From Planctomycetota bacterium (GTDB lineage Bacteria > Planctomycetota > Planctomycetia > Pirellulales > Thermoguttaceae): a stretch of 64,000 bases of DNA. The DNA lies in the NCBI GenBank assembly GCA_029550925.1, contig JAKPGL010000120.1, positions 1 through 64,000 of the forward strand, given 5' to 3'. Positions 1 to 64,000 of this stretch are shown here, piece by piece. Positions within the stretch are counted from its first letter, which is position 1, and each line of letters opens with the position of its first letter. The notes beneath the pieces are model-generated. The model saw only the letters and a program-made list of their open reading frames with translations. It was not told the DNA's origin and did no database searches. A program made the translations under genes and the position numbers.

Positions 1-2343
1 GAACGCCGGCGTCTGAATGGGGATGACCAGGTCGGCCACGGGATACACTTTGGTAGAGAGACGGTTTTGGGCCTCATCCGGAGTCGTGATCAAAAGAACT
101 TCATTCTGGATGAGGTACGTCAAATCCAGCTCGCGCAGGAGCAGACGCAGCGCCGAACGAAGCGATACCCCTTTCAAGTTGATCGTAATCGCTTTGTCCG
201 TCTCGACCCCCACCCCTTCTAACGCTTTCTTGTCCAATTGGATCTCGATTTTGTGGAAATCCTTCAGATACTGAATCACCTCGCCCAACTGCGTATCCGT
301 AAATTCTAACTGGGTGGGCGATTCGAGTTGTTGGAGGATTTTCTTCTCCGCGGGGCCTCGACTGGCTAGGTCCATCGCCTGATACCGCTCTTTGCGTCGG
401 GCGGTCAGTTGCTGCCAGGTGTCTGCGTCGGTATAGACAATCGGCGGATCGTCCGGGAAAGGCACATGAGATTTTTCCACCTGAAACATCGTGGCAGTAA
501 ACATCTGCTCCTTGTCCGCGTACACCTGCACCGCTTGCGCATGCCGCCCTTGAAATTGGGCGTTGGAAAGAGCCAGTTCCGCTATCGGAACGGTAGGCGC
601 CTCTTTCTGCAACGCCATCGCACCTTCTTCCGCAACTCGATATTGCCCTTCGTCCATGAGGCTATTAAACCGCGCGATCAGTTGACGGATTTTCTCCTCC
701 CGCCGCTGAAGGTTCTCTTGCACCAGACTCCGTTCGCGGGCCTGCGCCAAAGTAATGTCCCGCTGTCGATCTCGTTCTTCTTTGATCTGTTTGCGGCGGT
801 CGGCTTCCCGCAAAGCGGCTTCCAGTTGGCCTAACAGCTTTGTCCGCACCGCCTCGTCCAGTTCAGGAACCCGACGAACATTTTCCATCTGGACTTTTAG
901 CTCATTGATGGCCGCGTCCGGATTGTCCGTCATCATGCTGCGGGCTTGGTTGATCGTCTGACCTACATCCGTAGAAACCATTTGCGACAAGAGGTTTTGC
1001 TTCTGTTGGTATCGCTCCACCAAAGCTCCGCCGTCGGGAACGGCCGGGGGTTCCAGGGCGCCCCGCAACTGTAAATTAGTCGGCTGGGCGGCTGGAGCCG
1101 GTTGGCCGGCCGGAGGATTGGCCTTGGCCTGTTCCCCTTGGGCGGCCCGGAGAACCGCTTGAGCTTCCGGATCTTGCGGGTCTTGCTTCAGGGCCGCCTG
1201 GCTCAACCGTTCCGCTTCCGCAGGATTACCGGCGGCCAAGGCTTGGCGAGCCAACAGCGTCAGGTTCCGCGCCCCTACATCCGCCAACACCTTGGCGTTT
1301 TTCAAACTCGTCGCATCCACCAACGGCAAACTCAGCCCCTTGGTCGGATCTTTGCGGGCCAAATCCACCAACGCCGGTAGATAGTTGTGATCTTCGTTAG
1401 GCGAACCGACAGGGGCCGTCCAACTTACATCCACCGGCCCCCCAGGACCTTCTACACTGGCGCGAATGGTTACCGGACCGTCGCCTTGAAGCGTCCCCAC
1501 CAGGACGGTCTCCCGGTCCAAACGCAACGGCGGCAATTCCGCCGGATAGACTTCTCGAATCGTCTCCGACAAAACAACCTTCTGAGGGATCGGCCAAAAG
1601 ACCGGCCCGTGAGCGACAGACGCAAGTTGATCCGCAATGGCCGCCGCATCCGCCGGCGATTCCTCAATCACCTTCCCGCCCGTCTGGGCCGCCAAGGCGC
1701 CCAACAACCTCAAGTCCGGTCCGGGCCCAATGGCATAACTCGACGCCGAAATCCGACGTTCCTTCAGTTGTTTCACCAAGGCCGCAAAACTCGCCTCGTC
1801 CAAAAGTTTTGCCTTGCTGGTGCCCTTACCTACATAAAGGATCGTTCGAGGTTTTCCCTGTTGAGACTGGAGCAATTCGGACGCCGTCAGGATCGCTTTT
1901 TCCATGTCCGTAGCGCCTAGCGGCGTGCGCTGGCGAAGTTTTTCGACGGCTTGTTTCATCTGGTCGCTTTGCGCAGGGACAAAACCCTCCGCCAAGGCAA
2001 CGGCGTTGACATCTACCCCAACCAGTTGAACGCGATCTTCCGGACCGAGTTTCTGGAGGAGTTGTTCCAGAACCTCCAATGCCTTGGCGCGAAAATCGCC
2101 CACCTGACCGGCCGAGGTGTCAAATAGAATCACAATCGACTGGCCGGCAACAGGCTGCACCTGGACCTGAGGACGCACACACAGTCCGAAATACTTCGTC
2201 CCGTCCGGATGTGCATAGATAAACATTTGCTGGGCTTCGGGGGTTGTTGGACTCGCCCCATACGCCCAGGCCCCTCCCAGAAGTGCCCCACCAACCGCCA
2301 GCACCCATAATCCCATCCACACAGACAAGCAGCGTCGAGACAT
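1..2343 (-). CDS. Secreted VWA-domain protein with C-terminal STN/secretin-type short domain, partial (runs off left edge)
   Basis: Reverse complement from the ATG at 2343 is open to base 1 (781 codons). Signal-like N-terminus MSRRCLSVWMGLWVLAVGGALLGGAWA, VWA-like start VAGQSIVILFDTSAGQVGDFRAKALEVLEQLLQKL, and STN-like TDTQLGEVIQYLKDFHKIEIQLDKKALEGVGVETDKAITINLKGVSLRSALRLLLQELDLTYLIQNEVLLITT. Not in the ORF track because no stop lies in the window. Confidence 0.8.
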   Translation of the reverse strand, partial: MSRRCLSVWMGLWVLAVGGALLGGAWAYGASPTTPEAQQMFIYAHPDGTKYFGLCVRPQVQVQPVAGQSIVILFDTSAGQVGDFRAKALEVLEQLLQKLGPEDRVQLVGVDVNAVALAEGFVPAQSDQMKQAVEKLRQRTPLGATDMEKAILTASELLQSQQGKPRTILYVGKGTSKAKLLDEASFAALVKQLKERRISASSYAIGPGPDLRLLGALAAQTGGKVIEESPADAAAIADQLASVAHGPVFWPIPQKVVLSETIREVYPAELPPLRLDRETVLVGTLQGDGPVTIRASVEGPGGPVDVSWTAPVGSPNEDHNYLPALVDLARKDPTKGLSLPLVDATSLKNAKVLADVGARNLTLLARQALAAGNPAEAERLSQAALKQDPQDPEAQAVLRAAQGEQAKANPPAGQPAPAAQPTNLQLRGALEPPAVPDGGALVERYQQKQNLLSQMVSTDVGQTINQARSMMTDNPDAAINELKVQMENVRRVPELDEAVRTKLLGQLEAALREADRRKQIKEERDRQRDITLAQARERSLVQENLQRREEKIRQLIARFNSLMDEGQYRVAEEGAMALQKEAPTVPIAELALSNAQFQGRHAQAVQVYADKEQMFTATMFQVEKSHVPFPDDPPIVYTDADTWQQLTARRKERYQAMDLASRGPAEKKILQQLESPTQLEFTDTQLGEVIQYLKDFHKIEIQLDKKALEGVGVETDKAITINLKGVSLRSALRLLLRELDLTYLIQNEVLLITTPDEAQNRLSTKVYPVADLVIPIQTPAF

Positions 2344-2731
2344 GGCCGAATCTCCGACATCTAAAAAAAGGACCGTTTTCTCCGGACGCCCTGTTCCGTT
2401 CCAACGTCCAGAAGGGAAAAGCCTACTGTACCATTTTTCCTGATCGGGTTTCTTTAGGAAATCCCTCCAGATAGCCCTATTTTATTCTCCCGGCCAGCCT
2501 CTTGCCAAGTAGAAACCTTCCTTTTTTACAAGAAAACCTTTCCTTCCGGACCGAAAGGCGAAGGAATGCCCTGAAAGAATTACACGACACCCCACTAAAT
2601 GGGTAAAACAACCCCCTTCTGCCCTCGCCGCCCTGAAATGCCCTACCCTATCTTGTCTTGGCTGCCTGAGACCAAGAAGTGGTGGGCAACCTTGGCCAAC
2701 GGCGTGCAGGCAAGCCTTCCAAAGCCTTCTA

Positions 2732-2832
2732 AGAACCTCTAACAAAAAAACAAAATAAAGCCAGGCAAGCATACAGCAGGCGCCCCCTAGCGGGGTATGG
2801 GAAGCGGTAAAGTCATTTTTGTTAGAGGTTCT
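2732..2832. repeat. Perfect 17-bp inverted repeat (AGAACCTCTAACAAAAA ... TTTTTGTTAGAGGTTCT) with 67-bp spacer
   Basis: Left arm 2732-2748 and right arm 2816-2832 are exact reverse complements. Confidence 0.75.
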
Positions 2833-2840
2833 AAAAGAAA

Positions 2841-2871
2841 GGCCCCATCCAGCCGTCGGCTGCATGGGGCC
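2841..2871 (-). terminator. Rho-independent terminator downstream of the acidic protein gene
   Basis: GGCCCCATCCAGCC-GTC-GGCTGCATGGGGCC: 14-bp stem with one mismatch and 3-nt loop. Read on the minus strand it is followed by TTTCTTTT. Confidence 0.75.
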
Positions 2872-2949
2872 GCTGCGAATCTCGAAAAAAGTCTCTAAAA
2901 AAGCACCGTACCTTTTGTTTATTTCATTCCCAGCATCTGGTTGGGAAGA

Positions 2950-4800
2950 TTATCGAGCCGTCGTCTCGGCCGGCAGAGAGGCTGCCCCCTCCTGACGCAG
3001 CGTTTCCTCGCCGATCGGAAACGTTTTTGTAAACCCCTCCGCCGCTGCCGAGATATCCAACAGCCCCGATACGGTTTTCCTCCAAGGTTCTACCAAACGA
3101 AGCAAACTCCGAGCTATGCCTTCAAGGAGCGAAGGATGGACTGAGCTAGATTCCTCAGGCGCCGGGGATAACGAAGACCCGGTTTGCTGGGCCGCTTCGG
3201 AATCCAAACCGGAAGACGTTTCCCCATCATTATTTTCTAGGTCGTCCGTTCCGGAAGGAATGGAATCGCCCTCTCGGTCCAACGTTTTCCAACCCTTAAG
3301 CTCTTCTCCCTCCAGATAGTTCGAGGGGGAAGAATCGCTGGACTGGCCAGGACTGCTCGGCTGATCACCGGAATCGGGCGACTGCGGGGAAGTTGTCTCA
3401 GACCAAGTATCCGGATTTTCGAGCCACCACTCGTATCGAGAGGTTGCCGGCTGGTTGCCAGCATTGGGTTCCTGACCTGGAATGTCCGACCAGGAAGACT
3501 CGCTGTCGTTAGGTTGCGGGAGACTGTCCTGTTCAGATTGTTCGGGATATTCGTACCGATCCAGGGGAAGAGACTCGTCCGAAGGAGTAAGATCGTTCTG
3601 CTCAGCCAACCCTTTGCTTGCAGAGGTGTTTTTTTCCGAAGGGTTCCTATTCTGTTCGGTTTGGAAGGGAGTCCCCGGTTCTGACGGTGGGGTGTATTCC
3701 GCCTCCACCCGATCATATCCTGGTTCATATCCCCACGGAGAAAACGCCTCGGAAGAATTGTCCGGGGTCTCAGGGGCGTCGCCCGGGCTTTGCTCTTCTG
3801 GGGGGGTGGCAGGTTCTGCCTGCTCATGGGGAGGGGCTTCCTGGGCGCCCTCTTGTTGTGGGATATCTTCACGCTCTTCAGAAGGATTGCTATCCATTCG
3901 CTCTTCATTTTCCGAAGCGCCCGCCGTTGGCTCTTCGGAAGAAATCTCTCCTTGTTCTCCAGGGAATGTGTTTTCCTGGGGTTCGCGGGTTTTTTCAGCG
4001 TCTTCGGAAGATTCTAATTCCTCCGTGGCTTCCCAGTCTTCCTTTTCCTCGGCTTCGTCCTCTTTCGCGTCCTCGTCGTTCTCGTCGTTCTCGTCGTCTG
4101 ATTTCTTTGCCGAGAAGTTGGATTGGTCTTCTGAGGTTTCTAAGGACGTTTCTCCGGATTCGTCTTGGGCGTTGGGGAGTTCCTCTTCGTGCTTTTCCAT
4201 AGCGTCGGTGTTCGGCTGGTCGGAAGAAGCGAGGGAGGAGTCGGTTTGGGGAGGCGTCGAACTATGGAGTTCGCTGCCCGCGTAGATACGGCCATACCGT
4301 TGGAAATACTCCTCCATGCTTTGCACTTCTCCTTGGAGGTCGGAGGAAGAGTCGGATTGTTCGAGGAGGGAGGATTCGGAAGTCTCGGACAAGCAGACAG
4401 AAGATTCTTCCCCAGATTTTTCCTCATCGGCGGCGACGGTAGAGGACTCAGCGGAGGAGGGGGAAGCGTCGGCTACCTCATTTTGGGTATTCCAAGATTC
4501 TGGGCTGTACACACTATCCCAGTCCGGATGTTGAACACTGGTCGGGTCAGAATGGTTTGGGAGGGCAACCGGCGTGTCAGATGGCTGTTCTTCCTTGACC
4601 GAGGCGGCAGGAGTTGAAGAGTCGGCAAACCAACCCCACTTCGGATGGGGTTGGTAAGGCACCCATTCTTCGGGATTGTCGGTTTTGGCGAGGGCCAAAC
4701 TAATCTGGCCCAACCACAACCCCACCACAACAACACTTCCTAATGGAGCAGTAAGAGATAGGGGAAAAACAGAACGTCTCATAATGAAGTATCCTCCCAT
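2950..4800 (-). CDS. Secreted/anchored, highly acidic Ser/Glu/Pro-rich low-complexity protein
   Basis: 616-aa ORF; hydrophobic N-terminus (MRRSVFPLSLTAPLGSVVVVGLWLGQISLALA), long E/S/D/P-rich body, short helical C-terminus. Followed by a terminator. Confidence 0.75.
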   Translation of the reverse strand: MGGYFIMRRSVFPLSLTAPLGSVVVVGLWLGQISLALAKTDNPEEWVPYQPHPKWGWFADSSTPAASVKEEQPSDTPVALPNHSDPTSVQHPDWDSVYSPESWNTQNEVADASPSSAESSTVAADEEKSGEESSVCLSETSESSLLEQSDSSSDLQGEVQSMEEYFQRYGRIYAGSELHSSTPPQTDSSLASSDQPNTDAMEKHEEELPNAQDESGETSLETSEDQSNFSAKKSDDENDENDEDAKEDEAEEKEDWEATEELESSEDAEKTREPQENTFPGEQGEISSEEPTAGASENEERMDSNPSEEREDIPQQEGAQEAPPHEQAEPATPPEEQSPGDAPETPDNSSEAFSPWGYEPGYDRVEAEYTPPSEPGTPFQTEQNRNPSEKNTSASKGLAEQNDLTPSDESLPLDRYEYPEQSEQDSLPQPNDSESSWSDIPGQEPNAGNQPATSRYEWWLENPDTWSETTSPQSPDSGDQPSSPGQSSDSSPSNYLEGEELKGWKTLDREGDSIPSGTDDLENNDGETSSGLDSEAAQQTGSSLSPAPEESSSVHPSLLEGIARSLLRLVEPWRKTVSGLLDISAAAEGFTKTFPIGEETLRQEGAASLPAETTAR

Positions 4801-5387
4801 AGAGCAAACTGTTAAGGGAACGGAACGTTGATAGCAGCCGTAGCAGGCCTTTTCCTAAAATCACCAACAGACAGCACCTCCCAAAGGCTTGGTTTGGGGC
4901 CGTTAAAGACACTCTCAGAGCCGCTGGGTAGGATGGCGTGGAAGGCACCCAAGGGGTGGATTCCTTTGGGGGGCGTCCAGGAGGTGAAGAAGGTTGGCGG
5001 CTCCCGGCCGTTCTACCTTATCGGAGACGGCGTCTCTCCATGTTTAGGCAATTGACGCAAATTGGATTGTATAAGAGTGATAAGCACTTTAGGGCTTCTA
5101 CACAATTGGAGAAGTTTGGCCAATATATCCAAATGGAAAAAACTGAAGAAAATGTACTAACACAAAACGCTACGCCCTTTCGGTAGGTCTTCCTTGATCA
5201 ACCTATATCTGTTTTCCGGAACATTTCATCCTGAAAGACCTTTTTACCTCTTTTATCCAACCGGTTTCTTCCAACTCCTCCATATCCATGTCGTCCATCG
5301 AAATACTTTTCTCACCTCCTTCCTGAATGCATTTTGATCCGCTATAAAATATCTTTCCCATTGGTCCCATAAGTAAGGAACGTCCTC

Positions 5388-5969
5388 ATGAAAGTCCTTG
5401 TACTCGTTGCGAATCCGAATCCCGGCAGTTTTTGCCATGCCATTGCACAGACTGCCAAGGAGCAGCTTCAAAGCCAGGGCCATCAGGTCACTTTCCACGA
5501 CTTATATGCCGAGCGTTTTGATCCCCTCTTGCCCGTGGGAGAGATTCCCAAAGACGCCCCCTTGGATCCGGTCATTCAGCACCATTGTCAGGAGGTGGGC
5601 CAAGCAGAAGGGTTTGTCGTGGTTCACCCTAACTGGTGGTCGATGCCCCCCGCCATCTTGAAAGGCTGGATCGACCGGGTCTTCCGCCAAGGCGTGGCCT
5701 ATACCTTCACCAAAGACGGGGTTCAGGGCTTCTTTCAAGGACGCCGCGCGGTGGTCTTTACCACCTCCAATACCCCCAGGGACATCGAGTTGAGCGTGTT
5801 CGGCGATCCGCTGGAAAATCTCTGGAAAACCTGCATCTTCGGATTCTGCGGCCTAGAAAATTTCTATCGCCGAAATTTTGAGCCGATCATCGAAAGCACC
5901 CTCCAGCAACGCCAGGCCTGGCTCCAAGAGGTGCGTCAGATCGTCCGCGAGCGGTTCGCTTCCGGCTAA
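5388..5969 (+). CDS. Flavodoxin-fold NAD(P)H oxidoreductase (NAD(P)H dehydrogenase (quinone) family)
   Basis: MKVLVLVANPNPGSFCHAIAQTAKEQL...VVVHPNWWSMPPAILKGWIDRVFRQGVAYTF is characteristic of the family. Confidence 0.88.
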   Translation: MKVLVLVANPNPGSFCHAIAQTAKEQLQSQGHQVTFHDLYAERFDPLLPVGEIPKDAPLDPVIQHHCQEVGQAEGFVVVHPNWWSMPPAILKGWIDRVFRQGVAYTFTKDGVQGFFQGRRAVVFTTSNTPRDIELSVFGDPLENLWKTCIFGFCGLENFYRRNFEPIIESTLQQRQAWLQEVRQIVRERFASG

Positions 5970-6027
5970 CCCCCCTTTAGTAGTGGCAAGAATTCTCCCG
6001 GCAAGAGGGAAGCCCTCTCATAACGAT

Positions 6028-6981
6028 CTAAAAGGCTTCTAACGGAAGTTCATTATCTTGCATAAACCGCTCGGCTTCCGGCCGGGTGAATACACTGTCG
6101 GTCGTGGTAATGGAGCGGACGCAGCTTGCGCCCAGGGCGCTGCCCCAGCGAAGGCAACCGGCTGGGTCTGCACCGGCAAGCATTCCAGCAATAAACCCAG
6201 CATCGAACGCATCGCCCGAACCCGCCCCGCCGACAAACTCCACCGGATACACCCCGGCGCGAAGCCGAAGTCCATCCGTTACCAGCAAACTCCCTTTGCT
6301 GCCCATCGTAATGACCACCGTCTTTACCCCGGCGTCCCGGAACCGGTTGGCCTGGTCCAGCGGGTCTTTCAGCCCGGTAATCACAGCGCCTTCGTGGTCA
6401 TTGGGTACCAGGACATCAATTTCCGGCAGAAGCGGGGCCAAACGATCCCAGTAGTTCTCCGGCCCGAACATCACCACATCCACGACGGTTTTGGCCCCAG
6501 CCGCCCTCGCCCGCCGAAATAGTTCCACTGTCTCCTGGGTTTCCAATTTCGGAAGCATGAAGTACCCACCCACATAGATCACCTTGGCCTGCTGAAGCCA
6601 TTCCGGCGGGACATGATCGACGCCAAACAGAGTGTTGGCCCCGGGGGTACTGATAAACCGGCGGTCTTGGCCTTGGACATTGACGATCATCGTACAGGCC
6701 GAGGGTTTGCCCGAAATCGTATGCACCCCGCCGGTATCGACCCCGCCTTTCTCTAACGCCTCGACAATGACCCGGCCAAACGGATCGTCGCCCACACAGC
6801 CGGACACCCCCACCCGCACTCCCACTTTTACCAAATCCAGAGCGGTATTCGATGCGCATCCGCCCAGGGCCAATTGAATCTGATCCACCACAATCAATTC
6901 CCCTTCATGGGGAACCCGGGGAATCGGGGCGCAAGTCACGTCGGCAAACAAGATTCCCATGCACAGGCAGTCGATCTCCAT
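6028..6981 (-). CDS. PfkB-family carbohydrate kinase
   Basis: GGCASNTALDLVKVG..., GDDPFG, GKPSACTMIVNVQGQDRRF, and GAGSGDAFDAGF catalytic/anion-hole motif. Confidence 0.9.
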   Translation of the reverse strand: MEIDCLCMGILFADVTCAPIPRVPHEGELIVVDQIQLALGGCASNTALDLVKVGVRVGVSGCVGDDPFGRVIVEALEKGGVDTGGVHTISGKPSACTMIVNVQGQDRRFISTPGANTLFGVDHVPPEWLQQAKVIYVGGYFMLPKLETQETVELFRRARAAGAKTVVDVVMFGPENYWDRLAPLLPEIDVLVPNDHEGAVITGLKDPLDQANRFRDAGVKTVVITMGSKGSLLVTDGLRLRAGVYPVEFVGGAGSGDAFDAGFIAGMLAGADPAGCLRWGSALGASCVRSITTTDSVFTRPEAERFMQDNELPLEAF

Positions 6982-7294
6982 TGGCGTACTCCTCAGGTCA
7001 AAGGTGTTTACTTAAAGAGCCGATCCCCTCCTTACGTCTATAAACCACCGAGGCGGCTGGTTTGGCGTCACGGCAGGGAGAATCTGTCTTTGAGAATTTT
7101 CTGCTTGTTTACTGTAATACCAATAGTGCCAAACTTTTTCCAGTCCCCCGGAGCAGACTCTTTCTGCGAGCCTGGCTTGAAAAATCCCATCCGTTTTGGG
7201 GCCAACATCGCCCCCCCGGCTTTGCAGGAGCTTCCGCCAGGAGTATGATGCAAAACAGCGTTCTAAAAGACCTTCTAGAACCGAATCGCTTAGA

Positions 7295-8296
7295 ATGAGC
7301 CATTCCGGTATTCAAACTGGGCCAGAAATCCCTTCGAGCCAGCCGTCGCCGTTGCCGCTGGAAATGACCGGCGTTCAGCCGGGCGGCGGATGGTGCGCCC
7401 AGGTCGAGATGGCCTGGGGCCGATTGCGCCGGTGGTACTTAAAACGGTTTCGGCCTGGGTATGTGCGTCGCATGGCCGAGCTTCGCCAAGGCAACACGGA
7501 CGGCGCTCCGCATGAAATCCTGGACCCTCGGGATTTGAAATATTGCCGAAATCTGGTCCGGTGCGATTGGGCGCCGGAGCACGATCCGTTCCGCTGGCGA
7601 GATCGGTTGCCTTTTGCTCGATGGGGCCTGGCCGAGTTGGTCTTGATCGGCGGCCCCTTAGGGTTGTTGACCCTGGCCGGCGTGGTGCTGGCTCTGGTGC
7701 AATCGGCCTGGTGGTGGTTGGCGGTGGTGTTGGTTGGTGCGCCGTGGGCGCTGGTCGTGTGGTTTTTCCGGGACCCGCCCCGGCGGATACCCCAGGACCC
7801 GGGCCTGTGGGTTTCGCCCGCCGATGGCAAGGTGGTGGAAGTGGTCCGCCTGGAGCATGATCCTTTTCTAGGCGGCCCGGCCGTGCGGATCAGTATTTTT
7901 CTGTCGATTTTCGACGTGCATGTAAACCGTTCGCCCTGTGCGGCTCGGGCGGCGGCGTTTCGGTATCAGCGCGGCGATTTTCTCAATGCCATGCGCCCGG
8001 AAAGCGCCGAGCGGAACGAAAACCTCTGGATCGGCCTGGAGGCTACCGAACCCCCGTATGGCCGATTGGCCGTCCGGGTCATTGCCGGGGCCATTGCCCG
8101 AAGGATTGTTTGCGTGCTCCGACCGGGCGAAGAGCTGGGGCGGGGACAAAAGTTCGGGATGATCAAACTCGGCTCCCGCACCGAACTTGTCCTGCCGGAT
8201 CGGGAAGGGTTGGAACTGCTCGTTCAGGTCGGTTCCAAGGTGCGGGCCGGGAGCACTCCGATTGCCCGTTGGCATTGGAAAGGCGTCTTGCCATGA
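7295..8296 (+). CDS. psd: Phosphatidylserine decarboxylase
   Basis: WVSPADGKVVEV..., SIFDVHVNRSP, and KLGSRTELVLP (Gly-Ser self-cleavage site). Start placed at MSHSG within the longer ORF 7196-8296. Confidence 0.9.
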   Translation: MSHSGIQTGPEIPSSQPSPLPLEMTGVQPGGGWCAQVEMAWGRLRRWYLKRFRPGYVRRMAELRQGNTDGAPHEILDPRDLKYCRNLVRCDWAPEHDPFRWRDRLPFARWGLAELVLIGGPLGLLTLAGVVLALVQSAWWWLAVVLVGAPWALVVWFFRDPPRRIPQDPGLWVSPADGKVVEVVRLEHDPFLGGPAVRISIFLSIFDVHVNRSPCAARAAAFRYQRGDFLNAMRPESAERNENLWIGLEATEPPYGRLAVRVIAGAIARRIVCVLRPGEELGRGQKFGMIKLGSRTELVLPDREGLELLVQVGSKVRAGSTPIARWHWKGVLP

Positions 8297-9126
8297 AACG
8301 CCGATTGAAAACAATCGCCATTTTTCCGACGCTTTTTACGTTGGGGAACCTGGTCTGCGGTTTTTTTGCCATTGTGGTGGCCTCCCGGGTGGGCAAACCG
8401 GAATTTTTACCGGAGTCCCTTAAAGACCTCCCGGCGGATGATATTTACAATCTGATGTTGGCGGCCTGGCTGATTTTCTTGGCGATGGTGTTTGACGCAT
8501 TGGATGGCCATATCGCCCGGCTTTCGGGGGCGACGACGAATTTCGGCGCAGAGCTAGACAGTCTGTGCGATCTGGTAACCTTCGGGGTGGCGCCGGCGTT
8601 TCTGATAGTGAAATTATGTCCTCGTTTTACATTCCTTCATCGAGAGGCGATCTGGGTGATCGCCGCCGCCTATGCGGCCTGCGCGGCGCTTCGGCTGGCG
8701 CGGTTCAATGTGGAGACTTCGGAAGAGGATGATCATCTGCATTTTAACGGGCTGCCTTCGCCGGCGGCGGCTGCCTCGATCGCCGGGTTTGCCATCTTCT
8801 TCTATACCCTCTATTCCAAGGAGCCGCCCCTGGCCTATGCAGAACAAATATACACTTTCACCCAAGCCACCCTCCCGTTTTTCGGCGCCCTGGTGGCCCT
8901 GCTGATGGTCTCCCGAATCCCCTATCCGCATGTCGTAAACCAGATTTTCCACGGCCAGCGCAGCTTCGGCCATCTGGTGGCGGTGATCTTCGCCCTGGTC
9001 GCCATCATGGTGATCCGCGGATACTCGGTGCCGATTATCTGTACCGTATTTGTCCTGAGCGGCCCGGTGCGTTTCGCCTGGGCCAAACTGGTCGAAAAAC
9101 GCCTCCAGGAGGAAGAAGTGTTTTAG
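8293..9126 (+). CDS. pssA: CDP-diacylglycerol--serine O-phosphatidyltransferase
   Basis: MVFDALDGHIARLSGATTNFGAELDSLCDLVTFGVAPAF contains the CDP-alcohol phosphatidyltransferase signature. ATG overlaps the psd stop (ATGA). Confidence 0.94.
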   Translation: MKRRLKTIAIFPTLFTLGNLVCGFFAIVVASRVGKPEFLPESLKDLPADDIYNLMLAAWLIFLAMVFDALDGHIARLSGATTNFGAELDSLCDLVTFGVAPAFLIVKLCPRFTFLHREAIWVIAAAYAACAALRLARFNVETSEEDDHLHFNGLPSPAAAASIAGFAIFFYTLYSKEPPLAYAEQIYTFTQATLPFFGALVALLMVSRIPYPHVVNQIFHGQRSFGHLVAVIFALVAIMVIRGYSVPIICTVFVLSGPVRFAWAKLVEKRLQEEEVF

Positions 9127-9170
9127 GCCGCCGACAACCGTGAACGTCAAGAATATGTAGGACGAGCACC

Positions 9171-9785
9171 ATGTTTTCCGGAATTGTCGAAGCATTAGGA
9201 ACGGTAGTAGAAATTCGTTCGGAACCGCCCGGCTGTAAACTCTGGGTCCAGGAGCCGCGGATTGTGCCGGAAATCCGGACGGCCGACAGTGTGGCCGTCA
9301 ACGGCTGTTGTCTGACGGTGGTCGATCTGCAAGGCGACCGGATGGCTTTCGACGTGGGGCCGGAGACCCTCCGACGGACTAATCTGGGCCGATTGGTTCC
9401 CGGAAGTCGGGTGAATCTGGAGCGTTCGTTGCGTGTGGGCGATCGGCTGGGCGGGCATTTTGTTACCGGCCATATCGACGATGTCGGAACGCTGTTAGAG
9501 CGCACCGATCAAGGCGATTGGTCGTTTTACTGGTTTCAGGTCCCTCGGCGGTTAAGCCGACAGATGGCCCCGAAAGCCTCCATCGCCGTGGATGGAGTCA
9601 GCCTGACCATTGTCGATAGCGAGCCGGACCGCTTCAGCGTGGCCCTGATCCCCTACACCTTGGCCGTTACCACCCTGGGCATTCTGAAAGTGGGCGATCC
9701 GGTCAATCTGGAAACGGACGTGTTGGCCAAGTATGTGCAGCGGCTCGTCGAATCGCAAACCTGGGACCAGCCCGCAGAGCAGTAA
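9171..9785 (+). CDS. ribE: Riboflavin synthase, alpha subunit
   Basis: MFSGIVEALGTV..., two lumazine-binding repeats (VNGCCLTVV / VDGVSLTIV), GGHFVTGHIDDVG. Confidence 0.94.
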   Translation: MFSGIVEALGTVVEIRSEPPGCKLWVQEPRIVPEIRTADSVAVNGCCLTVVDLQGDRMAFDVGPETLRRTNLGRLVPGSRVNLERSLRVGDRLGGHFVTGHIDDVGTLLERTDQGDWSFYWFQVPRRLSRQMAPKASIAVDGVSLTIVDSEPDRFSVALIPYTLAVTTLGILKVGDPVNLETDVLAKYVQRLVESQTWDQPAEQ

Positions 9786-9864
9786 CCGGGATTTCTTCAA
9801 CCCGGAAATCTGCGGTGCATCGGCTAGGAATCCGGGGCCGCGGCTAAGCAACGCATTGCGAACG

Positions 9865-9930
9865 GCGCTCGAGGTGGAGTAGGGCACGAAGGACCAGCGC
9901 TCGAGGTGGAGTAGGGCACGGAGGGCCAGC
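9865..9930. repeat. Two-copy 32-bp tandem repeat (GCGCTCGAGGTGGAGTAGGGCACGAAGGACCA)
   Basis: Copies start at 9865 and 9897, near-identical, just 3' of the pseudopilin stop at 9944. A weaker third partial copy overlaps the stop. Confidence 0.75.
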
Positions 9931-9943
9931 GAACAAAGGGGGA

Positions 9944-10921
9944 TTACGGCACGGAGGCGGTTTCGCCGCCCGCGATGGTGCAGAGGTTACTGAAAAGCAC
10001 CGGGTCGATCCCGGCGGCAATCCACCGGACCGAGCCGTCGCACACTGCAAACTGAATGCCGCCCGGATGAAGTCCGCCCCAGGACCGCTTGCAGGGCAAG
10101 TCCATACCCACGTCGTACTGGGCCGCACATCGGTCGAAATCGCCGCCCTGCAGCGTTCGGCCCTGGGGGGTGCCGGCCGATAGGCTGTAATAGGCAAACG
10201 AATAGGCCCAGAACGTGCGATAGCCGGGACTTGTTTGCGTGCTCCATTCGCCCACCAGGAGGGTGTTCGACGTGCCGTCTCGGATTTCGTCGATCGACTC
10301 GCAACCGAATCCCCAGGCGCCCACCATGTGGATCGGCCCTCGGTTCTGCTTCCGGTAGTCAAACATCATTTCGGAGTCCAGGAAGTTGTAGCCGTCGTGG
10401 GTTCGGCCACTGACGGCCCGATAGGAACCAGGCATGTATTTGGCGCCTTCCTTCGCGGCCGGGCCGGTGGCCGGTTGGGCAGGGGTGCGAAAATTCCAGT
10501 CCGACGGACAGACATAAACCTGCACCAGCGCCTCCCGAACCGCCTGATTCTGCGGCGATTCGTTGTTGTAGCGGAGATCGTACTTTTGGAACAGGGCTTC
10601 CTGCTCCACGAACGGCAAAATGGCAATCAGCCAATTGCCGAACTGCGTGGAATACGACTGGGTCGGCTCTCCCATGCCGGGACACAGACCGGCCGTCCAG
10701 TTGATATTGCCGGGTGGGAAGACGGCCCAGGCGGTATGGTAATTGTGCAGGGCCAAACCGATCTGTTTGAGGTTGTTTTGGCACTGGGCACGTCGGGCCG
10801 CCTCCCGCGCCGCCTGCACCGCCGGCAAAAGCAGCCCAATCAGGATGCCAATGATCGTAATGACGACCAATAGCTCCACCAGCGTGAAACCATGTAGCGC
10901 TGGGCGGAAGGCAGAAGGCAC
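9944..10921 (-). CDS. DUF1559 / prepilin-type H-X9-DG pseudopilin-like protein
   Basis: [53 protein letters not shown]...; HPGGIQFAVCDGSV (H-X9-DG). Proposed GTG start at 10921; the ORF-track start at 11488 reads through repeats and another gene. Confidence 0.9.
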   Translation of the reverse strand: MPSAFRPALHGFTLVELLVVITIIGILIGLLLPAVQAAREAARRAQCQNNLKQIGLALHNYHTAWAVFPPGNINWTAGLCPGMGEPTQSYSTQFGNWLIAILPFVEQEALFQKYDLRYNNESPQNQAVREALVQVYVCPSDWNFRTPAQPATGPAAKEGAKYMPGSYRAVSGRTHDGYNFLDSEMMFDYRKQNRGPIHMVGAWGFGCESIDEIRDGTSNTLLVGEWSTQTSPGYRTFWAYSFAYYSLSAGTPQGRTLQGGDFDRCAAQYDVGMDLPCKRSWGGLHPGGIQFAVCDGSVRWIAAGIDPVLFSNLCTIAGGETASVP

Positions 10922-10929
10922 CTCCCTCG

Positions 10930-11349
10930 CCTCTCCCCCTTGCGGGAGAGGCCGGCTGAGCCGAAGGCGAAGCCGGGTGAGGGGGCTTTTTAGCCGAAGG
11001 CGGAAGGGGGAGGGGAGGCTTTTCGGGCACAAAAACCGCTTTCGCCCCCTCCCAGGCCGCTTCACCCGGCCTGCTGCGCAGGCCACCCTCTCCCGCCAGG
11101 GCAGAGGGGATGGCTCCCCCTCACCCGGCCTGCTGCGCAGGCCACCCTCTCCCGCCAGGGGCGAGGAAGATTGACACTCACCCCTGCTATCACAAGCCAC
11201 CCTCTGACATCCAGAGCATAGGGGATTCTGGATTCCCGCTTGCGCGGGAATGACAACAGGAGCGGCCCTCTCCCGCCAGGGCAGAGGGAATGGCTCCCCC
11301 TCACCCGGCCTGCTAACGCAGGCCACCCTCTCCCGCAAAGGGGAGAGGG
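10930..11349. repeat. Cluster of intergenic repeats (TCACCCGGCCTGCTGCGCAGGCCACCCTCTCCCGCCAGGG...GGCTCCCCC units plus one dRS3-like element)
   Basis: Near-identical units at ~11062-11120, 11121-11166, 11265-11300 and 11301-11349, plus ATTCCCGCTTGCGCGGGAAT within 11230-11255. Confidence 0.85.
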
Positions 11350-11361
11350 CGTCAGGGACGG

Positions 11362-12444
11362 TTAGCCTCTTCTCCAATACCGTCGCAGAATCCATAGTAG
11401 AGCCATTCCCGCGCTCAAAAGGGCCACACTGGCCGGTTCCGGTACCATGGCAAACGCCGCCCCCAAATCCGACGCACTGGTAAGCCAAAGACGATAATTA
11501 TCCGTATAAGGGCTGCCTGAGTCCTCTTGGTCCAGGATGGCCGTCAGGCTAAAGGGCGTGGTAGCCAACAGCGAAGCGTTAATGGCGGCCAAGGCCGGGT
11601 CAATGCCCAGTTTGAGCGGGAAGGTCAGTTCATTGCCGCCCACCGTTTGCTTGACGGTTACCGTGCCATTCAAGGCCCAGTTTTGCGGATCCACCAGCAA
11701 AAGGCCGTCCAGATGCACCAGGCTGCCCTGATAGTGTTCGCAGCCGGTTGCCCGGTTTTGGTCGAAGATGAAGTTATTGTTGCTATCCTTTAGGTCGGCC
11801 AGGGTGATATTGGTTGCCGAAAGCGACACGTTTCGGGCTAAAATGGTGATATAAAAATCATAATCCGAAGAGACATAGTGCTTTTCATTGATATTGTATT
11901 TGCCCCCGTAAAACAAGCCGGGGGCTTTGGCCTGCACCAGGATCAAGTCACCCCGGCGCAGAGGCTCGGTAACCGGGCTGCCTTGGTAGTTCGGATAGTT
12001 AAGCCGCTGCATCTCGGCTTGCCACTGCTCCTCTGTGTACACCTGACCGAGCCAAGGGGTATTCTTTCGCATGTACAGGGCGGTGCCGCCAAAGTCGTTA
12101 TCAAATACACTGGGGTTGGAAATTAAACCTGGGAAGTCGTCGGGGTCCACCGCCTGGATAAAGACCTGCCACTGAGGCTGGGCGACCGAGAGGCTATAGT
12201 CGAGCATGTCCCAGGGGTTATTGATGACCAGGCCGATCATTTCCACCGGATAGGGCTGCACGCCGCCCGAAGGCCAGGCACTGCTCCCATCCGAATTGAC
12301 GATCTGATAGTACGAATGCTTGGTGGGGGTATAGGTGATTTGTCCGGCCGCCTGTGGACTGGCCAATAGTCCAAACCCAACCGCGCCAGCCGCCAAAACT
12401 GCCAAACCAACCAGCCAAACTCTCTTTTTGCGGAGCCAACTCAT
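11362..12444 (-). CDS. PEP-CTERM sorting-domain protein
   Basis: N-terminal signal sequence; C-terminus MVPEPASVALLSAGMALLWILRRYWRRG (VPEP motif + TM + Arg cluster). Confidence 0.9.
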   Translation of the reverse strand: MSWLRKKRVWLVGLAVLAAGAVGFGLLASPQAAGQITYTPTKHSYYQIVNSDGSSAWPSGGVQPYPVEMIGLVINNPWDMLDYSLSVAQPQWQVFIQAVDPDDFPGLISNPSVFDNDFGGTALYMRKNTPWLGQVYTEEQWQAEMQRLNYPNYQGSPVTEPLRRGDLILVQAKAPGLFYGGKYNINEKHYVSSDYDFYITILARNVSLSATNITLADLKDSNNNFIFDQNRATGCEHYQGSLVHLDGLLLVDPQNWALNGTVTVKQTVGGNELTFPLKLGIDPALAAINASLLATTPFSLTAILDQEDSGSPYTDNYRLWLTSASDLGAAFAMVPEPASVALLSAGMALLWILRRYWRRG

Positions 12445-12561
12445 GATGCGACCTCCTCAGAGTGATGTTACATTTTCGGAAAACGTAATACCCCCTCATT
12501 GTATGCCCTATCCGTTGGCTGTCAACCGGTGGGAGAAAAAAACTATAGAAAGAAAGGGGAG

Positions 12562-12584
12562 AAAAACCCCCTACTTCAGGGGGG
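12562..12584 (-). terminator. Intrinsic terminator for the YdjY-type lipoprotein gene
   Basis: Minus strand: CCCCCCTGAAGTAGGGGGTTTTT. Confidence 0.75.
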
Positions 12585-12588
12585 CTAT

Positions 12589-12673
12589 CCGTAGGGCGGG
12601 GGCACTGCCCCTGCCGGTCTGACGGCTACGCCCTACGGACTTGGCCGCGTAGGCAGAACCTACGCCCTACGGG
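12589..12673. repeat. Inverted/direct CCGTAGGGCG / CGCCCTACGG repeats
   Basis: CCGTAGGGCG at 12589-12598; CGCCCTACGG at ~12629-12638 and ~12663-12672. Confidence 0.65.
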
Positions 12674-12692
12674 TGTGGGCGGCGAAGAAGGT

Positions 12693-13853
12693 TTAGGACT
12701 GGCGTTCGGGGGGTTTCCCCGGCTCGGATGGAGCGGGTGCTGGCTGGGGGGCGGGGGATTTTTCCGCGGAGGTTTCCCTACCGGTTTTCTTTTTAGGCGT
12801 CAGAATGACGGTAACCGGGGTACCTTCCGGCGGGATTCGTTCGGTGAAAGCCTCGAACTCCAACTCGGCGTTCAGATTGCTGCTGGCCACGGGTAGGTCC
12901 AACATAGCTGTCGGGAAGTTCGACACACAGATAAAATCGCCGCCGTCGGCCATGTAGGAGACCTGGCCGGTTTCTTCGCTTTTGGCAAAGACACTGCCGG
13001 CAAAGACCCAGGGGTGTTCCATCGGCTTTTTGGTGCCGGCATGTCGGACCCACTGTTGGGCCTGGCCTGTCTGGACTTTCCCCTCCTTATCTTTCCAGAC
13101 CACGGTAACCTCGATTTCATCGCCGCTGGCGGGTCGATAGGTCGGCTGATATTGGACAGGTCGGCCCGTTTGGGCGCCGACGGCCAATAGTCCGGCGTGG
13201 ACGATCTGGGCCGTGGTATCGACCACGACGATAGATTCGTGTTCTTTCGTTCGGCGGAGACAGGCGAACATTTCCAGCAGGCCTTGGCGCTTGCACACCT
13301 CGCCGACCATAACAATGCGTTTATTCTCCCGATCCGCCCACACGGGAAAAACCGGATGGAGCCGGATGAGTTTGTCGGCGTTTTCCACAAGCGGCGGTCC
13401 CAGTTCGGCGATCCGCTTTTTCTGCTTTTCCCGCCACTCGGCCTCTTGCCGGGCCATCTCCTCTTCGATCATTTTCCGACGGCGCTCGATCTCCTTGGGA
13501 TCGAAGGCGCTTTCTTCTTCCTGTTTCGCGGCGGCTTTTTCTTCTTCCGAGGTCATCTTCGGCTGCTCCGAAGGCGGCGTCGGCTGTTCAGGCTGGGAAG
13601 GAGTTCTGTTTTCTTCTTTCGGAGCGGGTCTGGCTGGTTCGGATGGGGTCGGTTGGCTGGGGGCAGACTCTTGGTTGGGCTTGGTTGCTGGCGTCTGCTG
13701 GGCTGGAGCTTTGGGGGTTGGCTGCGAGGGACCCTTCGTCTCCCCCTGACAACCCGCCATGAGAGTTAGCAAGCTCCCCACCCCTAAAAGCCAACTCCCC
13801 ACTCCCAACAGAATAGATTGCGTCGAACCTCCCATACGCATCCTGGAGTTCAT
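12693..13853 (-). CDS. YdjY-domain lipoprotein with Pro/Glu-rich linker
   Basis: Lipobox-like LTLMAGC; ADRENKRIVMVGEVCKRQGLLEMFACLRRTKEHESIVVVDTTAQIVHAGLLAVGAQTGRPV resembles planctomycetal YdjY-domain proteins. Confidence 0.78.
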   Translation of the reverse strand: MNSRMRMGGSTQSILLGVGSWLLGVGSLLTLMAGCQGETKGPSQPTPKAPAQQTPATKPNQESAPSQPTPSEPARPAPKEENRTPSQPEQPTPPSEQPKMTSEEEKAAAKQEEESAFDPKEIERRRKMIEEEMARQEAEWREKQKKRIAELGPPLVENADKLIRLHPVFPVWADRENKRIVMVGEVCKRQGLLEMFACLRRTKEHESIVVVDTTAQIVHAGLLAVGAQTGRPVQYQPTYRPASGDEIEVTVVWKDKEGKVQTGQAQQWVRHAGTKKPMEHPWVFAGSVFAKSEETGQVSYMADGGDFICVSNFPTAMLDLPVASSNLNAELEFEAFTERIPPEGTPVTVILTPKKKTGRETSAEKSPAPQPAPAPSEPGKPPERQS

Positions 13854-13889
13854 GGAATGCTCCTAGAAGACACAAAGAATGGATGTTAC

Positions 13890-14930
13890 TTACCGTCCAT
13901 TGTAATCTCGATATTGGCGCCAGGTATCGAGCATGGCCAGGAAGTTTTCCGGTCGGACGGAAGAATGGATGCTGTTGGAGCTAGAAAGGATATAGCCGCC
14001 GCCGGGCTTGGCCTTTTCAATGGTTTCGCGGGTTACCCGACGGACCTCTTCGACCGGGGCCTGCGAGAGCAGATAGCCGCAGTCGATATTGCCCACCAGA
14101 CACACCCGATCGCCGTATTTTTCCTTAATCAGTCCGATGTCCATACCGGCCACCGGTTCCAATGGGTTCAGACCATCGATACCGGTCTCGATAATCATGT
14201 CGAGAATGCCCATGATATTGCCGTCGGTGTGTTTGATCACGTAGGCCCCGGCCTCATGGGCGGCATCCACGCACCGTTTCAGGCCGGGGAGGATAAACTC
14301 CTTGAAATGTTTGGGCGACATGAGCGTAGCGTTTTTATCGGCGTAATCGTCGCCAAAGACCACCACATCGACTCCCTCCTTAATCATCCGCTGCATGGCC
14401 GGGATGTCGTAGCTTAAGGTTACTTCAATCAGCTCGTGGACGAACTTGGGCCGGTCGATCATGTCCATCAAAAACTGGGTGGTCCCTCGAAGGAAAGCCG
14501 GGTTGAAGAAGGCGTCGCGGCAGACGGCGCTTATCGCCTTTTTCCCCTTGTACCGGGCGACCAGTTCCGGGATGCCTTCGATGACATCCGGGGCGTTGGG
14601 ATCGGGCGGCTGGTAGCGTTTTAAATCATCCGGGTGTTTGATGGGGCCTTCGACCGGGGCCGGGGTGCTTTCCGGCCCGAAAGCCCGAATCACCCCCCAT
14701 TTGTCCCGGAACAAGCCCCGCTTTTCGTCGATGATTTCCACATTGTCCCGCCGCCAGGAGCTACGGTTAAAACCCACATTGTCCATTTCGATCCATTCGT
14801 TGAACTCCCAGTAGGTGCAGCCGGGCCGAATGGCCTGCATCACCCGCTCGTCGATCACACACTCAAAATACGGCACCCGGTCAGGGATTCGACGTTCTAA
14901 AGCAGCGATGATTCTTTCTCGGCTTGTCAT
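13890..14930 (-). CDS. Uroporphyrinogen decarboxylase-family protein (possible corrinoid methyltransferase-like)
   Basis: MTSRERIIAALERRIPDRVPYFE..., AHEAGAYVIKHTDGNIMGILDMIIETGIDGLNPLEPVAGMDIGLIKEKYGDRVCLVGNID. Confidence 0.88.
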   Translation of the reverse strand: MTSRERIIAALERRIPDRVPYFECVIDERVMQAIRPGCTYWEFNEWIEMDNVGFNRSSWRRDNVEIIDEKRGLFRDKWGVIRAFGPESTPAPVEGPIKHPDDLKRYQPPDPNAPDVIEGIPELVARYKGKKAISAVCRDAFFNPAFLRGTTQFLMDMIDRPKFVHELIEVTLSYDIPAMQRMIKEGVDVVVFGDDYADKNATLMSPKHFKEFILPGLKRCVDAAHEAGAYVIKHTDGNIMGILDMIIETGIDGLNPLEPVAGMDIGLIKEKYGDRVCLVGNIDCGYLLSQAPVEEVRRVTRETIEKAKPGGGYILSSSNSIHSSVRPENFLAMLDTWRQYRDYNGR

Positions 14931-15151
14931 TTGGTTAACTCCGAAAGGATAAGGAAATTGAGGTTTGCCTATGGTCGGTTATTTTGGAATTTCGCGCCTT
15001 TTCGCCTCCTCTGACCTCTTGAGATTTCCGAGTTGGTGGAAAAGGTGGCACGTGTAGAAGCAATAAAGCGAAAAAGGGGATTGGTCTGAAGTTTTCATTA
15101 TAAATCCTTCTGGAGGTGGTACAAAAGGGAGGGGGTAAACAGACTGGATTG

Positions 15152-15499
15152 TAGCCCGGTCTGGCCAGGCTGAGCAATCCGCGACCTCGACTGTCTAGCC
15201 TGAGTCGCCGGCTAAACAGCCGACGCTACAGGTCGCCGGCTAAACAGCGGGCGTTACGTAACTTAGCCTGTCCAGGCTGAGTAGCTTAGGCTGTCTAGCC
15301 TGAGCCCAGACGCCGCCTAAACAGGCGACGTTACGTAGCTTGGGCTGTCTAGCCTGAGTCGCCCGCTAAACAGCGGGCGTTACGTAGCTTAGCCTGTCCA
15401 GGCTGAGTAGCTTAGGCTGTCTAGCCTGAGTCGCCCGCTAAACAGCGGGCGTTACAGGACGCCGGCTAAACAGCCGACGTTACCGGCTAACAGCCGACG
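15152..15499. repeat. Composite array of two alternating palindromic hairpin families
   Basis: Family B (CGCCSSCT-AAAC-AGSSGRCG type): 15206-15225, 15234-15253, 15311-15330, 15360-15379, 15432-15451, 15460-15479, and degenerate 15483-15499. Family A (AGCCTGTCCAGGCT / AGGCTGTCTAGCCT) lies between them. Larger A'-A-B units repeat. Confidence 0.9.
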
Positions 15500-16142
15500 T
15501 TACGGACACACGGTGCGACACACAAACGAGGGCATGTGGAAGAAAACCACCAGAGTTTATCTCCGGAAGAGGGGAACCGCTTCTAGCGGCCCGCGGCACT
15601 CTGAGACCATCCATCGCCCAAAGCCCGGCAAAGAAGCGGCGAATCCGCTGCCGTCGGCTGTTCTCTTGGGCGGCCGGGCGCTTCTTTGAATGGTTGGAAA
15701 ATAGATTCTTTTTTGAACATTATGTTCATTTGAATATATCACGATCCTGGGCTGCTAGCAGTGCTAGCACACAAAATATAGGAAATCCTTGCAACGACCG
15801 TCCAAGACGTTAAACTGCTTCCGTTTCCGCTTCTTGAGCGGGTTTCAGTTCGCCAGATGGAATAAAAAAGCTTGGGTTAACCAAGGAGGTTTTTCGAGAA
15901 GGATACGGAAGTTATCCCCGAACCGGGATCGGTTCCAGGATCCGGGCTGGTAGGGATGAGCCAGTCTGTTCGGGCCTGAGCAGGATTCTTTCAAAGGAGG
16001 CGCTCAGGAGTTTTTCCAGGGCGTCCAGGCTGTCTGATGCCTGTTAGTCCGCACTGTCTGGAATGGAGGCCGGTTGGGGTTCTTCGGTTTGGACAGGTCG
16101 TTTTTTCTTTTTCCCCACCCCATTGTTAAGGAGGGCAATCGT

Positions 16143-16892
16143 ATGGGAATGAAGCCATTGATCGGGTTGAATGCGGACTACCGCGCCGCCAAGGATGCCG
16201 CACCTGGTTACAGCTACTTGTGCACCGGCTACTATGACTGTCTGATCAAAGCAGGAGCGGTGCCGATCGTGCTGCCGCCGCTTGTGGATCGCAACGATAT
16301 GGCCCGCGTGTTGGACCTGCTGGACGGGCTGGTGTTTATCGGAGGCGCAGATTTGGATCCCCGCCGGGATGGGTTTATGCTCCATTCGAGCGTTCGGCCT
16401 ATGGATCGGCGTCGGGAGGAGTTTGACCGCAGCCTGATGAAAATGGCGACGGGCCGACGCATGCCTATCTTTGGCATCGGCGTTGGAATGCAACTGCTCA
16501 ACGTGGTGATGGGCGGAAACCTCTTTTTGCACATCCCTGAGGACCTACCCAAAGCCCTACCTCATTATGACGCAAGCGATCCGTACCACCGGCACGCCTT
16601 GGTGGTGGAACGGGGCTCGCTGATGGACCGGGTCTATGGCGAAGGGGAAATCCGGGTCAATAGTATGCATCACATGGCGATCGACGAAGTAGCTCCCGGA
16701 TTTGCCGTTACCGCCCGATGCCCGGATGGCGTCGTCGAAGCCATCGAAAGCACCTTGCCCGATTGGTTCGCCATCGGCGTGCAGTTCCATCCGGAAGCCC
16801 CCTCGGCCACCGCTCTGGACTTCCGAATCTTTGAAGAATTTGTAGAGGGCGTGGTCCGATTCCAAGCGGGATCCGTGCGGATGGTCGCTTAA
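16143..16892 (+). CDS. Peptidase C26 (gamma-glutamyl-gamma-aminobutyrate hydrolase-like) protein, catalytic Cys apparently absent
   Basis: MGMKPLIGLNADYR..., PIFGIGVGMQLLNVVMGGNLFLHIPED, NSMHHMAI, IGVQFHPEA. Start placed at 16143 inside the longer ORF. Confidence 0.87.
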   Translation: MGMKPLIGLNADYRAAKDAAPGYSYLCTGYYDCLIKAGAVPIVLPPLVDRNDMARVLDLLDGLVFIGGADLDPRRDGFMLHSSVRPMDRRREEFDRSLMKMATGRRMPIFGIGVGMQLLNVVMGGNLFLHIPEDLPKALPHYDASDPYHRHALVVERGSLMDRVYGEGEIRVNSMHHMAIDEVAPGFAVTARCPDGVVEAIESTLPDWFAIGVQFHPEAPSATALDFRIFEEFVEGVVRFQAGSVRMVA

Positions 16893-17345
16893 TCGGCGTC
16901 GGCATCCGCATCCCGCCTCTACAGCCCCTATTGGGCAACCATGTAGCCGGGCAAATCCCCAGCCGCTATTACCTCTCTGGTAGTAGCGGCGACGCTGGGT
17001 CGGTCTGGCTGCTGAGGGAAGTTCGACTCCGGCCTCTAGGGCCGAGATAGGGTTCGACCTCTGCACCCCTACTTCAACCAGCCTCACAACCGGCAAGCCC
17101 GAAGATCGGCCGTTGGCGCGGCGGTGTCCGTTCCGGATTCGCCCCAGACCTCAAAGAATACCTTATCTTTTCCCCATATCTTTTCCCCATCCAAGGTCCA
17201 AATTTTCTCCGGGCGTCTGCGGGAGAGCCGGAGGCCGGTGTTGTCGAACAGCTTTTTTTGTGGCTACAATAGGGGATTACACATTTTGAAGAACCTGCGA
17301 AACAGGAGAACCTATCCACTCTGGTTTTGAAAAAGGACCTAGACC

Positions 17346-19124
17346 TTGTTACGAACGCATACCTGCGGCGAACTGCGGTTAGAACATGTTGGTCAACGGG
17401 TGACCCTGTGCGGATGGGTCGATTCGTATCGGGACCATAGTGGGATTTTATTTGTTGATCTGCGGGATCGGTACGGCAAAACCCAGGTGGTCTTCGACCC
17501 CCAATCAGGGGAAGAAGTCCAAAGCCTGGCTCGCACCCTTCGGGCGGAATATGTGGTAGGAGTAACCGGCATCGTCGCCAAACGGCCGGAAGGAACCGCC
17601 AATGCCGCCTTGTCCACGGGCCAGATCGAACTCCGGGCCGAGTCGCTCACGGTGTTCAACAAAAGCACTCCCCCGCCGTTCTACCCAACCGCCAAGGAAA
17701 TACCCTCCGAAGACTTACGTCTGAAATACCGGTATATCGACCTGCGCCGACCCGCCATGCAGCAGACCCTGTTGCTCCGGCACCGGCTGATCAAGATCAT
17801 GCGGGACTATTTCGACGAATTGGGATTTATCGACGTGGAAACCCCCATGCTGGGTCGAAGTACCCCGGAAGGCGCCCGGGATTATCTGGTGCCCAGTCGT
17901 ATTCAGCACGGTTGTTTCTATGCCCTGCCCCAATCCCCGCAACTTTATAAACAAATTCTGATGGTGGCCGGCTACGATCGGTATATCCAGGTGGCCCGCT
18001 GTTTTCGGGACGAAGACCTCCGGGCCGACCGCCAGCCCGAGTTCACCCAATTGGACCTGGAAATGTCGTTCGTCGAGGCGGAAGATATTATCCGCGTGAT
18101 CGACGGCCTGGTGGCCCGGTTGGCCAAGCAGCTTTTAGGCATGGAGCTATCCACGCCGTTGCCTCGGATTACCTATGACGAGGCCATGGAACGGTTCGGC
18201 CACGACGCCCCGGACCTTCGGTTCGGGATGGAGTTGGTGGACCTGACGGACTTGGCCAAGGAGTGCCAGTTTCGGGTGTTTCGGGAGGCGGCCCTCCAGG
18301 GCGGACGGGTCCGGGCCATCAACGCCCCCGGCGCCGCGCCTCGTTATTCCCGAAAAAACCTCGACGATCTGACCAAACTGGTGGTCGAAAACTTCGGGGC
18401 CAAGGGGTTGGCCTGGTTTAAGGTCGAAGCCGACGGCGCCCTGAGTTCGCCCATTGCCAAAAATTTCTCGCCGGACCAGCTTCGGCGGATCGGAGAGCGT
18501 CTGTCGGCTAAGCCTGGCGACCTCGTGCTGGTAGTGGCCGACACGTTCGAAATCACCTGCAAGGCCCTGGCCGCCCTGCGAAAACGCTTTGGGGCGGAAT
18601 TGCAGCTTTACGATCCCGGTTCGTTCCATTTCTCTTGGGTGGTCGAGTTTCCGATGTTTGCCTACGATGCCGAAGAAGGCGGCTGGACCGCCATGCACCA
18701 CCCGTTCACCTCGCCCCGGCCCCAGGACCTACCCTACTTGAGCACCGATCCAGGCCGGTGTCGGGCGCAGGCCTACGACCTGGTGATTAACGGCTACGAG
18801 GCCGGCGGCGGCACCATCCGAATCCATGATCAAGAGCTGCAAAAGCAAGTCTTTCAGATTCTCGGCATCGACCAGGAGCAGGCCCGGGAACGGTTCGGCT
18901 TTCTGCTGGAGGCGCTTCAGTCCGGGGCGCCGCCCCACGGCGGTATTGCCCTGGGGGTGGATCGATTGGTCATGCTCTTCGCCGGGCTGGATAACATCCG
19001 CGATTGTATCGCTTTTCCGAAAACCCAGCGGGCCACCGACCTGATGACCGGCGCCCCCAGCACTGTGGATCCCAAACAGTTGGCGGAACTCGGGATCACC
19101 ATCCGCACGCCCAAGAACCGGTAA
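17346..19124 (+). CDS. aspS: Aspartyl-tRNA synthetase
   Basis: RTHTCGELRLEHVGQRVTLCGWVDSYRDHSGILFVDLRDRYGKTQVVFDP...; FRDEDLRADRQPEFTQLDLEMSF; GIALGVDRLVMLFAGLDNIRDCIAFPKTQ. TTG start. Confidence 0.97.
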   Translation: MLRTHTCGELRLEHVGQRVTLCGWVDSYRDHSGILFVDLRDRYGKTQVVFDPQSGEEVQSLARTLRAEYVVGVTGIVAKRPEGTANAALSTGQIELRAESLTVFNKSTPPPFYPTAKEIPSEDLRLKYRYIDLRRPAMQQTLLLRHRLIKIMRDYFDELGFIDVETPMLGRSTPEGARDYLVPSRIQHGCFYALPQSPQLYKQILMVAGYDRYIQVARCFRDEDLRADRQPEFTQLDLEMSFVEAEDIIRVIDGLVARLAKQLLGMELSTPLPRITYDEAMERFGHDAPDLRFGMELVDLTDLAKECQFRVFREAALQGGRVRAINAPGAAPRYSRKNLDDLTKLVVENFGAKGLAWFKVEADGALSSPIAKNFSPDQLRRIGERLSAKPGDLVLVVADTFEITCKALAALRKRFGAELQLYDPGSFHFSWVVEFPMFAYDAEEGGWTAMHHPFTSPRPQDLPYLSTDPGRCRAQAYDLVINGYEAGGGTIRIHDQELQKQVFQILGIDQEQARERFGFLLEALQSGAPPHGGIALGVDRLVMLFAGLDNIRDCIAFPKTQRATDLMTGAPSTVDPKQLAELGITIRTPKNR

Positions 19125-19342
19125 AAGATCCGCTCCTGAGCGTCCTTTTTGTGGGGGTATCCCTTTCGTCCTGGGGTATTTCTTGCACTCGGAGACCGAA
19201 ATTGCGGGGCGGGAATACCCCAAAAGGAGGGATTCCCTTTGGGTTTGAAAGATGTTCTAATATAGAGAACGGACCAGGGCTGAGGAATTGTTAGGGACGA
19301 CATCGGCCGACCGGCAGAGAAGGGGCGCCGGAGACAAGGCCG

Positions 19343-19846
19343 ATGTACGTGGTCCATCTGGAACATAACCAACTGATTCGTGCGCGATTGGCCGGGCTTT
19401 TGGGGGCGGCAGAAGGACGGCTTGGGCCGTACCAATACCTGGATACGGACGTTCCTGCGGATGTGCGGCGATTGATCCACGCCAATCAGGTGCAACTGGT
19501 GATCCTGGATGCGGCCCTGAACCCGGCGTGGGATAATCGCCATTTACTTTCGGTGCTTCGACACTTGGTCGTAGGCGAGGAGTTGCCGCCGGGTGTGCGA
19601 TTGGCCGATTGCACCGCTCATGCCGTATGCGTTTTGGCCTTCCAACATCATGTACCGTGCGCGTTGTTGACTAGCTATTTGGACTACACCGGAGGAGACC
19701 TTCGGATCAGCGAAGAAAAAATTCGGGAAGTATTTCACGTAAAGGGGGTCTTTCCCAAAACTGGCGGCGGAATGGAACGATGCGCCCACTGGGTGCGGGA
19801 AACCTTAAAACTCGTTCCTATCCCATCTCCCCCTACTGCTCGATAA
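19343..19846 (+). CDS. Hypothetical protein, possibly receiver-like fold
   Basis: 167-aa ORF between aspS and der; QLVILDAALNPAWDNRHLLSVLRHLV loosely resembles a receiver-domain strand/loop. Confidence 0.65.
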   Translation: MYVVHLEHNQLIRARLAGLLGAAEGRLGPYQYLDTDVPADVRRLIHANQVQLVILDAALNPAWDNRHLLSVLRHLVVGEELPPGVRLADCTAHAVCVLAFQHHVPCALLTSYLDYTGGDLRISEEKIREVFHVKGVFPKTGGGMERCAHWVRETLKLVPIPSPPTAR

Positions 19847-19915
19847 ACGAAAAAGCACTTTCTTCTGAGGATCTGCTTCAAGGATTCTGTTTGCGCGGCG
19901 TTTTGGGAAACTGTT

Positions 19916-21256
19916 ATGGGGGTACCGCAGGTTGTCATTGTCGGTCGGCCAAATGTGGGCAAGTCGAGCCTTTTCAACTGGTTAGCAGGCCGACGATTGG
20001 CGATCGTTGATCCAACGCCGGGCGTAACCCGAGATCGGGTAACCTATTTGTTGCCCATCGGGGAACGATTTGTGGAATTGGTGGATACCGGCGGCATGGG
20101 CGCTGCGGAAGGGGACGCTTTAAGCGACGAAGTAGAACGACAAATCGAATATGCTCTGGATACGGCCTCGGTCATTTTGCATGTGGTCGATACTCAAGCC
20201 GGGCTGACGCCGCTGGATCAAGAGGTAGCCAAACGATTGAGGTATGTGGACATCCCTGTCGTCTGTGTGGCGAATAAGGCGGACAACGCCGCTTTAGACG
20301 CCCAGACGCAGGAATTCTATAAACTCGGCCGAAAGGTCATTTCGACCAGTGTGGCCCAGAATCGAGGCAAACAGGAGCTTTTGGAAGAAATCCTCCAGCG
20401 ACTTCCTCCGCCAGAAGGAGAAACATTGCCGGAGGCGGAAATGAAGCTGGCCATCGTGGGCCGACGCAACGTGGGCAAAAGCACCTTCATCAATACCCTG
20501 GTGCAGGCGGAGCGCATGATCACCAGCGAAATCCCCGGCACGACTCGGGACAGCGTCGATGTGCGATTTGAACTGGACGGCAAAGCGTTCATCGCCATCG
20601 ATACGCCGGGCGTGCTTCGGCGCCGAAGCATCGGCGGCGATTTGGATTTCTACAGCCTCCACCGCGCCCAACGAAGCATCCGGCGGGCGGATGTGGTCCT
20701 GCTCTTCCTGGACCCCACCCAACATGTAACCAAGCTCGATAAACAACTGGCCGACTACATCGCCCAACAGTATAAACCCTGCATCCTTGTCGTAAACAAA
20801 TGGGACCTTATGGCGGGCAAAACCCCGACGGAAAAATGGGCCTTGTATCTTCGAGACAGTTTTCCCGCGATGACCTATGCGCCGATTGCGTTCATCACCG
20901 GCAAAACCGGTAAAAACGTGAAAGCCCTATTGAACCATGCGCAGATGCTCTTTAAACAAGCCCGGCAACGGATCAAGACCGGCCAGCTCAATCAACTGCT
21001 CCAAGCCGCCTTGCGACATAACCCGCCGCCCACCCACCAAGGCCGAAAAGTGCGTCTCTATTACGGCGTCCAAGTGGGGATCCAGCCTCCCACCTTGGTC
21101 ATCTTCTGCAACGAACCGAAATGGCTTTCGGCCCCCTACCAGAGGTATCTGCTAGGCTTTCTCCGAGAAAACCTCCCGTATGACGAAGTGCCGATTAAAC
21201 TGTATCTCCGGCGTCGCACCCAAGGCGACCAGCGAGACGAGATCGGCATCGAATAA
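19916..21256 (+). CDS. der: Ribosome biogenesis GTPase Der (EngA)
   Basis: Two tandem G domains: GRPNVGKSSLFN/DTGG/NKAD and GRRNVGKSTFIN/DTPG/NKWD; C-terminal KH-like region. Confidence 0.97.
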   Translation: MGVPQVVIVGRPNVGKSSLFNWLAGRRLAIVDPTPGVTRDRVTYLLPIGERFVELVDTGGMGAAEGDALSDEVERQIEYALDTASVILHVVDTQAGLTPLDQEVAKRLRYVDIPVVCVANKADNAALDAQTQEFYKLGRKVISTSVAQNRGKQELLEEILQRLPPPEGETLPEAEMKLAIVGRRNVGKSTFINTLVQAERMITSEIPGTTRDSVDVRFELDGKAFIAIDTPGVLRRRSIGGDLDFYSLHRAQRSIRRADVVLLFLDPTQHVTKLDKQLADYIAQQYKPCILVVNKWDLMAGKTPTEKWALYLRDSFPAMTYAPIAFITGKTGKNVKALLNHAQMLFKQARQRIKTGQLNQLLQAALRHNPPPTHQGRKVRLYYGVQVGIQPPTLVIFCNEPKWLSAPYQRYLLGFLRENLPYDEVPIKLYLRRRTQGDQRDEIGIE

Positions 21257-21279
21257 ACCCTCCCCCTTGCCCTCAAACG

Positions 21280-21699
21280 CTATCGCCCGCTGGATTGGGG
21301 CGGCGGAAAGACTTCTTCCGGCTTTTTCAGAAGCGGAAAACGCGCCCAATAGGGATATTGGGTGAGTGTGGGATGGGCGTACATTCCAGGCCAATGATAA
21401 GTCGCTTGGGGAGGAACGGGAAATTTATAGCTTCCCGAACAATCACAATTCCAGTAGCCAAGGGAAGCCTTTTTGGCTCCCCAGTGCGGAGAGCATTCTC
21501 CTGCCCCCCCACAAGGAGCACCCCATCTGGAGGGAATTAAAGGAAGCGGAAAAATAGGGCTGTAGGGAACCAATTCTCCTTGAGTACTTGCAACCGGGGG
21601 AGCCCAAATCCCCTGCTCCAAGGGGGAACATGCTCCCCCTATTTCTCCGCCTCCCCCACCCGAAACGCCCCATAGGAAAACCCAGAAGTACGCGATCAC
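21280..21699 (-). CDS. Small secreted protein of planctomycete type (Pro/Trp/Tyr-rich)
   Basis: N-terminal hydrophobic segment; CSGSYKFPVPPQATYHWPGMYAHPTLTQYPYWARFPLLKKPEEVFPPP is not random-looking. Confidence 0.5.
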   Translation of the reverse strand: MIAYFWVFLWGVSGGGGGEIGGACSPLEQGIWAPPVASTQGELVPYSPIFPLPLIPSRWGAPCGGAGECSPHWGAKKASLGYWNCDCSGSYKFPVPPQATYHWPGMYAHPTLTQYPYWARFPLLKKPEEVFPPPQSSGR

Positions 21700-22128
21700 G
21701 GTTCCCTTCCCTTATTGCTAGACTCTTAATTTATTAATCCAAAAAGTCTTCCTATTCGTCATTATCGGTAAAATCGTTCTTTTTTATCCATCCGAAATCG
21801 TTGCCATCTTGTCGGGCTTTTTGGGAAAAATAAGTCTAGTTTGCTGCCAAATCAGGTGATTCGCCAACCTACCATAAGAGGGGTTGCTATCTGCCCACAA
21901 ACGAGAGATGGGCTACCTGGTTCCTTTGGAAAAACGAACGCGACTTGCCTTGCGGCGGTAAAAACTTATGGTTGTATAGCATTCCAGGTGTTCCATCCGA
22001 ATAAGAGGGGAGTTTTGGGACGAAGGTACAAACTCCGGAGATATCTCCTCCCCCAGAAGGGTCTCTCTATTTCCTGGAGCTTCGGGGTGATATAAGGTAA
22101 AGTTAATAAGAATGGCAGGGCTAAGATC

Positions 22129-22641
22129 ATGTCGATGTCCACCAGCCGGAGGGTGCCTGCTCTGATCGAGATTAAGCATAAAAATAGCGGCGAAATACTG
22201 TATTTGGTGGAGGCCCGGAACTTAATGGGGGTCGATCTGAGCGGTGCGCCGTTAGCCGGGGCCAATCTGAGTCGCCAGAACCTCTCCCGATCCAACCTGG
22301 AACAGGCCGACCTCCAAGAGGCCGACTTCAGCTTTTCAATGCTGTATAACGCCCGGTTGGCCCGCGCCAAACTCTGCCGGGCCCAATTCCACGGGGCTTC
22401 TCTGCACTCTTCCGACCTCACCGAAGCCGACCTGACCGAAGCCAACTTCTACCATTCCAACTTGTTTATGTGCGATCTGAGCCGGGCGATCCTGGTAGGC
22501 GCTAAGTTCATCGGCGCCGATCTGACCGGAGCGGTCCTGACGGACGCCAATCTGCAAGGGGCCTCCTTCGACGGCGACACGATTTGGCCCGAAGGGTTTG
22601 ATCCTTTGGCCCACGGAGCAACTACCCAAGCGACAGAATAA
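22129..22641 (+). CDS. Pentapeptide-repeat protein
   Basis: A(D/N)LxxA-type repeats: LSGAPLAGANLSRQNLSRSNLEQADLQEADFSFSML...DLTEADLTEANFYHSNLFMCDLSRA. Confidence 0.92.
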   Translation: MSMSTSRRVPALIEIKHKNSGEILYLVEARNLMGVDLSGAPLAGANLSRQNLSRSNLEQADLQEADFSFSMLYNARLARAKLCRAQFHGASLHSSDLTEADLTEANFYHSNLFMCDLSRAILVGAKFIGADLTGAVLTDANLQGASFDGDTIWPEGFDPLAHGATTQATE

Positions 22642-22812
22642 TCTCGCTCCTAAAGCACCCTGTTGCTCTAGGGGGAGTCTCTGAGTTTTCGGAACGCTTC
22701 AGCCGCTTGGAGACACATTTCTTGTCTTGTCCTCCCCGTGAAGGCGTCCCATCCAGGAATGCCATCCCTGTAAAAACGAGAATCCAGGTAAAAAGCAACC
22801 GTTTAACTTTTC

Positions 22813-22867
22813 TGGATTCTCGCTGATCCGGGAACATACCCGGATTCCCGCTTGCGAGGGAATGATA
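22813..22867. repeat. dRS3-like palindromic repeats (ATTCCCGCTTGCGAGGGAAT plus a degenerate copy)
   Basis: Copy at 22842-22867 matches the one at 11230-11255 except a few bases; degenerate GGATTCTCGCTGATCCGGGAACAT at 22813-22836. Confidence 0.8.
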
Positions 22868-23537
22868 CTCAGGCTCTATCCCGCGAAAAGTAGTGGCTTT
22901 CTTCACTCGGCCGAAGTGTCCCAAGTTTCCAAATAATCTTTGGGGATTTACTTTAACTCGTCCTTCTTAGCCCCCCCTCTTACTATTCCCATACCCCCCC
23001 TATTCCTTATCCCTTGAAAAAACTCCGGAAAATACATGGAGGTTTTTGATCTGTTTCCGAGGGCCTTTGCTTTTTTGGGGAGGGAATTCCCTTGGCAACA
23101 GTCTTTGGTGGGCCTGCTTTTCCTCTGAAATGGGGGGAATTAAAATAAAGGCTTTTCTGGCAGGAAAGGATGTGTTCCTCATTTTCCTTTTTTCGTAACA
23201 TTGTAGCCGAATGCAGTGGGCATATCCTTATCCCTCTCCCCTGGCCGTCGAGAGGGTAGGGTGAGAGGAAAAAGGAGGGAGACAGTCACCTTTTGCCCCC
23301 CTCATTCGGCTAGCCTGACGGCTAGCCGGCCTCTTCCACAGGCGGCAGAGGCAGCTTTCTTCATTCGGCGGAAATGTTACCTTATTTTCTTTCACGGCAA
23401 CTTTGGTGTAGCTAACCCACGGATTGGCGTCCAGGGAATTTGGCGTCGTCCCCGTTAGGGGGCGGGCGTTGGTTTTCCCCAAAATGGACAAAGAGGATGA
23501 TCCTGGGGGCAAAGAGATTTCTTACCTTGGAGCAGGA

Positions 23538-24218
23538 ATGGGCCAGATGAGTCCGGTCGAGACGGCGGCTTACACGGTGATTTTTGCCGTGGTGGGGTTT
23601 TTGTTTCTTTTTGCGGCCTTGTGTTTAGGCCGACTGCTCCGTCCGCATCGGCCCAGCCCGCTCAAACAAGCAGTCTATGAATGCGGTGAAACCTCCGTAG
23701 GCCCCAGCGATTTGCAGTTTGATCTGCGATTCTATGTGGCGGCGTTAGTGTTTATTGTCTTCGAGATAGAGTTGGCCTTCTTCTTCCCCTGGGCCAACGT
23801 ATTTGGAAAGTTGGTTCGGCAGGAAAAGGGGTTAGTAGGTGTGAGGCCGGCCGTTGGGGCAGAACCGACCGCAAAAGACGTTCCTGACAATTTTCTTCCC
23901 CCAGCCCGGAGGCCCGCCGCCGTGGCGGAAAATTCATCCAGGTCGATCTTGCCCTCCGGAACCCAGGAAGCGGTGCGTCGAACGAGCCGACCGTTTGTTT
24001 GGTTGGCCGCCGGCGAACTAGGCGTCTTCCTTGCCATCGTTTTTGTAGGGTTTTTCTATATCTGGCGTCAGGGCGATTTAGATTGGGTTCGGGCTTTAGA
24101 GGCCTTCCCACCGGCGCAGGAAACCGTCTCGGGCCAGTCGCCCCTCCAAACGTCTCCAACGGAACGAGCAACCCCATCGCTGCCGTCGGTTCCTATCCTG
24201 AATCCATATAAGTCGTGA
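23538..24218 (+). CDS. nuoA: NADH-quinone oxidoreductase subunit A with a long inserted loop
   Basis: YECGETSVGPSDLQFDLRFYVAALVFIVFEIELAFFFPWA is the NuoA signature. Start at MGQMSPVE chosen because GGAG precedes it. Confidence 0.9.
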   Translation: MGQMSPVETAAYTVIFAVVGFLFLFAALCLGRLLRPHRPSPLKQAVYECGETSVGPSDLQFDLRFYVAALVFIVFEIELAFFFPWANVFGKLVRQEKGLVGVRPAVGAEPTAKDVPDNFLPPARRPAAVAENSSRSILPSGTQEAVRRTSRPFVWLAAGELGVFLAIVFVGFFYIWRQGDLDWVRALEAFPPAQETVSGQSPLQTSPTERATPSLPSVPILNPYKS

Positions 24219-24326
24219 GTTCTCCCGGAGTCTAAAAGATTCCTGTCAGAATGTTATCGATCGGTCTGGAGGGGCAATACCATCCTTGCCTCGCCCTCTT
24301 TCCCGGATGTTAAAGACAAACAGACT

Positions 24327-24854
24327 ATGGAAACTTCCCAAATCGTCCGTTATCTTCGAGAGCGGTTTCCCAGGGCCATTTTGGGCGAGAACCTTCAGGC
24401 CTTTGATCCTTGGGTCCAGGTGGAGCCTGCGCAGTTACGGGAAGTGTGTTTCTATCTGCGGGACGAGCCAGCACTGCGATTCCAGATGCTCCATCTGATT
24501 ACCGCCGTGGATTATTTAGAAAAACCTCCTGGCGGCGGCCAGGGGGGCTCCGAGGGCCATTTCGAGGTGTTTTATCATCTGAGCAGTTTGGAGCACGGGC
24601 ATCGTCTGGTGCTGAAGGTGCGTCTGCCTCGCTGGAAACACAATCAGCCCGGTCAATTGCCCGAACTGCCTACCCTGAGCGACATCTGGCGCACGGCCGA
24701 GTGGCACGAACGCGAAGTGTATGATCTGAGCGGCGTCTGCTTTATTGGCCATCCGGATTTGCGTCGCATCCTCTGTCCAGAGGATTGGCAAGGGCATCCG
24801 CTGCGCAAAGATTACCCGATGTCCCATCAGTACCAAGGCATTCCAGGACGATGA
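24327..24854 (+). CDS. nuoC: NADH-quinone oxidoreductase subunit C
   Basis: LPTLSDIWRTAEWHEREVYDLSGVCFIGHPDLRRILCPEDWQGHPLRKDYP. Confidence 0.94.
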   Translation: METSQIVRYLRERFPRAILGENLQAFDPWVQVEPAQLREVCFYLRDEPALRFQMLHLITAVDYLEKPPGGGQGGSEGHFEVFYHLSSLEHGHRLVLKVRLPRWKHNQPGQLPELPTLSDIWRTAEWHEREVYDLSGVCFIGHPDLRRILCPEDWQGHPLRKDYPMSHQYQGIPGR

Positions 24855-24917
24855 GGGGAATATTTTTCCATTGGTTTTTGGCCAAGTCCTCTTTTTTCAG
24901 AAGCATACGTTCCTCCG

Positions 24918-26114
24918 ATGGTGGATAGCGTAGTGCCAGAAGAATTTGATCTCCTGACGGAAGAAATTGTGATCAACATGGGCCCTCAGCATCCCAGCAC
25001 GCATGGGGTGCTTCGGCTCATTTTGCGCACCGACGGCGAGGTGGTCCGAGAGGTTCAGCCGGAGATCGGCTATCTGCATCGTTGTGCGGAGAAGATCGGC
25101 GAGAATCTGACGGTTCGGCAATTTACGCCCTATACCGATCGGCTGGACTACCTGGCCGCCATGAACATGAATCTGGGCTGGTCGCTGTGTGTGGAGAAAC
25201 TGTTAAGTTGGCAGGTGCCCGAAAAGTGTCGCCATCTGCGGGTGCTCATGGCGGAGCTGAATCGGATTGCCAGCCACCTGGTGGCGGTGGGCACTTACGG
25301 GTTGGACCTGGGCAATTTTACACCATATATGTATTGTTTTCGGGAACGGGAGAAGATCGTCAACCTGTTCGAGGCAGTCTGCGGTGCCCGGCTCACCTAT
25401 CACTATATTGTGCCTGGCGGGGTGATGGGGGATCTACCGCCCGGCTGGTTGCGAGAATGTTCCCGGTTTTTGGACCAATTCCAGGCCACCTTGAACGACC
25501 TTCACGCCCTGCTAACAAACAATTATATTTTTATCCGTCGAACCGCTGGCGTTGGCGTTTTGCCGCTGGGGACGGCCATTAGTTACGGCTGTACGGGACC
25601 GGTGTTGCGGGCAAGCGGCTTGGCGTGGGACCTTCGCCGCCATGGGGAACCTATTTATACACAAATGTACGCCCCCTACGATTTCCAGATCGTCGCCCCG
25701 CAGGACGGCCAATATCCCGACGACGGCCTTTCTCCGCCGGTCCCCGACGACGCCGTGGTGGGCGATTGCTGGCACCGGTTTTATGTCCGGATGCGCGAAA
25801 TCGTCCAATCGGTCCGCATTGTCCGCCAGGCGATCCAATGGTACCAGGAAGCGGACGGCTCGGTGGGCGAACCGATGAAAATCCAGCAGAAGCTCCCCGT
25901 CGCCGAAGCCTACCTGGAAACCGAGGCCCCCAAAGGACAACTGGGTTTTTTGATTGTCGGCCAGGGCGCGTCGATTCCCCGACGGGTCCGCATCCGTTCG
26001 AGCAGTTTTTGCAACCTTTCGGTTTTGCCAGAGTTGTGCCGGGGCTGTTTGGTGGCCGATGTACCCGCTATTGTCGGTTCGTTGGACCTCGTGCTAGGCG
26101 AGGTAGATCGGTAA
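24918..26114 (+). CDS. nuoD: NADH-quinone oxidoreductase subunit D
   Basis: INMGPQHPSTHGVLRLILRTDGEVV...EIGYLHRCAEKIGEN...YGCTGPVLRASGLAWDLR...GSLDLVLGEVDR. Confidence 0.96.
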   Translation: MVDSVVPEEFDLLTEEIVINMGPQHPSTHGVLRLILRTDGEVVREVQPEIGYLHRCAEKIGENLTVRQFTPYTDRLDYLAAMNMNLGWSLCVEKLLSWQVPEKCRHLRVLMAELNRIASHLVAVGTYGLDLGNFTPYMYCFREREKIVNLFEAVCGARLTYHYIVPGGVMGDLPPGWLRECSRFLDQFQATLNDLHALLTNNYIFIRRTAGVGVLPLGTAISYGCTGPVLRASGLAWDLRRHGEPIYTQMYAPYDFQIVAPQDGQYPDDGLSPPVPDDAVVGDCWHRFYVRMREIVQSVRIVRQAIQWYQEADGSVGEPMKIQQKLPVAEAYLETEAPKGQLGFLIVGQGASIPRRVRIRSSSFCNLSVLPELCRGCLVADVPAIVGSLDLVLGEVDR

Positions 26115-26203
26115 AGGGCTTCGTCGTTTGAGCGTCCTCGGCGGCGGAAGAGTGGTAGTTACCGGAAACGTTGGCTAGATATTTTCTACAAAATACAATC
26201 CCT

Positions 26204-27433
26204 ATGAGTTCGTGGTTGTTACAATTGGGTTTTGCCGATTGGCTTGCCTACGGGTCGGCTGGGCTGATCAAGGCCGGTTTGGTCTTGGTCCTGGTGCTTT
26301 TTACGCCTATGCTGGCCCTGTGGATGGAGCGGAAGATTGCCGGTCGGATTCAGGATCGGCTTGGACCGACGCGTACCGGCGGCCGGTTCGGCTGGTTGCA
26401 GTCGCCGGCCGACGGGATAAAACTCCTCATGAAGGAAGACCTCATGCCAGCGGCGGCTGACCCGCTGCTGTTTCGGCTGGCCCCCTATCTGAGTTTTTGC
26501 GCCGTATTTTGTCTGTTTGTGGTTTTACCGATGGCCGACGGCTGGGCGCCGGCCGGTTGGGACTCCGCCCTGTTTTTCTTTTTGGCGGTAGCCGGTTTGG
26601 AAGTCTTCGGCGTGATCTTGGCCGGGTATGCCTCCGGCTCCAAATGGTCGCTTTTCGGCGCCATGCGCGAAGCCGCCCAAGTCGTAAGCTACGAAGTGCC
26701 GTTAGGTCTTTGTGTGGTGGTTCCGGTGGTGGTCGCCGGTAGCATGGACCTGGAGGAAATCGCTCGAATGCAAGAGGGCTGGTTCACCCGCTGGTTCATC
26801 TTCCACGATCCGTTCACTTTTTTGACCTTTTGGATTTACGCCGCCTGCGCCATGGCTGGTCTGAACCGGGCGCCGTTTGACCTGCCCGAAGCCGAGAGCG
26901 AACTGGTCGCCGGCTTTGCCACCGAATATTCCGGTTTCCGATGGGCGGTCTTTTTCATGGCCGAATATGCCGCCATGTTCGCCTGGAGCGGCCTGGGAGC
27001 GATTCTTTTCTTCGGCGGATGGAACGGACCAGTTCCGGTGGCCAGTTGGCTGGGGCTTGTATCCACGAACGGGCCGCTGGCCGGCTTTTTGGGCAACCTG
27101 CTCAGCCTGCTCAATTTCCTCCTGAAAGCGCTGCTGGGGGTAACGGTGATGATCTGGGCACGCTGGACCCTGCCCCGTTTGCGCATCGACCAGGTCATCG
27201 CCATGTGCTGGAAGTACTGTGTGCCGCTGGCTACGCTCATGTTGGTAGGCGTGGTGTTCTGGCAAGCGATTAGCATGGAAATATTTTCACCAAAACCCAC
27301 CGGCTCTTGCACCGTCCGCTGTTCAAGCAATCCGCCCCGGCTTTCCCAGGGGGCTTGGCCAGAGGAAACTCCTTCGGCTTTTCCCTTGCCAACCCGTTCC
27401 GGTCTTGCCAGCCAGAGAGGACTGGTACGATGA
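26204..27433 (+). CDS. nuoH: NADH-quinone oxidoreductase subunit H
   Basis: WMERKIAGRIQDRLGPTRTGGRFGWLQSPADGIKLLMKED...NRAPFDLPEAESELVAGFATEYSGFRWAVFFMAEY. Confidence 0.96.
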   Translation: MSSWLLQLGFADWLAYGSAGLIKAGLVLVLVLFTPMLALWMERKIAGRIQDRLGPTRTGGRFGWLQSPADGIKLLMKEDLMPAAADPLLFRLAPYLSFCAVFCLFVVLPMADGWAPAGWDSALFFFLAVAGLEVFGVILAGYASGSKWSLFGAMREAAQVVSYEVPLGLCVVVPVVVAGSMDLEEIARMQEGWFTRWFIFHDPFTFLTFWIYAACAMAGLNRAPFDLPEAESELVAGFATEYSGFRWAVFFMAEYAAMFAWSGLGAILFFGGWNGPVPVASWLGLVSTNGPLAGFLGNLLSLLNFLLKALLGVTVMIWARWTLPRLRIDQVIAMCWKYCVPLATLMLVGVVFWQAISMEIFSPKPTGSCTVRCSSNPPRLSQGAWPEETPSAFPLPTRSGLASQRGLVR

Positions 27434-28110
27434 ATGAACCTTCTTTACCGAGCATTTTGTTTTTCCTGTTTGCCGGGCTGGCCTGTGCTGGGGCGGTGGG
27501 GGTGTTGGTTTTCCAGCGGATTGTGTACATGGCCGGGGCGTTGCTGGTGAGCCTGGCCGCGGCGGCGGGACTGTTTTTTATTGCCGGGGCCGACTTTGTG
27601 GGCCTGGTGCAACTGATGGTCTATGTGGGCGGCACGGTGGTGTTGTTGGCCTTTGGTGTGATGCTGACGGCTCGCCGGAACCAACCGGCCTGGCAAGTAC
27701 CGGGGGTGCAATGGGCGGTTGGACTGGCCGTCGGAGGGTGCCTTTTGGTAGTGCTGCTTTGGACCGTTTTGGCAGTGCCGCAGTGGCAAACTGCCTCCGC
27801 ACCGGAGGCCGCCGAAGGTGCCCCGTCGGCCCCTGGCGTCCTGGTCCGTTCCGGCAGCCGCCAAACCTCGCCGTCCCAGACCGGCACGATCGGACCGTTG
27901 GGCTGGGCGATGCTAGGCGTTCGGACCGAGCAGGCAGATCAGTCCGATGCCTTGCCAGATGTCCGGCAAACCGGCCAATGCGGCTACCTATTACCGTTTG
28001 AAATTATTTCCGTCCATTTGGTATTGGTGTTGGTAGGAGCGGCGTTTTTGGCCCGAGCCAAACGCCCCCCTGAGCCTCGCCCGTTAGAGCAAGGGGCGAA
28101 AGTCGGGTGA
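27430..28110 (+). CDS. nuoJ: NADH-quinone oxidoreductase subunit J
   Basis: Follows nuoH with ATGA overlap; GADFVGLVQLMVYVGGTVVLLAFGVMLT is NuoJ-typical; C-terminal TM after a Ser/Pro-rich insert. Confidence 0.9.
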   Translation: MNEPSLPSILFFLFAGLACAGAVGVLVFQRIVYMAGALLVSLAAAAGLFFIAGADFVGLVQLMVYVGGTVVLLAFGVMLTARRNQPAWQVPGVQWAVGLAVGGCLLVVLLWTVLAVPQWQTASAPEAAEGAPSAPGVLVRSGSRQTSPSQTGTIGPLGWAMLGVRTEQADQSDALPDVRQTGQCGYLLPFEIISVHLVLVLVGAAFLARAKRPPEPRPLEQGAKVG

Positions 28111-28224
28111 AGGGGGCTTCGAGTCGCCCCCCTAAAGAAAGGTTTTCCTGGATTTATTTCGATTGATCGAAGGTTATCCTTCTTCCCTAACAATTCCCCA
28201 AACGAGTTTCGGAGTCGATCAGCC

Positions 28225-28560
28225 ATGTTCCATCCGATTACCCTCGCCCACTATTTCGTCGTTGGTGCGGTGCTTTTTACCTGCGGGGTACTCTGCATGG
28301 TACTCAAGCGGAACGCCTTGGGGGTGCTGATGGGCGTAGAACTTGTGCTAAACGGGGCCAATCTCAATTGGATCGCCCTCTCGAACCCCGCCCTGCGAAG
28401 CGACCCGGCCTGGGCAGTTGGGCTGGACGGCCAACTCATGGCCCTGTTTGTCATCGTGTTAGCAGCGGGCGAAGCCGCCGTGGCATTGGCCATCGCCCTG
28501 AATTACTATCGCCTGTATCTTTCAGTCGATGTCGATCAGGCTAATCAGTTGAAAGGATAG
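28225..28560 (+). CDS. nuoK: NADH-quinone oxidoreductase subunit K
   Basis: LKRNALGVLMGVELVLNGANLNWIA...VLAAGEAAVALAIALNYYR. Confidence 0.95.
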   Translation: MFHPITLAHYFVVGAVLFTCGVLCMVLKRNALGVLMGVELVLNGANLNWIALSNPALRSDPAWAVGLDGQLMALFVIVLAAGEAAVALAIALNYYRLYLSVDVDQANQLKG

Positions 28561-28654
28561 ATCCATCGAAAGTTGCCCCCTCCCCAGCGGCGGGTAAGGC
28601 GTTCGCTTCACTCTGCTGAGCTGTTACCAACTTTCTTAAGCATTTTCAGCATTT

Positions 28655-31147
28655 ATGCCTGAGATAGACGTTTCCAAGACGATTCCGATGTTATTGATCT
28701 GGGCCTGGCTTTTGCCGCTCGGAGCGTTCGGGGTGCTTTTGTTTTTTGCCCCCTGGTTGGATCGGCGGGGCCGGGCCGCCGGTTGGTTGGCCACGGGCGC
28801 TGTGGCCGGGTCGTTCCTCTTGTCTCTGTTGGCCCTCGGCTTCTGGGTAGCCAAGGGGCCTACCGGTGCAGAACCGGCTGGGCATTCCGGTCAAACCGCT
28901 GGCGTCTCTTCCCAGACGAGGGCTCCTTCCGAAAACCCAACCAGGCCGATCACCGACCACACCGTGCACCAGCCTGATGGGCGATTGGAGTCGATTGCCG
29001 AACGAGCCAGCCACCAGTCCGGCCTGGCACGCCCTGGGCCGATCGTCGGTCGGCTATTTTCCTGGGCCCGGTTCGGCAGGTATGAAATCTCCCTAACCTA
29101 TTACATCGACACGCTGACCGTACTTATGTGCATGATGGTCAGTCTGGTGGCATTATGTATTCATATTTACTCCCTCGGTTACATGGCCGAGGAATTGCAC
29201 GAGGTGTCCGACCCGCTGGTGCAGGCCGCTGGGGGAGGGCCGCTGCGTCGGCCAGGCCGATTCGGCCGATTCTTCCAATACCTGAGCCTGTTTGTCTTCA
29301 GCATGTTGGGCCTAGTGCTGGCCGGGCATTTGGTGATGATTTTCATGTTCTGGGAACTAGTGGGACTGTGTTCCTACTTTTTGATCGGGTTTTATCGAGA
29401 GCGGCCCAGCGCCCAAGCTGCCGCCATGAAAGCCTTCGTCGTCAACCGGGTGGGCGATATGGGTTTTCTGGTGGGCCTGATGGCTCTGGGCGGCCTGGTA
29501 GGGACCTGGTCCTTGGGCGATATGCCCGATTCCCTGGGGCAGCCTGTCGCCGGTGTGTTCACCCAACTGCACGAGCTTCTGGTAGGCCAGTCCGCTGCTG
29601 CCGAAGGTAGCCTTCCCTCCGGTCTGGGTATGCCCTCTGGCGGTGGGTTTTCCAGGACCTTGTGGATTTTGGCCGCCGTGGGCATTTTCTGCGGCTGCGT
29701 GGGCAAAAGCGCCCAGTTTCCGCTGCACGTCTGGTTGCCGGACGCTATGGAAGGCCCCACACCGGTTAGCGCTCTGATCCATGCCGCTACGATGGTGGCC
29801 GCTGGCGTGTATCTGGTAGGTCGATTCTACCCCGCTTTCCCGCCGGAGGTGCTTTTGGTAATCGCCGTGGTGGGAACCATTACCTTGTTGATCGGGGCCA
29901 CCATCGCCCTGGTAGCCACGGACATAAAGCGTGTGCTGGCCTATTCGACGATCAGCCAATTGGGGTACATGATGCTAGGGCTTGGCGTAGGCGGCTGGGC
30001 GGCCGGGCTGCTGCACCTGGTGACCCATGCCTTTTTCAAGGCGTTGTTGTTTCTCTGTTCGGGGTCGGTCATCCATGCCGTCGGTACCAATGAGATGCCG
30101 CAGATGGGGGCCTTGCGCCGGAAGATGCCTTGGACGGCCTGGACGATGCTGGTCGGTTGCCTGGCCATTGCAGGGGCTGGCCTTCCCGGTCTGGTGGGTC
30201 TGAGCGGGTTTTATTCCAAGGAGGCGATCCTGGCCCAGGTGTATCTGTTTTGCAGGGAGCAACCGGCCGTGGGCGGCTGGCTATTTGCCGCGGCTTTGGC
30301 GGGGGCGGGGTTGACGGCCTTTTACATGTTTCGGCTCTGGTATATGACCTTTGCCGGGCCGCCAAAAGATGAACATATTTTCCATCATGCCCACGAATCC
30401 CCGCCCGTAATGGTTGGGCCGTTGGTCGTGTTGGCTGGGCTGGCTATCGTAGCCGGTTGGAGAGTGCCAGGAACCAGCCTTAGCCTGCAACAGCTTTTGG
30501 ACCGGGATCGTCCGGTGCTTTTGGCCGCCGAAAACGCCGCTCGGTATCTACCGGGCGTCGGGCAACCGGGGGATCGCACTTCGGCCGAATCCGGCACTTC
30601 GGCCGAATACGGTAAGATGCAGCCTCTGGCCGGTTCGCCGGTTTGGCCGGTAGTAATCCCGGAGGAACATCGTTCCCATGATCCGGGGGTGGCCGGGCCG
30701 GTCGGATGGATGGCGTTTGCCGCCGCCCTGGCAGGTTTTTTGCTTGCTACGGCGATATATGGGATGCGGAAACTGGCCCCGGAGCGGATTGTGCAGGCGG
30801 CGCCGGCGGTTTATACCTTTCTCAAAAATAAGTGGTATTTTGATCAGTTATACGAGGCGGCCTTTGTTCGGCCGGTGCTTCGGTTGGCCGACGGGACGGT
30901 CGATGTCGATCGCCAGGTGCTGGACCGAACGGCCGATGGCATGGCCAGGGGACTGATCCGGTTGGCCCGCATGGAAGACTGGCTGGATCGCCGCTGGGTA
31001 GATGCCCTGTTCAACCGATCGGCCGAGGCTGCTTATCGGCTGGGCCTTGGGCTGCGCCGGCTGCAAACCGGCGAGCTTCGCCAATACGTGCTCTGGGCGG
31101 TCCTGGGCGCTGTGGCAATCTTCGTGTTGGTCAGTTTAGGATGGTAG
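28655..31147 (+). CDS. nuoL: NADH-quinone oxidoreductase subunit L
   Basis: VNRVGDMGFLVGL..., GKSAQFPLHVWLPDAMEGPTPVSALIHAATMVAAGVYLVGR, DIKRVLAYSTISQLGYMMLGLG. Confidence 0.96.
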   Translation: MPEIDVSKTIPMLLIWAWLLPLGAFGVLLFFAPWLDRRGRAAGWLATGAVAGSFLLSLLALGFWVAKGPTGAEPAGHSGQTAGVSSQTRAPSENPTRPITDHTVHQPDGRLESIAERASHQSGLARPGPIVGRLFSWARFGRYEISLTYYIDTLTVLMCMMVSLVALCIHIYSLGYMAEELHEVSDPLVQAAGGGPLRRPGRFGRFFQYLSLFVFSMLGLVLAGHLVMIFMFWELVGLCSYFLIGFYRERPSAQAAAMKAFVVNRVGDMGFLVGLMALGGLVGTWSLGDMPDSLGQPVAGVFTQLHELLVGQSAAAEGSLPSGLGMPSGGGFSRTLWILAAVGIFCGCVGKSAQFPLHVWLPDAMEGPTPVSALIHAATMVAAGVYLVGRFYPAFPPEVLLVIAVVGTITLLIGATIALVATDIKRVLAYSTISQLGYMMLGLGVGGWAAGLLHLVTHAFFKALLFLCSGSVIHAVGTNEMPQMGALRRKMPWTAWTMLVGCLAIAGAGLPGLVGLSGFYSKEAILAQVYLFCREQPAVGGWLFAAALAGAGLTAFYMFRLWYMTFAGPPKDEHIFHHAHESPPVMVGPLVVLAGLAIVAGWRVPGTSLSLQQLLDRDRPVLLAAENAARYLPGVGQPGDRTSAESGTSAEYGKMQPLAGSPVWPVVIPEEHRSHDPGVAGPVGWMAFAAALAGFLLATAIYGMRKLAPERIVQAAPAVYTFLKNKWYFDQLYEAAFVRPVLRLADGTVDVDRQVLDRTADGMARGLIRLARMEDWLDRRWVDALFNRSAEAAYRLGLGLRRLQTGELRQYVLWAVLGAVAIFVLVSLGW

Positions 31148-31178
31148 GCTACGTCTGCAAAATGGAGAACATACTGCG

Positions 31179-33143
31179 ATGCCTCTGGAAGGCAGTTGGG
31201 AAAGTACGGCACTTTTAACGCTGATCGTGTTTGGGCCGGCGATTGCGGCGCTGGGACTGCTCCTTGCGCCGAAACGCCGGACCAGGGCCATCAAACTCCT
31301 CAGCCTGAGCGCCACGATGGTGGTGCTGGTGGGCACAGGGTATCTTTGCTTTTTGCTCAAACAGTCCCCTCCGATCGGGCAAACGGATGGGATGTCGGCA
31401 GCAGGTCCGGCGGTGGTAGTCCGACTGCCGTGGATTCCGGCCTTTGGGGTGGAATATTTTTTGGGCGTCGATGGGATCAGTTTGCCGCTGGTGCTGCTGA
31501 CGAGTTTCTTATCCGTATTGGCGATGCTGGCCAGTTGGACGATCCAGCGCCATGAGAAGGCCTATTGTGTGTTGTTTTTGCTGTTGGAGACAGGGCTGCT
31601 GGGGGTGTTTTTGGCCCTGGATTTCTTTCTGTTTTATGTGTTTTGGGAAGTTACCCTATTGCCGATGTATTTTTTGATCGGCCTGTGGGGTGGGCCTCGC
31701 CGGGAATATGCCGCGGTGAAGTTTTTCCTGTTCACGCTGGCTGGCAGCGTCCTGATGCTAGTGGCGATGCTGATGCTGTATTTTTCGAGCGACCTTCGGT
31801 TGCTGAGCCCCTCGGAGCTTGCCGCCTGCCATGCCGGAGAAGCATCCCCATCCGAAGACGATTCCGGCGTCGAACCTAGGAAACCGGGCGAATCATCCGA
31901 GCGATTTGGGGATACCTCTGCTGGGTCCTCTGATCGGCCTCGGCATACGTTCAACCTGCTGGCCCTGGCCGCCCTGGGTCAAAGTCGAAACCTGAAACAA
32001 ATGCCGGCGTCGTTTGCCCTTGGGAAAGCAGAGTCAAAAGAAAAATCCTCCGGCGTCGAGGGGCAGGCGGCGACGCTCGGCCCCCTGGACCGGCCGCTCT
32101 TATGGGGAAAATCAGTCCAGTGGTGGGCGTTTTTGCTCTTACTGGCAGGCTTTTTGGTCAAAGTCCCTTCGGTCCCGGTGCATACCTGGTTGCCGGACGC
32201 CCATGTGGAAGCGCCCACGCCCATTTCGATGCTGCTGGCCGGGGTGCTGCTGAAAATGGGCGGATATGGGCTTTTGCGGATCGCCTATCCGATCTGCCCG
32301 GCCGGCGGCTATGAGTTGGCCTGGCTTGTCTGTGGGCTGGGCCTGGTGAGTATGATCTACGGGGCTTTTGCCGCTCTGGCCCAGAAAGATTTCAAACGTC
32401 TGGTAGCCTACAGTTCCGTAAGCCACATGGGATATGTCGTCCTGGGCCTGGGCGTTTGGAGTGCGACGGCGGCCGTTGGCTACCGGATCGACGCCTGGCT
32501 GATGGGCTCAAGCGGCGCGCTGTTCCAGATGATTGCCCACGGCATCACTTCGGCCGGCATGTTCTTCCTGGTGGGCGTGATTTACGACCGAGTGCATCAT
32601 CGGGACCTAGACCAAATGGGCGGCCTCCTGCACCGAATGCCCAGTTTCGGGGCCGTCTCCATTGTGATCTTTTTCGGAGCGATGGGCCTGCCTGGCCTGT
32701 GCGGCTTTGTCGGCGAGGTGCTGGTGCTCCTGGGCGCCTGGCATTATAGCGCCTGGGTCGCTGCTGTGGGCGCTACGGTGGTGATCCTGACGGCCGGGTA
32801 TATTCTGTGGACCATCCAACGGGTATATCTGGGAGCGGAATACCGAGGCCCGCACCCGGAGGCTTTGGAACCGATGAGCTGTCGAGAAATGGCGGTGGCC
32901 TTGCCCCTGGCTGTCTTGGCCGTGGTTTTGGGAGTGTATCCGCAGACTGTGTTTTCCTACGCGGAACCGAGCGTTCGACAAACGATCCAGCAATTGGCCG
33001 ACTGGACCCGCCGGTACGAAGCAGCCCAGCCGTCGGCCGCTAACCTGGCAAATCCCGCCTCCTCCGAAACCCAACCGGTCAATTTCCAACAACCCAGCGT
33101 CTTCCAAAACCACTCCGTAACCGTGGCCGACGTGGATCGGTAA
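31179..33143 (+). CDS. nuoM: NADH-quinone oxidoreductase subunit M
   Basis: GVDGISLPLVLLTSFL..., VKVPSVPVHTWLPDAHVEAPTPISMLLAGVLLKMGGYG, DFKRLVAYSSVSHMGYVVLG. Confidence 0.96.
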   Translation: MPLEGSWESTALLTLIVFGPAIAALGLLLAPKRRTRAIKLLSLSATMVVLVGTGYLCFLLKQSPPIGQTDGMSAAGPAVVVRLPWIPAFGVEYFLGVDGISLPLVLLTSFLSVLAMLASWTIQRHEKAYCVLFLLLETGLLGVFLALDFFLFYVFWEVTLLPMYFLIGLWGGPRREYAAVKFFLFTLAGSVLMLVAMLMLYFSSDLRLLSPSELAACHAGEASPSEDDSGVEPRKPGESSERFGDTSAGSSDRPRHTFNLLALAALGQSRNLKQMPASFALGKAESKEKSSGVEGQAATLGPLDRPLLWGKSVQWWAFLLLLAGFLVKVPSVPVHTWLPDAHVEAPTPISMLLAGVLLKMGGYGLLRIAYPICPAGGYELAWLVCGLGLVSMIYGAFAALAQKDFKRLVAYSSVSHMGYVVLGLGVWSATAAVGYRIDAWLMGSSGALFQMIAHGITSAGMFFLVGVIYDRVHHRDLDQMGGLLHRMPSFGAVSIVIFFGAMGLPGLCGFVGEVLVLLGAWHYSAWVAAVGATVVILTAGYILWTIQRVYLGAEYRGPHPEALEPMSCREMAVALPLAVLAVVLGVYPQTVFSYAEPSVRQTIQQLADWTRRYEAAQPSAANLANPASSETQPVNFQQPSVFQNHSVTVADVDR

Positions 33144-33157
33144 GTACAAGGAAAACT

Positions 33158-34912
33158 ATGCAGCACGTGTTTGAGGACCTGTTTGGATCGGCAGTTAGGA
33201 TTGGGGCGCTTTGGGCAGTAGCGCCGGAGCTGGTGCTCTGCGCCGCCCTGGCGACGATGCTCGTGGTGCGGATGCTGACGCCCCGCTGGCGGCACAGTCC
33301 GTTTTACGTCGCTGCGGCGGGTCTGGCGGCGGCTCTGGCCCTGGTGGTCTGCTGGGGGCTACCCGCCGGATCGAATCAAATTTTCACCGGCATGTTGGTC
33401 CAGGACGGATTGGCCTGGTTTCTCCGGGGGCTGGTGCTTTTGGGGACGCTAGTGGTAGTGAGTCTGACGGCCCTGAGCCGGACGCCCACGGAGGAAGGGT
33501 ATCTGGAGTTCTATTTTCTGCTGGTGGGGGCCGCATTGGGTATGTGTCTTATGGTGTCGGCCAATCACCTGGTGATGGTGATGATCGGGCTGGAGATGGC
33601 CAGCATCTGTTCCTATGTGCTGGCTGGGATCCTGCGCCGGCAGCGGCAGGCGATGGAGGCAGCGTTAAAATATGCGGTGTTTGGGGCGGCCACGGCTGGG
33701 ATAATGCTTTACGGGATGAGTCTTTTGGCCGCCTGTTTGGGATCGGTGCACCTGCCGACGATGGCCCGCGGCTTGGCCGATCGGCTTTCCGGTCTCCCGC
33801 ACACCGAGGGGGCTGCCGCATACCAGTCGGTTTTGCTTCTGGGTGGGGTGATGTTTTTGGTGGGGCTGGGGTTTAAACTGTCGCTATTTCCGCTGCATTT
33901 TTGGGCGCCGGATGTCCTCCACGGCGCCCCGGCCGAGGTGGGCGGATTTTTGTCGGTCGTCTCGAAGACAGCGGCCTTGGGACTGTTGGCCCGATTGGCC
34001 CTGGTGCTAAGCGGCTCGGCGGGGCTGGCCCAAACCCCGGCTCTAGGGCACGTGGTGCAAGCCCTGGAACCGGCCCGGCAAACACTGGCCGGGTTGCTGG
34101 CCCTGCTGGCAGCAGTAACGTGCACCTTCGGCAATTTGGCCGCCTACGGACAAACCAACATGAAACGCCTGATGGCCTATTCGACAATCGCGCATGCTGG
34201 GTATATGATTATGCCGGTGGCGGCGCTGTTGGCCTCGGCGGGCCGGGATACGGCGGCAGCCCAAAACGCCCTGGCCGCCCTGCTTTTTTATGCGGCCGCT
34301 TATCTCTGGATGAATCTGGGGGTGTTTGGGTTTACGGCGCTGGTGCGGGATCGGTGCGGCCGGGAAGAGATCGAAACCTATCGAGCTTTTGGCCGACAAA
34401 GCCCGGGAGTAACCGTGCTGATGGCAATCCAACTATTCAGTCTGGTAGGGCTGCCGCCGATGGCGGGGTTTATGGCCAAGTTTACGGTGTTTGCCAGCCT
34501 CTGGCAGTGCGGCCTTGGGGCCCTGCTGTTGGTGGCGGTGCTTAATACGGTGCTGAGCCTGTTTTACTATCTGCGGGTGATCCGGGTGATGACGGCCGTT
34601 GGCGAAGAGGGAAAACATTCGGAACCGGGCCATCCTGCGATGCTTTCTCGATCGGAACGGTTTACCGGAGAGAGTACAACAGGCGGTTTGAGCGGAGAAA
34701 AAGGCGTCGAAGGCCCAGGCATGGCTCCGCCGTCGGCCAGTCCGCCTGGAGCTGAGGCGGAATCAGCCCCCCAAGCCGCCCAACCGGAACTGCCCCTTCT
34801 TTCCTGGGCCGGGCTGTGGTTGCTGGTGGTCTGTGTGCCGGTGGTGGTGTTGGGGATTTGGTGGAACGGGCTTTTTGCCTTGGCTCAGGCCGCCGCCGCA
34901 GCCAGTTGGTAG
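33158..34912 (+). CDS. nuoN: NADH-quinone oxidoreductase subunit N
   Basis: GFKLSLFPLHFWAPDVLHGAPAEVGGFLSVVSKTAALG, TNMKRLMAYSTIAHAGYMI, GLPPMAGFMAKFTVF. Confidence 0.95.
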   Translation: MQHVFEDLFGSAVRIGALWAVAPELVLCAALATMLVVRMLTPRWRHSPFYVAAAGLAAALALVVCWGLPAGSNQIFTGMLVQDGLAWFLRGLVLLGTLVVVSLTALSRTPTEEGYLEFYFLLVGAALGMCLMVSANHLVMVMIGLEMASICSYVLAGILRRQRQAMEAALKYAVFGAATAGIMLYGMSLLAACLGSVHLPTMARGLADRLSGLPHTEGAAAYQSVLLLGGVMFLVGLGFKLSLFPLHFWAPDVLHGAPAEVGGFLSVVSKTAALGLLARLALVLSGSAGLAQTPALGHVVQALEPARQTLAGLLALLAAVTCTFGNLAAYGQTNMKRLMAYSTIAHAGYMIMPVAALLASAGRDTAAAQNALAALLFYAAAYLWMNLGVFGFTALVRDRCGREEIETYRAFGRQSPGVTVLMAIQLFSLVGLPPMAGFMAKFTVFASLWQCGLGALLLVAVLNTVLSLFYYLRVIRVMTAVGEEGKHSEPGHPAMLSRSERFTGESTTGGLSGEKGVEGPGMAPPSASPPGAEAESAPQAAQPELPLLSWAGLWLLVVCVPVVVLGIWWNGLFALAQAAAAASW

Positions 34913-34952
34913 CCGGATCGGAGAACAAAATGTTTTTGAAAGGATTCCTTCG

Positions 34953-35804
34953 ATGAGGCAAAAGAAGACCCCTTCGCCGGAGGTCGGATCGTCTGGGGAA
35001 GCAACGGGCCTTTTGTGGGTGGACAGCCATTGCCACCTGGACGACCAGGCGTTTGCGGCTGATTTGGCCGAGGTGATCGAGCGGGCGCGGTCCGCCGGGG
35101 TGCAGACGATGATCTGTCCGGGGACCTCGGCGGCTTCAAGCCAGGCGGTGGTGAAACTGGCTCAGAGTTGGCCCGGTCTGTATGCGGGTGTAGGGATCCA
35201 TCCGAACGCTGCGTTTGAGGCATCGCCGCTGGATTGGGAGCAAATTTGCCTGTTGGCCCGGCAGCCGGGGGTAGTGGCCATCGGTGAAACCGGCCTGGAC
35301 CGATACCGGGATTTCACGCCGTTGGAGACCCAGATGGAATTTTTGGACCGGCATGTGCGTCTGGCCCAGGAGTTGGAGCTGCCGGTGATTTTGCATTGTC
35401 GGGACGCTGAGGAGGAACTTCTGACGGCCCTGCACGAGGCGGCAGAACGGGGCCCTGTGCGCGGCGTGTGGCACGCCTTTTCCGCCGACCTGGAAGCCGC
35501 CTACGAAGCAGCCGAATTGGGCCTTTATATCAGTTTTGCCGGGTCGGCCACCTACACGAATAAAAAGTTCGAGCCGCTCCGGGAGGCGGTCGTCTGCACG
35601 CCGGACGATCGGCTGCTGCTGGAAACCGATAGCCCCTATCTTGTGCCGGAACCGCTGCGGGGCAAACAGGAGCGGAATGAACCGGCCCACGTGCTCCTGG
35701 TAGCCCAGCGGGTAGCCGAACTGCGGGAACAATCCCTCGACCACCTGGCCGCCATCATGCGGGCCAACGCCCAGCGGCTATTTGACCGACTTGGTAGCCC
35801 GTAA
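34953..35804 (+). CDS. tatD: TatD-family metal-dependent hydrolase
   Basis: LWVDSHCHLDDQAF..., AIGETGLDRYRDFTPLETQMEFLDRHVRLAQELELPVILHCRDA, LLLETDSPYLVPEPLRGKQERNEPAHV. Confidence 0.93.
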   Translation: MRQKKTPSPEVGSSGEATGLLWVDSHCHLDDQAFAADLAEVIERARSAGVQTMICPGTSAASSQAVVKLAQSWPGLYAGVGIHPNAAFEASPLDWEQICLLARQPGVVAIGETGLDRYRDFTPLETQMEFLDRHVRLAQELELPVILHCRDAEEELLTALHEAAERGPVRGVWHAFSADLEAAYEAAELGLYISFAGSATYTNKKFEPLREAVVCTPDDRLLLETDSPYLVPEPLRGKQERNEPAHVLLVAQRVAELREQSLDHLAAIMRANAQRLFDRLGSP

Positions 35805-36099
35805 TTCTTCGTTCGTAATACTTCAGCCGAATGAGGCGTCTCCTGCCACGAATGTAGAATACCAGAAAAGAGCAGGTAGATAGGACACCCACCTGTTTAT
35901 AGGGTGGACGAGACGTGTGCGATTCCGGGAATGTAACATTTCAACCAAATGGAGGAATTTCTTGTTCTCATCCCCGTGAAAGTTCCCGATCCAGCCATTT
36001 TACCTATCCCCTGGAGAGAAAGCCTCGTCCGCAAGGGCGAAGATCGATGGCCGGGGATATCCGCTCTGACAGACGGTGCTCCATGCAAGGGGAAACTGA

Positions 36100-36119
36100 A
36101 TTCCCACTGGCACGGGGAT
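36100..36119. repeat. Degenerate dRS3-like element (ATTCCC ACTGGCAC GGGGAT)
   Basis: One base off ATTCCC-N8-GGGAAT; flanked by ATGACA as in the 11230 copy. Confidence 0.55.
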
Positions 36120-36368
36120 GACACGTTAAGACTCCGCCTGGCAGAGAAGACTTTCTTCACCCGACTGAATTGTTCCCAGGAAAAAACAATTGGGGATACT
36201 CGTAGCAAGCCCTACCAGCGGATAAACTGATAATACTCGATGAGACGCCGCTTTTAGGGAAAAATCGTTTAGATAACGTAGGTTTCCCCAGGCGGCGGCT
36301 TGGGCCCCATGGGGAAGAAGGGTTTGGGGTTATGTTTGAATGTACATTCAACAAAGGAGGCTCGTTCG

Positions 36369-37193
36369 ATGGGTAACATCTACATCGGCATGAACCTGGA
36401 AGCCACCCGACACCATGACAAGCCGTTTGAATGGGGCCTGGAAAAGGCCGCCGAAATGGGCTACGAGTACGTAGAACCCATGGTCCACTGGGGTCGGGAA
36501 CTGATGAGCGAGGCCGGTTATTACCATACCTGCTCGTTGTGGGACGATCCGTACCAGATGCGTCGGCTGTGTGAGAAGTATGGACTAAAGATTTCCGGCC
36601 TTCAGGCCCATGGGCCGTTGGGCCGACCGGATCGGCACACCGATTACCTCCGGCAAGCCATCCGGTATGCTGCTGAGTGCGGTGCTCCGGTGGTCAACAC
36701 CGACGAAGGCATCAAATCCCCCTGGACTACGGAAGAAGAAGACTTTGTGCTGATTAAATATACCTTGCAAGAGGCGGCCTTCGTGGCCGAACCCCGCGGC
36801 ATTCTGATCGGCCTGGAATGCCACGCCCAGTATTCCAAAACCCCTGAAGGACTGGACCGGATTTGGGGCCTGGTCAAATCGCCCTGCATCGGCATCAATC
36901 TGGACACGGGCAATGCGTATCTAGCAGGCCAAGACCCCTACGCCTGGTTGGAACGGGTCGTGGATCGGCTGGTCCATCTTCACGCCAAGGACATTACCGT
37001 CGAACATGGCGAGGCAGAACGGGGCAAGGTAACCGGTACTCCGGTCGGCTGTGCCTGCGGGGAAGGGGTGCTGGATTGGCCTCGGATTATCGGCATCCTG
37101 CGCCGCTGCCCACGGGATATTGTGATGTCGGTCGAATGCGGCTCGATCGACCAGGCCGAGCGGAGCCTGCGATACTTGAAGTCGCTGCTGTAA
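36369..37193 (+). CDS. Sugar phosphate isomerase/epimerase (xylose isomerase-like TIM barrel)
   Basis: KAAEMGYEYVEPMVHWGRE..., IGINLDTGNAYLAGQDPYAWLERVVDRLVHLHAKDI, GEGVLDWPRIIGIL. Confidence 0.88.
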   Translation: MGNIYIGMNLEATRHHDKPFEWGLEKAAEMGYEYVEPMVHWGRELMSEAGYYHTCSLWDDPYQMRRLCEKYGLKISGLQAHGPLGRPDRHTDYLRQAIRYAAECGAPVVNTDEGIKSPWTTEEEDFVLIKYTLQEAAFVAEPRGILIGLECHAQYSKTPEGLDRIWGLVKSPCIGINLDTGNAYLAGQDPYAWLERVVDRLVHLHAKDITVEHGEAERGKVTGTPVGCACGEGVLDWPRIIGILRRCPRDIVMSVECGSIDQAERSLRYLKSLL

Positions 37194-37337
37194 CCGGCCG
37201 AGCCAAGACGCGCCGCCGCACCCCGACTAGCCATCCCCCCGCGCCGGGGAAACAACCCGTGCATACTCTCGGGCCATTCCTGGATCACGTCCTTCCCAAA
37301 CACCGGCAGACGAGCCTTTGAAGGTTGAGCAGGAGGG

Positions 37338-38261
37338 CTATTCGATAATCTCGAACTCCCCTTTCTTTTTCTTTTTAGGTTTTTCAGCCGGTTCGGATTT
37401 TGGTTTTTCTTCCGGAGGTTTGGTCTGGGGTGGTTGTTTAGGTTCTGGCTTGGAAGTTTCTTTGGGTTTTGGTTTTTCGGGGGGCGGTTCTGCTGGTTTA
37501 GCAGGAGGTTCCGCCGGCGCCGGCTCGGTTTTGGGCTTTTCTGGATGCGTCTCTGGCTTGGCTGGGGGCTGTTCCGGCGGAGTTTCCGTAGTAGGCTTTT
37601 CGGGCGGTTTTTCCGCGGAAGGAGCGCCGGGCTTTAGAAACTTGGTCCCGGAAAAGACGGTGTAAAGATAAGGCGCATATTTTTCGGTATGGCCGGGATA
37701 GGTGCGAAGCTCAAAGGTATATTTTCGGCCTTCGACCACTGTTTCGATGACAAGGCGCTCGATTTCTGTTTCGATAAAATCGCTTTTCACCCGTCCTACC
37801 CGGCGATATAAAGCCCCATACCGATCCCCCACCCGAATGGGCGCTACTTGAAGATCGGGAATCTTTTTCCGAAGCCGGGTGGATAACGCCCGCACAAATT
37901 CGGCCGCCGTCGAAGCGGTAACGTTCATCACCTCCTCGAAGTCCTCCGCAGTAACCAGTATCTGCGGATAGTCATATTTTTTGGATTCTTTAAACCAAAC
38001 CAATACCTGCCCCATGCGGGGAGGGGTAAGCCAACCTTTCGGAAAAGCCACCTTCAAACGATTCCCATCCAATCCCGGTGCTTCCGAAATCAATGGGGGC
38101 TCATAACCACCCAATGCAGGGAGTTCCCCAGGGTCTATGGTGATCGCTTTCGACTTGCCACGACCTCCTGAAGAATTATCCTGCCCTGACTCGCCGCATC
38201 CGCCAACACACCACCATAAAAGGCTAAGAAGCATTATCAGAACGATAGATTTATTCTGCAT
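37338..38261 (-). CDS. Lipoprotein with long Pro/Lys/Glu-rich C-terminal tail
   Basis: MQNKSIVLIMLLSLLWWCVGGCGESGQD (lipobox-like); C-terminus rich in PKPKETSKPEPKQPPQTKPPEEKPKSEPAEKPKKKKK. Confidence 0.78.
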   Translation of the reverse strand: MQNKSIVLIMLLSLLWWCVGGCGESGQDNSSGGRGKSKAITIDPGELPALGGYEPPLISEAPGLDGNRLKVAFPKGWLTPPRMGQVLVWFKESKKYDYPQILVTAEDFEEVMNVTASTAAEFVRALSTRLRKKIPDLQVAPIRVGDRYGALYRRVGRVKSDFIETEIERLVIETVVEGRKYTFELRTYPGHTEKYAPYLYTVFSGTKFLKPGAPSAEKPPEKPTTETPPEQPPAKPETHPEKPKTEPAPAEPPAKPAEPPPEKPKPKETSKPEPKQPPQTKPPEEKPKSEPAEKPKKKKKGEFEIIE

Positions 38262-38433
38262 GGGAAACGCTCCTCCACGCTGCTTGCAACCGATGGAACT
38301 GCTCAAGGTTTGCCGACCCTATTTGTTCTCCATGCTGGTCGCCGATTTAGGGGGGGTTTTCCTTACCCGTCGAGGAACAGTGCTTCCGAATGGAAATACC
38401 GCTCCCCTGCCATATTCCCTTTTTGTCTAAGGG

Positions 38434-38778
38434 TTATTCTTCGATGACTTCTTTAACCACTTGGACAAAATGGGGAATTTTAGTAGATTGGGTAAGTTCG
38501 TCGGCTTTTTTGTCGGCCAATTTTCGCTCACTGTATTCAAACAAGGCGACACGACGTAAGTTTTGGTTGAAGACCCCCCAAAAGGCTTTCAGACGGACTT
38601 CTTTGTCGGCCTTGGACCGGCTTTTGGAACGTTTGGTAGGTTTAGGAAGCTTGGTCGGCTGGGTTTCTTCACTGGTCGATTCTGGGGTCGATTTCGGTTC
38701 GGCTCCCTTCGGAGAAGCCCCCTCTGCCGCCTCGGCCTGTTTGCGCAACTCTTTGCGATTTAAAATTTTACGTGCCAT
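38434..38778 (-). CDS. Hypothetical small basic protein
   Basis: MARKILNRKELRKQAEAAEG...KAFWGVFNQNLRRVALFEYSERKLADKKADELTQSTKIPHFVQVVKEVIEE; structured C-terminal part. Confidence 0.7.
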   Translation of the reverse strand: MARKILNRKELRKQAEAAEGASPKGAEPKSTPESTSEETQPTKLPKPTKRSKSRSKADKEVRLKAFWGVFNQNLRRVALFEYSERKLADKKADELTQSTKIPHFVQVVKEVIEE

Positions 38779-39247
38779 GATCTACCCTTCGTCAAAATCC
38801 GACGTCCACAGCCCTTGGCCGATCCCTGGCCACAGCGGATTCCACCCCACCCGCATAGGTCTTTATGGTTTATCATAACCCGTTTTAAGAATCAAAACTA
38901 CTACCCCTCCTCGGCATGGATCAATCCATTCAATTGGGGGTATTACTCCGGGAGGATTCCTCAGGGGGCATCCCTCTCTTCAATCCCCTCAGCCTGGAAA
39001 CTGGCAGGACTGCGGTCGTCTCACGGAGAAGCCCAAAAACCTTTCTAAAAAATTGCTTGTCTCTAGAGTCTCCAAAGAACAAAATGATTTTAATGATTTT
39101 TGATGTGTCCATCTGGCTAAATAACTCCATCTAGGGCGGGACAAAAGTTTTTCCGGTCCTAGTGGATTGCGGCATCTGGCCCCACCCGATACAGTCAAAC
39201 TAAAATGGTACCCGTTCTTAACGAGACTTTTTGTAGGAGTGAAAACC

Positions 39248-40834
39248 ATGCTCCAAGTACGCTTGTCTTTCTGGGGTCGGTATATAGGGCGTCAAAAGAA
39301 AGGTTCGTGGGCAGGACCACCAATGCCAGCAGAACTCCTTCTACCTAATTCTCCTATTCCCAGCCGGTTTATGGAGGATACTATTCCTTCTCCGGGCGCA
39401 AAAATCTCTGTCAGGCTTGGCGAGGGATATGGCCAGGGGGGCGTTGGCCTACGCTCATCCGCGTCTGGCAGGGCGTCTTGTGGCGAGGCGGACCGGTTGG
39501 TTCTCCGGTGGTGTTTAGGATGTGCCTGGATGGTAGCGACGATCCTGCACCTTGCGTCTTTGGAAGCGGCCCAACCGAAACGGCAGTTTCCCGACACAGC
39601 CGATACGATCCGGGTCTATGTGGATCAATTGCCAGGAGCGTTGACTCGTTCTCAACTGCGGTTTGCCGCCGCCCACTATGTGGGGACTCAAAAACTCCTC
39701 TCTCAACAGATTGATCTTTTACGGACCCAAAATCCGGATTTTCTGATGCTTCACTATCGGTTGGGGACCCGGCAGGCGGAGTCAAGGGTCATCCACATCC
39801 ACATGGACCGCTGGGCCACGGATTGGGAAGAGGTGGATCGGCATGATGATTGGTTTATCTACACCCGGGGACCGAACCGCCAACGGGTGTATCAACTGGT
39901 TTCTGGCAACCGAGAGTATATCATGGACATTTCGGGTCGATACAACGGCAATCGAGAGTTCGGCTGGAAGGAGTATTGGGTGAAGACTGTCATTGCCGAG
40001 GCCCAGGCCTGCCACGCCGACGGCGTGTTTGCTGACAGCACTCACCCGCCCTATGCCGTGCCGCCGGAGCTGAACGATTCGCCATTGGGCGCCCCGCCCT
40101 ATCTGAGTTACATTCCTCATTTGGAAGAGTTCTATGAATATGTTTACAAAAAATTGGACGAGGCGGGGTTGTATTTTATTCCGAATATAGGCCATTTGAT
40201 CACCACATGGGATACCACAGAAGGATATTACAAAAATGTTCATGGCGCGATGGTGGAAGGTTTCGGCTTCCGAGGCAATACGGCGGACTGGCGACAGCAA
40301 CAAAATCGCACCCTCAAACTTCTGAACAACGGGAAAATCTACATCGCCCAAAGCGGCGCCGGGGTGGAAGACATCCAAGAACGCCTCTGGTACCTGGCCA
40401 ACTTTCTGTTGCTGAAACATCATCGGAGTTATGTCAATATTTTCGTTCGAGGCCCCGGGCTGGAAGGGCAACTCCACTGGCGACCGGAATATGAACTGCG
40501 TCTCGGTCGAGCGGTTCGGCCCCTGCCGAAAACCATCGACGAATGTCGCCATCCCACGGGCGTTTATTATCGGGAATTTGAACGGGGGTTGGTGCTGGTC
40601 AATCCCCAGCCGAATCCCCAGACGGTCCGTCTAGCAGGCGAACAAGTCTATCAACGAGTAGAACCTTGGGGAGGCGGAATCGTCGATGCCGGTGGTCGGC
40701 CTCCCCGGGGCGGCGTCCGACTGCACGACTGTGGTAGGGAAATCCGGCTGGAGCCTTGGTCGGGCGTAATCCTCCTCAAAGCAGCCGCGTCAGAACCTCC
40801 TCAGGAAAAATCCTCTACAAAACATTCGGAGTAG
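39248..40834 (+). CDS. Putative secreted glycoside hydrolase-like (TIM-barrel) protein
   Basis: DFLMLHYRLGTRQAES..., YIMDISGRYNGNREFGWKEYWVKTVIAEAQACHADGVFADSTHPPYA..., MVEGFGFRGNTADW; GHL15-like. Exact start uncertain (open from 39167). Confidence 0.72.
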   Translation: MLQVRLSFWGRYIGRQKKGSWAGPPMPAELLLPNSPIPSRFMEDTIPSPGAKISVRLGEGYGQGGVGLRSSASGRASCGEADRLVLRWCLGCAWMVATILHLASLEAAQPKRQFPDTADTIRVYVDQLPGALTRSQLRFAAAHYVGTQKLLSQQIDLLRTQNPDFLMLHYRLGTRQAESRVIHIHMDRWATDWEEVDRHDDWFIYTRGPNRQRVYQLVSGNREYIMDISGRYNGNREFGWKEYWVKTVIAEAQACHADGVFADSTHPPYAVPPELNDSPLGAPPYLSYIPHLEEFYEYVYKKLDEAGLYFIPNIGHLITTWDTTEGYYKNVHGAMVEGFGFRGNTADWRQQQNRTLKLLNNGKIYIAQSGAGVEDIQERLWYLANFLLLKHHRSYVNIFVRGPGLEGQLHWRPEYELRLGRAVRPLPKTIDECRHPTGVYYREFERGLVLVNPQPNPQTVRLAGEQVYQRVEPWGGGIVDAGGRPPRGGVRLHDCGREIRLEPWSGVILLKAAASEPPQEKSSTKHSE

Positions 40835-40912
40835 ATTCTCTCTGGACTCAATCCATACCAAAGAATCTCGTCGGAGCGGTCGAAAAAGGAACAGTCGCAC
40901 CGCTTCCGCCAG

Positions 40913-41353
40913 TTGAAGGAGGCGACGGTTCGAGCATCCGTCTTAGGAGGCCCGCTTTTGGACGCACAGACTCGACGGTGGTTTGATCGGATTTTAGAGG
41001 AAGTGCTTCAGGAGATGCCGCCGCTAGTGCATCAACTGCTGGAGCAAGTGCCGCTTCATGTGGAAGACCATCCGCCCCCGAAAGTCCTCCGAGAACATGG
41101 GGTACGCTTCCGGGATGAGCTTTGCGGCCGTTATACAGGAATCCCCCTTACCCAAAAAAGCGTGGAACACTCCGGCGCATTGCCCGATGTGGTTACTATC
41201 TACCGGGAAGGCATCTTGACCGCCGCTGCGGATCGCTGGGGCCAAGTAAGTCCCCAACGCCTCCGCAAACAAATCCGCATTACGATCCTCCACGAACTTG
41301 GCCATCACCACGGGCTGAGCGAAGAAGACCTCCGGGAACTTGGATACGAATGA
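40913..41353 (+). CDS. Minimal zincin-type metallopeptidase family protein
   Basis: DVVTIYREGI...IRITILHELGHHHGLSEEDLRELGY; HExxHxxG-type site. Confidence 0.85.
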   Translation: MKEATVRASVLGGPLLDAQTRRWFDRILEEVLQEMPPLVHQLLEQVPLHVEDHPPPKVLREHGVRFRDELCGRYTGIPLTQKSVEHSGALPDVVTIYREGILTAAADRWGQVSPQRLRKQIRITILHELGHHHGLSEEDLRELGYE

Positions 41354-41410
41354 GCGCGCCGGCCCGGAGGCGAAACGGATTTTTCGATCCTCTGCAAACG
41401 GCGGCGCCAG

Positions 41411-42856
41411 TTACCGCAGTACCGTATTCGGCCATTGCAGAAGGGTTCTGGAAGTAGATTCTGGCATTTGGGGACGCGTCAACACATTCGGCGTTTGTTC
41501 GGTCCCAGGAGCTTTAGCCCACAAAAGCGATCTACCCACCGAACCGGGCGCATAAGCTGGTCGGCAGCCTGCGGTACACCATCCATCCGGCCCAACCCGG
41601 CCCGGAGTTGGGCTGGCAGCCGTTTCGGCCGGTGGGACTGTCTGCGAGGACGCCAACGGGGTTTGGCCGGGGAGTTTGCCTCCCGACGCCGACAGACTGT
41701 TCGCCCGAGCTTCTTCGCCCGACGGCGACAGAGACCGCACCTCCCCGTCCGAACTGGTCCTAGACGGCGAAAAAGCGGCCAAGGCGACGGCGTCTGGCGA
41801 CGGATCCGACAACGGAACCAACGGCCGATTCCACACAATTCCCGGCCGACCCGTCGAACCAGGGCGGTAGGAGGCAGGGGACTGGACCGACTGAGCGACC
41901 GCCGAGGCGTTTGAACCTATCGGATCGGAAACGGGATTGCTAGAGGAAACGTCCGGCGTAGAGGCTGCCGCCATGGGGAGCCCGCTCTGGTCGCTCTTTG
42001 GCGTAGAAGAGGGAGACGGCAAAGACGCCGATCCACTTGGGACTTGTTCCACGGAAGATGTTGCCGATGGAGCGGCGGCGGAACTGGCCTGGGCCAACAT
42101 CTGCTCCGAGGAAGTCCTCAAAGCGGGAAATCCTTGTCCCACCCAGGCAACCCATTGGTTCTGCAAAACATTCAGGTCTCGGATACCATAGTGTTTCTGC
42201 AAGGCCTCGGCCCAGCGACCGGCCGCCATCCCGTCGGCCAGAAAATCGAGGTATTTTCGTCGGCCTCCTTGTTGGATCAAATACTCGGCCAAAGCATACC
42301 CTTGGGCATAAAGGGGCATGATGTCCGCCGGGTATTCCGTCATGGCGAACATCTGGTTAAAAGGAATGCCCCGATAGCTGCGTAAAAACTGGACCAGCAT
42401 TTGGCGGTGTTTGGCTTTTTCGCTCTCGTGTTCGACGGTCGTAGCGCCGCCTTCGTCCGCCCAACGAGGCACGGGACGGCGGAAATGCGTCGCAAAAATC
42501 ATGTGGGTAATTTCATGGGGAAGCACCGAATCCATGATCCGCTGGTAAGACCCCTGGATGGTCATCCGCCAGCCATAGACCTCTCCCCGATCAAAGACAA
42601 AACTGGTCGCTCCGCCAGCGCCCAACTGGGGACCCACCGTAGCCGTGATCGGACAAGGATACGACCAATCCGGAAGCTCTCGGCCAAGCCAAGCTATCGC
42701 CAACTCCCGACGAAGCCTCTCGGCTTGTTGGGCAAAGGCCGCCGCATGTTGAGGATCAGCCGTATGAACAATAAAATTCCGACTCTGCGAGCTGGCCCCC
42801 AGCGAGGCCAAAAGCACCCACGCGAGCCCAAAGGCTCTCCATCGCCGTGCATCCAT
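41411..42856 (-). CDS. Secreted HExxH metallopeptidase-like protein with Ser/Pro-rich C-terminal region
   Basis: Signal MDARRWRAFGLAWVLLASLGASSQS; SVLPHEITHMIFATHFRRPVPRWADEGGATTVE (HEITH...E). Confidence 0.8.
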   Translation of the reverse strand: MDARRWRAFGLAWVLLASLGASSQSRNFIVHTADPQHAAAFAQQAERLRRELAIAWLGRELPDWSYPCPITATVGPQLGAGGATSFVFDRGEVYGWRMTIQGSYQRIMDSVLPHEITHMIFATHFRRPVPRWADEGGATTVEHESEKAKHRQMLVQFLRSYRGIPFNQMFAMTEYPADIMPLYAQGYALAEYLIQQGGRRKYLDFLADGMAAGRWAEALQKHYGIRDLNVLQNQWVAWVGQGFPALRTSSEQMLAQASSAAAPSATSSVEQVPSGSASLPSPSSTPKSDQSGLPMAAASTPDVSSSNPVSDPIGSNASAVAQSVQSPASYRPGSTGRPGIVWNRPLVPLSDPSPDAVALAAFSPSRTSSDGEVRSLSPSGEEARANSLSASGGKLPGQTPLASSQTVPPAETAASPTPGRVGPDGWCTAGCRPAYAPGSVGRSLLWAKAPGTEQTPNVLTRPQMPESTSRTLLQWPNTVLR

Positions 42857-43239
42857 CCTTGACGCCTCCTCCCGGTCCACAGGGGAACCAAAGGCTCCAT
42901 CCGTGGAACAACGACGTGATGAAATGAGTTCTCCTCCAAGTTTTCCCGCGCCACTCCTCCCCTGAGAAACCTTCTGCCGGGAGTGGGCTTACTTGGCCTG
43001 GTAATCTACCCGTTTTGGCCAAAATCCCCAAGCCCGATTTTGAGTTTTTGCCCCGGATTCCCGTTGGGCAGCAAAAAGCATGGCGTGTGGTTTCCACCTC
43101 ATCCCATGCAACCGAAAATAAACAAGCTAGATAAAATAAGTTAAATGGGTGCTCCCCCGCTTCATCTCCTCCGCGGCATGTGAGACACTGAATATACCCC
43201 CCTTGAATCAGACAAGATGCTTCCAGAAGGCCTAAGGTT

Positions 43240-44271
43240 ATGAAAGCTCTCGTTTTGACCGCCTATCATCGGCTGGAATTGTTGGATGTGCCGATCCCCC
43301 CGGTGGGGCCGGAGGATGTCCTGGTGCGGGTGCATTGCTGCGGGATTTGCGGCAGCGATGTACATGGCCTGGATGGCTCTACCGGCCGTCGGCGTCCGCC
43401 GGTCATCATGGGCCATGAAGCCGCCGGGGTCATCGCCCAGGTGGGATCGGCGGTGGTCGGTTGGACCGTAGGCGATCGGGTTACTTTCGATTCGACCATT
43501 TGGTGCGGCCGATGCGGGCCGTGCCGGGCGGGACTATGGAACCTTTGCGATCATCGCCGCGTGTTGGGCGTTTCCTGCGACGAATATCGCCAAGACGGCG
43601 CATTCGCCGAGTATGTAACGGTCCCGCAACACATTCTTTACCATCTGCCGGACCCTGTTTCTTTCGAACAGGCCGCCTTGGTGGAACCGTTGGCGGTGGC
43701 GATGCACGCGGTGGGGCAGATTCCGGTGCGGGTTGGCGATACGGCGGTGGTGGTGGGTACGGGAATGGTGGGACTGCTAGCGGTGCAGGTATTGCGGCAG
43801 GCAGGTTGCGCCCGAATTTGGGCGGTCGATATGGATTCGGGCCGTCTGGAACTGGCCTGTCAACTGGGTGCCGAAGAAGGATTCCGACCAGACCGGGTGG
43901 ATGTAGCGGCGGAAATCCGGCGTCGGACTCATGGCCGAGGGGCCGATGTGGTCTTGGAAGTCGTAGGTATCCCATCCACCGTGGCCTTGGCCGTCGATAC
44001 AGTCCGAAAGGGGGGGTATATAAGTCTGGTTGGCAATGTGTCCCCCCAAGTTGGCTTGCCGTTACAGAGCGTCGTTACCCGGCAAATTCGGCTTCAGGGG
44101 ATTTGTGCTTCCTGTGGGGAGTATCCGGCCTGCTTAGAGATGATCTCTGGAGGCAGAATCCGAGTGGAACCTTTGATGAGTGCGGTAGCGCCGTTGGAAG
44201 AAGGCCCCCAATGGTTTACCCGACTGTACCAGCGGGAATCCGGACTACTTAAAGTGCTGCTTCGGCCATGA
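43240..44271 (+). CDS. Zinc-dependent medium-chain alcohol/polyol dehydrogenase
   Basis: CCGICGSDVHGLDG..., GHEAAGVIAQVGSAV, CGRCGPCRAGLWNLCDHRRVLG, VVVGTGMVGLLAVQVLRQAG. Confidence 0.92.
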   Translation: MKALVLTAYHRLELLDVPIPPVGPEDVLVRVHCCGICGSDVHGLDGSTGRRRPPVIMGHEAAGVIAQVGSAVVGWTVGDRVTFDSTIWCGRCGPCRAGLWNLCDHRRVLGVSCDEYRQDGAFAEYVTVPQHILYHLPDPVSFEQAALVEPLAVAMHAVGQIPVRVGDTAVVVGTGMVGLLAVQVLRQAGCARIWAVDMDSGRLELACQLGAEEGFRPDRVDVAAEIRRRTHGRGADVVLEVVGIPSTVALAVDTVRKGGYISLVGNVSPQVGLPLQSVVTRQIRLQGICASCGEYPACLEMISGGRIRVEPLMSAVAPLEEGPQWFTRLYQRESGLLKVLLRP

Positions 44272-44403
44272 GATGGTGGGAGCAGGTTGGATGGGCTCTC
44301 GTTAGGAAATTAGGAAAAGAAATAAAGAAAAGTAAAATTATCTGTCCACGAAAGACAAGATGTTTAAGATGATTTGGCAAAATGCAAAGAGGTGGGAATT
44401 TTG

Positions 44404-44649
44404 CTAAGCTACAGGGCGGCGGTAATATTGGTAAGCCAATAGAACTTCGTAAAGGTCCATAGAAATAGTAACTTCGTCGTCCGCAAAATCCCGTAGCCAA
44501 GTGCGATCGGATTGCACCGCATCCGCCAAAAGGGGGAGAATCTCTCCCAACGAGACGGTTACCGTGGGTTTGGTTTGTTGGAGAACCGAGGCCGTGGGAG
44601 GAGCTTCTTCTTGGGGACCATAATAAACGCGGAGGTTAGGACGACGCAT
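44404..44649 (-). CDS. Hypothetical small protein
   Basis: 81-aa ORF MRRPNLRVYYGPQEEAPPTASVLQQTKPTVTVSLGEILPLLADAVQSDRTWLRDFADDEVTISMDLYEVLLAYQYYRRPVA; protein-like composition. Confidence 0.6.
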   Translation of the reverse strand: MRRPNLRVYYGPQEEAPPTASVLQQTKPTVTVSLGEILPLLADAVQSDRTWLRDFADDEVTISMDLYEVLLAYQYYRRPVA

Positions 44650-45082
44650 AAGGGGTACTTCCTTCGACTAATTAAAACCACGGATGGGCCGCAGCTATGC
44701 CTAGCCCCCCTTTCTGCGGTCTCCAGGCTAAATGCCCGGATTCAGGTTGCCTGATATATCGGCTAGACCTCCCTTGTGGATTTGAACTTTTTGAAGGAAA
44801 ATAGGTTTTTTATCCAATAAGGCTGTTAGAGGGGTTGTAGGGTTGCCGAGGAAGTTGCTTATCTATGGGCAACTTTCTCCGAAGCCCCGGTAAAACAGAA
44901 AAAATTAATTGGAACAATCCCACCCCCACTATGGGTAGGTTTTTTTACCGCCTGGCTTTCTTTTCTCCAAGGATTAGAGAAAAAGGGCGGCGGATTCCTC
45001 CTTGGGTAGAAACGCCAGGATAGGGAACCTTCTGACAGACGGTAGAACCGATCTGATTTTGGGAATCTCTCCAGAATTGCTT

Positions 45083-48000
45083 ATGACCGAACCATTGACT
45101 ATCAATGTGCGGGCTATTGCGAGGAGTTTAAGGCTTTCCCCGCGTCAGGTGGAGGCCGTGGTGCAACTGTTGGAAGAGGGGAAAACGGTTCCTTTCATTG
45201 CCTGGTATCGGAAGGACCAAACCGGCGGGCTGGAGGAGGAACAAATCCGTCGGATTCACAGATCGCTCAATCAAGCCCACCTGCTTGCCCAACGCAAAGA
45301 GGCCATTCTCCGGAATATCGACCTCCAGGGAAAATTGACGCCGGAGTTAGAACGGCAAATACGCACCGCCACCACCACCCGCCGATTGGAAGACCTTTAT
45401 CTGCCTTATAAGCCGAAAAAAGAAGGGCTGGCGCCCACCGCCCGAGCACGGGGGCTGGAACCCTTAGCGGAAGAAATCCTTCAAGCCGCCCCTAGTTGCG
45501 CCAACCTGGAGGCCCGTGCCGCCGATTTCGTCAATCCCGATAAACAGGTCCACACCCCAGCCGACGCCCTGTTAGGCGCCGGTCATATCCTGGCGGAAAT
45601 GATCAGCGAACACGCTGATCTGCGGAAAAAACTGCGGGAGGTTTTTTATCAGACGGCGCGGATTTGCGCCCAACGGCTTGAAACCGTCCCCCTTCCTCCT
45701 GAATGGGAGGCGACGAAGAAAACAGCGTCTCCGAGGCCAAGTTCTGGTTCGGTTGAAAGCACTCCGTCCACCGAACAAGAGGCAAAAGATCTGGAGGCGG
45801 CGCAACCTTCTAGGGAAGAAAACCAGACCGGTGCGATTTCTCCCGACAACGCCGCCGACGCTTTCGGTCCGTCTGCGAACCTTGCTCCTTCTGAGCCCCA
45901 GGAGAAGCAAAATCCTTCTTCCCCTTCCAACAACCCCGACCGCTCCGACTGCGAGCCGGTTGGCCAAGGCCCATCAGGAGACGTAAATCCTTCAAACTCT
46001 TCCGAAAGGACGGTCGATTCGGGAGAGAATTCCTCGGAAGCCCAAAACGTTTTGGAATCGGCTGCAGGGGACGCCTCCCCACAGGTCGCCGGTCCTTCTA
46101 CCCCAGAAGTACACGTCTCGCAGGATACGCCTTCGGAGGCAGAGGCAGGTTCGTCGCCTGGTCCTTCTTCGCCAGCCGAAAACCATGCGGTCGAGAACCT
46201 GGAAGGGGAAAAAACCGAAGCGACGGCGAAAAGACCTGATTCGGACCGGGAGAGTTCTTTTTCCTCCGAAGAGGACGTTGCTTCCCATAGTTCGCCTTTA
46301 GAGGCGCCGCCCTCCGAAGCTTCGGAACCGGATACGGAAGCTTCGGCCCCTCCGGTATCTCATCCATTGACCAAAGCCGAACTCCGCCGACGCCAAAAGG
46401 AACTGAAAAGACAACGAGAATGGGAACGTCGGATTCGGACGTATAGCGACCTGTTCGACTTCCAGGAGCCGATCCGCAAACTCTCCGCCCATCGGATATT
46501 AAGCCTCAATCGGGCGGAACGTCAGAAGATGATTCGGGTCTGGATCGAGTGCGATCTGGAGGCGATGAAACAGACGATGTATCAGGAGTGTATCCCCGCG
46601 GACCATCCCCACGCCGATTTTCTGCGGGGGTGTGCGGAGGATGCTCTTTCGCGTCTGCTTCTTCCCAGTCTGGAACGGGAGGCCCGGCGGGAACTGACCG
46701 AACAGGCCGAAAACCACGCCGTCGAAGTGTTTGCCAAATCGCTGCGGAAAATGTTGTTGCAGCGTCCGGTGCGGGGCAAACGGATTTTAGGGGTCCAGCC
46801 GGGGATACGCAATGGCTGCGTCTTTGCCGCGCTGGATGAGTTTGGGAACGTCTTGGAGCACGGCAAGGTGTATCTGGTAGGACGCCCGCAACGCCGCCAA
46901 GAGGCCCGGGAAAAAGTCCTCCATTTGATCCGGCGCTATCGGATTGGCCTAGTGGCCATCGGCAACGGAGCGGGCTCTCGAATCTTTGAGGATTTCTTGG
47001 CGGAACTGATCAGTAGTGAATTGAAAACCGAAGATGTGCGGTATGGGATTGTTTCCGAAATCGGTGCGAGCGTCTATGCCGCCGGCCCTGTGGGTCAAGA
47101 GGAGTTTCCTTATTACGATATCCGCGTGCGATCGGCCATTTCCATTGGCCGACGGGTTTTGGACCCGTTGAGCGAGTTGGCGAAGATCGAACCAGCCCAA
47201 TTGGCCGCCGGAACCTATCAGTATGACGTGAAGGCCAAACATCTTCAGCCCTTGCTGGAGGAGGTGGTCCAGTCGTGTGTGAATCGGGTGGGGGTGGATG
47301 TGAACATGTCCCATCCCTGGCTGTTACGCTATGTTTCGGGATTGAACTTGGTTTTGGCCCGTCGGCTGGAACAATATCGCCGCGAGCAAGGTCCATTCCG
47401 AAGCCGAGCGGCGCTGAAAAACATTCCCGGTTTGGGAGAGGGAACGTTCGAACTGGCAGCCGGGTTCCTAAGAATCTCCAATAGCCCCGAGATGCTGGAC
47501 CGCACCGGCATCCACCCCGAATCTTATGAATTGGCTCGAAAAATCCTGGAAAAGGTCTCTGCCCGAGCCGAAGACCTGTGGAATCCCTCGTTGGCCCTAG
47601 AAGTAGGGAAACGACTCGAACAATTGGACGCCTCAGCGCTTGCTCAAGAATGGGGAGCGGGCGTCTGGACAATCCGCCATCTGGTGAGCGAGTTGCGCCG
47701 CGCCGGTCGGGACCTCCGGGAAGATTCCCCCCTGCCGACGTTCAAACGGGCGCGTCTGAAACTAGAAGACCTGACGCCGGAGATGGAATTGACAGGAACA
47801 GTAGTTCATATAACCGACTTCGGCGCTTTTGTGGACATTGGGTTGCCGGAAAACGGATTGGTGCATATCAGCCAAATGGCCCCTCGTTACGTCCGAGACC
47901 CCAGGGAAGTCGTCTCGGTAGGGGATAGTGTGAAAGTCTGGGTTCTTCGAGTCGAAGCAGATCGTCGGCGGATATCCTTATCGATGATCTCTCCGGATCG

Positions 48001-48631
48001 CCGTGCCCAAGCGGCCCAGGAAGCGCGTACGGAAAAAGCCGCCTCGGTTCGGTCTGGGAAGGGGCCTAGGGATCGGGGTGAAAAAAGTCCTTCCGCTGGA
48101 GAAGCGTCGGTCAAGGAAAGAGGCGCCCGTAGTTTGCCTGCGCGGTCGGCTCGGCCGGGCAGAAGACCGGCCTCGGGTTCCCCTCGGCGAGAATTCCGGT
48201 CGAAGGTTCCCCCGCCTTCGCCGCCCAAGCTCTCCGAAGCCGTCAAACAGGGCAAACAGCCCATGCGAACCTTTGCCGAACTGGTGCAGTTTTTCCATCT
48301 GACCCGGCAACAACAGACAGCCACCTCGGCCCAGGCCGCCCAGCCATCGGCGGACGGAAAACCGTCAGAATCGGCCGCCTCTCCCGCAGTTTCCCCTGAG
48401 ACGCCCTCGGCCTCCGAAGCGGCTTCCCAGAGTGTTGTCAAAAGTTCACCAACAGCGGAAGCTCCTCCGTCGGATTTGGCAACGTCCGGCCGGGAAACAG
48501 CCCCTTCTGCCCCGCCAGAAACAGCCCCCTCGGAATCGGAGAGGGGGCCTGCTGATTCCGCACCCCGTCCGGAAAGTGCCGTCGCCGAAAATTCGCCGCC
48601 CGAAAATACTCCGCCGCCGGAATCGGTCTAA
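45083..48631 (+). CDS. tex: Tex-family transcription accessory / RNA-binding protein with large disordered insertion
   Basis: VPFIAWYRKDQTGGLEEEQIRRI..., LEDLYLPYKPKKEGLAPTARARGLEPLAE, VRSAISIGRRVLDPLSELAKIEPAQLAAGTYQYDV, S1 domain GTVVHITDFGAFVDIGLPENGLVHISQMAPRYVRDPREVVSVGDSVKVWVL. Confidence 0.95.
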   Translation: MTEPLTINVRAIARSLRLSPRQVEAVVQLLEEGKTVPFIAWYRKDQTGGLEEEQIRRIHRSLNQAHLLAQRKEAILRNIDLQGKLTPELERQIRTATTTRRLEDLYLPYKPKKEGLAPTARARGLEPLAEEILQAAPSCANLEARAADFVNPDKQVHTPADALLGAGHILAEMISEHADLRKKLREVFYQTARICAQRLETVPLPPEWEATKKTASPRPSSGSVESTPSTEQEAKDLEAAQPSREENQTGAISPDNAADAFGPSANLAPSEPQEKQNPSSPSNNPDRSDCEPVGQGPSGDVNPSNSSERTVDSGENSSEAQNVLESAAGDASPQVAGPSTPEVHVSQDTPSEAEAGSSPGPSSPAENHAVENLEGEKTEATAKRPDSDRESSFSSEEDVASHSSPLEAPPSEASEPDTEASAPPVSHPLTKAELRRRQKELKRQREWERRIRTYSDLFDFQEPIRKLSAHRILSLNRAERQKMIRVWIECDLEAMKQTMYQECIPADHPHADFLRGCAEDALSRLLLPSLEREARRELTEQAENHAVEVFAKSLRKMLLQRPVRGKRILGVQPGIRNGCVFAALDEFGNVLEHGKVYLVGRPQRRQEAREKVLHLIRRYRIGLVAIGNGAGSRIFEDFLAELISSELKTEDVRYGIVSEIGASVYAAGPVGQEEFPYYDIRVRSAISIGRRVLDPLSELAKIEPAQLAAGTYQYDVKAKHLQPLLEEVVQSCVNRVGVDVNMSHPWLLRYVSGLNLVLARRLEQYRREQGPFRSRAALKNIPGLGEGTFELAAGFLRISNSPEMLDRTGIHPESYELARKILEKVSARAEDLWNPSLALEVGKRLEQLDASALAQEWGAGVWTIRHLVSELRRAGRDLREDSPLPTFKRARLKLEDLTPEMELTGTVVHITDFGAFVDIGLPENGLVHISQMAPRYVRDPREVVSVGDSVKVWVLRVEADRRRISLSMISPDRRAQAAQEARTEKAASVRSGKGPRDRGEKSPSAGEASVKERGARSLPARSARPGRRPASGSPRREFRSKVPPPSPPKLSEAVKQGKQPMRTFAELVQFFHLTRQQQTATSAQAAQPSADGKPSESAASPAVSPETPSASEAASQSVVKSSPTAEAPPSDLATSGRETAPSAPPETAPSESERGPADSAPRPESAVAENSPPENTPPPESV

Positions 48632-48667
48632 GCATTTGCATCCCGCCGCCGCTTTGGGAAGGAAGGC

Positions 48668-48730
48668 TCTTTTCTTCTGTCCGTCAAGAAGGGCGCCGCT
48701 TTGCGGCAGCGGCGTCCAAAAGAAGAAAGT
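48668..48730. terminator. Possible bidirectional terminator between convergent tex and pseudopilin genes
   Basis: CGCCGCT...AGCGGCG hairpin flanked by TTTTCTTCT upstream and AAAAGAAGAAAG downstream. Confidence 0.45.
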
Positions 48731-48762
48731 TCTGCCTTCGGGGGAACGGGCGACGTCTTGCT

Positions 48763-49773
48763 TTACTGAGGTACTTGCACCGGCTCGCCGCCGTCTCGGG
48801 TGCCCAGTTGGTTGAAGAGTTTGTAATCGACGGTTGCGCTAAAGAAATGGACGCTGCCGTCGGCCATGGCGAAGTTGGCTCCGCCCGGATGCCGACTCTT
48901 AAATCCACACCCCCGCCACCAATAACTATCGACCCCTTCGACCGTCTGTTCCATGGTATTGATCGGAATCTGGGTGGCCAAGGCGGGGAAATTGTGGTTA
49001 TAGGCGCCGTTATAGACGCAGTGTTTGGGCAAGGTTTCGCCCAGCATGATGGTATTCGACAGGCCGTCTTTGATGTGATCGAATTTTACGCAGTTTGGGC
49101 TTCGGTCCATGATGCCCACGCCGCCGTTGCAGTTGGGCGACCCACAGCCATAGTCGGCGGTATTGGCACAACAATAACTGGGCGGCGGCTCCGGACAATA
49201 AATGCACGAGGTGTTCGTCGAAGTGCCATCTCGTGTCGGCCCCATGGACGGACAATACCAGGCGCCCATCGACTTACCGGGATTGTTCACGCCGGTTTGG
49301 AGTCGGCCTCCCAGCAGGGGATCTCGGCTATCCGGGTCGCTGGGACAAATGAAGGTAGCCACTACGGTCTGCACGGCCGGTTGATTGATCGGATCCCAGA
49401 TAGAGACTTTGAAGTTGAACTGGTCAAAAAGCGGCTGCTGTTCGATATACGGCAGGATGAAGGCCGCCCAGGTGCCGCCGCGCTTGTCTCGAAAGTTGCT
49501 CCCATAGGGCAAGGTTTTCAGGGCCGAGTGGTAATTGTGCAGGGCCAGGGCGATCTGTTTGAGATTATTTGTACATTGCGCCCGCCGGGCCGCCTCCCGG
49601 GCCGCCTGCACCGCCGGAAGCAGCAGCGCTATCAAAATGCCGATAATGGCAATGACCACTAACAGTTCGACTAGCGTGAAACCATGTGCCTCCTGGCGGT
49701 GAGGATCAGAGCGCTGAGGCCAAAATTCGATTCTCAGTTCTGGTCCATTACGCATACCGGCCCATTGGCTCAT
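48763..49773 (-). CDS. DUF1559 / prepilin-type H-X9-DG pseudopilin-like protein
   Basis: [53 protein letters not shown]...; [23 protein letters not shown] (H-X9-DG). Confidence 0.94.
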
Positions 49774-49874
49774 AAGAAAGTCTCCTTACGTTCCTGACGG
49801 TTTGTGCCGATCCTGGCCCGTTTTCCCCATAAATATCATACCGTCCGTCCTGCGGAACAGGTGTCCCTGGTTGC

Positions 49875-52100
49875 TTAGTCGCCGTTTCGTTGCCGGCGGA
49901 ATCGGCGCCCCCAGCCTACCAGCAGCATTGCCCCGGCCAACCCCAGCAGACTCCAGGAGGACGGCTCCGGCACCCAGTAGGCAAAAAGCCGAACGTTGTC
50001 AAAGTAGGTCTGGTTACTCGGAGTGCCCAGGGCGGTAAGTCGAATGCCCAAGTCCTGCCCGGCCAGCGGATGGTCAATCCCCCGAAATTGCACCACCGCC
50101 GTAGTGTAGAAGTAGCCGACTGTGTCGGTAGCCTGGGGCACAAGAAGCGAGTTATTGTCCATAGCCAGGGTCTGGCCGCCGGCCAAAAGTTCCACCTGAT
50201 AACCAGCAAAAGTAGTCGAACGCCGATCGGCCACATCGACCATGAGGATATACACATAGTCATTTCGGAGCGGCACGCCGGCCAAGGTTTGGGTCAGACT
50301 AGCCCCGCCGGTAACATAAGCGGATTGCACGCCATCGGCGGGCGTAATCTCGCTACTGCCCTGATATACCCCGGCATTGCCGGAAGCCACCCAGCCGAAG
50401 GCCCCCATCTGAGAGCCGCCTTCGGGTACATCATCCATCTCAAAGCTGGGATTATTCAGCGGGATGGCCGCCCCGGTAAGCTTCCAGAGCCGGACATTGT
50501 CGTAATTGGATTGGTAAGGTGTACCCACCGGCAAGAGCTGAATTTGTAGGGCGGACCCGAGGGAAGCATTATGGTTGGCGGTAAAATAGCCTCGGGCCGT
50601 GCTCCAGCCGCCGACCGGTGGCATCGGACCGTTGCCAATGGTGCTGTTATTCACGTAGCCTAGATCTACGCCGCCTGCGCGCAGAGTCATTTCGTGGCCC
50701 TGGGCAGGATCGTCTTGGCGTCGGCCCCAATCGACCTCCAGGATGTAGAGGGTGTCCGGCTGGAGAGTTTCGCTCAAGGTGGCTGTAAGCACGCCGCCGG
50801 GATTGACAAAGGCTATTTGCTGGCCGTGCGGTACCCCGCTAGGAAATTGGGCTGTCCCAGGCCGAAATGCCCCGGCACTGCCAGAGACCGCCCAGCCGGG
50901 TACCGTATTGGTCCAGGCGCCAGGAGAAAGCACCGGCTCTTCAAAACTGAAATTCCCGACCGCCACGCCAACCGGAAACACCGACCCAGCCGGGGCATAC
51001 GGATCAAACGAGGCGAACATGAAACTGCCGGCAGCATACCGGTTGGCCGGCCCGCCGTCGATAGTGGTGGGATACGCGGCCGGATTGGAAGTCCATCGTC
51101 CGCTGCCCACAAAGCTCAGTGCCCCGCCCCCGTCATATGTAATCCAATTAGTTGGCGAGCTGCTATTCCCATTCGGGTTGGAAGGATTTACCTCCATGAC
51201 GATCGCCCCTTCAAAGCCGCCCGGCAAAACCAGCGGCGTAGGTAGCGGCAAAAACCGAGTGCCGCCGATCAATTGGCCGTTGGTCCCGCTAAAACTAAGC
51301 GAGGCCAAAAGCACCCCGTCGGTATTGTTTTTGGTGCGGGCATAGACTTTGACGGCCAAGCTGCCCGAAATCCCATCGCCGCCGCTATCAAAAGCCCCTA
51401 GATGGGTGATCATTAGAGGCCGATTGGTCCGAAAATCCATGCCCAAGGCGCCGGTCATCGTTTGATTGCCGACCGTGCCCAGTTTCACATCGTAGGCAAT
51501 CGGCGCCCGCTCGAAGATGAACGTGCCGGCGGCATAGCGGTTGGCCGGTCCGCCGTCGGGACTGGTCGGATACTGGCCCTGGGTAGTGCCGTATCGGCCG
51601 GTGCCCACAAACGCCAATGCCCCGCCGCCGCTATCGGTGGTCCAGACTGGTGTGGCGCCGCCGCTATTGCCGTTACGCTCTTCTGCCCCGTAATTTTCCG
51701 CCACAATCGAGCCCTGGAAACCAAACGGTAGATAAATCGGCGTGGCCAGTGGCTTGAATCGGCTTCCGCCAATAAGCTGGCCCGGATCGGTGGTCGGAAA
51801 CTGAAGCGAAACCACCGGAGTGGCTGTATTGGTGCGGTCGTAGATATAGGCGGTAAGATTTCGGTTTAGACCATTGGACCCGTCGTCAAAAACGCCCAGA
51901 TGCGTTACCAGGATGGTGCCCTGGACGTTAAAATCCATGCCCAACGGTCCACTAAAATTTTGCGTTCCCGAGGTTCCAGAGGGCACTTGGTAGGCGATGG
52001 TACCTGCCTGAAGCTGGCCGCTGCCTAACACACCCGCCACTACGGTCGCAACAACCATTGGCCCAACAGAAGAGAGGATGCGGAAAAGCCGCCCGTTCAT
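49875..52100 (-). CDS. PEP-CTERM sorting-domain protein with two pairs of internally duplicated domains
   Basis: C-terminus WVPEPSSWSLLGLAGAMLLVGWGRRFRRQRNGD; N-terminal signal; duplicated GxLGMDF...THLGxFD and (N)PSFE...YDNVRL modules. Start at MNGRLFRILS. Confidence 0.92.
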   Translation of the reverse strand: MNGRLFRILSSVGPMVVATVVAGVLGSGQLQAGTIAYQVPSGTSGTQNFSGPLGMDFNVQGTILVTHLGVFDDGSNGLNRNLTAYIYDRTNTATPVVSLQFPTTDPGQLIGGSRFKPLATPIYLPFGFQGSIVAENYGAEERNGNSGGATPVWTTDSGGGALAFVGTGRYGTTQGQYPTSPDGGPANRYAAGTFIFERAPIAYDVKLGTVGNQTMTGALGMDFRTNRPLMITHLGAFDSGGDGISGSLAVKVYARTKNNTDGVLLASLSFSGTNGQLIGGTRFLPLPTPLVLPGGFEGAIVMEVNPSNPNGNSSSPTNWITYDGGGALSFVGSGRWTSNPAAYPTTIDGGPANRYAAGSFMFASFDPYAPAGSVFPVGVAVGNFSFEEPVLSPGAWTNTVPGWAVSGSAGAFRPGTAQFPSGVPHGQQIAFVNPGGVLTATLSETLQPDTLYILEVDWGRRQDDPAQGHEMTLRAGGVDLGYVNNSTIGNGPMPPVGGWSTARGYFTANHNASLGSALQIQLLPVGTPYQSNYDNVRLWKLTGAAIPLNNPSFEMDDVPEGGSQMGAFGWVASGNAGVYQGSSEITPADGVQSAYVTGGASLTQTLAGVPLRNDYVYILMVDVADRRSTTFAGYQVELLAGGQTLAMDNNSLLVPQATDTVGYFYTTAVVQFRGIDHPLAGQDLGIRLTALGTPSNQTYFDNVRLFAYWVPEPSSWSLLGLAGAMLLVGWGRRFRRQRNGD

Positions 52101-52390
52101 CGCCCGCTCCTTTCTTGAAAAGGCCCTTTTGGAAATAGCCCGAAGCCTTCCTGAGCGGTTAAGGCAAACCACCCGAAAAGCACCCTAAAGAAAAGTGCTA
52201 ATCCTTTCGAGTTTTATCATACTCTCGGGCGTCCAAAGATGCAAGGAACCTCTGAATGATTGTTTTATGGAACTTTGAATAACCAATTAAAGCTGGCCCT
52301 CTCAGCCCCCCCAACATTCGGTATCCACTAGGCCGGGGGGATTACATGGGTAATTCAACCGGCAATAATTCTGATGGGTTTCGGAGACGA

Positions 52391-53404
52391 TCAGATTGGA
52401 GATTCGGCCAGCCAGTGGGCGGTTTGTTTAGCCCAGTAGGTGATGAGGATGTCGGCGCCGGCTCGGCAAATGGCGGTGAGCATTTCCAGGGCGATCAGCT
52501 TTTCATCCAGCCAGCCCTGCTCCGCGGCCGCTTTGACCATGCTGTATTCGCCCGACACATTGTAGGCGGCCAACGGAACCTCCGGCCAGCGACGGCGCAC
52601 CTCGCGGATCACATCCAAATAGGCCAAAGCCGGTTTGACCATCACCATATCGGCCCCCTCAGCCAAATCCAGTTCGATTTCCCGCAGGGCCTGTTCCGTG
52701 CGGACGGCCGGGTCCATCTGATAGCTGCGTCGATCGCCGAATTGCGGGGCGCTTTCGGCAGCTTGCCGGAACGGCCCATAAAAGGCACTGGCATACTTGG
52801 CCGAATAACTGAGGATCGGTACATCCGAAAACCCGGCCGCATCCAGGGCCTTTCGGATGGCTCCGACCATGCCATCCATCATGCCGCTGGGAGCTATCAG
52901 GTCGGCGCCGGCCTGGGCATGGACGACCGCCTGTTGGCCCAATAGTTCCAGGGTGGCGTCGTTATCCACATCCGTTCGGCCTGTCCGCTGGTACAATGGG
53001 CCGCAATGGCCATGATCGGTGTATTCACAAAAGCACAAGTCGGTAATGACGAGCACATTGGGGGCGGCGTCTTTGGCGGCCCGGATCGCCTGCGGGATCA
53101 CGCCATCGGGCCGAAGGGCCTCTCGTCCTTCCGGGTCTTTATGTTCTGGGACGCCAAACAGGAGCACCCCGCCCAGGCCGAGCCGACCGGCTTCCCGCAC
53201 CTCCTCAGCCGCCAAATCCGGCGAGAGCTGATAGTGGCCGGGCATGGAGGGAATTTCTTTTTTCACCGCTCGGCCTGGCCGAACAAAAAGAGGCAGAATC
53301 ATCTGTTCGGTTCGTAAATGCACCTGCCGAACTAGCCGACGTACCGCCGGCAGGTACCGCAACCGCCGTAATCGCACCGTAGGAAACATGCCTTGTGGGT
53401 TCAT
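52391..53404 (-). CDS. hemB: Delta-aminolevulinic acid dehydratase (porphobilinogen synthase)
   Basis: VLVITDLCFCEYTDHGHCGPL, GADLIAPSGMMDGMVGAIR, YSAKYASAFYGPFR, MVKPALAYLDVIREV. Confidence 0.97.
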   Translation of the reverse strand: MNPQGMFPTVRLRRLRYLPAVRRLVRQVHLRTEQMILPLFVRPGRAVKKEIPSMPGHYQLSPDLAAEEVREAGRLGLGGVLLFGVPEHKDPEGREALRPDGVIPQAIRAAKDAAPNVLVITDLCFCEYTDHGHCGPLYQRTGRTDVDNDATLELLGQQAVVHAQAGADLIAPSGMMDGMVGAIRKALDAAGFSDVPILSYSAKYASAFYGPFRQAAESAPQFGDRRSYQMDPAVRTEQALREIELDLAEGADMVMVKPALAYLDVIREVRRRWPEVPLAAYNVSGEYSMVKAAAEQGWLDEKLIALEMLTAICRAGADILITYWAKQTAHWLAESPI

Positions 53405-53487
53405 GGCATCGCCTTAGAGAAGTCACTCGTTCTTTTAGAGAATGGGTTTAGCGACATCGGGACGCCGCCAACGGCCGTCCGCTGATT

Positions 53488-55698
53488 TTATTTTGGCAAA
53501 TCGGCCTTTGGGAGGGAAGGAGAACTCCTAGCGGCGTCGTCCCCGGGAACATCCTCTTTTTCAGAGGGTTTTGCGTTTGGAGAGGAGGAGCGGCTTGGAA
53601 TGGGGGAGACCAAGGCGGTTTTGGCCTGGGCAACCGCAGAGGCGGCCCAGGGTTTATCGGCATACAGGTCCACGATGGCCTGGCGAATGGCCCTGGCAGT
53701 TTCCGGAGATGTCTTTTCCAACTGCTCCGCTCGGTGAAGCCGCTCCTGTAAAACCTGCAATCCTCCGGCAGCCCGCTGCTCCACCTCCTGGCGCAGGCGT
53801 TGGAGCCGACGCCGGGCCAACTCCAAACACATTCCGGTCGTGCCGGAGCGATCAGAGCGATTTTCATACAAATCCAATAGGGCCTGGAACTTCACAACGG
53901 CCAAATCCGGATTGGTTCGCGCCGCAGCCGCCGCCTCCGCATAGGCCTGTTCCACCGGCGAAAGGGCCGTATGAATCCGAAGCCGACCGCTGACCTGAAG
54001 TTCAAACTGCCGTTCCAGCCGATCCAGGTCGAGTTCCCGTTCATATTGACGGATTTGCTCCGCCCGCGGATCGGAAGGATACCGGGTCAGAAACTCTTGG
54101 ATGGTCGGTTCGACAGTACGAAGGGCTTCGATGGTCCCCTCCTCGGCTGTTCGAGCAATCCGTTCATAAAGGGCGTCAGCGGAGGACGGTTGCAAAAGAT
54201 ACCAAACTGTCCCTCCGACGGCCAACAAAGCCGCCGCCAAAACCCAAGTTTGCCAGGAGACCCACGGTCGGTGGGGTTCCTCCACCGGCATCTGGTCCAG
54301 TTCTTCTTCGGAAACGGAAGTGAAATGAGTGGGCCTCTGCGACCCGCTCATCCGCCGCGTAAGCTCTGGCCGATAGGCAACCCCCTTTTCGCCAACCCCC
54401 GAAGCAGCCTCCTCCTTCAAAACGCTTGGCTTCCGCTCAGGCCGAAACTCAGGTGGAGTAGCTTGCCGAGTAGGGGCCAATAGGCAAGAGACCTCCTGAT
54501 CGGCTTGGGACGAAGCCGGAGCGTTAGAATCCGGAGGCATTGCCCCCCGAGAGGCGTCCCCTCCTTTTTCCCCAGGCTCTAAGGAGATGGCGGATATGGC
54601 GTCTTCGGCAGCCTGGGAGACAGGAAGTCCAGCGCCTCCTGCAGCCACAGGCCAGGTCATCGATTTGGTCTCCGGAAGTTCAACAACTTCTTTTTCCGCC
54701 GCGGGCGTCCGTTCTTGCTCGGCCCTCGGCTGGTCTGCGATCCAGGATTCCGTTCCCGCATCGTCCGCATCCATTGGAACGGCCTTTGGTTGATCTTCAG
54801 GCGCACGAGGTCCCGTTTCCGCCGGCGGCGATTCCTCCTTGAACGCCTGCTCGGGTTGGGACGATCCTTCGGGGGCCGCCGTCGTCGCCTGCAATAGGGC
54901 CTCCAATCGGCGGCTGGCGATCTGGGCGGCGGCGATCCGACGTTCCGGGTCCTTCTCCAAAAATTGGTCCAAAAGCTGTTCCAATGCCGCCGGCGTTTCC
55001 GGCGCATAATGGCGGATCGGCGTCGGCCTGCTGTTATGGAGCTTGTCGAGCATTTCGGACAATGTTTTGGCCCGAAGGGGCGGTCGACCGCTCAACAGGG
55101 CGTAAAGCACTGCACCCAGGCTATACAGGTCCGCTCTGGCATCCACCAAACCGCCCTCGGCTTGCTCCGGCGCCATGTAATCCAGCGTGCCTACCACACT
55201 GCCCACCGCCGTTATCCGGGTCCGGCCGAAAAGTTGGGCAATGCCGAAGTCGGCCAGTTTGACCGTTCCATCCGAGGCCCACAGGAGGTTGCCTGGTTTG
55301 AGGTCCCGATGGATGACTCCCCGGTCATGGGCGTGTCGAAGTCCCCGACATATCTGAAGACCGATTTGCACCACCTCCGGCCATAAGAACCGCCGTCCGC
55401 GCCGAAGCTCCGTATCCAAACTCGGTCCGTCCACCAGTTCCATCGCATAAAACAACAGCCCCTCCTGCTGGCCAAACCCGAAAAGCCGCACAATGTTCGG
55501 ATGCTTCAGACGCCGGAGCGTTTCGATTTCGGCTTCAAAGCGGCTGCGAAAATCCTGTTCTTCGCTCAGGGCGGCGGAAAGGACTTTCAAGGCGGCCCGT
55601 TGGCCTGTCTCGACATCCACCCCTTCATAGACCACCCCCATGCCGCCCCGGCCAAGCTTACGGACCACTTGATAGGGACCTAACCACTGAAACTCCAT
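53488..55698 (-). CDS. Serine/threonine protein kinase with single TM and C-terminal helical region
   Basis: YQVVRKLGRGGMGVVYEGVDVETGQRAALKVL, GVIHRDLKPGNLLWASDGTVKLADFGIAQ, DYMAPEQAEGG; TM WVLAAALLAVGGTVWYLL. Start at MEFQWLGPY. Confidence 0.95.
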   Translation of the reverse strand: MEFQWLGPYQVVRKLGRGGMGVVYEGVDVETGQRAALKVLSAALSEEQDFRSRFEAEIETLRRLKHPNIVRLFGFGQQEGLLFYAMELVDGPSLDTELRRGRRFLWPEVVQIGLQICRGLRHAHDRGVIHRDLKPGNLLWASDGTVKLADFGIAQLFGRTRITAVGSVVGTLDYMAPEQAEGGLVDARADLYSLGAVLYALLSGRPPLRAKTLSEMLDKLHNSRPTPIRHYAPETPAALEQLLDQFLEKDPERRIAAAQIASRRLEALLQATTAAPEGSSQPEQAFKEESPPAETGPRAPEDQPKAVPMDADDAGTESWIADQPRAEQERTPAAEKEVVELPETKSMTWPVAAGGAGLPVSQAAEDAISAISLEPGEKGGDASRGAMPPDSNAPASSQADQEVSCLLAPTRQATPPEFRPERKPSVLKEEAASGVGEKGVAYRPELTRRMSGSQRPTHFTSVSEEELDQMPVEEPHRPWVSWQTWVLAAALLAVGGTVWYLLQPSSADALYERIARTAEEGTIEALRTVEPTIQEFLTRYPSDPRAEQIRQYERELDLDRLERQFELQVSGRLRIHTALSPVEQAYAEAAAAARTNPDLAVVKFQALLDLYENRSDRSGTTGMCLELARRRLQRLRQEVEQRAAGGLQVLQERLHRAEQLEKTSPETARAIRQAIVDLYADKPWAASAVAQAKTALVSPIPSRSSSPNAKPSEKEDVPGDDAARSSPSLPKADLPK

Positions 55699-56189
55699 TC
55701 TCGACTGCCTCTTCGGAAATTGGTCCAATTCCCCTCGTCCCCCCCTCAGGGAAGCCGCCACGCTCCTTCTATTTATCCTAATGTTTACAGAGTTGCTGAT
55801 CCAGTCGTTGGTCGAAAAACATCGCCGATAAAAAGGCCCATTGCCGATCCCCCCTCAACGTTTTCCTCCGTTTCACCAGGAGATTATCCAAGCCGGCAGG
55901 GGATTTTCCTTGAGGAATGCAGGAGAGGGACTAGACGAACCGTCCCTTCTTGGGAGAAAATAAAAGGGAATACTTCAGCCGATGGAAGGGACTGCCTCTC
56001 CCCGCCGGGACAAGAGGCCGGCCAAGCCTGGCCCATTAGGGCGAAGTTTGGCTGATAGGGGGGAGTGGGCGTCTGGTTTCTGGGGGTTATCCAGCCTCGC
56101 CTGGCAGAAAGAAACCTACAAACAGGGTCCTTTTCGGGCGGAAGTTCTGTTGGACCAGCGGACAGAGTATCTCCTAAGAGGCGGTAAAT

Positions 56190-57125
56190 ATGTCGGTGGA
56201 TCGTTCTCCGGATAAGGATATAGAATCCCAAGGTCCTGGACCTTTGGGGCCGAAAGCGGGAATTCTCAACATTTATAAACCGGCCGGCTTGACCTCCAGG
56301 GACGTGGTCAACCAGATTCAGCGTTTACTTCGGCCCGCCAAAGTAGGCCATGCGGGCACGTTGGACCCGTTGGCGACCGGGGTGTTGGTGGTATGTGTAG
56401 GTCCGGCCACTCGACTGATCAAGTACGTCCAACGGATGCCAAAGGAATATATCGGTGCATTCTTATTAGGCCGATCGAGTCCTACGGAAGACACCGACGG
56501 CCCAGTAACCGAACTGGAAAATCCGCCGATTCCTAGTCTGGATGCGGTGGAAACTGCTGCTCGAAAGATGTTAGGGCCGATCTTGCAGCGACCGCCAGCC
56601 TACTCGGCGTTGAAGGTGGAAGGTCGGCGGGCATACGAGCTGGCTCGCCAGGGCCAACACGTAGAACTACCCCCTCGGCCGGTAACGATCTATCGGTTAG
56701 ACGTTCTTTCTTATAACTATCCGGAGTTAGTGCTTCGGATTCGATGCAGCAGCGGGACGTATGCGCGGGCGGTAGGGCGGGACTTGGCCGCCGCTTTAGG
56801 AACCAGTGCAGTCATGTCCGCCTTGGAACGGACCAGCATCGGCCCGTTCCGCTCCAAATACGCCCTTCGACCGGAGCAAATTACCTCCGACAACTGGGAC
56901 CTGCACCTCTTGCCCTGCACCTGGGCGGTCGAGGGACTGCCCCAGATTCGTCTTCGGCCCGCCGAAGTCGAACATGTCCGCCAAGGGAAGTCGATCGTCC
57001 GTTTTAGTCGGCGGAATAGTGTACAAGAGTTTGCCGCCCTCGATCGCAAAGGTCGACTGGTGGCCATTCTGGTCCCTCGCGGCGAAGGCCGACTCGGTCC
57101 TTGCCGCACCCTGCCGCCCATGTAA
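56190..57125 (+). CDS. truB: tRNA pseudouridine(55) synthase
   Basis: GILNIYKPAGLTSRDVVNQI..., KVGHAGTLDPLATGVLVVCVGPATRLIKY, RPPAYSALKVEGRRAYELARQG. Confidence 0.96.
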   Translation: MSVDRSPDKDIESQGPGPLGPKAGILNIYKPAGLTSRDVVNQIQRLLRPAKVGHAGTLDPLATGVLVVCVGPATRLIKYVQRMPKEYIGAFLLGRSSPTEDTDGPVTELENPPIPSLDAVETAARKMLGPILQRPPAYSALKVEGRRAYELARQGQHVELPPRPVTIYRLDVLSYNYPELVLRIRCSSGTYARAVGRDLAAALGTSAVMSALERTSIGPFRSKYALRPEQITSDNWDLHLLPCTWAVEGLPQIRLRPAEVEHVRQGKSIVRFSRRNSVQEFAALDRKGRLVAILVPRGEGRLGPCRTLPPM

Positions 57126-57217
57126 CGGACAAACCGTTCACCGACTATTCCACCGACCAGACAACCGCCGAGCGCCGCACCGCCCGACCTGGATGGAACG
57201 GACAAAAACTTCGGCGA

Positions 57218-58918
57218 CTATTCCGGCGGGGCGGCAAGATACCGGAAAAACAGCCCATCGGGAGAGCCGATGTATTGTCGAATAAAAAAGTCATTGCCGC
57301 TTTTGGCGCGGATTTGGACGTTTAGCTCCCATAACGATTGCACCTGCTCCCGCGGCGGAACAGCGATCCATTCTCCTCGGCGACGCATCTCGCATAGATG
57401 GCGATAGACTTCGGCCGTAGGGGTGGCCGACATCAGGGCCAACGTCCCCCACAGAATCCACCGCCGGACCGGCGGCAGGCGTTTTCGGATCGCTCCCTTG
57501 GCCAAAAGGACCGCCAGCATAAAAAGCCAAGGCATCGAAACCCGCATCCCCAGGTCGTTGTTCAGCCCATAGCGAAATAGCGACAAAACAAGCAGCACCC
57601 CTACCGCGGTGCAGAACACGATTCGTTCTGGACTTTTTCGGGGCCGACGCACGAGCAGGATCAGCCCGGCAATCGTTCCTACGTCGATCATCCAGAAGAA
57701 CCCCAGCCGCACTAGATAGATCAGTGTGGGCCAATCCTCGAAGCCCAGTATTCGGAACTCGGAACGGGGATCGTTGCGAAACGGCAAGGGGGCAAAATGG
57801 GCCGCATAATAAAGCCCCGCCAATCCGAGCAGTGCGAGGGCGGCCAAGTTGGGGCCGCTCAGCCAGCCGCTCCCTGGGGCAACCCGATCTCGATCCCCTC
57901 TTGAACCGCCGAAAATGTCGGCCAATAGGAACGGCGTTAGCCCCAGGGTAACAAACGGCGACCACAGGGCCGATAAAGCCAGGGGAACCAAAGCCCAACA
58001 GCGCCCCTGGAGCCTGGACCAAAAAATACCGGCGGCCATCATCCCGGAACATATCCATGCGCCCAGCGCCTGCTGAGGGACCCAAAAAACCAGTTCCATG
58101 TGGGAACAATAGTTCCAGGTATAGGGGCCGGCCCACCACCGTAATTCCCAGTTCCACCAGCGCAGCGCATACCAGTCGATCCCCCAGGCATCGGGGACCG
58201 GCGGCGGGCGCGGCGGCCCCGGGTCCCAGCCGATCAGCTTGAAAATCGCCGCCCCCAGCACATCCGGCGCGGAAAAGAGAAAAAAGATCGCCAGGACCAT
58301 CGGTTGGCATCGTCCCACCAGCGCCGCAAACCACGCCAGGGCCAACATCACCCCCGCTGCGGTCCATAGGAATATCAGTCCATTGGCGGCCGCCCAGCCA
58401 AACCACTTGCCCACCACAGCGCCGGGCAAATACCACCCCGGATAATAGACCAAAGGAAAGGCCCCCTGATCCGTTGGTATCCAAACGGGCCAAGGAGACT
58501 CCATCAGATGTTTGAGCACCGCATTGTGTTTGAAATAGTCCCCTTCTTGAAGGCCCACGCCGCCGGCCCCGGAAAGACTCACTACCAGCAGACACACCCC
58601 CGCCCAAAGCGCTCCCTGGGACCAAGAGAATCCCTTGGCGACGAAAAAACCTCGGCCGGCAGGAAAAGACGTTCCGCCCACGGAGTCAGAACGATCCAGC
58701 AGCCCGGCCTGGACTGCCTTCCGCAGCAAGCCAACCACGGCCCCTAATAAAAGAATCACAGCCGGCCAGGCCGCCCACCATCGAAGCCAACCCAAGAAAA
58801 ACACCGCCGAAGGCAACCCCACATACACACAAGAAACCGCCAAAAGAAAAGCGATCCCCCTTGGCGTCGGCGGGCTGGTCCCGAGGGCATTCCGATGATC
58901 CGGTTCGGATTTCGACAT
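57218..58918 (-). CDS. Polytopic membrane protein of unknown function
   Basis: ~566 aa with many hydrophobic segments; no family motif recognised with confidence. Start at MSKSEPDHR. Confidence 0.8.
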   Translation of the reverse strand: MSKSEPDHRNALGTSPPTPRGIAFLLAVSCVYVGLPSAVFFLGWLRWWAAWPAVILLLGAVVGLLRKAVQAGLLDRSDSVGGTSFPAGRGFFVAKGFSWSQGALWAGVCLLVVSLSGAGGVGLQEGDYFKHNAVLKHLMESPWPVWIPTDQGAFPLVYYPGWYLPGAVVGKWFGWAAANGLIFLWTAAGVMLALAWFAALVGRCQPMVLAIFFLFSAPDVLGAAIFKLIGWDPGPPRPPPVPDAWGIDWYALRWWNWELRWWAGPYTWNYCSHMELVFWVPQQALGAWICSGMMAAGIFWSRLQGRCWALVPLALSALWSPFVTLGLTPFLLADIFGGSRGDRDRVAPGSGWLSGPNLAALALLGLAGLYYAAHFAPLPFRNDPRSEFRILGFEDWPTLIYLVRLGFFWMIDVGTIAGLILLVRRPRKSPERIVFCTAVGVLLVLSLFRYGLNNDLGMRVSMPWLFMLAVLLAKGAIRKRLPPVRRWILWGTLALMSATPTAEVYRHLCEMRRRGEWIAVPPREQVQSLWELNVQIRAKSGNDFFIRQYIGSPDGLFFRYLAAPPE

Positions 58919-59081
58919 GGAAAACTCGATCTTCTTCGGAAATACCCCTCTCAGACTTTCCCTAGAGGAAGCGTCGGCCAATCGCCGCAACACAGGCTCC
59001 TCTCTGGACTCACCGGGCGTTCATACTGTGCAGAGGCCCATCGCTTGGCCCCGGGCGACTCTCTGCCCGCTTTTACAGAAT

Positions 59082-60182
59082 TTACCTTCCCGCGGCGCGG
59101 CGTTCCAGGGTGGGTTCCGGTTGCCAGATATAGAGAAACGTCGGCAGTTGCGACCGATCGAACCCCGGGATACTCAGAGGAAATAGATTCGTCTGCACCG
59201 GCTGATTCGGAGTAACCGCATACACCGACCGGGCGGCGTCGTGCGAGCGGTGCAATACGACTACTTTGGCCTGAGGAGCATGGGCCATCCGACGGGCCAA
59301 GGCAATCGCATCGTCCAGATAGCCCACCGCATCGATCAGACCGCGTTCCAACGCCTCTTGAGCTAGAAAGACTCGGCCGTCGAAATCCTCCTGCCGAGCC
59401 GGATCGTGCTGCGGACGGGTCATCCGAACCACTTCCCGAAATCGGGCGTGATATTGGTCGGCAATCTGCTGGAGCAAGGCGCGCCCTTGGTCGTCGAGTT
59501 CTCGGATGGGAGTGCCCAGATCGGTATATTGACCTGCCTTAATAGGCGCGCCGAGGATGTTGAACTGCATCATGGCGTCCCGGAGATTATACAGGTTCAA
59601 GATCACCCCCATCCCGCCGGTGATGGTCGTCGGATGGGCCACGATTTGGTCGGCTGCGGTGGCCAGGTAATAGGCGCCGCCGGTACCCAGGTCCATCAGG
59701 CAAGCCACCACGGGGATGCCGCGGCGGACCTTCATCGTGCGCAAGTCCCGCCACATAATGTCGGCGGCGGTTACCCCGCCGCCAGGACTATTGATCCGAA
59801 GGACCACCGCCCGGAAACAAGCGTCTGCTTCAACCCGATCCAGTTTTTCCCGAAACACCGCCGTCGGATTTTCCCCCACACTGCCCAACCCGGTAATGGG
59901 CGTGTTCACCAGCAGCCCATCCACATCGATCAGAGCGATCTTTTGCGGACTTTCACTCCAGGGGAGTTGGACGGCCATTTCGGCCAGCGGGCCTCGATCT
60001 TCCACCGGCGAAGGATGAAGATAGACCTTGCTTTGGGTCCGGGCTTCCAGTCCCCGACACCCCACAGCCGCCAACAAAACGCTCAGAAGACCCCAATACG
60101 CACGAAGGCTCCGCAAGGCATTATCCTCCCTAGGGAATCGTCTGCCTGTCCGTCTGCGCCGCCGCTCCCTGCCGCTCAGCAA
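59082..60182 (-). CDS. S49-family (SppA-like) membrane/lipoprotein, putative catalytic dyad substituted
   Basis: Lipobox-like LLAAVGCRGLE; VLRINSPGGGVTAADIMWRDL, GTGGAYYLATAADQIVAHPTTITGGMGVI, FLAQEALERGLIDAVGYLDDAI. Confidence 0.87.
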   Translation of the reverse strand: MLSGRERRRRRTGRRFPREDNALRSLRAYWGLLSVLLAAVGCRGLEARTQSKVYLHPSPVEDRGPLAEMAVQLPWSESPQKIALIDVDGLLVNTPITGLGSVGENPTAVFREKLDRVEADACFRAVVLRINSPGGGVTAADIMWRDLRTMKVRRGIPVVACLMDLGTGGAYYLATAADQIVAHPTTITGGMGVILNLYNLRDAMMQFNILGAPIKAGQYTDLGTPIRELDDQGRALLQQIADQYHARFREVVRMTRPQHDPARQEDFDGRVFLAQEALERGLIDAVGYLDDAIALARRMAHAPQAKVVVLHRSHDAARSVYAVTPNQPVQTNLFPLSIPGFDRSQLPTFLYIWQPEPTLERRAAGR

Positions 60183-60690
60183 AACAGAAGGGCCTTTCAG
60201 AAAATGCCAAACGTTTCTGAAAAACCTCTCCTGCCGAGCGTTCCTGGGATTCGGAATGCGCCAAATGGATCAGTTTTAAGGAGCTATCGGCGCAGCATGG
60301 GCGGTTGGTGCGGTGCTTTCCGCAGTGCAGCTACGTTGCACATTCTTGGCATTCTTCGAATAACCCCCCCTTTTGTTATAGCCCCTACAACCGATACGAT
60401 CCTTACCACTGGCCTTCAGCCTCGTTACCCTGTTGACCCTTGCCAAGAAGCGTCTGACGCCCACTCGAACAAAAGCCGGTTGGAGTGGGCAGAAATAAGG
60501 CGAAACGCCGCCCAGCCCTAGGGGGGCCGCCTCTAGCAGAGAGGCCCCCAATGGAGCTAAAATAGCTCAAAAAGGAGAGGGCCTTTCTGGGAAAACGGGT
60601 TCTCCTTCGACCATATACTCCCTTATAAAAAGGGAACTCCTTTTGTTGGGAATGGACGGAGAAACTATTTTCTCCTTGTAGGAAATTGGG

Positions 60691-61506
60691 ATGGCGTCGA
60701 ACTACTGGCGGGACAAAGTGGTCTTAGTTACCGGCGGTTCGAGCGGACTGGGGCGGACCATTGCCGAACAATTTGCCCAGCGGGGCGCACGGGTGGTCCT
60801 TGTCGGGTTAGAACCCCAGCGGGTCGCCGCCGCCGAGGCTCAATTCCGCCAGGCCGGTCATCAGGTCCTGGGGTTGGCCGCCGACGTCACCCAGCAGCCG
60901 GAGGTGGATCGGCTTTTTGAGAAGGCCGTCGGGTGGTTTGGCCAACTGGATGTGTTGGTCAATAACGCCGGTCGCTCCATGCGAGGCCGAATCCTTGATA
61001 TCACGCCAGAACAGTTCCAGGAAATGCTGGACTTGAACTTCATTTCCGCGGTTCGATGCACTCGGGCTGCCGTACCGCATCTTTTGCCCCGCAAAGGGCA
61101 CATCATCAACATCGGCTCCTTGGCCGCTAAAACGGCGCCCCGCTGGGTGGGCGCCTATCCCGCCAGCAAGTTTGCCCTGGCGGCCTATTCGCAGCAACTT
61201 CGGCTGGAATTAGGGCCGGAGGGGCTTCATGTATTGTTGGTATGTCCGGGGCCGGTGCGTCGGCGTGATCCTCGACTTTATTCCTTAGGAGAATTGGACG
61301 ATCTTCCGGAGCCGGCCCGGCAGCCGGGGGCCGGGGTGAAAATCGACGCCGCTCAGCCGGAACGCCTGGCCCGGGCCATCCTTCGCGCCGCCGAAAAACG
61401 AAAACCCGAATTGGTTTATCCCCGCAAAGCGAGGGTCTTTTTCGCCCTCTCGCAGATTTGGCCTGCATTGGGCGATTGGCTCCTAGTGCGTCTGACGGGG
61501 GAATAA
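60691..61506 (+). CDS. SDR-family NAD(P)-dependent oxidoreductase
   Basis: VVLVTGGSSGLGRTIAEQFAQRGARVVLVG, LVNNAGRS, YPASKFALAAYSQQLRLEL. Confidence 0.93.
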   Translation: MASNYWRDKVVLVTGGSSGLGRTIAEQFAQRGARVVLVGLEPQRVAAAEAQFRQAGHQVLGLAADVTQQPEVDRLFEKAVGWFGQLDVLVNNAGRSMRGRILDITPEQFQEMLDLNFISAVRCTRAAVPHLLPRKGHIINIGSLAAKTAPRWVGAYPASKFALAAYSQQLRLELGPEGLHVLLVCPGPVRRRDPRLYSLGELDDLPEPARQPGAGVKIDAAQPERLARAILRAAEKRKPELVYPRKARVFFALSQIWPALGDWLLVRLTGE

Positions 61507-61691
61507 TGTCCCAAGCTACCTCCCGCCAAAACTTCCGGAATGTTACCTCCGGAACGGATTCCCTCGCAAAAATAACCCTCCCGGGTACATGGTTGCCCCC
61601 CTTCCGTCATTCCATAAGGAATCCTCTCAACGTCTTTCCTACGTTCTACCGGGTACATCTATTTTCGTTTCGGAGATAAGGAGGTTTTCCG

Positions 61692-63038
61692 ATGGACGCC
61701 GCGTGGTCGCCTAGTTCCTGGCAAACCAAACCCATGGCCCAGGCAGTGGAATATCCGGACCAGGCTGCCCTGGAACGGGTCTTAAGGGAACTCTCCTGTC
61801 TGCCGCCGCTAGTAACCAGTTGGGAGATCGAACGGCTCAAGGCCCAACTAGCCGAGGCGTCCGGAGGGCAACGATTCCTCCTTCAAGGCGGCGATTGCGC
61901 CGAAAGCTTCGAGGAGTGCCGATCCGACGTAATCGTCAACAAGCTGAAAATCCTGCTGAAAATGAGTCTGGTCCTGGTACATGGGACCGGCTGCAATGTG
62001 ATTCGCCTGGGCCGGATCGCCGGCCAATACGCCAAGCCGCGTTCTTGTCTCACCGAAACCCGCCAGGGGGTCACCCTGCCGAGTTTTCGGGGCTGGTTGA
62101 TCAATCGGCCCGGTTTTACCGTCGAAGAGCGAACCCCCGATCCGGAACTGTTGCTTCGCGGTTATGAGCGGGCGGCGCTAACGATCAACTTCATCCGCGG
62201 TCTGGTCGAAGGCGGTTTCGCCGACTTCCACCATCCGGAGCTGTGGGACCTCGATTTCGTCAACCACTCCCCCCACGCCGACGAGTATCGCAGGATCGTC
62301 CAGGCGATTGGAGGCAGCATCCGTTTTCTCGAAACCGTGGCCGATCGGCGATTGGATGAAATTACTCGCGTCGAATTCTACACCAGCCATGAGGGTCTCC
62401 ATCTGCTCTACGAGCAGGCCCAGACCCGCCAAGTGCCCCGACGCCCCGGCTGGTACAATCTTGCCGCCCATTTCCTCTGGATCGGTGATCGCACCCGCGA
62501 CCCCAACGGCGCCCACGTGGAATACTTCCGCGGCATCGCCAACCCGATCGGCGTCAAACTGGGCCCTTCCATCACCCCGGAAGAACTTCTCGATTTAGTC
62601 CGGATTCTCAATCCCCAGAACGAACCCGGCCGACTCACTCTCATCCACCGATTCGGCGTCAGTCGGATCGACAGTTGCCTGCCCCCCTTGATCGAGGCGA
62701 TCCAACGGGCAGGGGGCGTCGTCCTTTGGTGCTGCGACCCCATGCACGGCAATACCATCGCCGCCGCCGGTCGAAAAACCCGCTCCTTCGACGACATCCT
62801 GGGCGAATTGGAACGGGCCTTCGATATTCATAAACGCCTAGGGTCCCGCCTGGGCGGAGTGCATTTTGAACTCACCGGCGAAAACGTAACCGAATGTATC
62901 GGCGGCGCACGAAAACTTACCGAAGAAGACCTCCAGCGGGATTACCGAAGCGACGTCGATCCCCGGCTCAATTATGAACAGGCCCTCGAAATGGCCTTCG
63001 TCATCGCCAGCCGACTCCAGGGCCGATGCCGCCAATAA
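61692..63038 (+). CDS. 3-deoxy-7-phosphoheptulonate synthase, class II
   Basis: PPLVTSWEIERLKAQLAEASGGQRFLLQGGDCAESFEE..., GRIAGQYAKPRS, RTRDPNGAHVEYFRGIANPIGVKLGPS, WCCDPMHGNTI. Confidence 0.97.
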   Translation: MDAAWSPSSWQTKPMAQAVEYPDQAALERVLRELSCLPPLVTSWEIERLKAQLAEASGGQRFLLQGGDCAESFEECRSDVIVNKLKILLKMSLVLVHGTGCNVIRLGRIAGQYAKPRSCLTETRQGVTLPSFRGWLINRPGFTVEERTPDPELLLRGYERAALTINFIRGLVEGGFADFHHPELWDLDFVNHSPHADEYRRIVQAIGGSIRFLETVADRRLDEITRVEFYTSHEGLHLLYEQAQTRQVPRRPGWYNLAAHFLWIGDRTRDPNGAHVEYFRGIANPIGVKLGPSITPEELLDLVRILNPQNEPGRLTLIHRFGVSRIDSCLPPLIEAIQRAGGVVLWCCDPMHGNTIAAAGRKTRSFDDILGELERAFDIHKRLGSRLGGVHFELTGENVTECIGGARKLTEEDLQRDYRSDVDPRLNYEQALEMAFVIASRLQGRCRQ

Positions 63039-63148
63039 TCCCGCCAAGACCCTGAAAAGCCCAAAATTTCCGTGTGGTGAAGCAACCGAGGAAATAGCGA
63101 GCCTCCCCGGTTTCCAAAAAAACTCCAAGGCCCTCTCCGCCCCATTAT

Positions 63149-63736
63149 TTAGGCCCGTATTTGGAGAAAGCGTTCCAAAATCTTATAGCCCACCTCGGTC
63201 AAAAAACTTTCCGGATGGAATTGCAATCCCTCGATGGGATACCGCTTATGGCGAACGCCCATGATCTCTCTGGTTCCATCCGGGGCCTCGGACCAGGCGG
63301 AAACCTCGAACACCTCGGGAAGGCTTCCCGGCTCGATGATCAGACTATGGTATCGGGTGGCCGTGAAAGGATTTTCCAGCCCGACGAACAAGCCTCGACC
63401 GTCGTGGTAGATACGGTCCGTTTTGCCGTGCATGATCCGGCCGGCGCGAACGATCCGCCCTCCAAACGCCTGGCCAATCGCCTGGTGCCCCAGACATACT
63501 CCCAGGATCGGTATTTTACCGGCAAACCGCTCTACACAGGCCACAGAAATCCCCGCTTCATTGGGCGTACACGGGCCGGGGGAAATAATCAAATGGCTGG
63601 GTTTTTTCGCCTCGATTTCCTCCAGTCGGATTTGATCGTTTCGATAGACCTCCAGGTCCAAATCCGGATCGATCTCCCCCAATCGCTGCACCAAATTGTA
63701 GGTAAACGAATCGTAATTGTCGATCAAAAGAATCAT
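63149..63736 (-). CDS. trpG: Anthranilate/aminodeoxychorismate synthase glutamine amidotransferase component
   Basis: MILLIDNYDSFTYNLVQRLGE..., HLIISPGPCTPNEAGIS, PILGVCLGHQAIGQAFGG, LQFHPESFLTEVG. Confidence 0.95.
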   Translation of the reverse strand: MILLIDNYDSFTYNLVQRLGEIDPDLDLEVYRNDQIRLEEIEAKKPSHLIISPGPCTPNEAGISVACVERFAGKIPILGVCLGHQAIGQAFGGRIVRAGRIMHGKTDRIYHDGRGLFVGLENPFTATRYHSLIIEPGSLPEVFEVSAWSEAPDGTREIMGVRHKRYPIEGLQFHPESFLTEVGYKILERFLQIRA

Positions 63737-64000
63737 AGGCAGACCAACAGTCCCTGAAGAGGAACAGATGAAAACGTACCTCCTGCATTCCAGAAGAACT
63801 CCAGAAAACGGCGTCGGTTTTGGAGGCGTCGCCGCACTTTTACCATTCTAGGGTAAATTCCCTGGAGAATCCAGGCAGCCCCGAAGTACAGAGAACAACC
63901 CGGCGGCGCTCTCCGTAAACCGAACCTCAGCCCCCGACGCAAAAGCCGTCCCCCGTTTCAGGCAGGCCGGGAAAGTTTTTTGATCGGCAGAATCCGTTCT

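Follow-up and report, generated by a model that had tools for sequence, protein, structure and literature searches.

What is the array of short hairpins at positions ~15151-15503 of the planctomycete DNA analysed here, a 64,000-nucleotide stretch that we call the window, and what kind of process produced it? The array lies in 1.2 kb of DNA that separates two divergent genes, a UroD-family (PF01208) gene on the minus strand (13890-14930) and a peptidase C26/class-I glutamine amidotransferase gene on the plus strand (16143-16892), both of which point away from it. A first-pass annotation of this DNA had described two alternating palindrome families with compensatory stem changes, and had considered both a structured RNA under selection on the minus strand and an array of REP-like elements. 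All the hairpin copies that it quoted are indeed present and far above chance; the B pattern defined below has six exact copies in the window, against 0.09 expected from shuffles with 2 mismatches allowed. With a probability of roughly 0.7, we interpret the array as clustered REP elements of the GTAG type that are most likely non-autonomous mobile DNA, with a two-part unit of ~52 bp that would be served in trans by a RAYT-like enzyme.

The array consists of tagged hairpins on both strands

Each hairpin carries a GTAA or GTAG tag directly 5' of an 8-bp stem that ends in CT/AG and encloses a GTYN loop. Read on the tagged strand, element A is GTAG-CTTAGCCT-GTCC-AGGCTGAG and element B is GTAA-CGCCCGCT-GTTT-AGCGGGCG. 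The inner two pairs of both stems are C-G and T-A and the loop is 4 nt long, often 3 in B, while the outer stems differ (CTTA/TGAG in A, CGCC/GGCG in B). A and B thus represent a single kind of element read from the two strands, and not the two families of the first-pass annotation. The stem of A, given there as 5 bp, is in fact the 8-bp CTTAGCCT/AGGCTGAG. The GTAR tetranucleotide that immediately precedes the stem, which in the window array lies on the plus strand in A and on the minus strand in B, had been missed.

At its left end the array begins with a degenerate A element on the plus strand (15151-15174, GTAG CCCGGTCT GGCC AGGCTGAG), assigned from its sequence and from direct-repeat family D3. 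It is followed by two B elements on the minus strand, one with the tag GTAG (15206-15229, GTAG-CGTCGGCT-GTTT-AGCCGGCG) and one with the tag GTAA (15234-15257) which, as had been recognised, combines the arms of two variants with a single mismatched pair. The YTAC of this hybrid abuts the tag of a plus-strand A element (15258-15281, GTAA-CTTAGCCT-GTCC-AGGCTGAG), which has one G in common with the next A element on the same strand (15281-15304, GTAG-CTTAGGCT-GTCT-AGCCTGAG); the latter forms a head-to-head A-B unit with a minus-strand B element (15311-15334, GTAA-CGTCGCCT-GTTT-AGGCGGCG). Two complete 49-bp units, GTAG-A-T-B(inverted)-TTAC, are located on the plus strand at 15335-15383 and 15407-15455, and the plus-strand A element between them (15384-15407, GTAG-CTTAGCCT-GTCC-AGGCTGAG) abuts the first at a TTAC/GTAG junction. 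The array closes with two B elements on the minus strand, GTAA-CGTCGGCT-GTTT-AGCCGGCG at 15460-15483 and, at the right end, a copy with a 3-nt loop (GTT) and a partly decayed outer stem at 15481-15503. Between the A and B hairpins the gap is 1 nt in the two complete units and 6 nt in the third pair, 15281-15334.

Hybrid arms like those of the B copy at 15234-15257 were also found in A copies elsewhere in the genome (CTTAGGCT/AGGCTGAG and CTTAGCCT/AGCCTGAG), which suggests recombination between copies. The earlier view that the array is not a CRISPR holds: in place of near-identical repeats with unique spacers of constant length, we observed elements that vary, alternate in strand and are separated by 0-8 nt. 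A large G+C-rich hairpin (15621-15689, arms AAAGAAGCG.../...CGCTTCTTT) lies between the array and the peptidase C26 gene; its RNA fold z is only -1.4, and it is possibly a terminator-like element or a structured leader.

A and B form a strictly ordered unit in the sampled contigs

The source genome, assigned to the family Thermoguttaceae from its nearest named neighbours, is a draft of 4.9 Mb in 233 contigs (97.5% complete), and hairpins were counted in 1.18 Mb of it, on contigs picked for holding matches. A scan that ignored the tag detected 224 hairpins with a 4-nt loop in this sample, versus 8 in shuffled DNA, and GTAA or GTAG lay directly 5' of 193 of them. A looser search that scored the tag yielded 340 hairpins, versus 5 in the reversed-sequence control; the tags of the A elements (n=159) were GTAA in 73 and GTAG in 67, and those of the B elements (n=181) were GTAA in 128 and GTAG in 16. 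The genome-wide search for copies that the first-pass annotation had called for gave 242 copies of the A pattern at ≤3 mismatches (control 0), and the A hairpins are nearly identical across the genome; 38 copies of the B pattern were found (0 in the reversed control). Scaled by the A pattern, of which 149 of the 242 copies fall within the 1.18-Mb sample, the genome total is estimated at ~550 hairpins in many clusters. The earlier suggestion of a REP-like element array was right.

The arrangement of neighbouring hairpins in the 1.18-Mb sample follows a clear rule. Head-to-head neighbours are A-B in 106 of 106 cases and never A-A or B-B, with a gap of mostly 4-6 nt (mode 5 nt); tail-to-tail neighbours are A-B in 77 of 78 cases, and same-strand, head-to-tail neighbours are only A-A or B-B. 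At 65 of the 78 tail-to-tail junctions the distance is zero, so that consecutive units adjoin directly at their tags (YTAC|GTAR). The unit is accordingly GTAR - A - ~5 nt - B inverted - YTAC, ~52 bp in all, and as a single strand it folds into two separate hairpins (z -5.4). An inverse REP pair that recurs as a unit, with tandem copies, is the organisation of REPINs and BIMEs. Among 94 dimers 92 have distinct sequences, so no very recent burst is visible.

Comparison with known REP systems

REPINs, together with their RAYT, are reportedly inverted REP pairs that act as a unit dispersed between genes. The pairs reported here resemble REPINs in being inverted REP pairs dispersed as intergenic units, and differ from them in that the two halves are different sequences and no RAYT was detected in the genus. 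REPs are defined by a GTAG tag and a hairpin, often arranged as inverted pairs (PMC3733652, PMC8266576), and the GTAG-tagged superfamily comprises 24 families, some of them in the planctomycete R. baltica (PMC3733652). The present elements share with this superfamily the short hairpin with a tetranucleotide directly 5', the tolerance of G.T pairs, complementary stem variants, the intergenic location, hundreds of copies, and head-head and tail-tail dimers (PMC3733652). They are accordingly many-copy intergenic hairpins in the range of 20-40 nt with a 5' tetranucleotide on one strand, but GTAG is not the tag of most members. In contrast to the superfamily, GTAA exceeds GTAG here, with the degeneracy at the fourth position, the loop is GTYN and the pairing of two types is strict, as judged from the published descriptions (PMC3733652); the degenerate tags published for the superfamily vary at positions 2 and 3, not 4 (PMC3733652), and TnpA_REP of E. 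coli accepts no deviation from GTAG (PMC8266576).

A second comparison is provided by the BIME mosaics of E. coli, in which y REPs are combined with z1/z2 REPs (PMC8266576). As in BIMEs, two REP types are inverted relative to each other and tandemly repeated; unlike BIMEs, the unit here is minimal, with ~5 nt between the hairpins and tag-to-tag abutment, the hairpins lack a bulge, A is distinguished from B by its outer stem, and a RAYT was not detected (PMC8266576). The family is therefore set apart by the strictness of its pairing, its minimal unit and the absent enzyme, while two-type pairing as such has a precedent in the y/z REPs of E. coli (PMC8266576). It shares most of its DNA-readable features with RAYT-dependent REPs, but does not qualify as a RAYT-mobilised GTAG REP system on two points, a predominant GTAG tag and a cognate transposase.

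Distribution in one genus

A search of 60 relatives found the A pattern in three species, all of a single genus, and nowhere else, and the dimer pattern with free outer-stem letters was confined to the same genus among 397 genomes of the order. A monomer model gave at least 170, at least 56 and at least 10 matches in the three species, and weak matches in seven other genomes, mainly G008 (21) and G037 (7), both of which have Y1 genes; these weak matches may be other GTAG REPs or distant relatives of this family. Viral contigs, plasmids and phages contained no match to the REP family, and a phage or plasmid origin was rejected on this basis.

At the window locus the two nearest species align across the UroD gene and downstream of it, but not across the array. 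We further compared 98 orthologous intergenic regions with those of the sister species G001. Thirteen of them carry REPs in the source genome, of which 10 are REP-free in G001 and 3 have REPs in both species, with different stems; 2 further regions have REPs in G001 only (Fisher p = 0.016 for the comparison of 98). The flanking intergenic DNA has diverged too far between the species for exact target sites to be defined, and the REP-free orthologous sites could also reflect losses in G001. At inner pairs 5-6, GT/AC occurs in 44 of 77 hairpins of G001 versus 20 of 340 in the source genome. This shift affects A and B alike, and the outer stem retains its A or B identity, although that of B is weaker in G001. 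Since the inner stems differ between the species, amplification or homogenisation of each set probably postdates their divergence.

Search for a mobilising enzyme

The movement of REPs is attributed to RAYT (TnpA_REP) transposases of the Y1 type. The search for such an enzyme, also called for by the first-pass annotation, detected none in the three REP-bearing species, all draft MAGs of 92-97.5% completeness: no match to the Y1 transposase PF01797 was obtained at E ≤ 10, and NF047646, the NCBIfam REP-transposase model, gave a single spurious 11-bit match, the RAYT candidate L091 on contig C170 of the source genome, which has no HUH motif. The cognate, REP-flanked Y1 gene that marks a RAYT-mobilised REP (REPtron) was thus not found in these draft genomes. 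Where a family could be assigned, ORFs between nearby REP clusters were housekeeping or pilin-like, and a 171-aa ORF tightly flanked by REPs is lipoprotein-like and not a RAYT. In three relatives (L080, L081 and L083) a Y1 gene is flanked on one or both sides by GTAG hairpins; these belong to other families (GTAG-CCAGGTGC-GCAA, GTAG-CCGTGGGTT-TT and GTAG-CCCCAACC-GTRA). Matches to the present family also occur near contig starts of the source genome (C78:22, C57:85, C16:137, C145:115 and C148:18), which suggests that the assembly breaks at REP arrays.

These observations bear on the best-surviving alternative, in which REP-like units are spread or homogenised by an enzyme other than a Y1/RAYT transposase, such as a different HUH nuclease or an activity of recombination or repair. 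All three REP-bearing species are without a detectable Y1 gene, whereas 47 of 60 relatives have one; the tag is GTAR and not GTAG; and the post-split amplification or homogenisation implied by the differing inner stems apparently proceeded without a RAYT. On the other hand, the architecture is that of RAYT substrates, and ten REP-flanked genes that were scanned included no candidate mobilising enzyme. Seven or more genomes elsewhere in the same bacterial family are Y1-less, so the absence alone is not unusual. A serious caveat is the draft state of the MAGs: several REP matches are located no more than a few hundred bases from where a contig begins, and all three assemblies could have missed a gene flanked by REPs. 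The loss of RAYTs is also documented elsewhere, as REPs occur in RAYT-less Pseudomonas strains and RAYT loss has been modelled as leaving REPs behind (PMC3686654). We consider a non-Y1 enzyme unlikely for these reasons. Slightly less likely again is that the family amplifies and stays homogeneous within species without a Y1/RAYT through a two-part hairpin code and a co-evolving recogniser; in such a code the genus-wide outer stem would label the ends as A or B, and the inner stem would shift jointly in both ends from species to species.

Genomic context of the clusters

When the hairpins with 4-nt loops are grouped into clusters, only 1 of the 60 falls within a called ORF, versus 84% of random positions, and the larger hairpin set has 3 clusters within called ORFs; the gene calls behind these context counts are crude longest-ORF calls. 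The clusters occupy tandem, divergent and convergent gaps according to the length that each type makes up, which equals the mix of the intergenic background. In tandem gaps, the A strand runs with versus against the genes 11 to 19, and clusters are closer to the upstream stop 20 to 10, neither of which is significant by our reckoning. The genes flanked by REPs include those for CTP synthase, adenylosuccinate lyase, Maf and a sigma factor.

The purely intergenic, clustered location and the near identity of the A hairpins would also be consistent with a primary host function, in which the elements serve as sites for a nucleoid, gyrase-like or mRNA-stabilising factor. Such roles have been attributed to E. 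coli REPs and BIMEs (PMC6006769, PMC8266576) and are compatible with a mobile origin. However, the elements do not clearly favour 3' ends, one gene orientation or one strand, and most sites are not common to the sister species, which makes host function as the first cause rather improbable.

The wobble-bearing strand follows the tag

The compensatory stem changes reported earlier were corroborated: 95.7% of cells pair, double-changed cells number 109 versus 44 in shuffles, and the covariation score is 0.51, versus 0.18 in shuffles (0/500) and ≤0.10 in slid controls. Further copies and covariation, whose joint lack the first-pass annotation had named as counting against it, are therefore both present. 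Its wobble argument, in contrast, was right for B only. On the tagged strand, G.T pairs outnumber C.A pairs 153 to 8 when A and B are pooled, and pair 3 is T.G in nearly all A elements and in a quarter of the 4-nt-loop B elements counted; for A this wobble lies on the plus strand. The tags of A and B are on opposite strands, so the strand with the wobbles is set by the tag and not by a transcript. No single minus-strand transcript accounts for this pattern, but it is explained if single-stranded DNA is recognised in a strand-specific way, as it is by REP transposases (RAYT/TnpA_REP); hairpin-templated repair or strand-specific DNA recognition explains the covariation as well as RNA does.

We therefore reject a structured RNA. 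A minus-strand leader of the UroD-family gene would draw on the G.U-compatible changes of the B hairpins on that strand and on the strong covariation, but it is very improbable given the plus-strand wobble of A in the same array, elements beside unrelated genes with no preferred orientation, a dimer that joins elements of opposite strands, and only sub-threshold Rfam matches, none of them credible. For the same reasons, we find no support for selection on a transcript that lies upstream of the UroD gene, and a cis-regulatory RNA or sRNA was discarded for want of a consistent strand relative to genes and of a known Rfam family. Equally hard to sustain is neutral tandem duplication with quasi-palindrome correction (hairpin-templated repair) and no tag-specific enzyme, which can yield compensatory changes without selection and fits the exact units in tandem arrays, but leaves the dispersal to ~60 sites in 1.18 Mb, the conserved unpaired tag and the exact tag-to-tag junctions unexplained.

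A model for the REP units and its implications

We base the reading as mobile REP units on the tag, the hairpins, the obligate A-B pairing, the tag abutment, the intergenic dispersal, the restriction to one genus and the 10 of 13 sites that are empty in the sister species. In the proposed model, the tagged strand would fold when the region is single-stranded during replication, and a RAYT-like HUH/Y1 transposase acting in trans would recognise the folded strand, cut at or beside the tag, and join or move whole units; tag-to-tag tandem arrays would be the product of such joining. The two different outer stems presumably mark the two ends and prevent one long perfect palindrome. The enzyme may have been lost after the expansion or, as several arrays lie near contig starts, may reside in unassembled DNA. 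Speaking against a RAYT-type system are the lack of a detected Y1 gene in the three REP-bearing species, the excess of GTAA over GTAG and the lack of a very recent burst. Our verdict is that these elements constitute a new REP family, an obligate heterodimer with a GTAR tag and no detectable mobiliser, which stands apart from the 24 published families by description.

One consequence is that a strand bias of the wobbles in an array of hairpins is not in itself a sign of RNA. Planctomycetota gain an abundant REP family whose mobile unit is unusually well defined, with two hairpins, a fixed order and exact tag-to-tag ends. With no cognate transposase found in them, the three REP-bearing draft genomes, one of which has hundreds of copies, would provide a test of whether REPs are able to persist, spread or evolve in concert when no RAYT is present.
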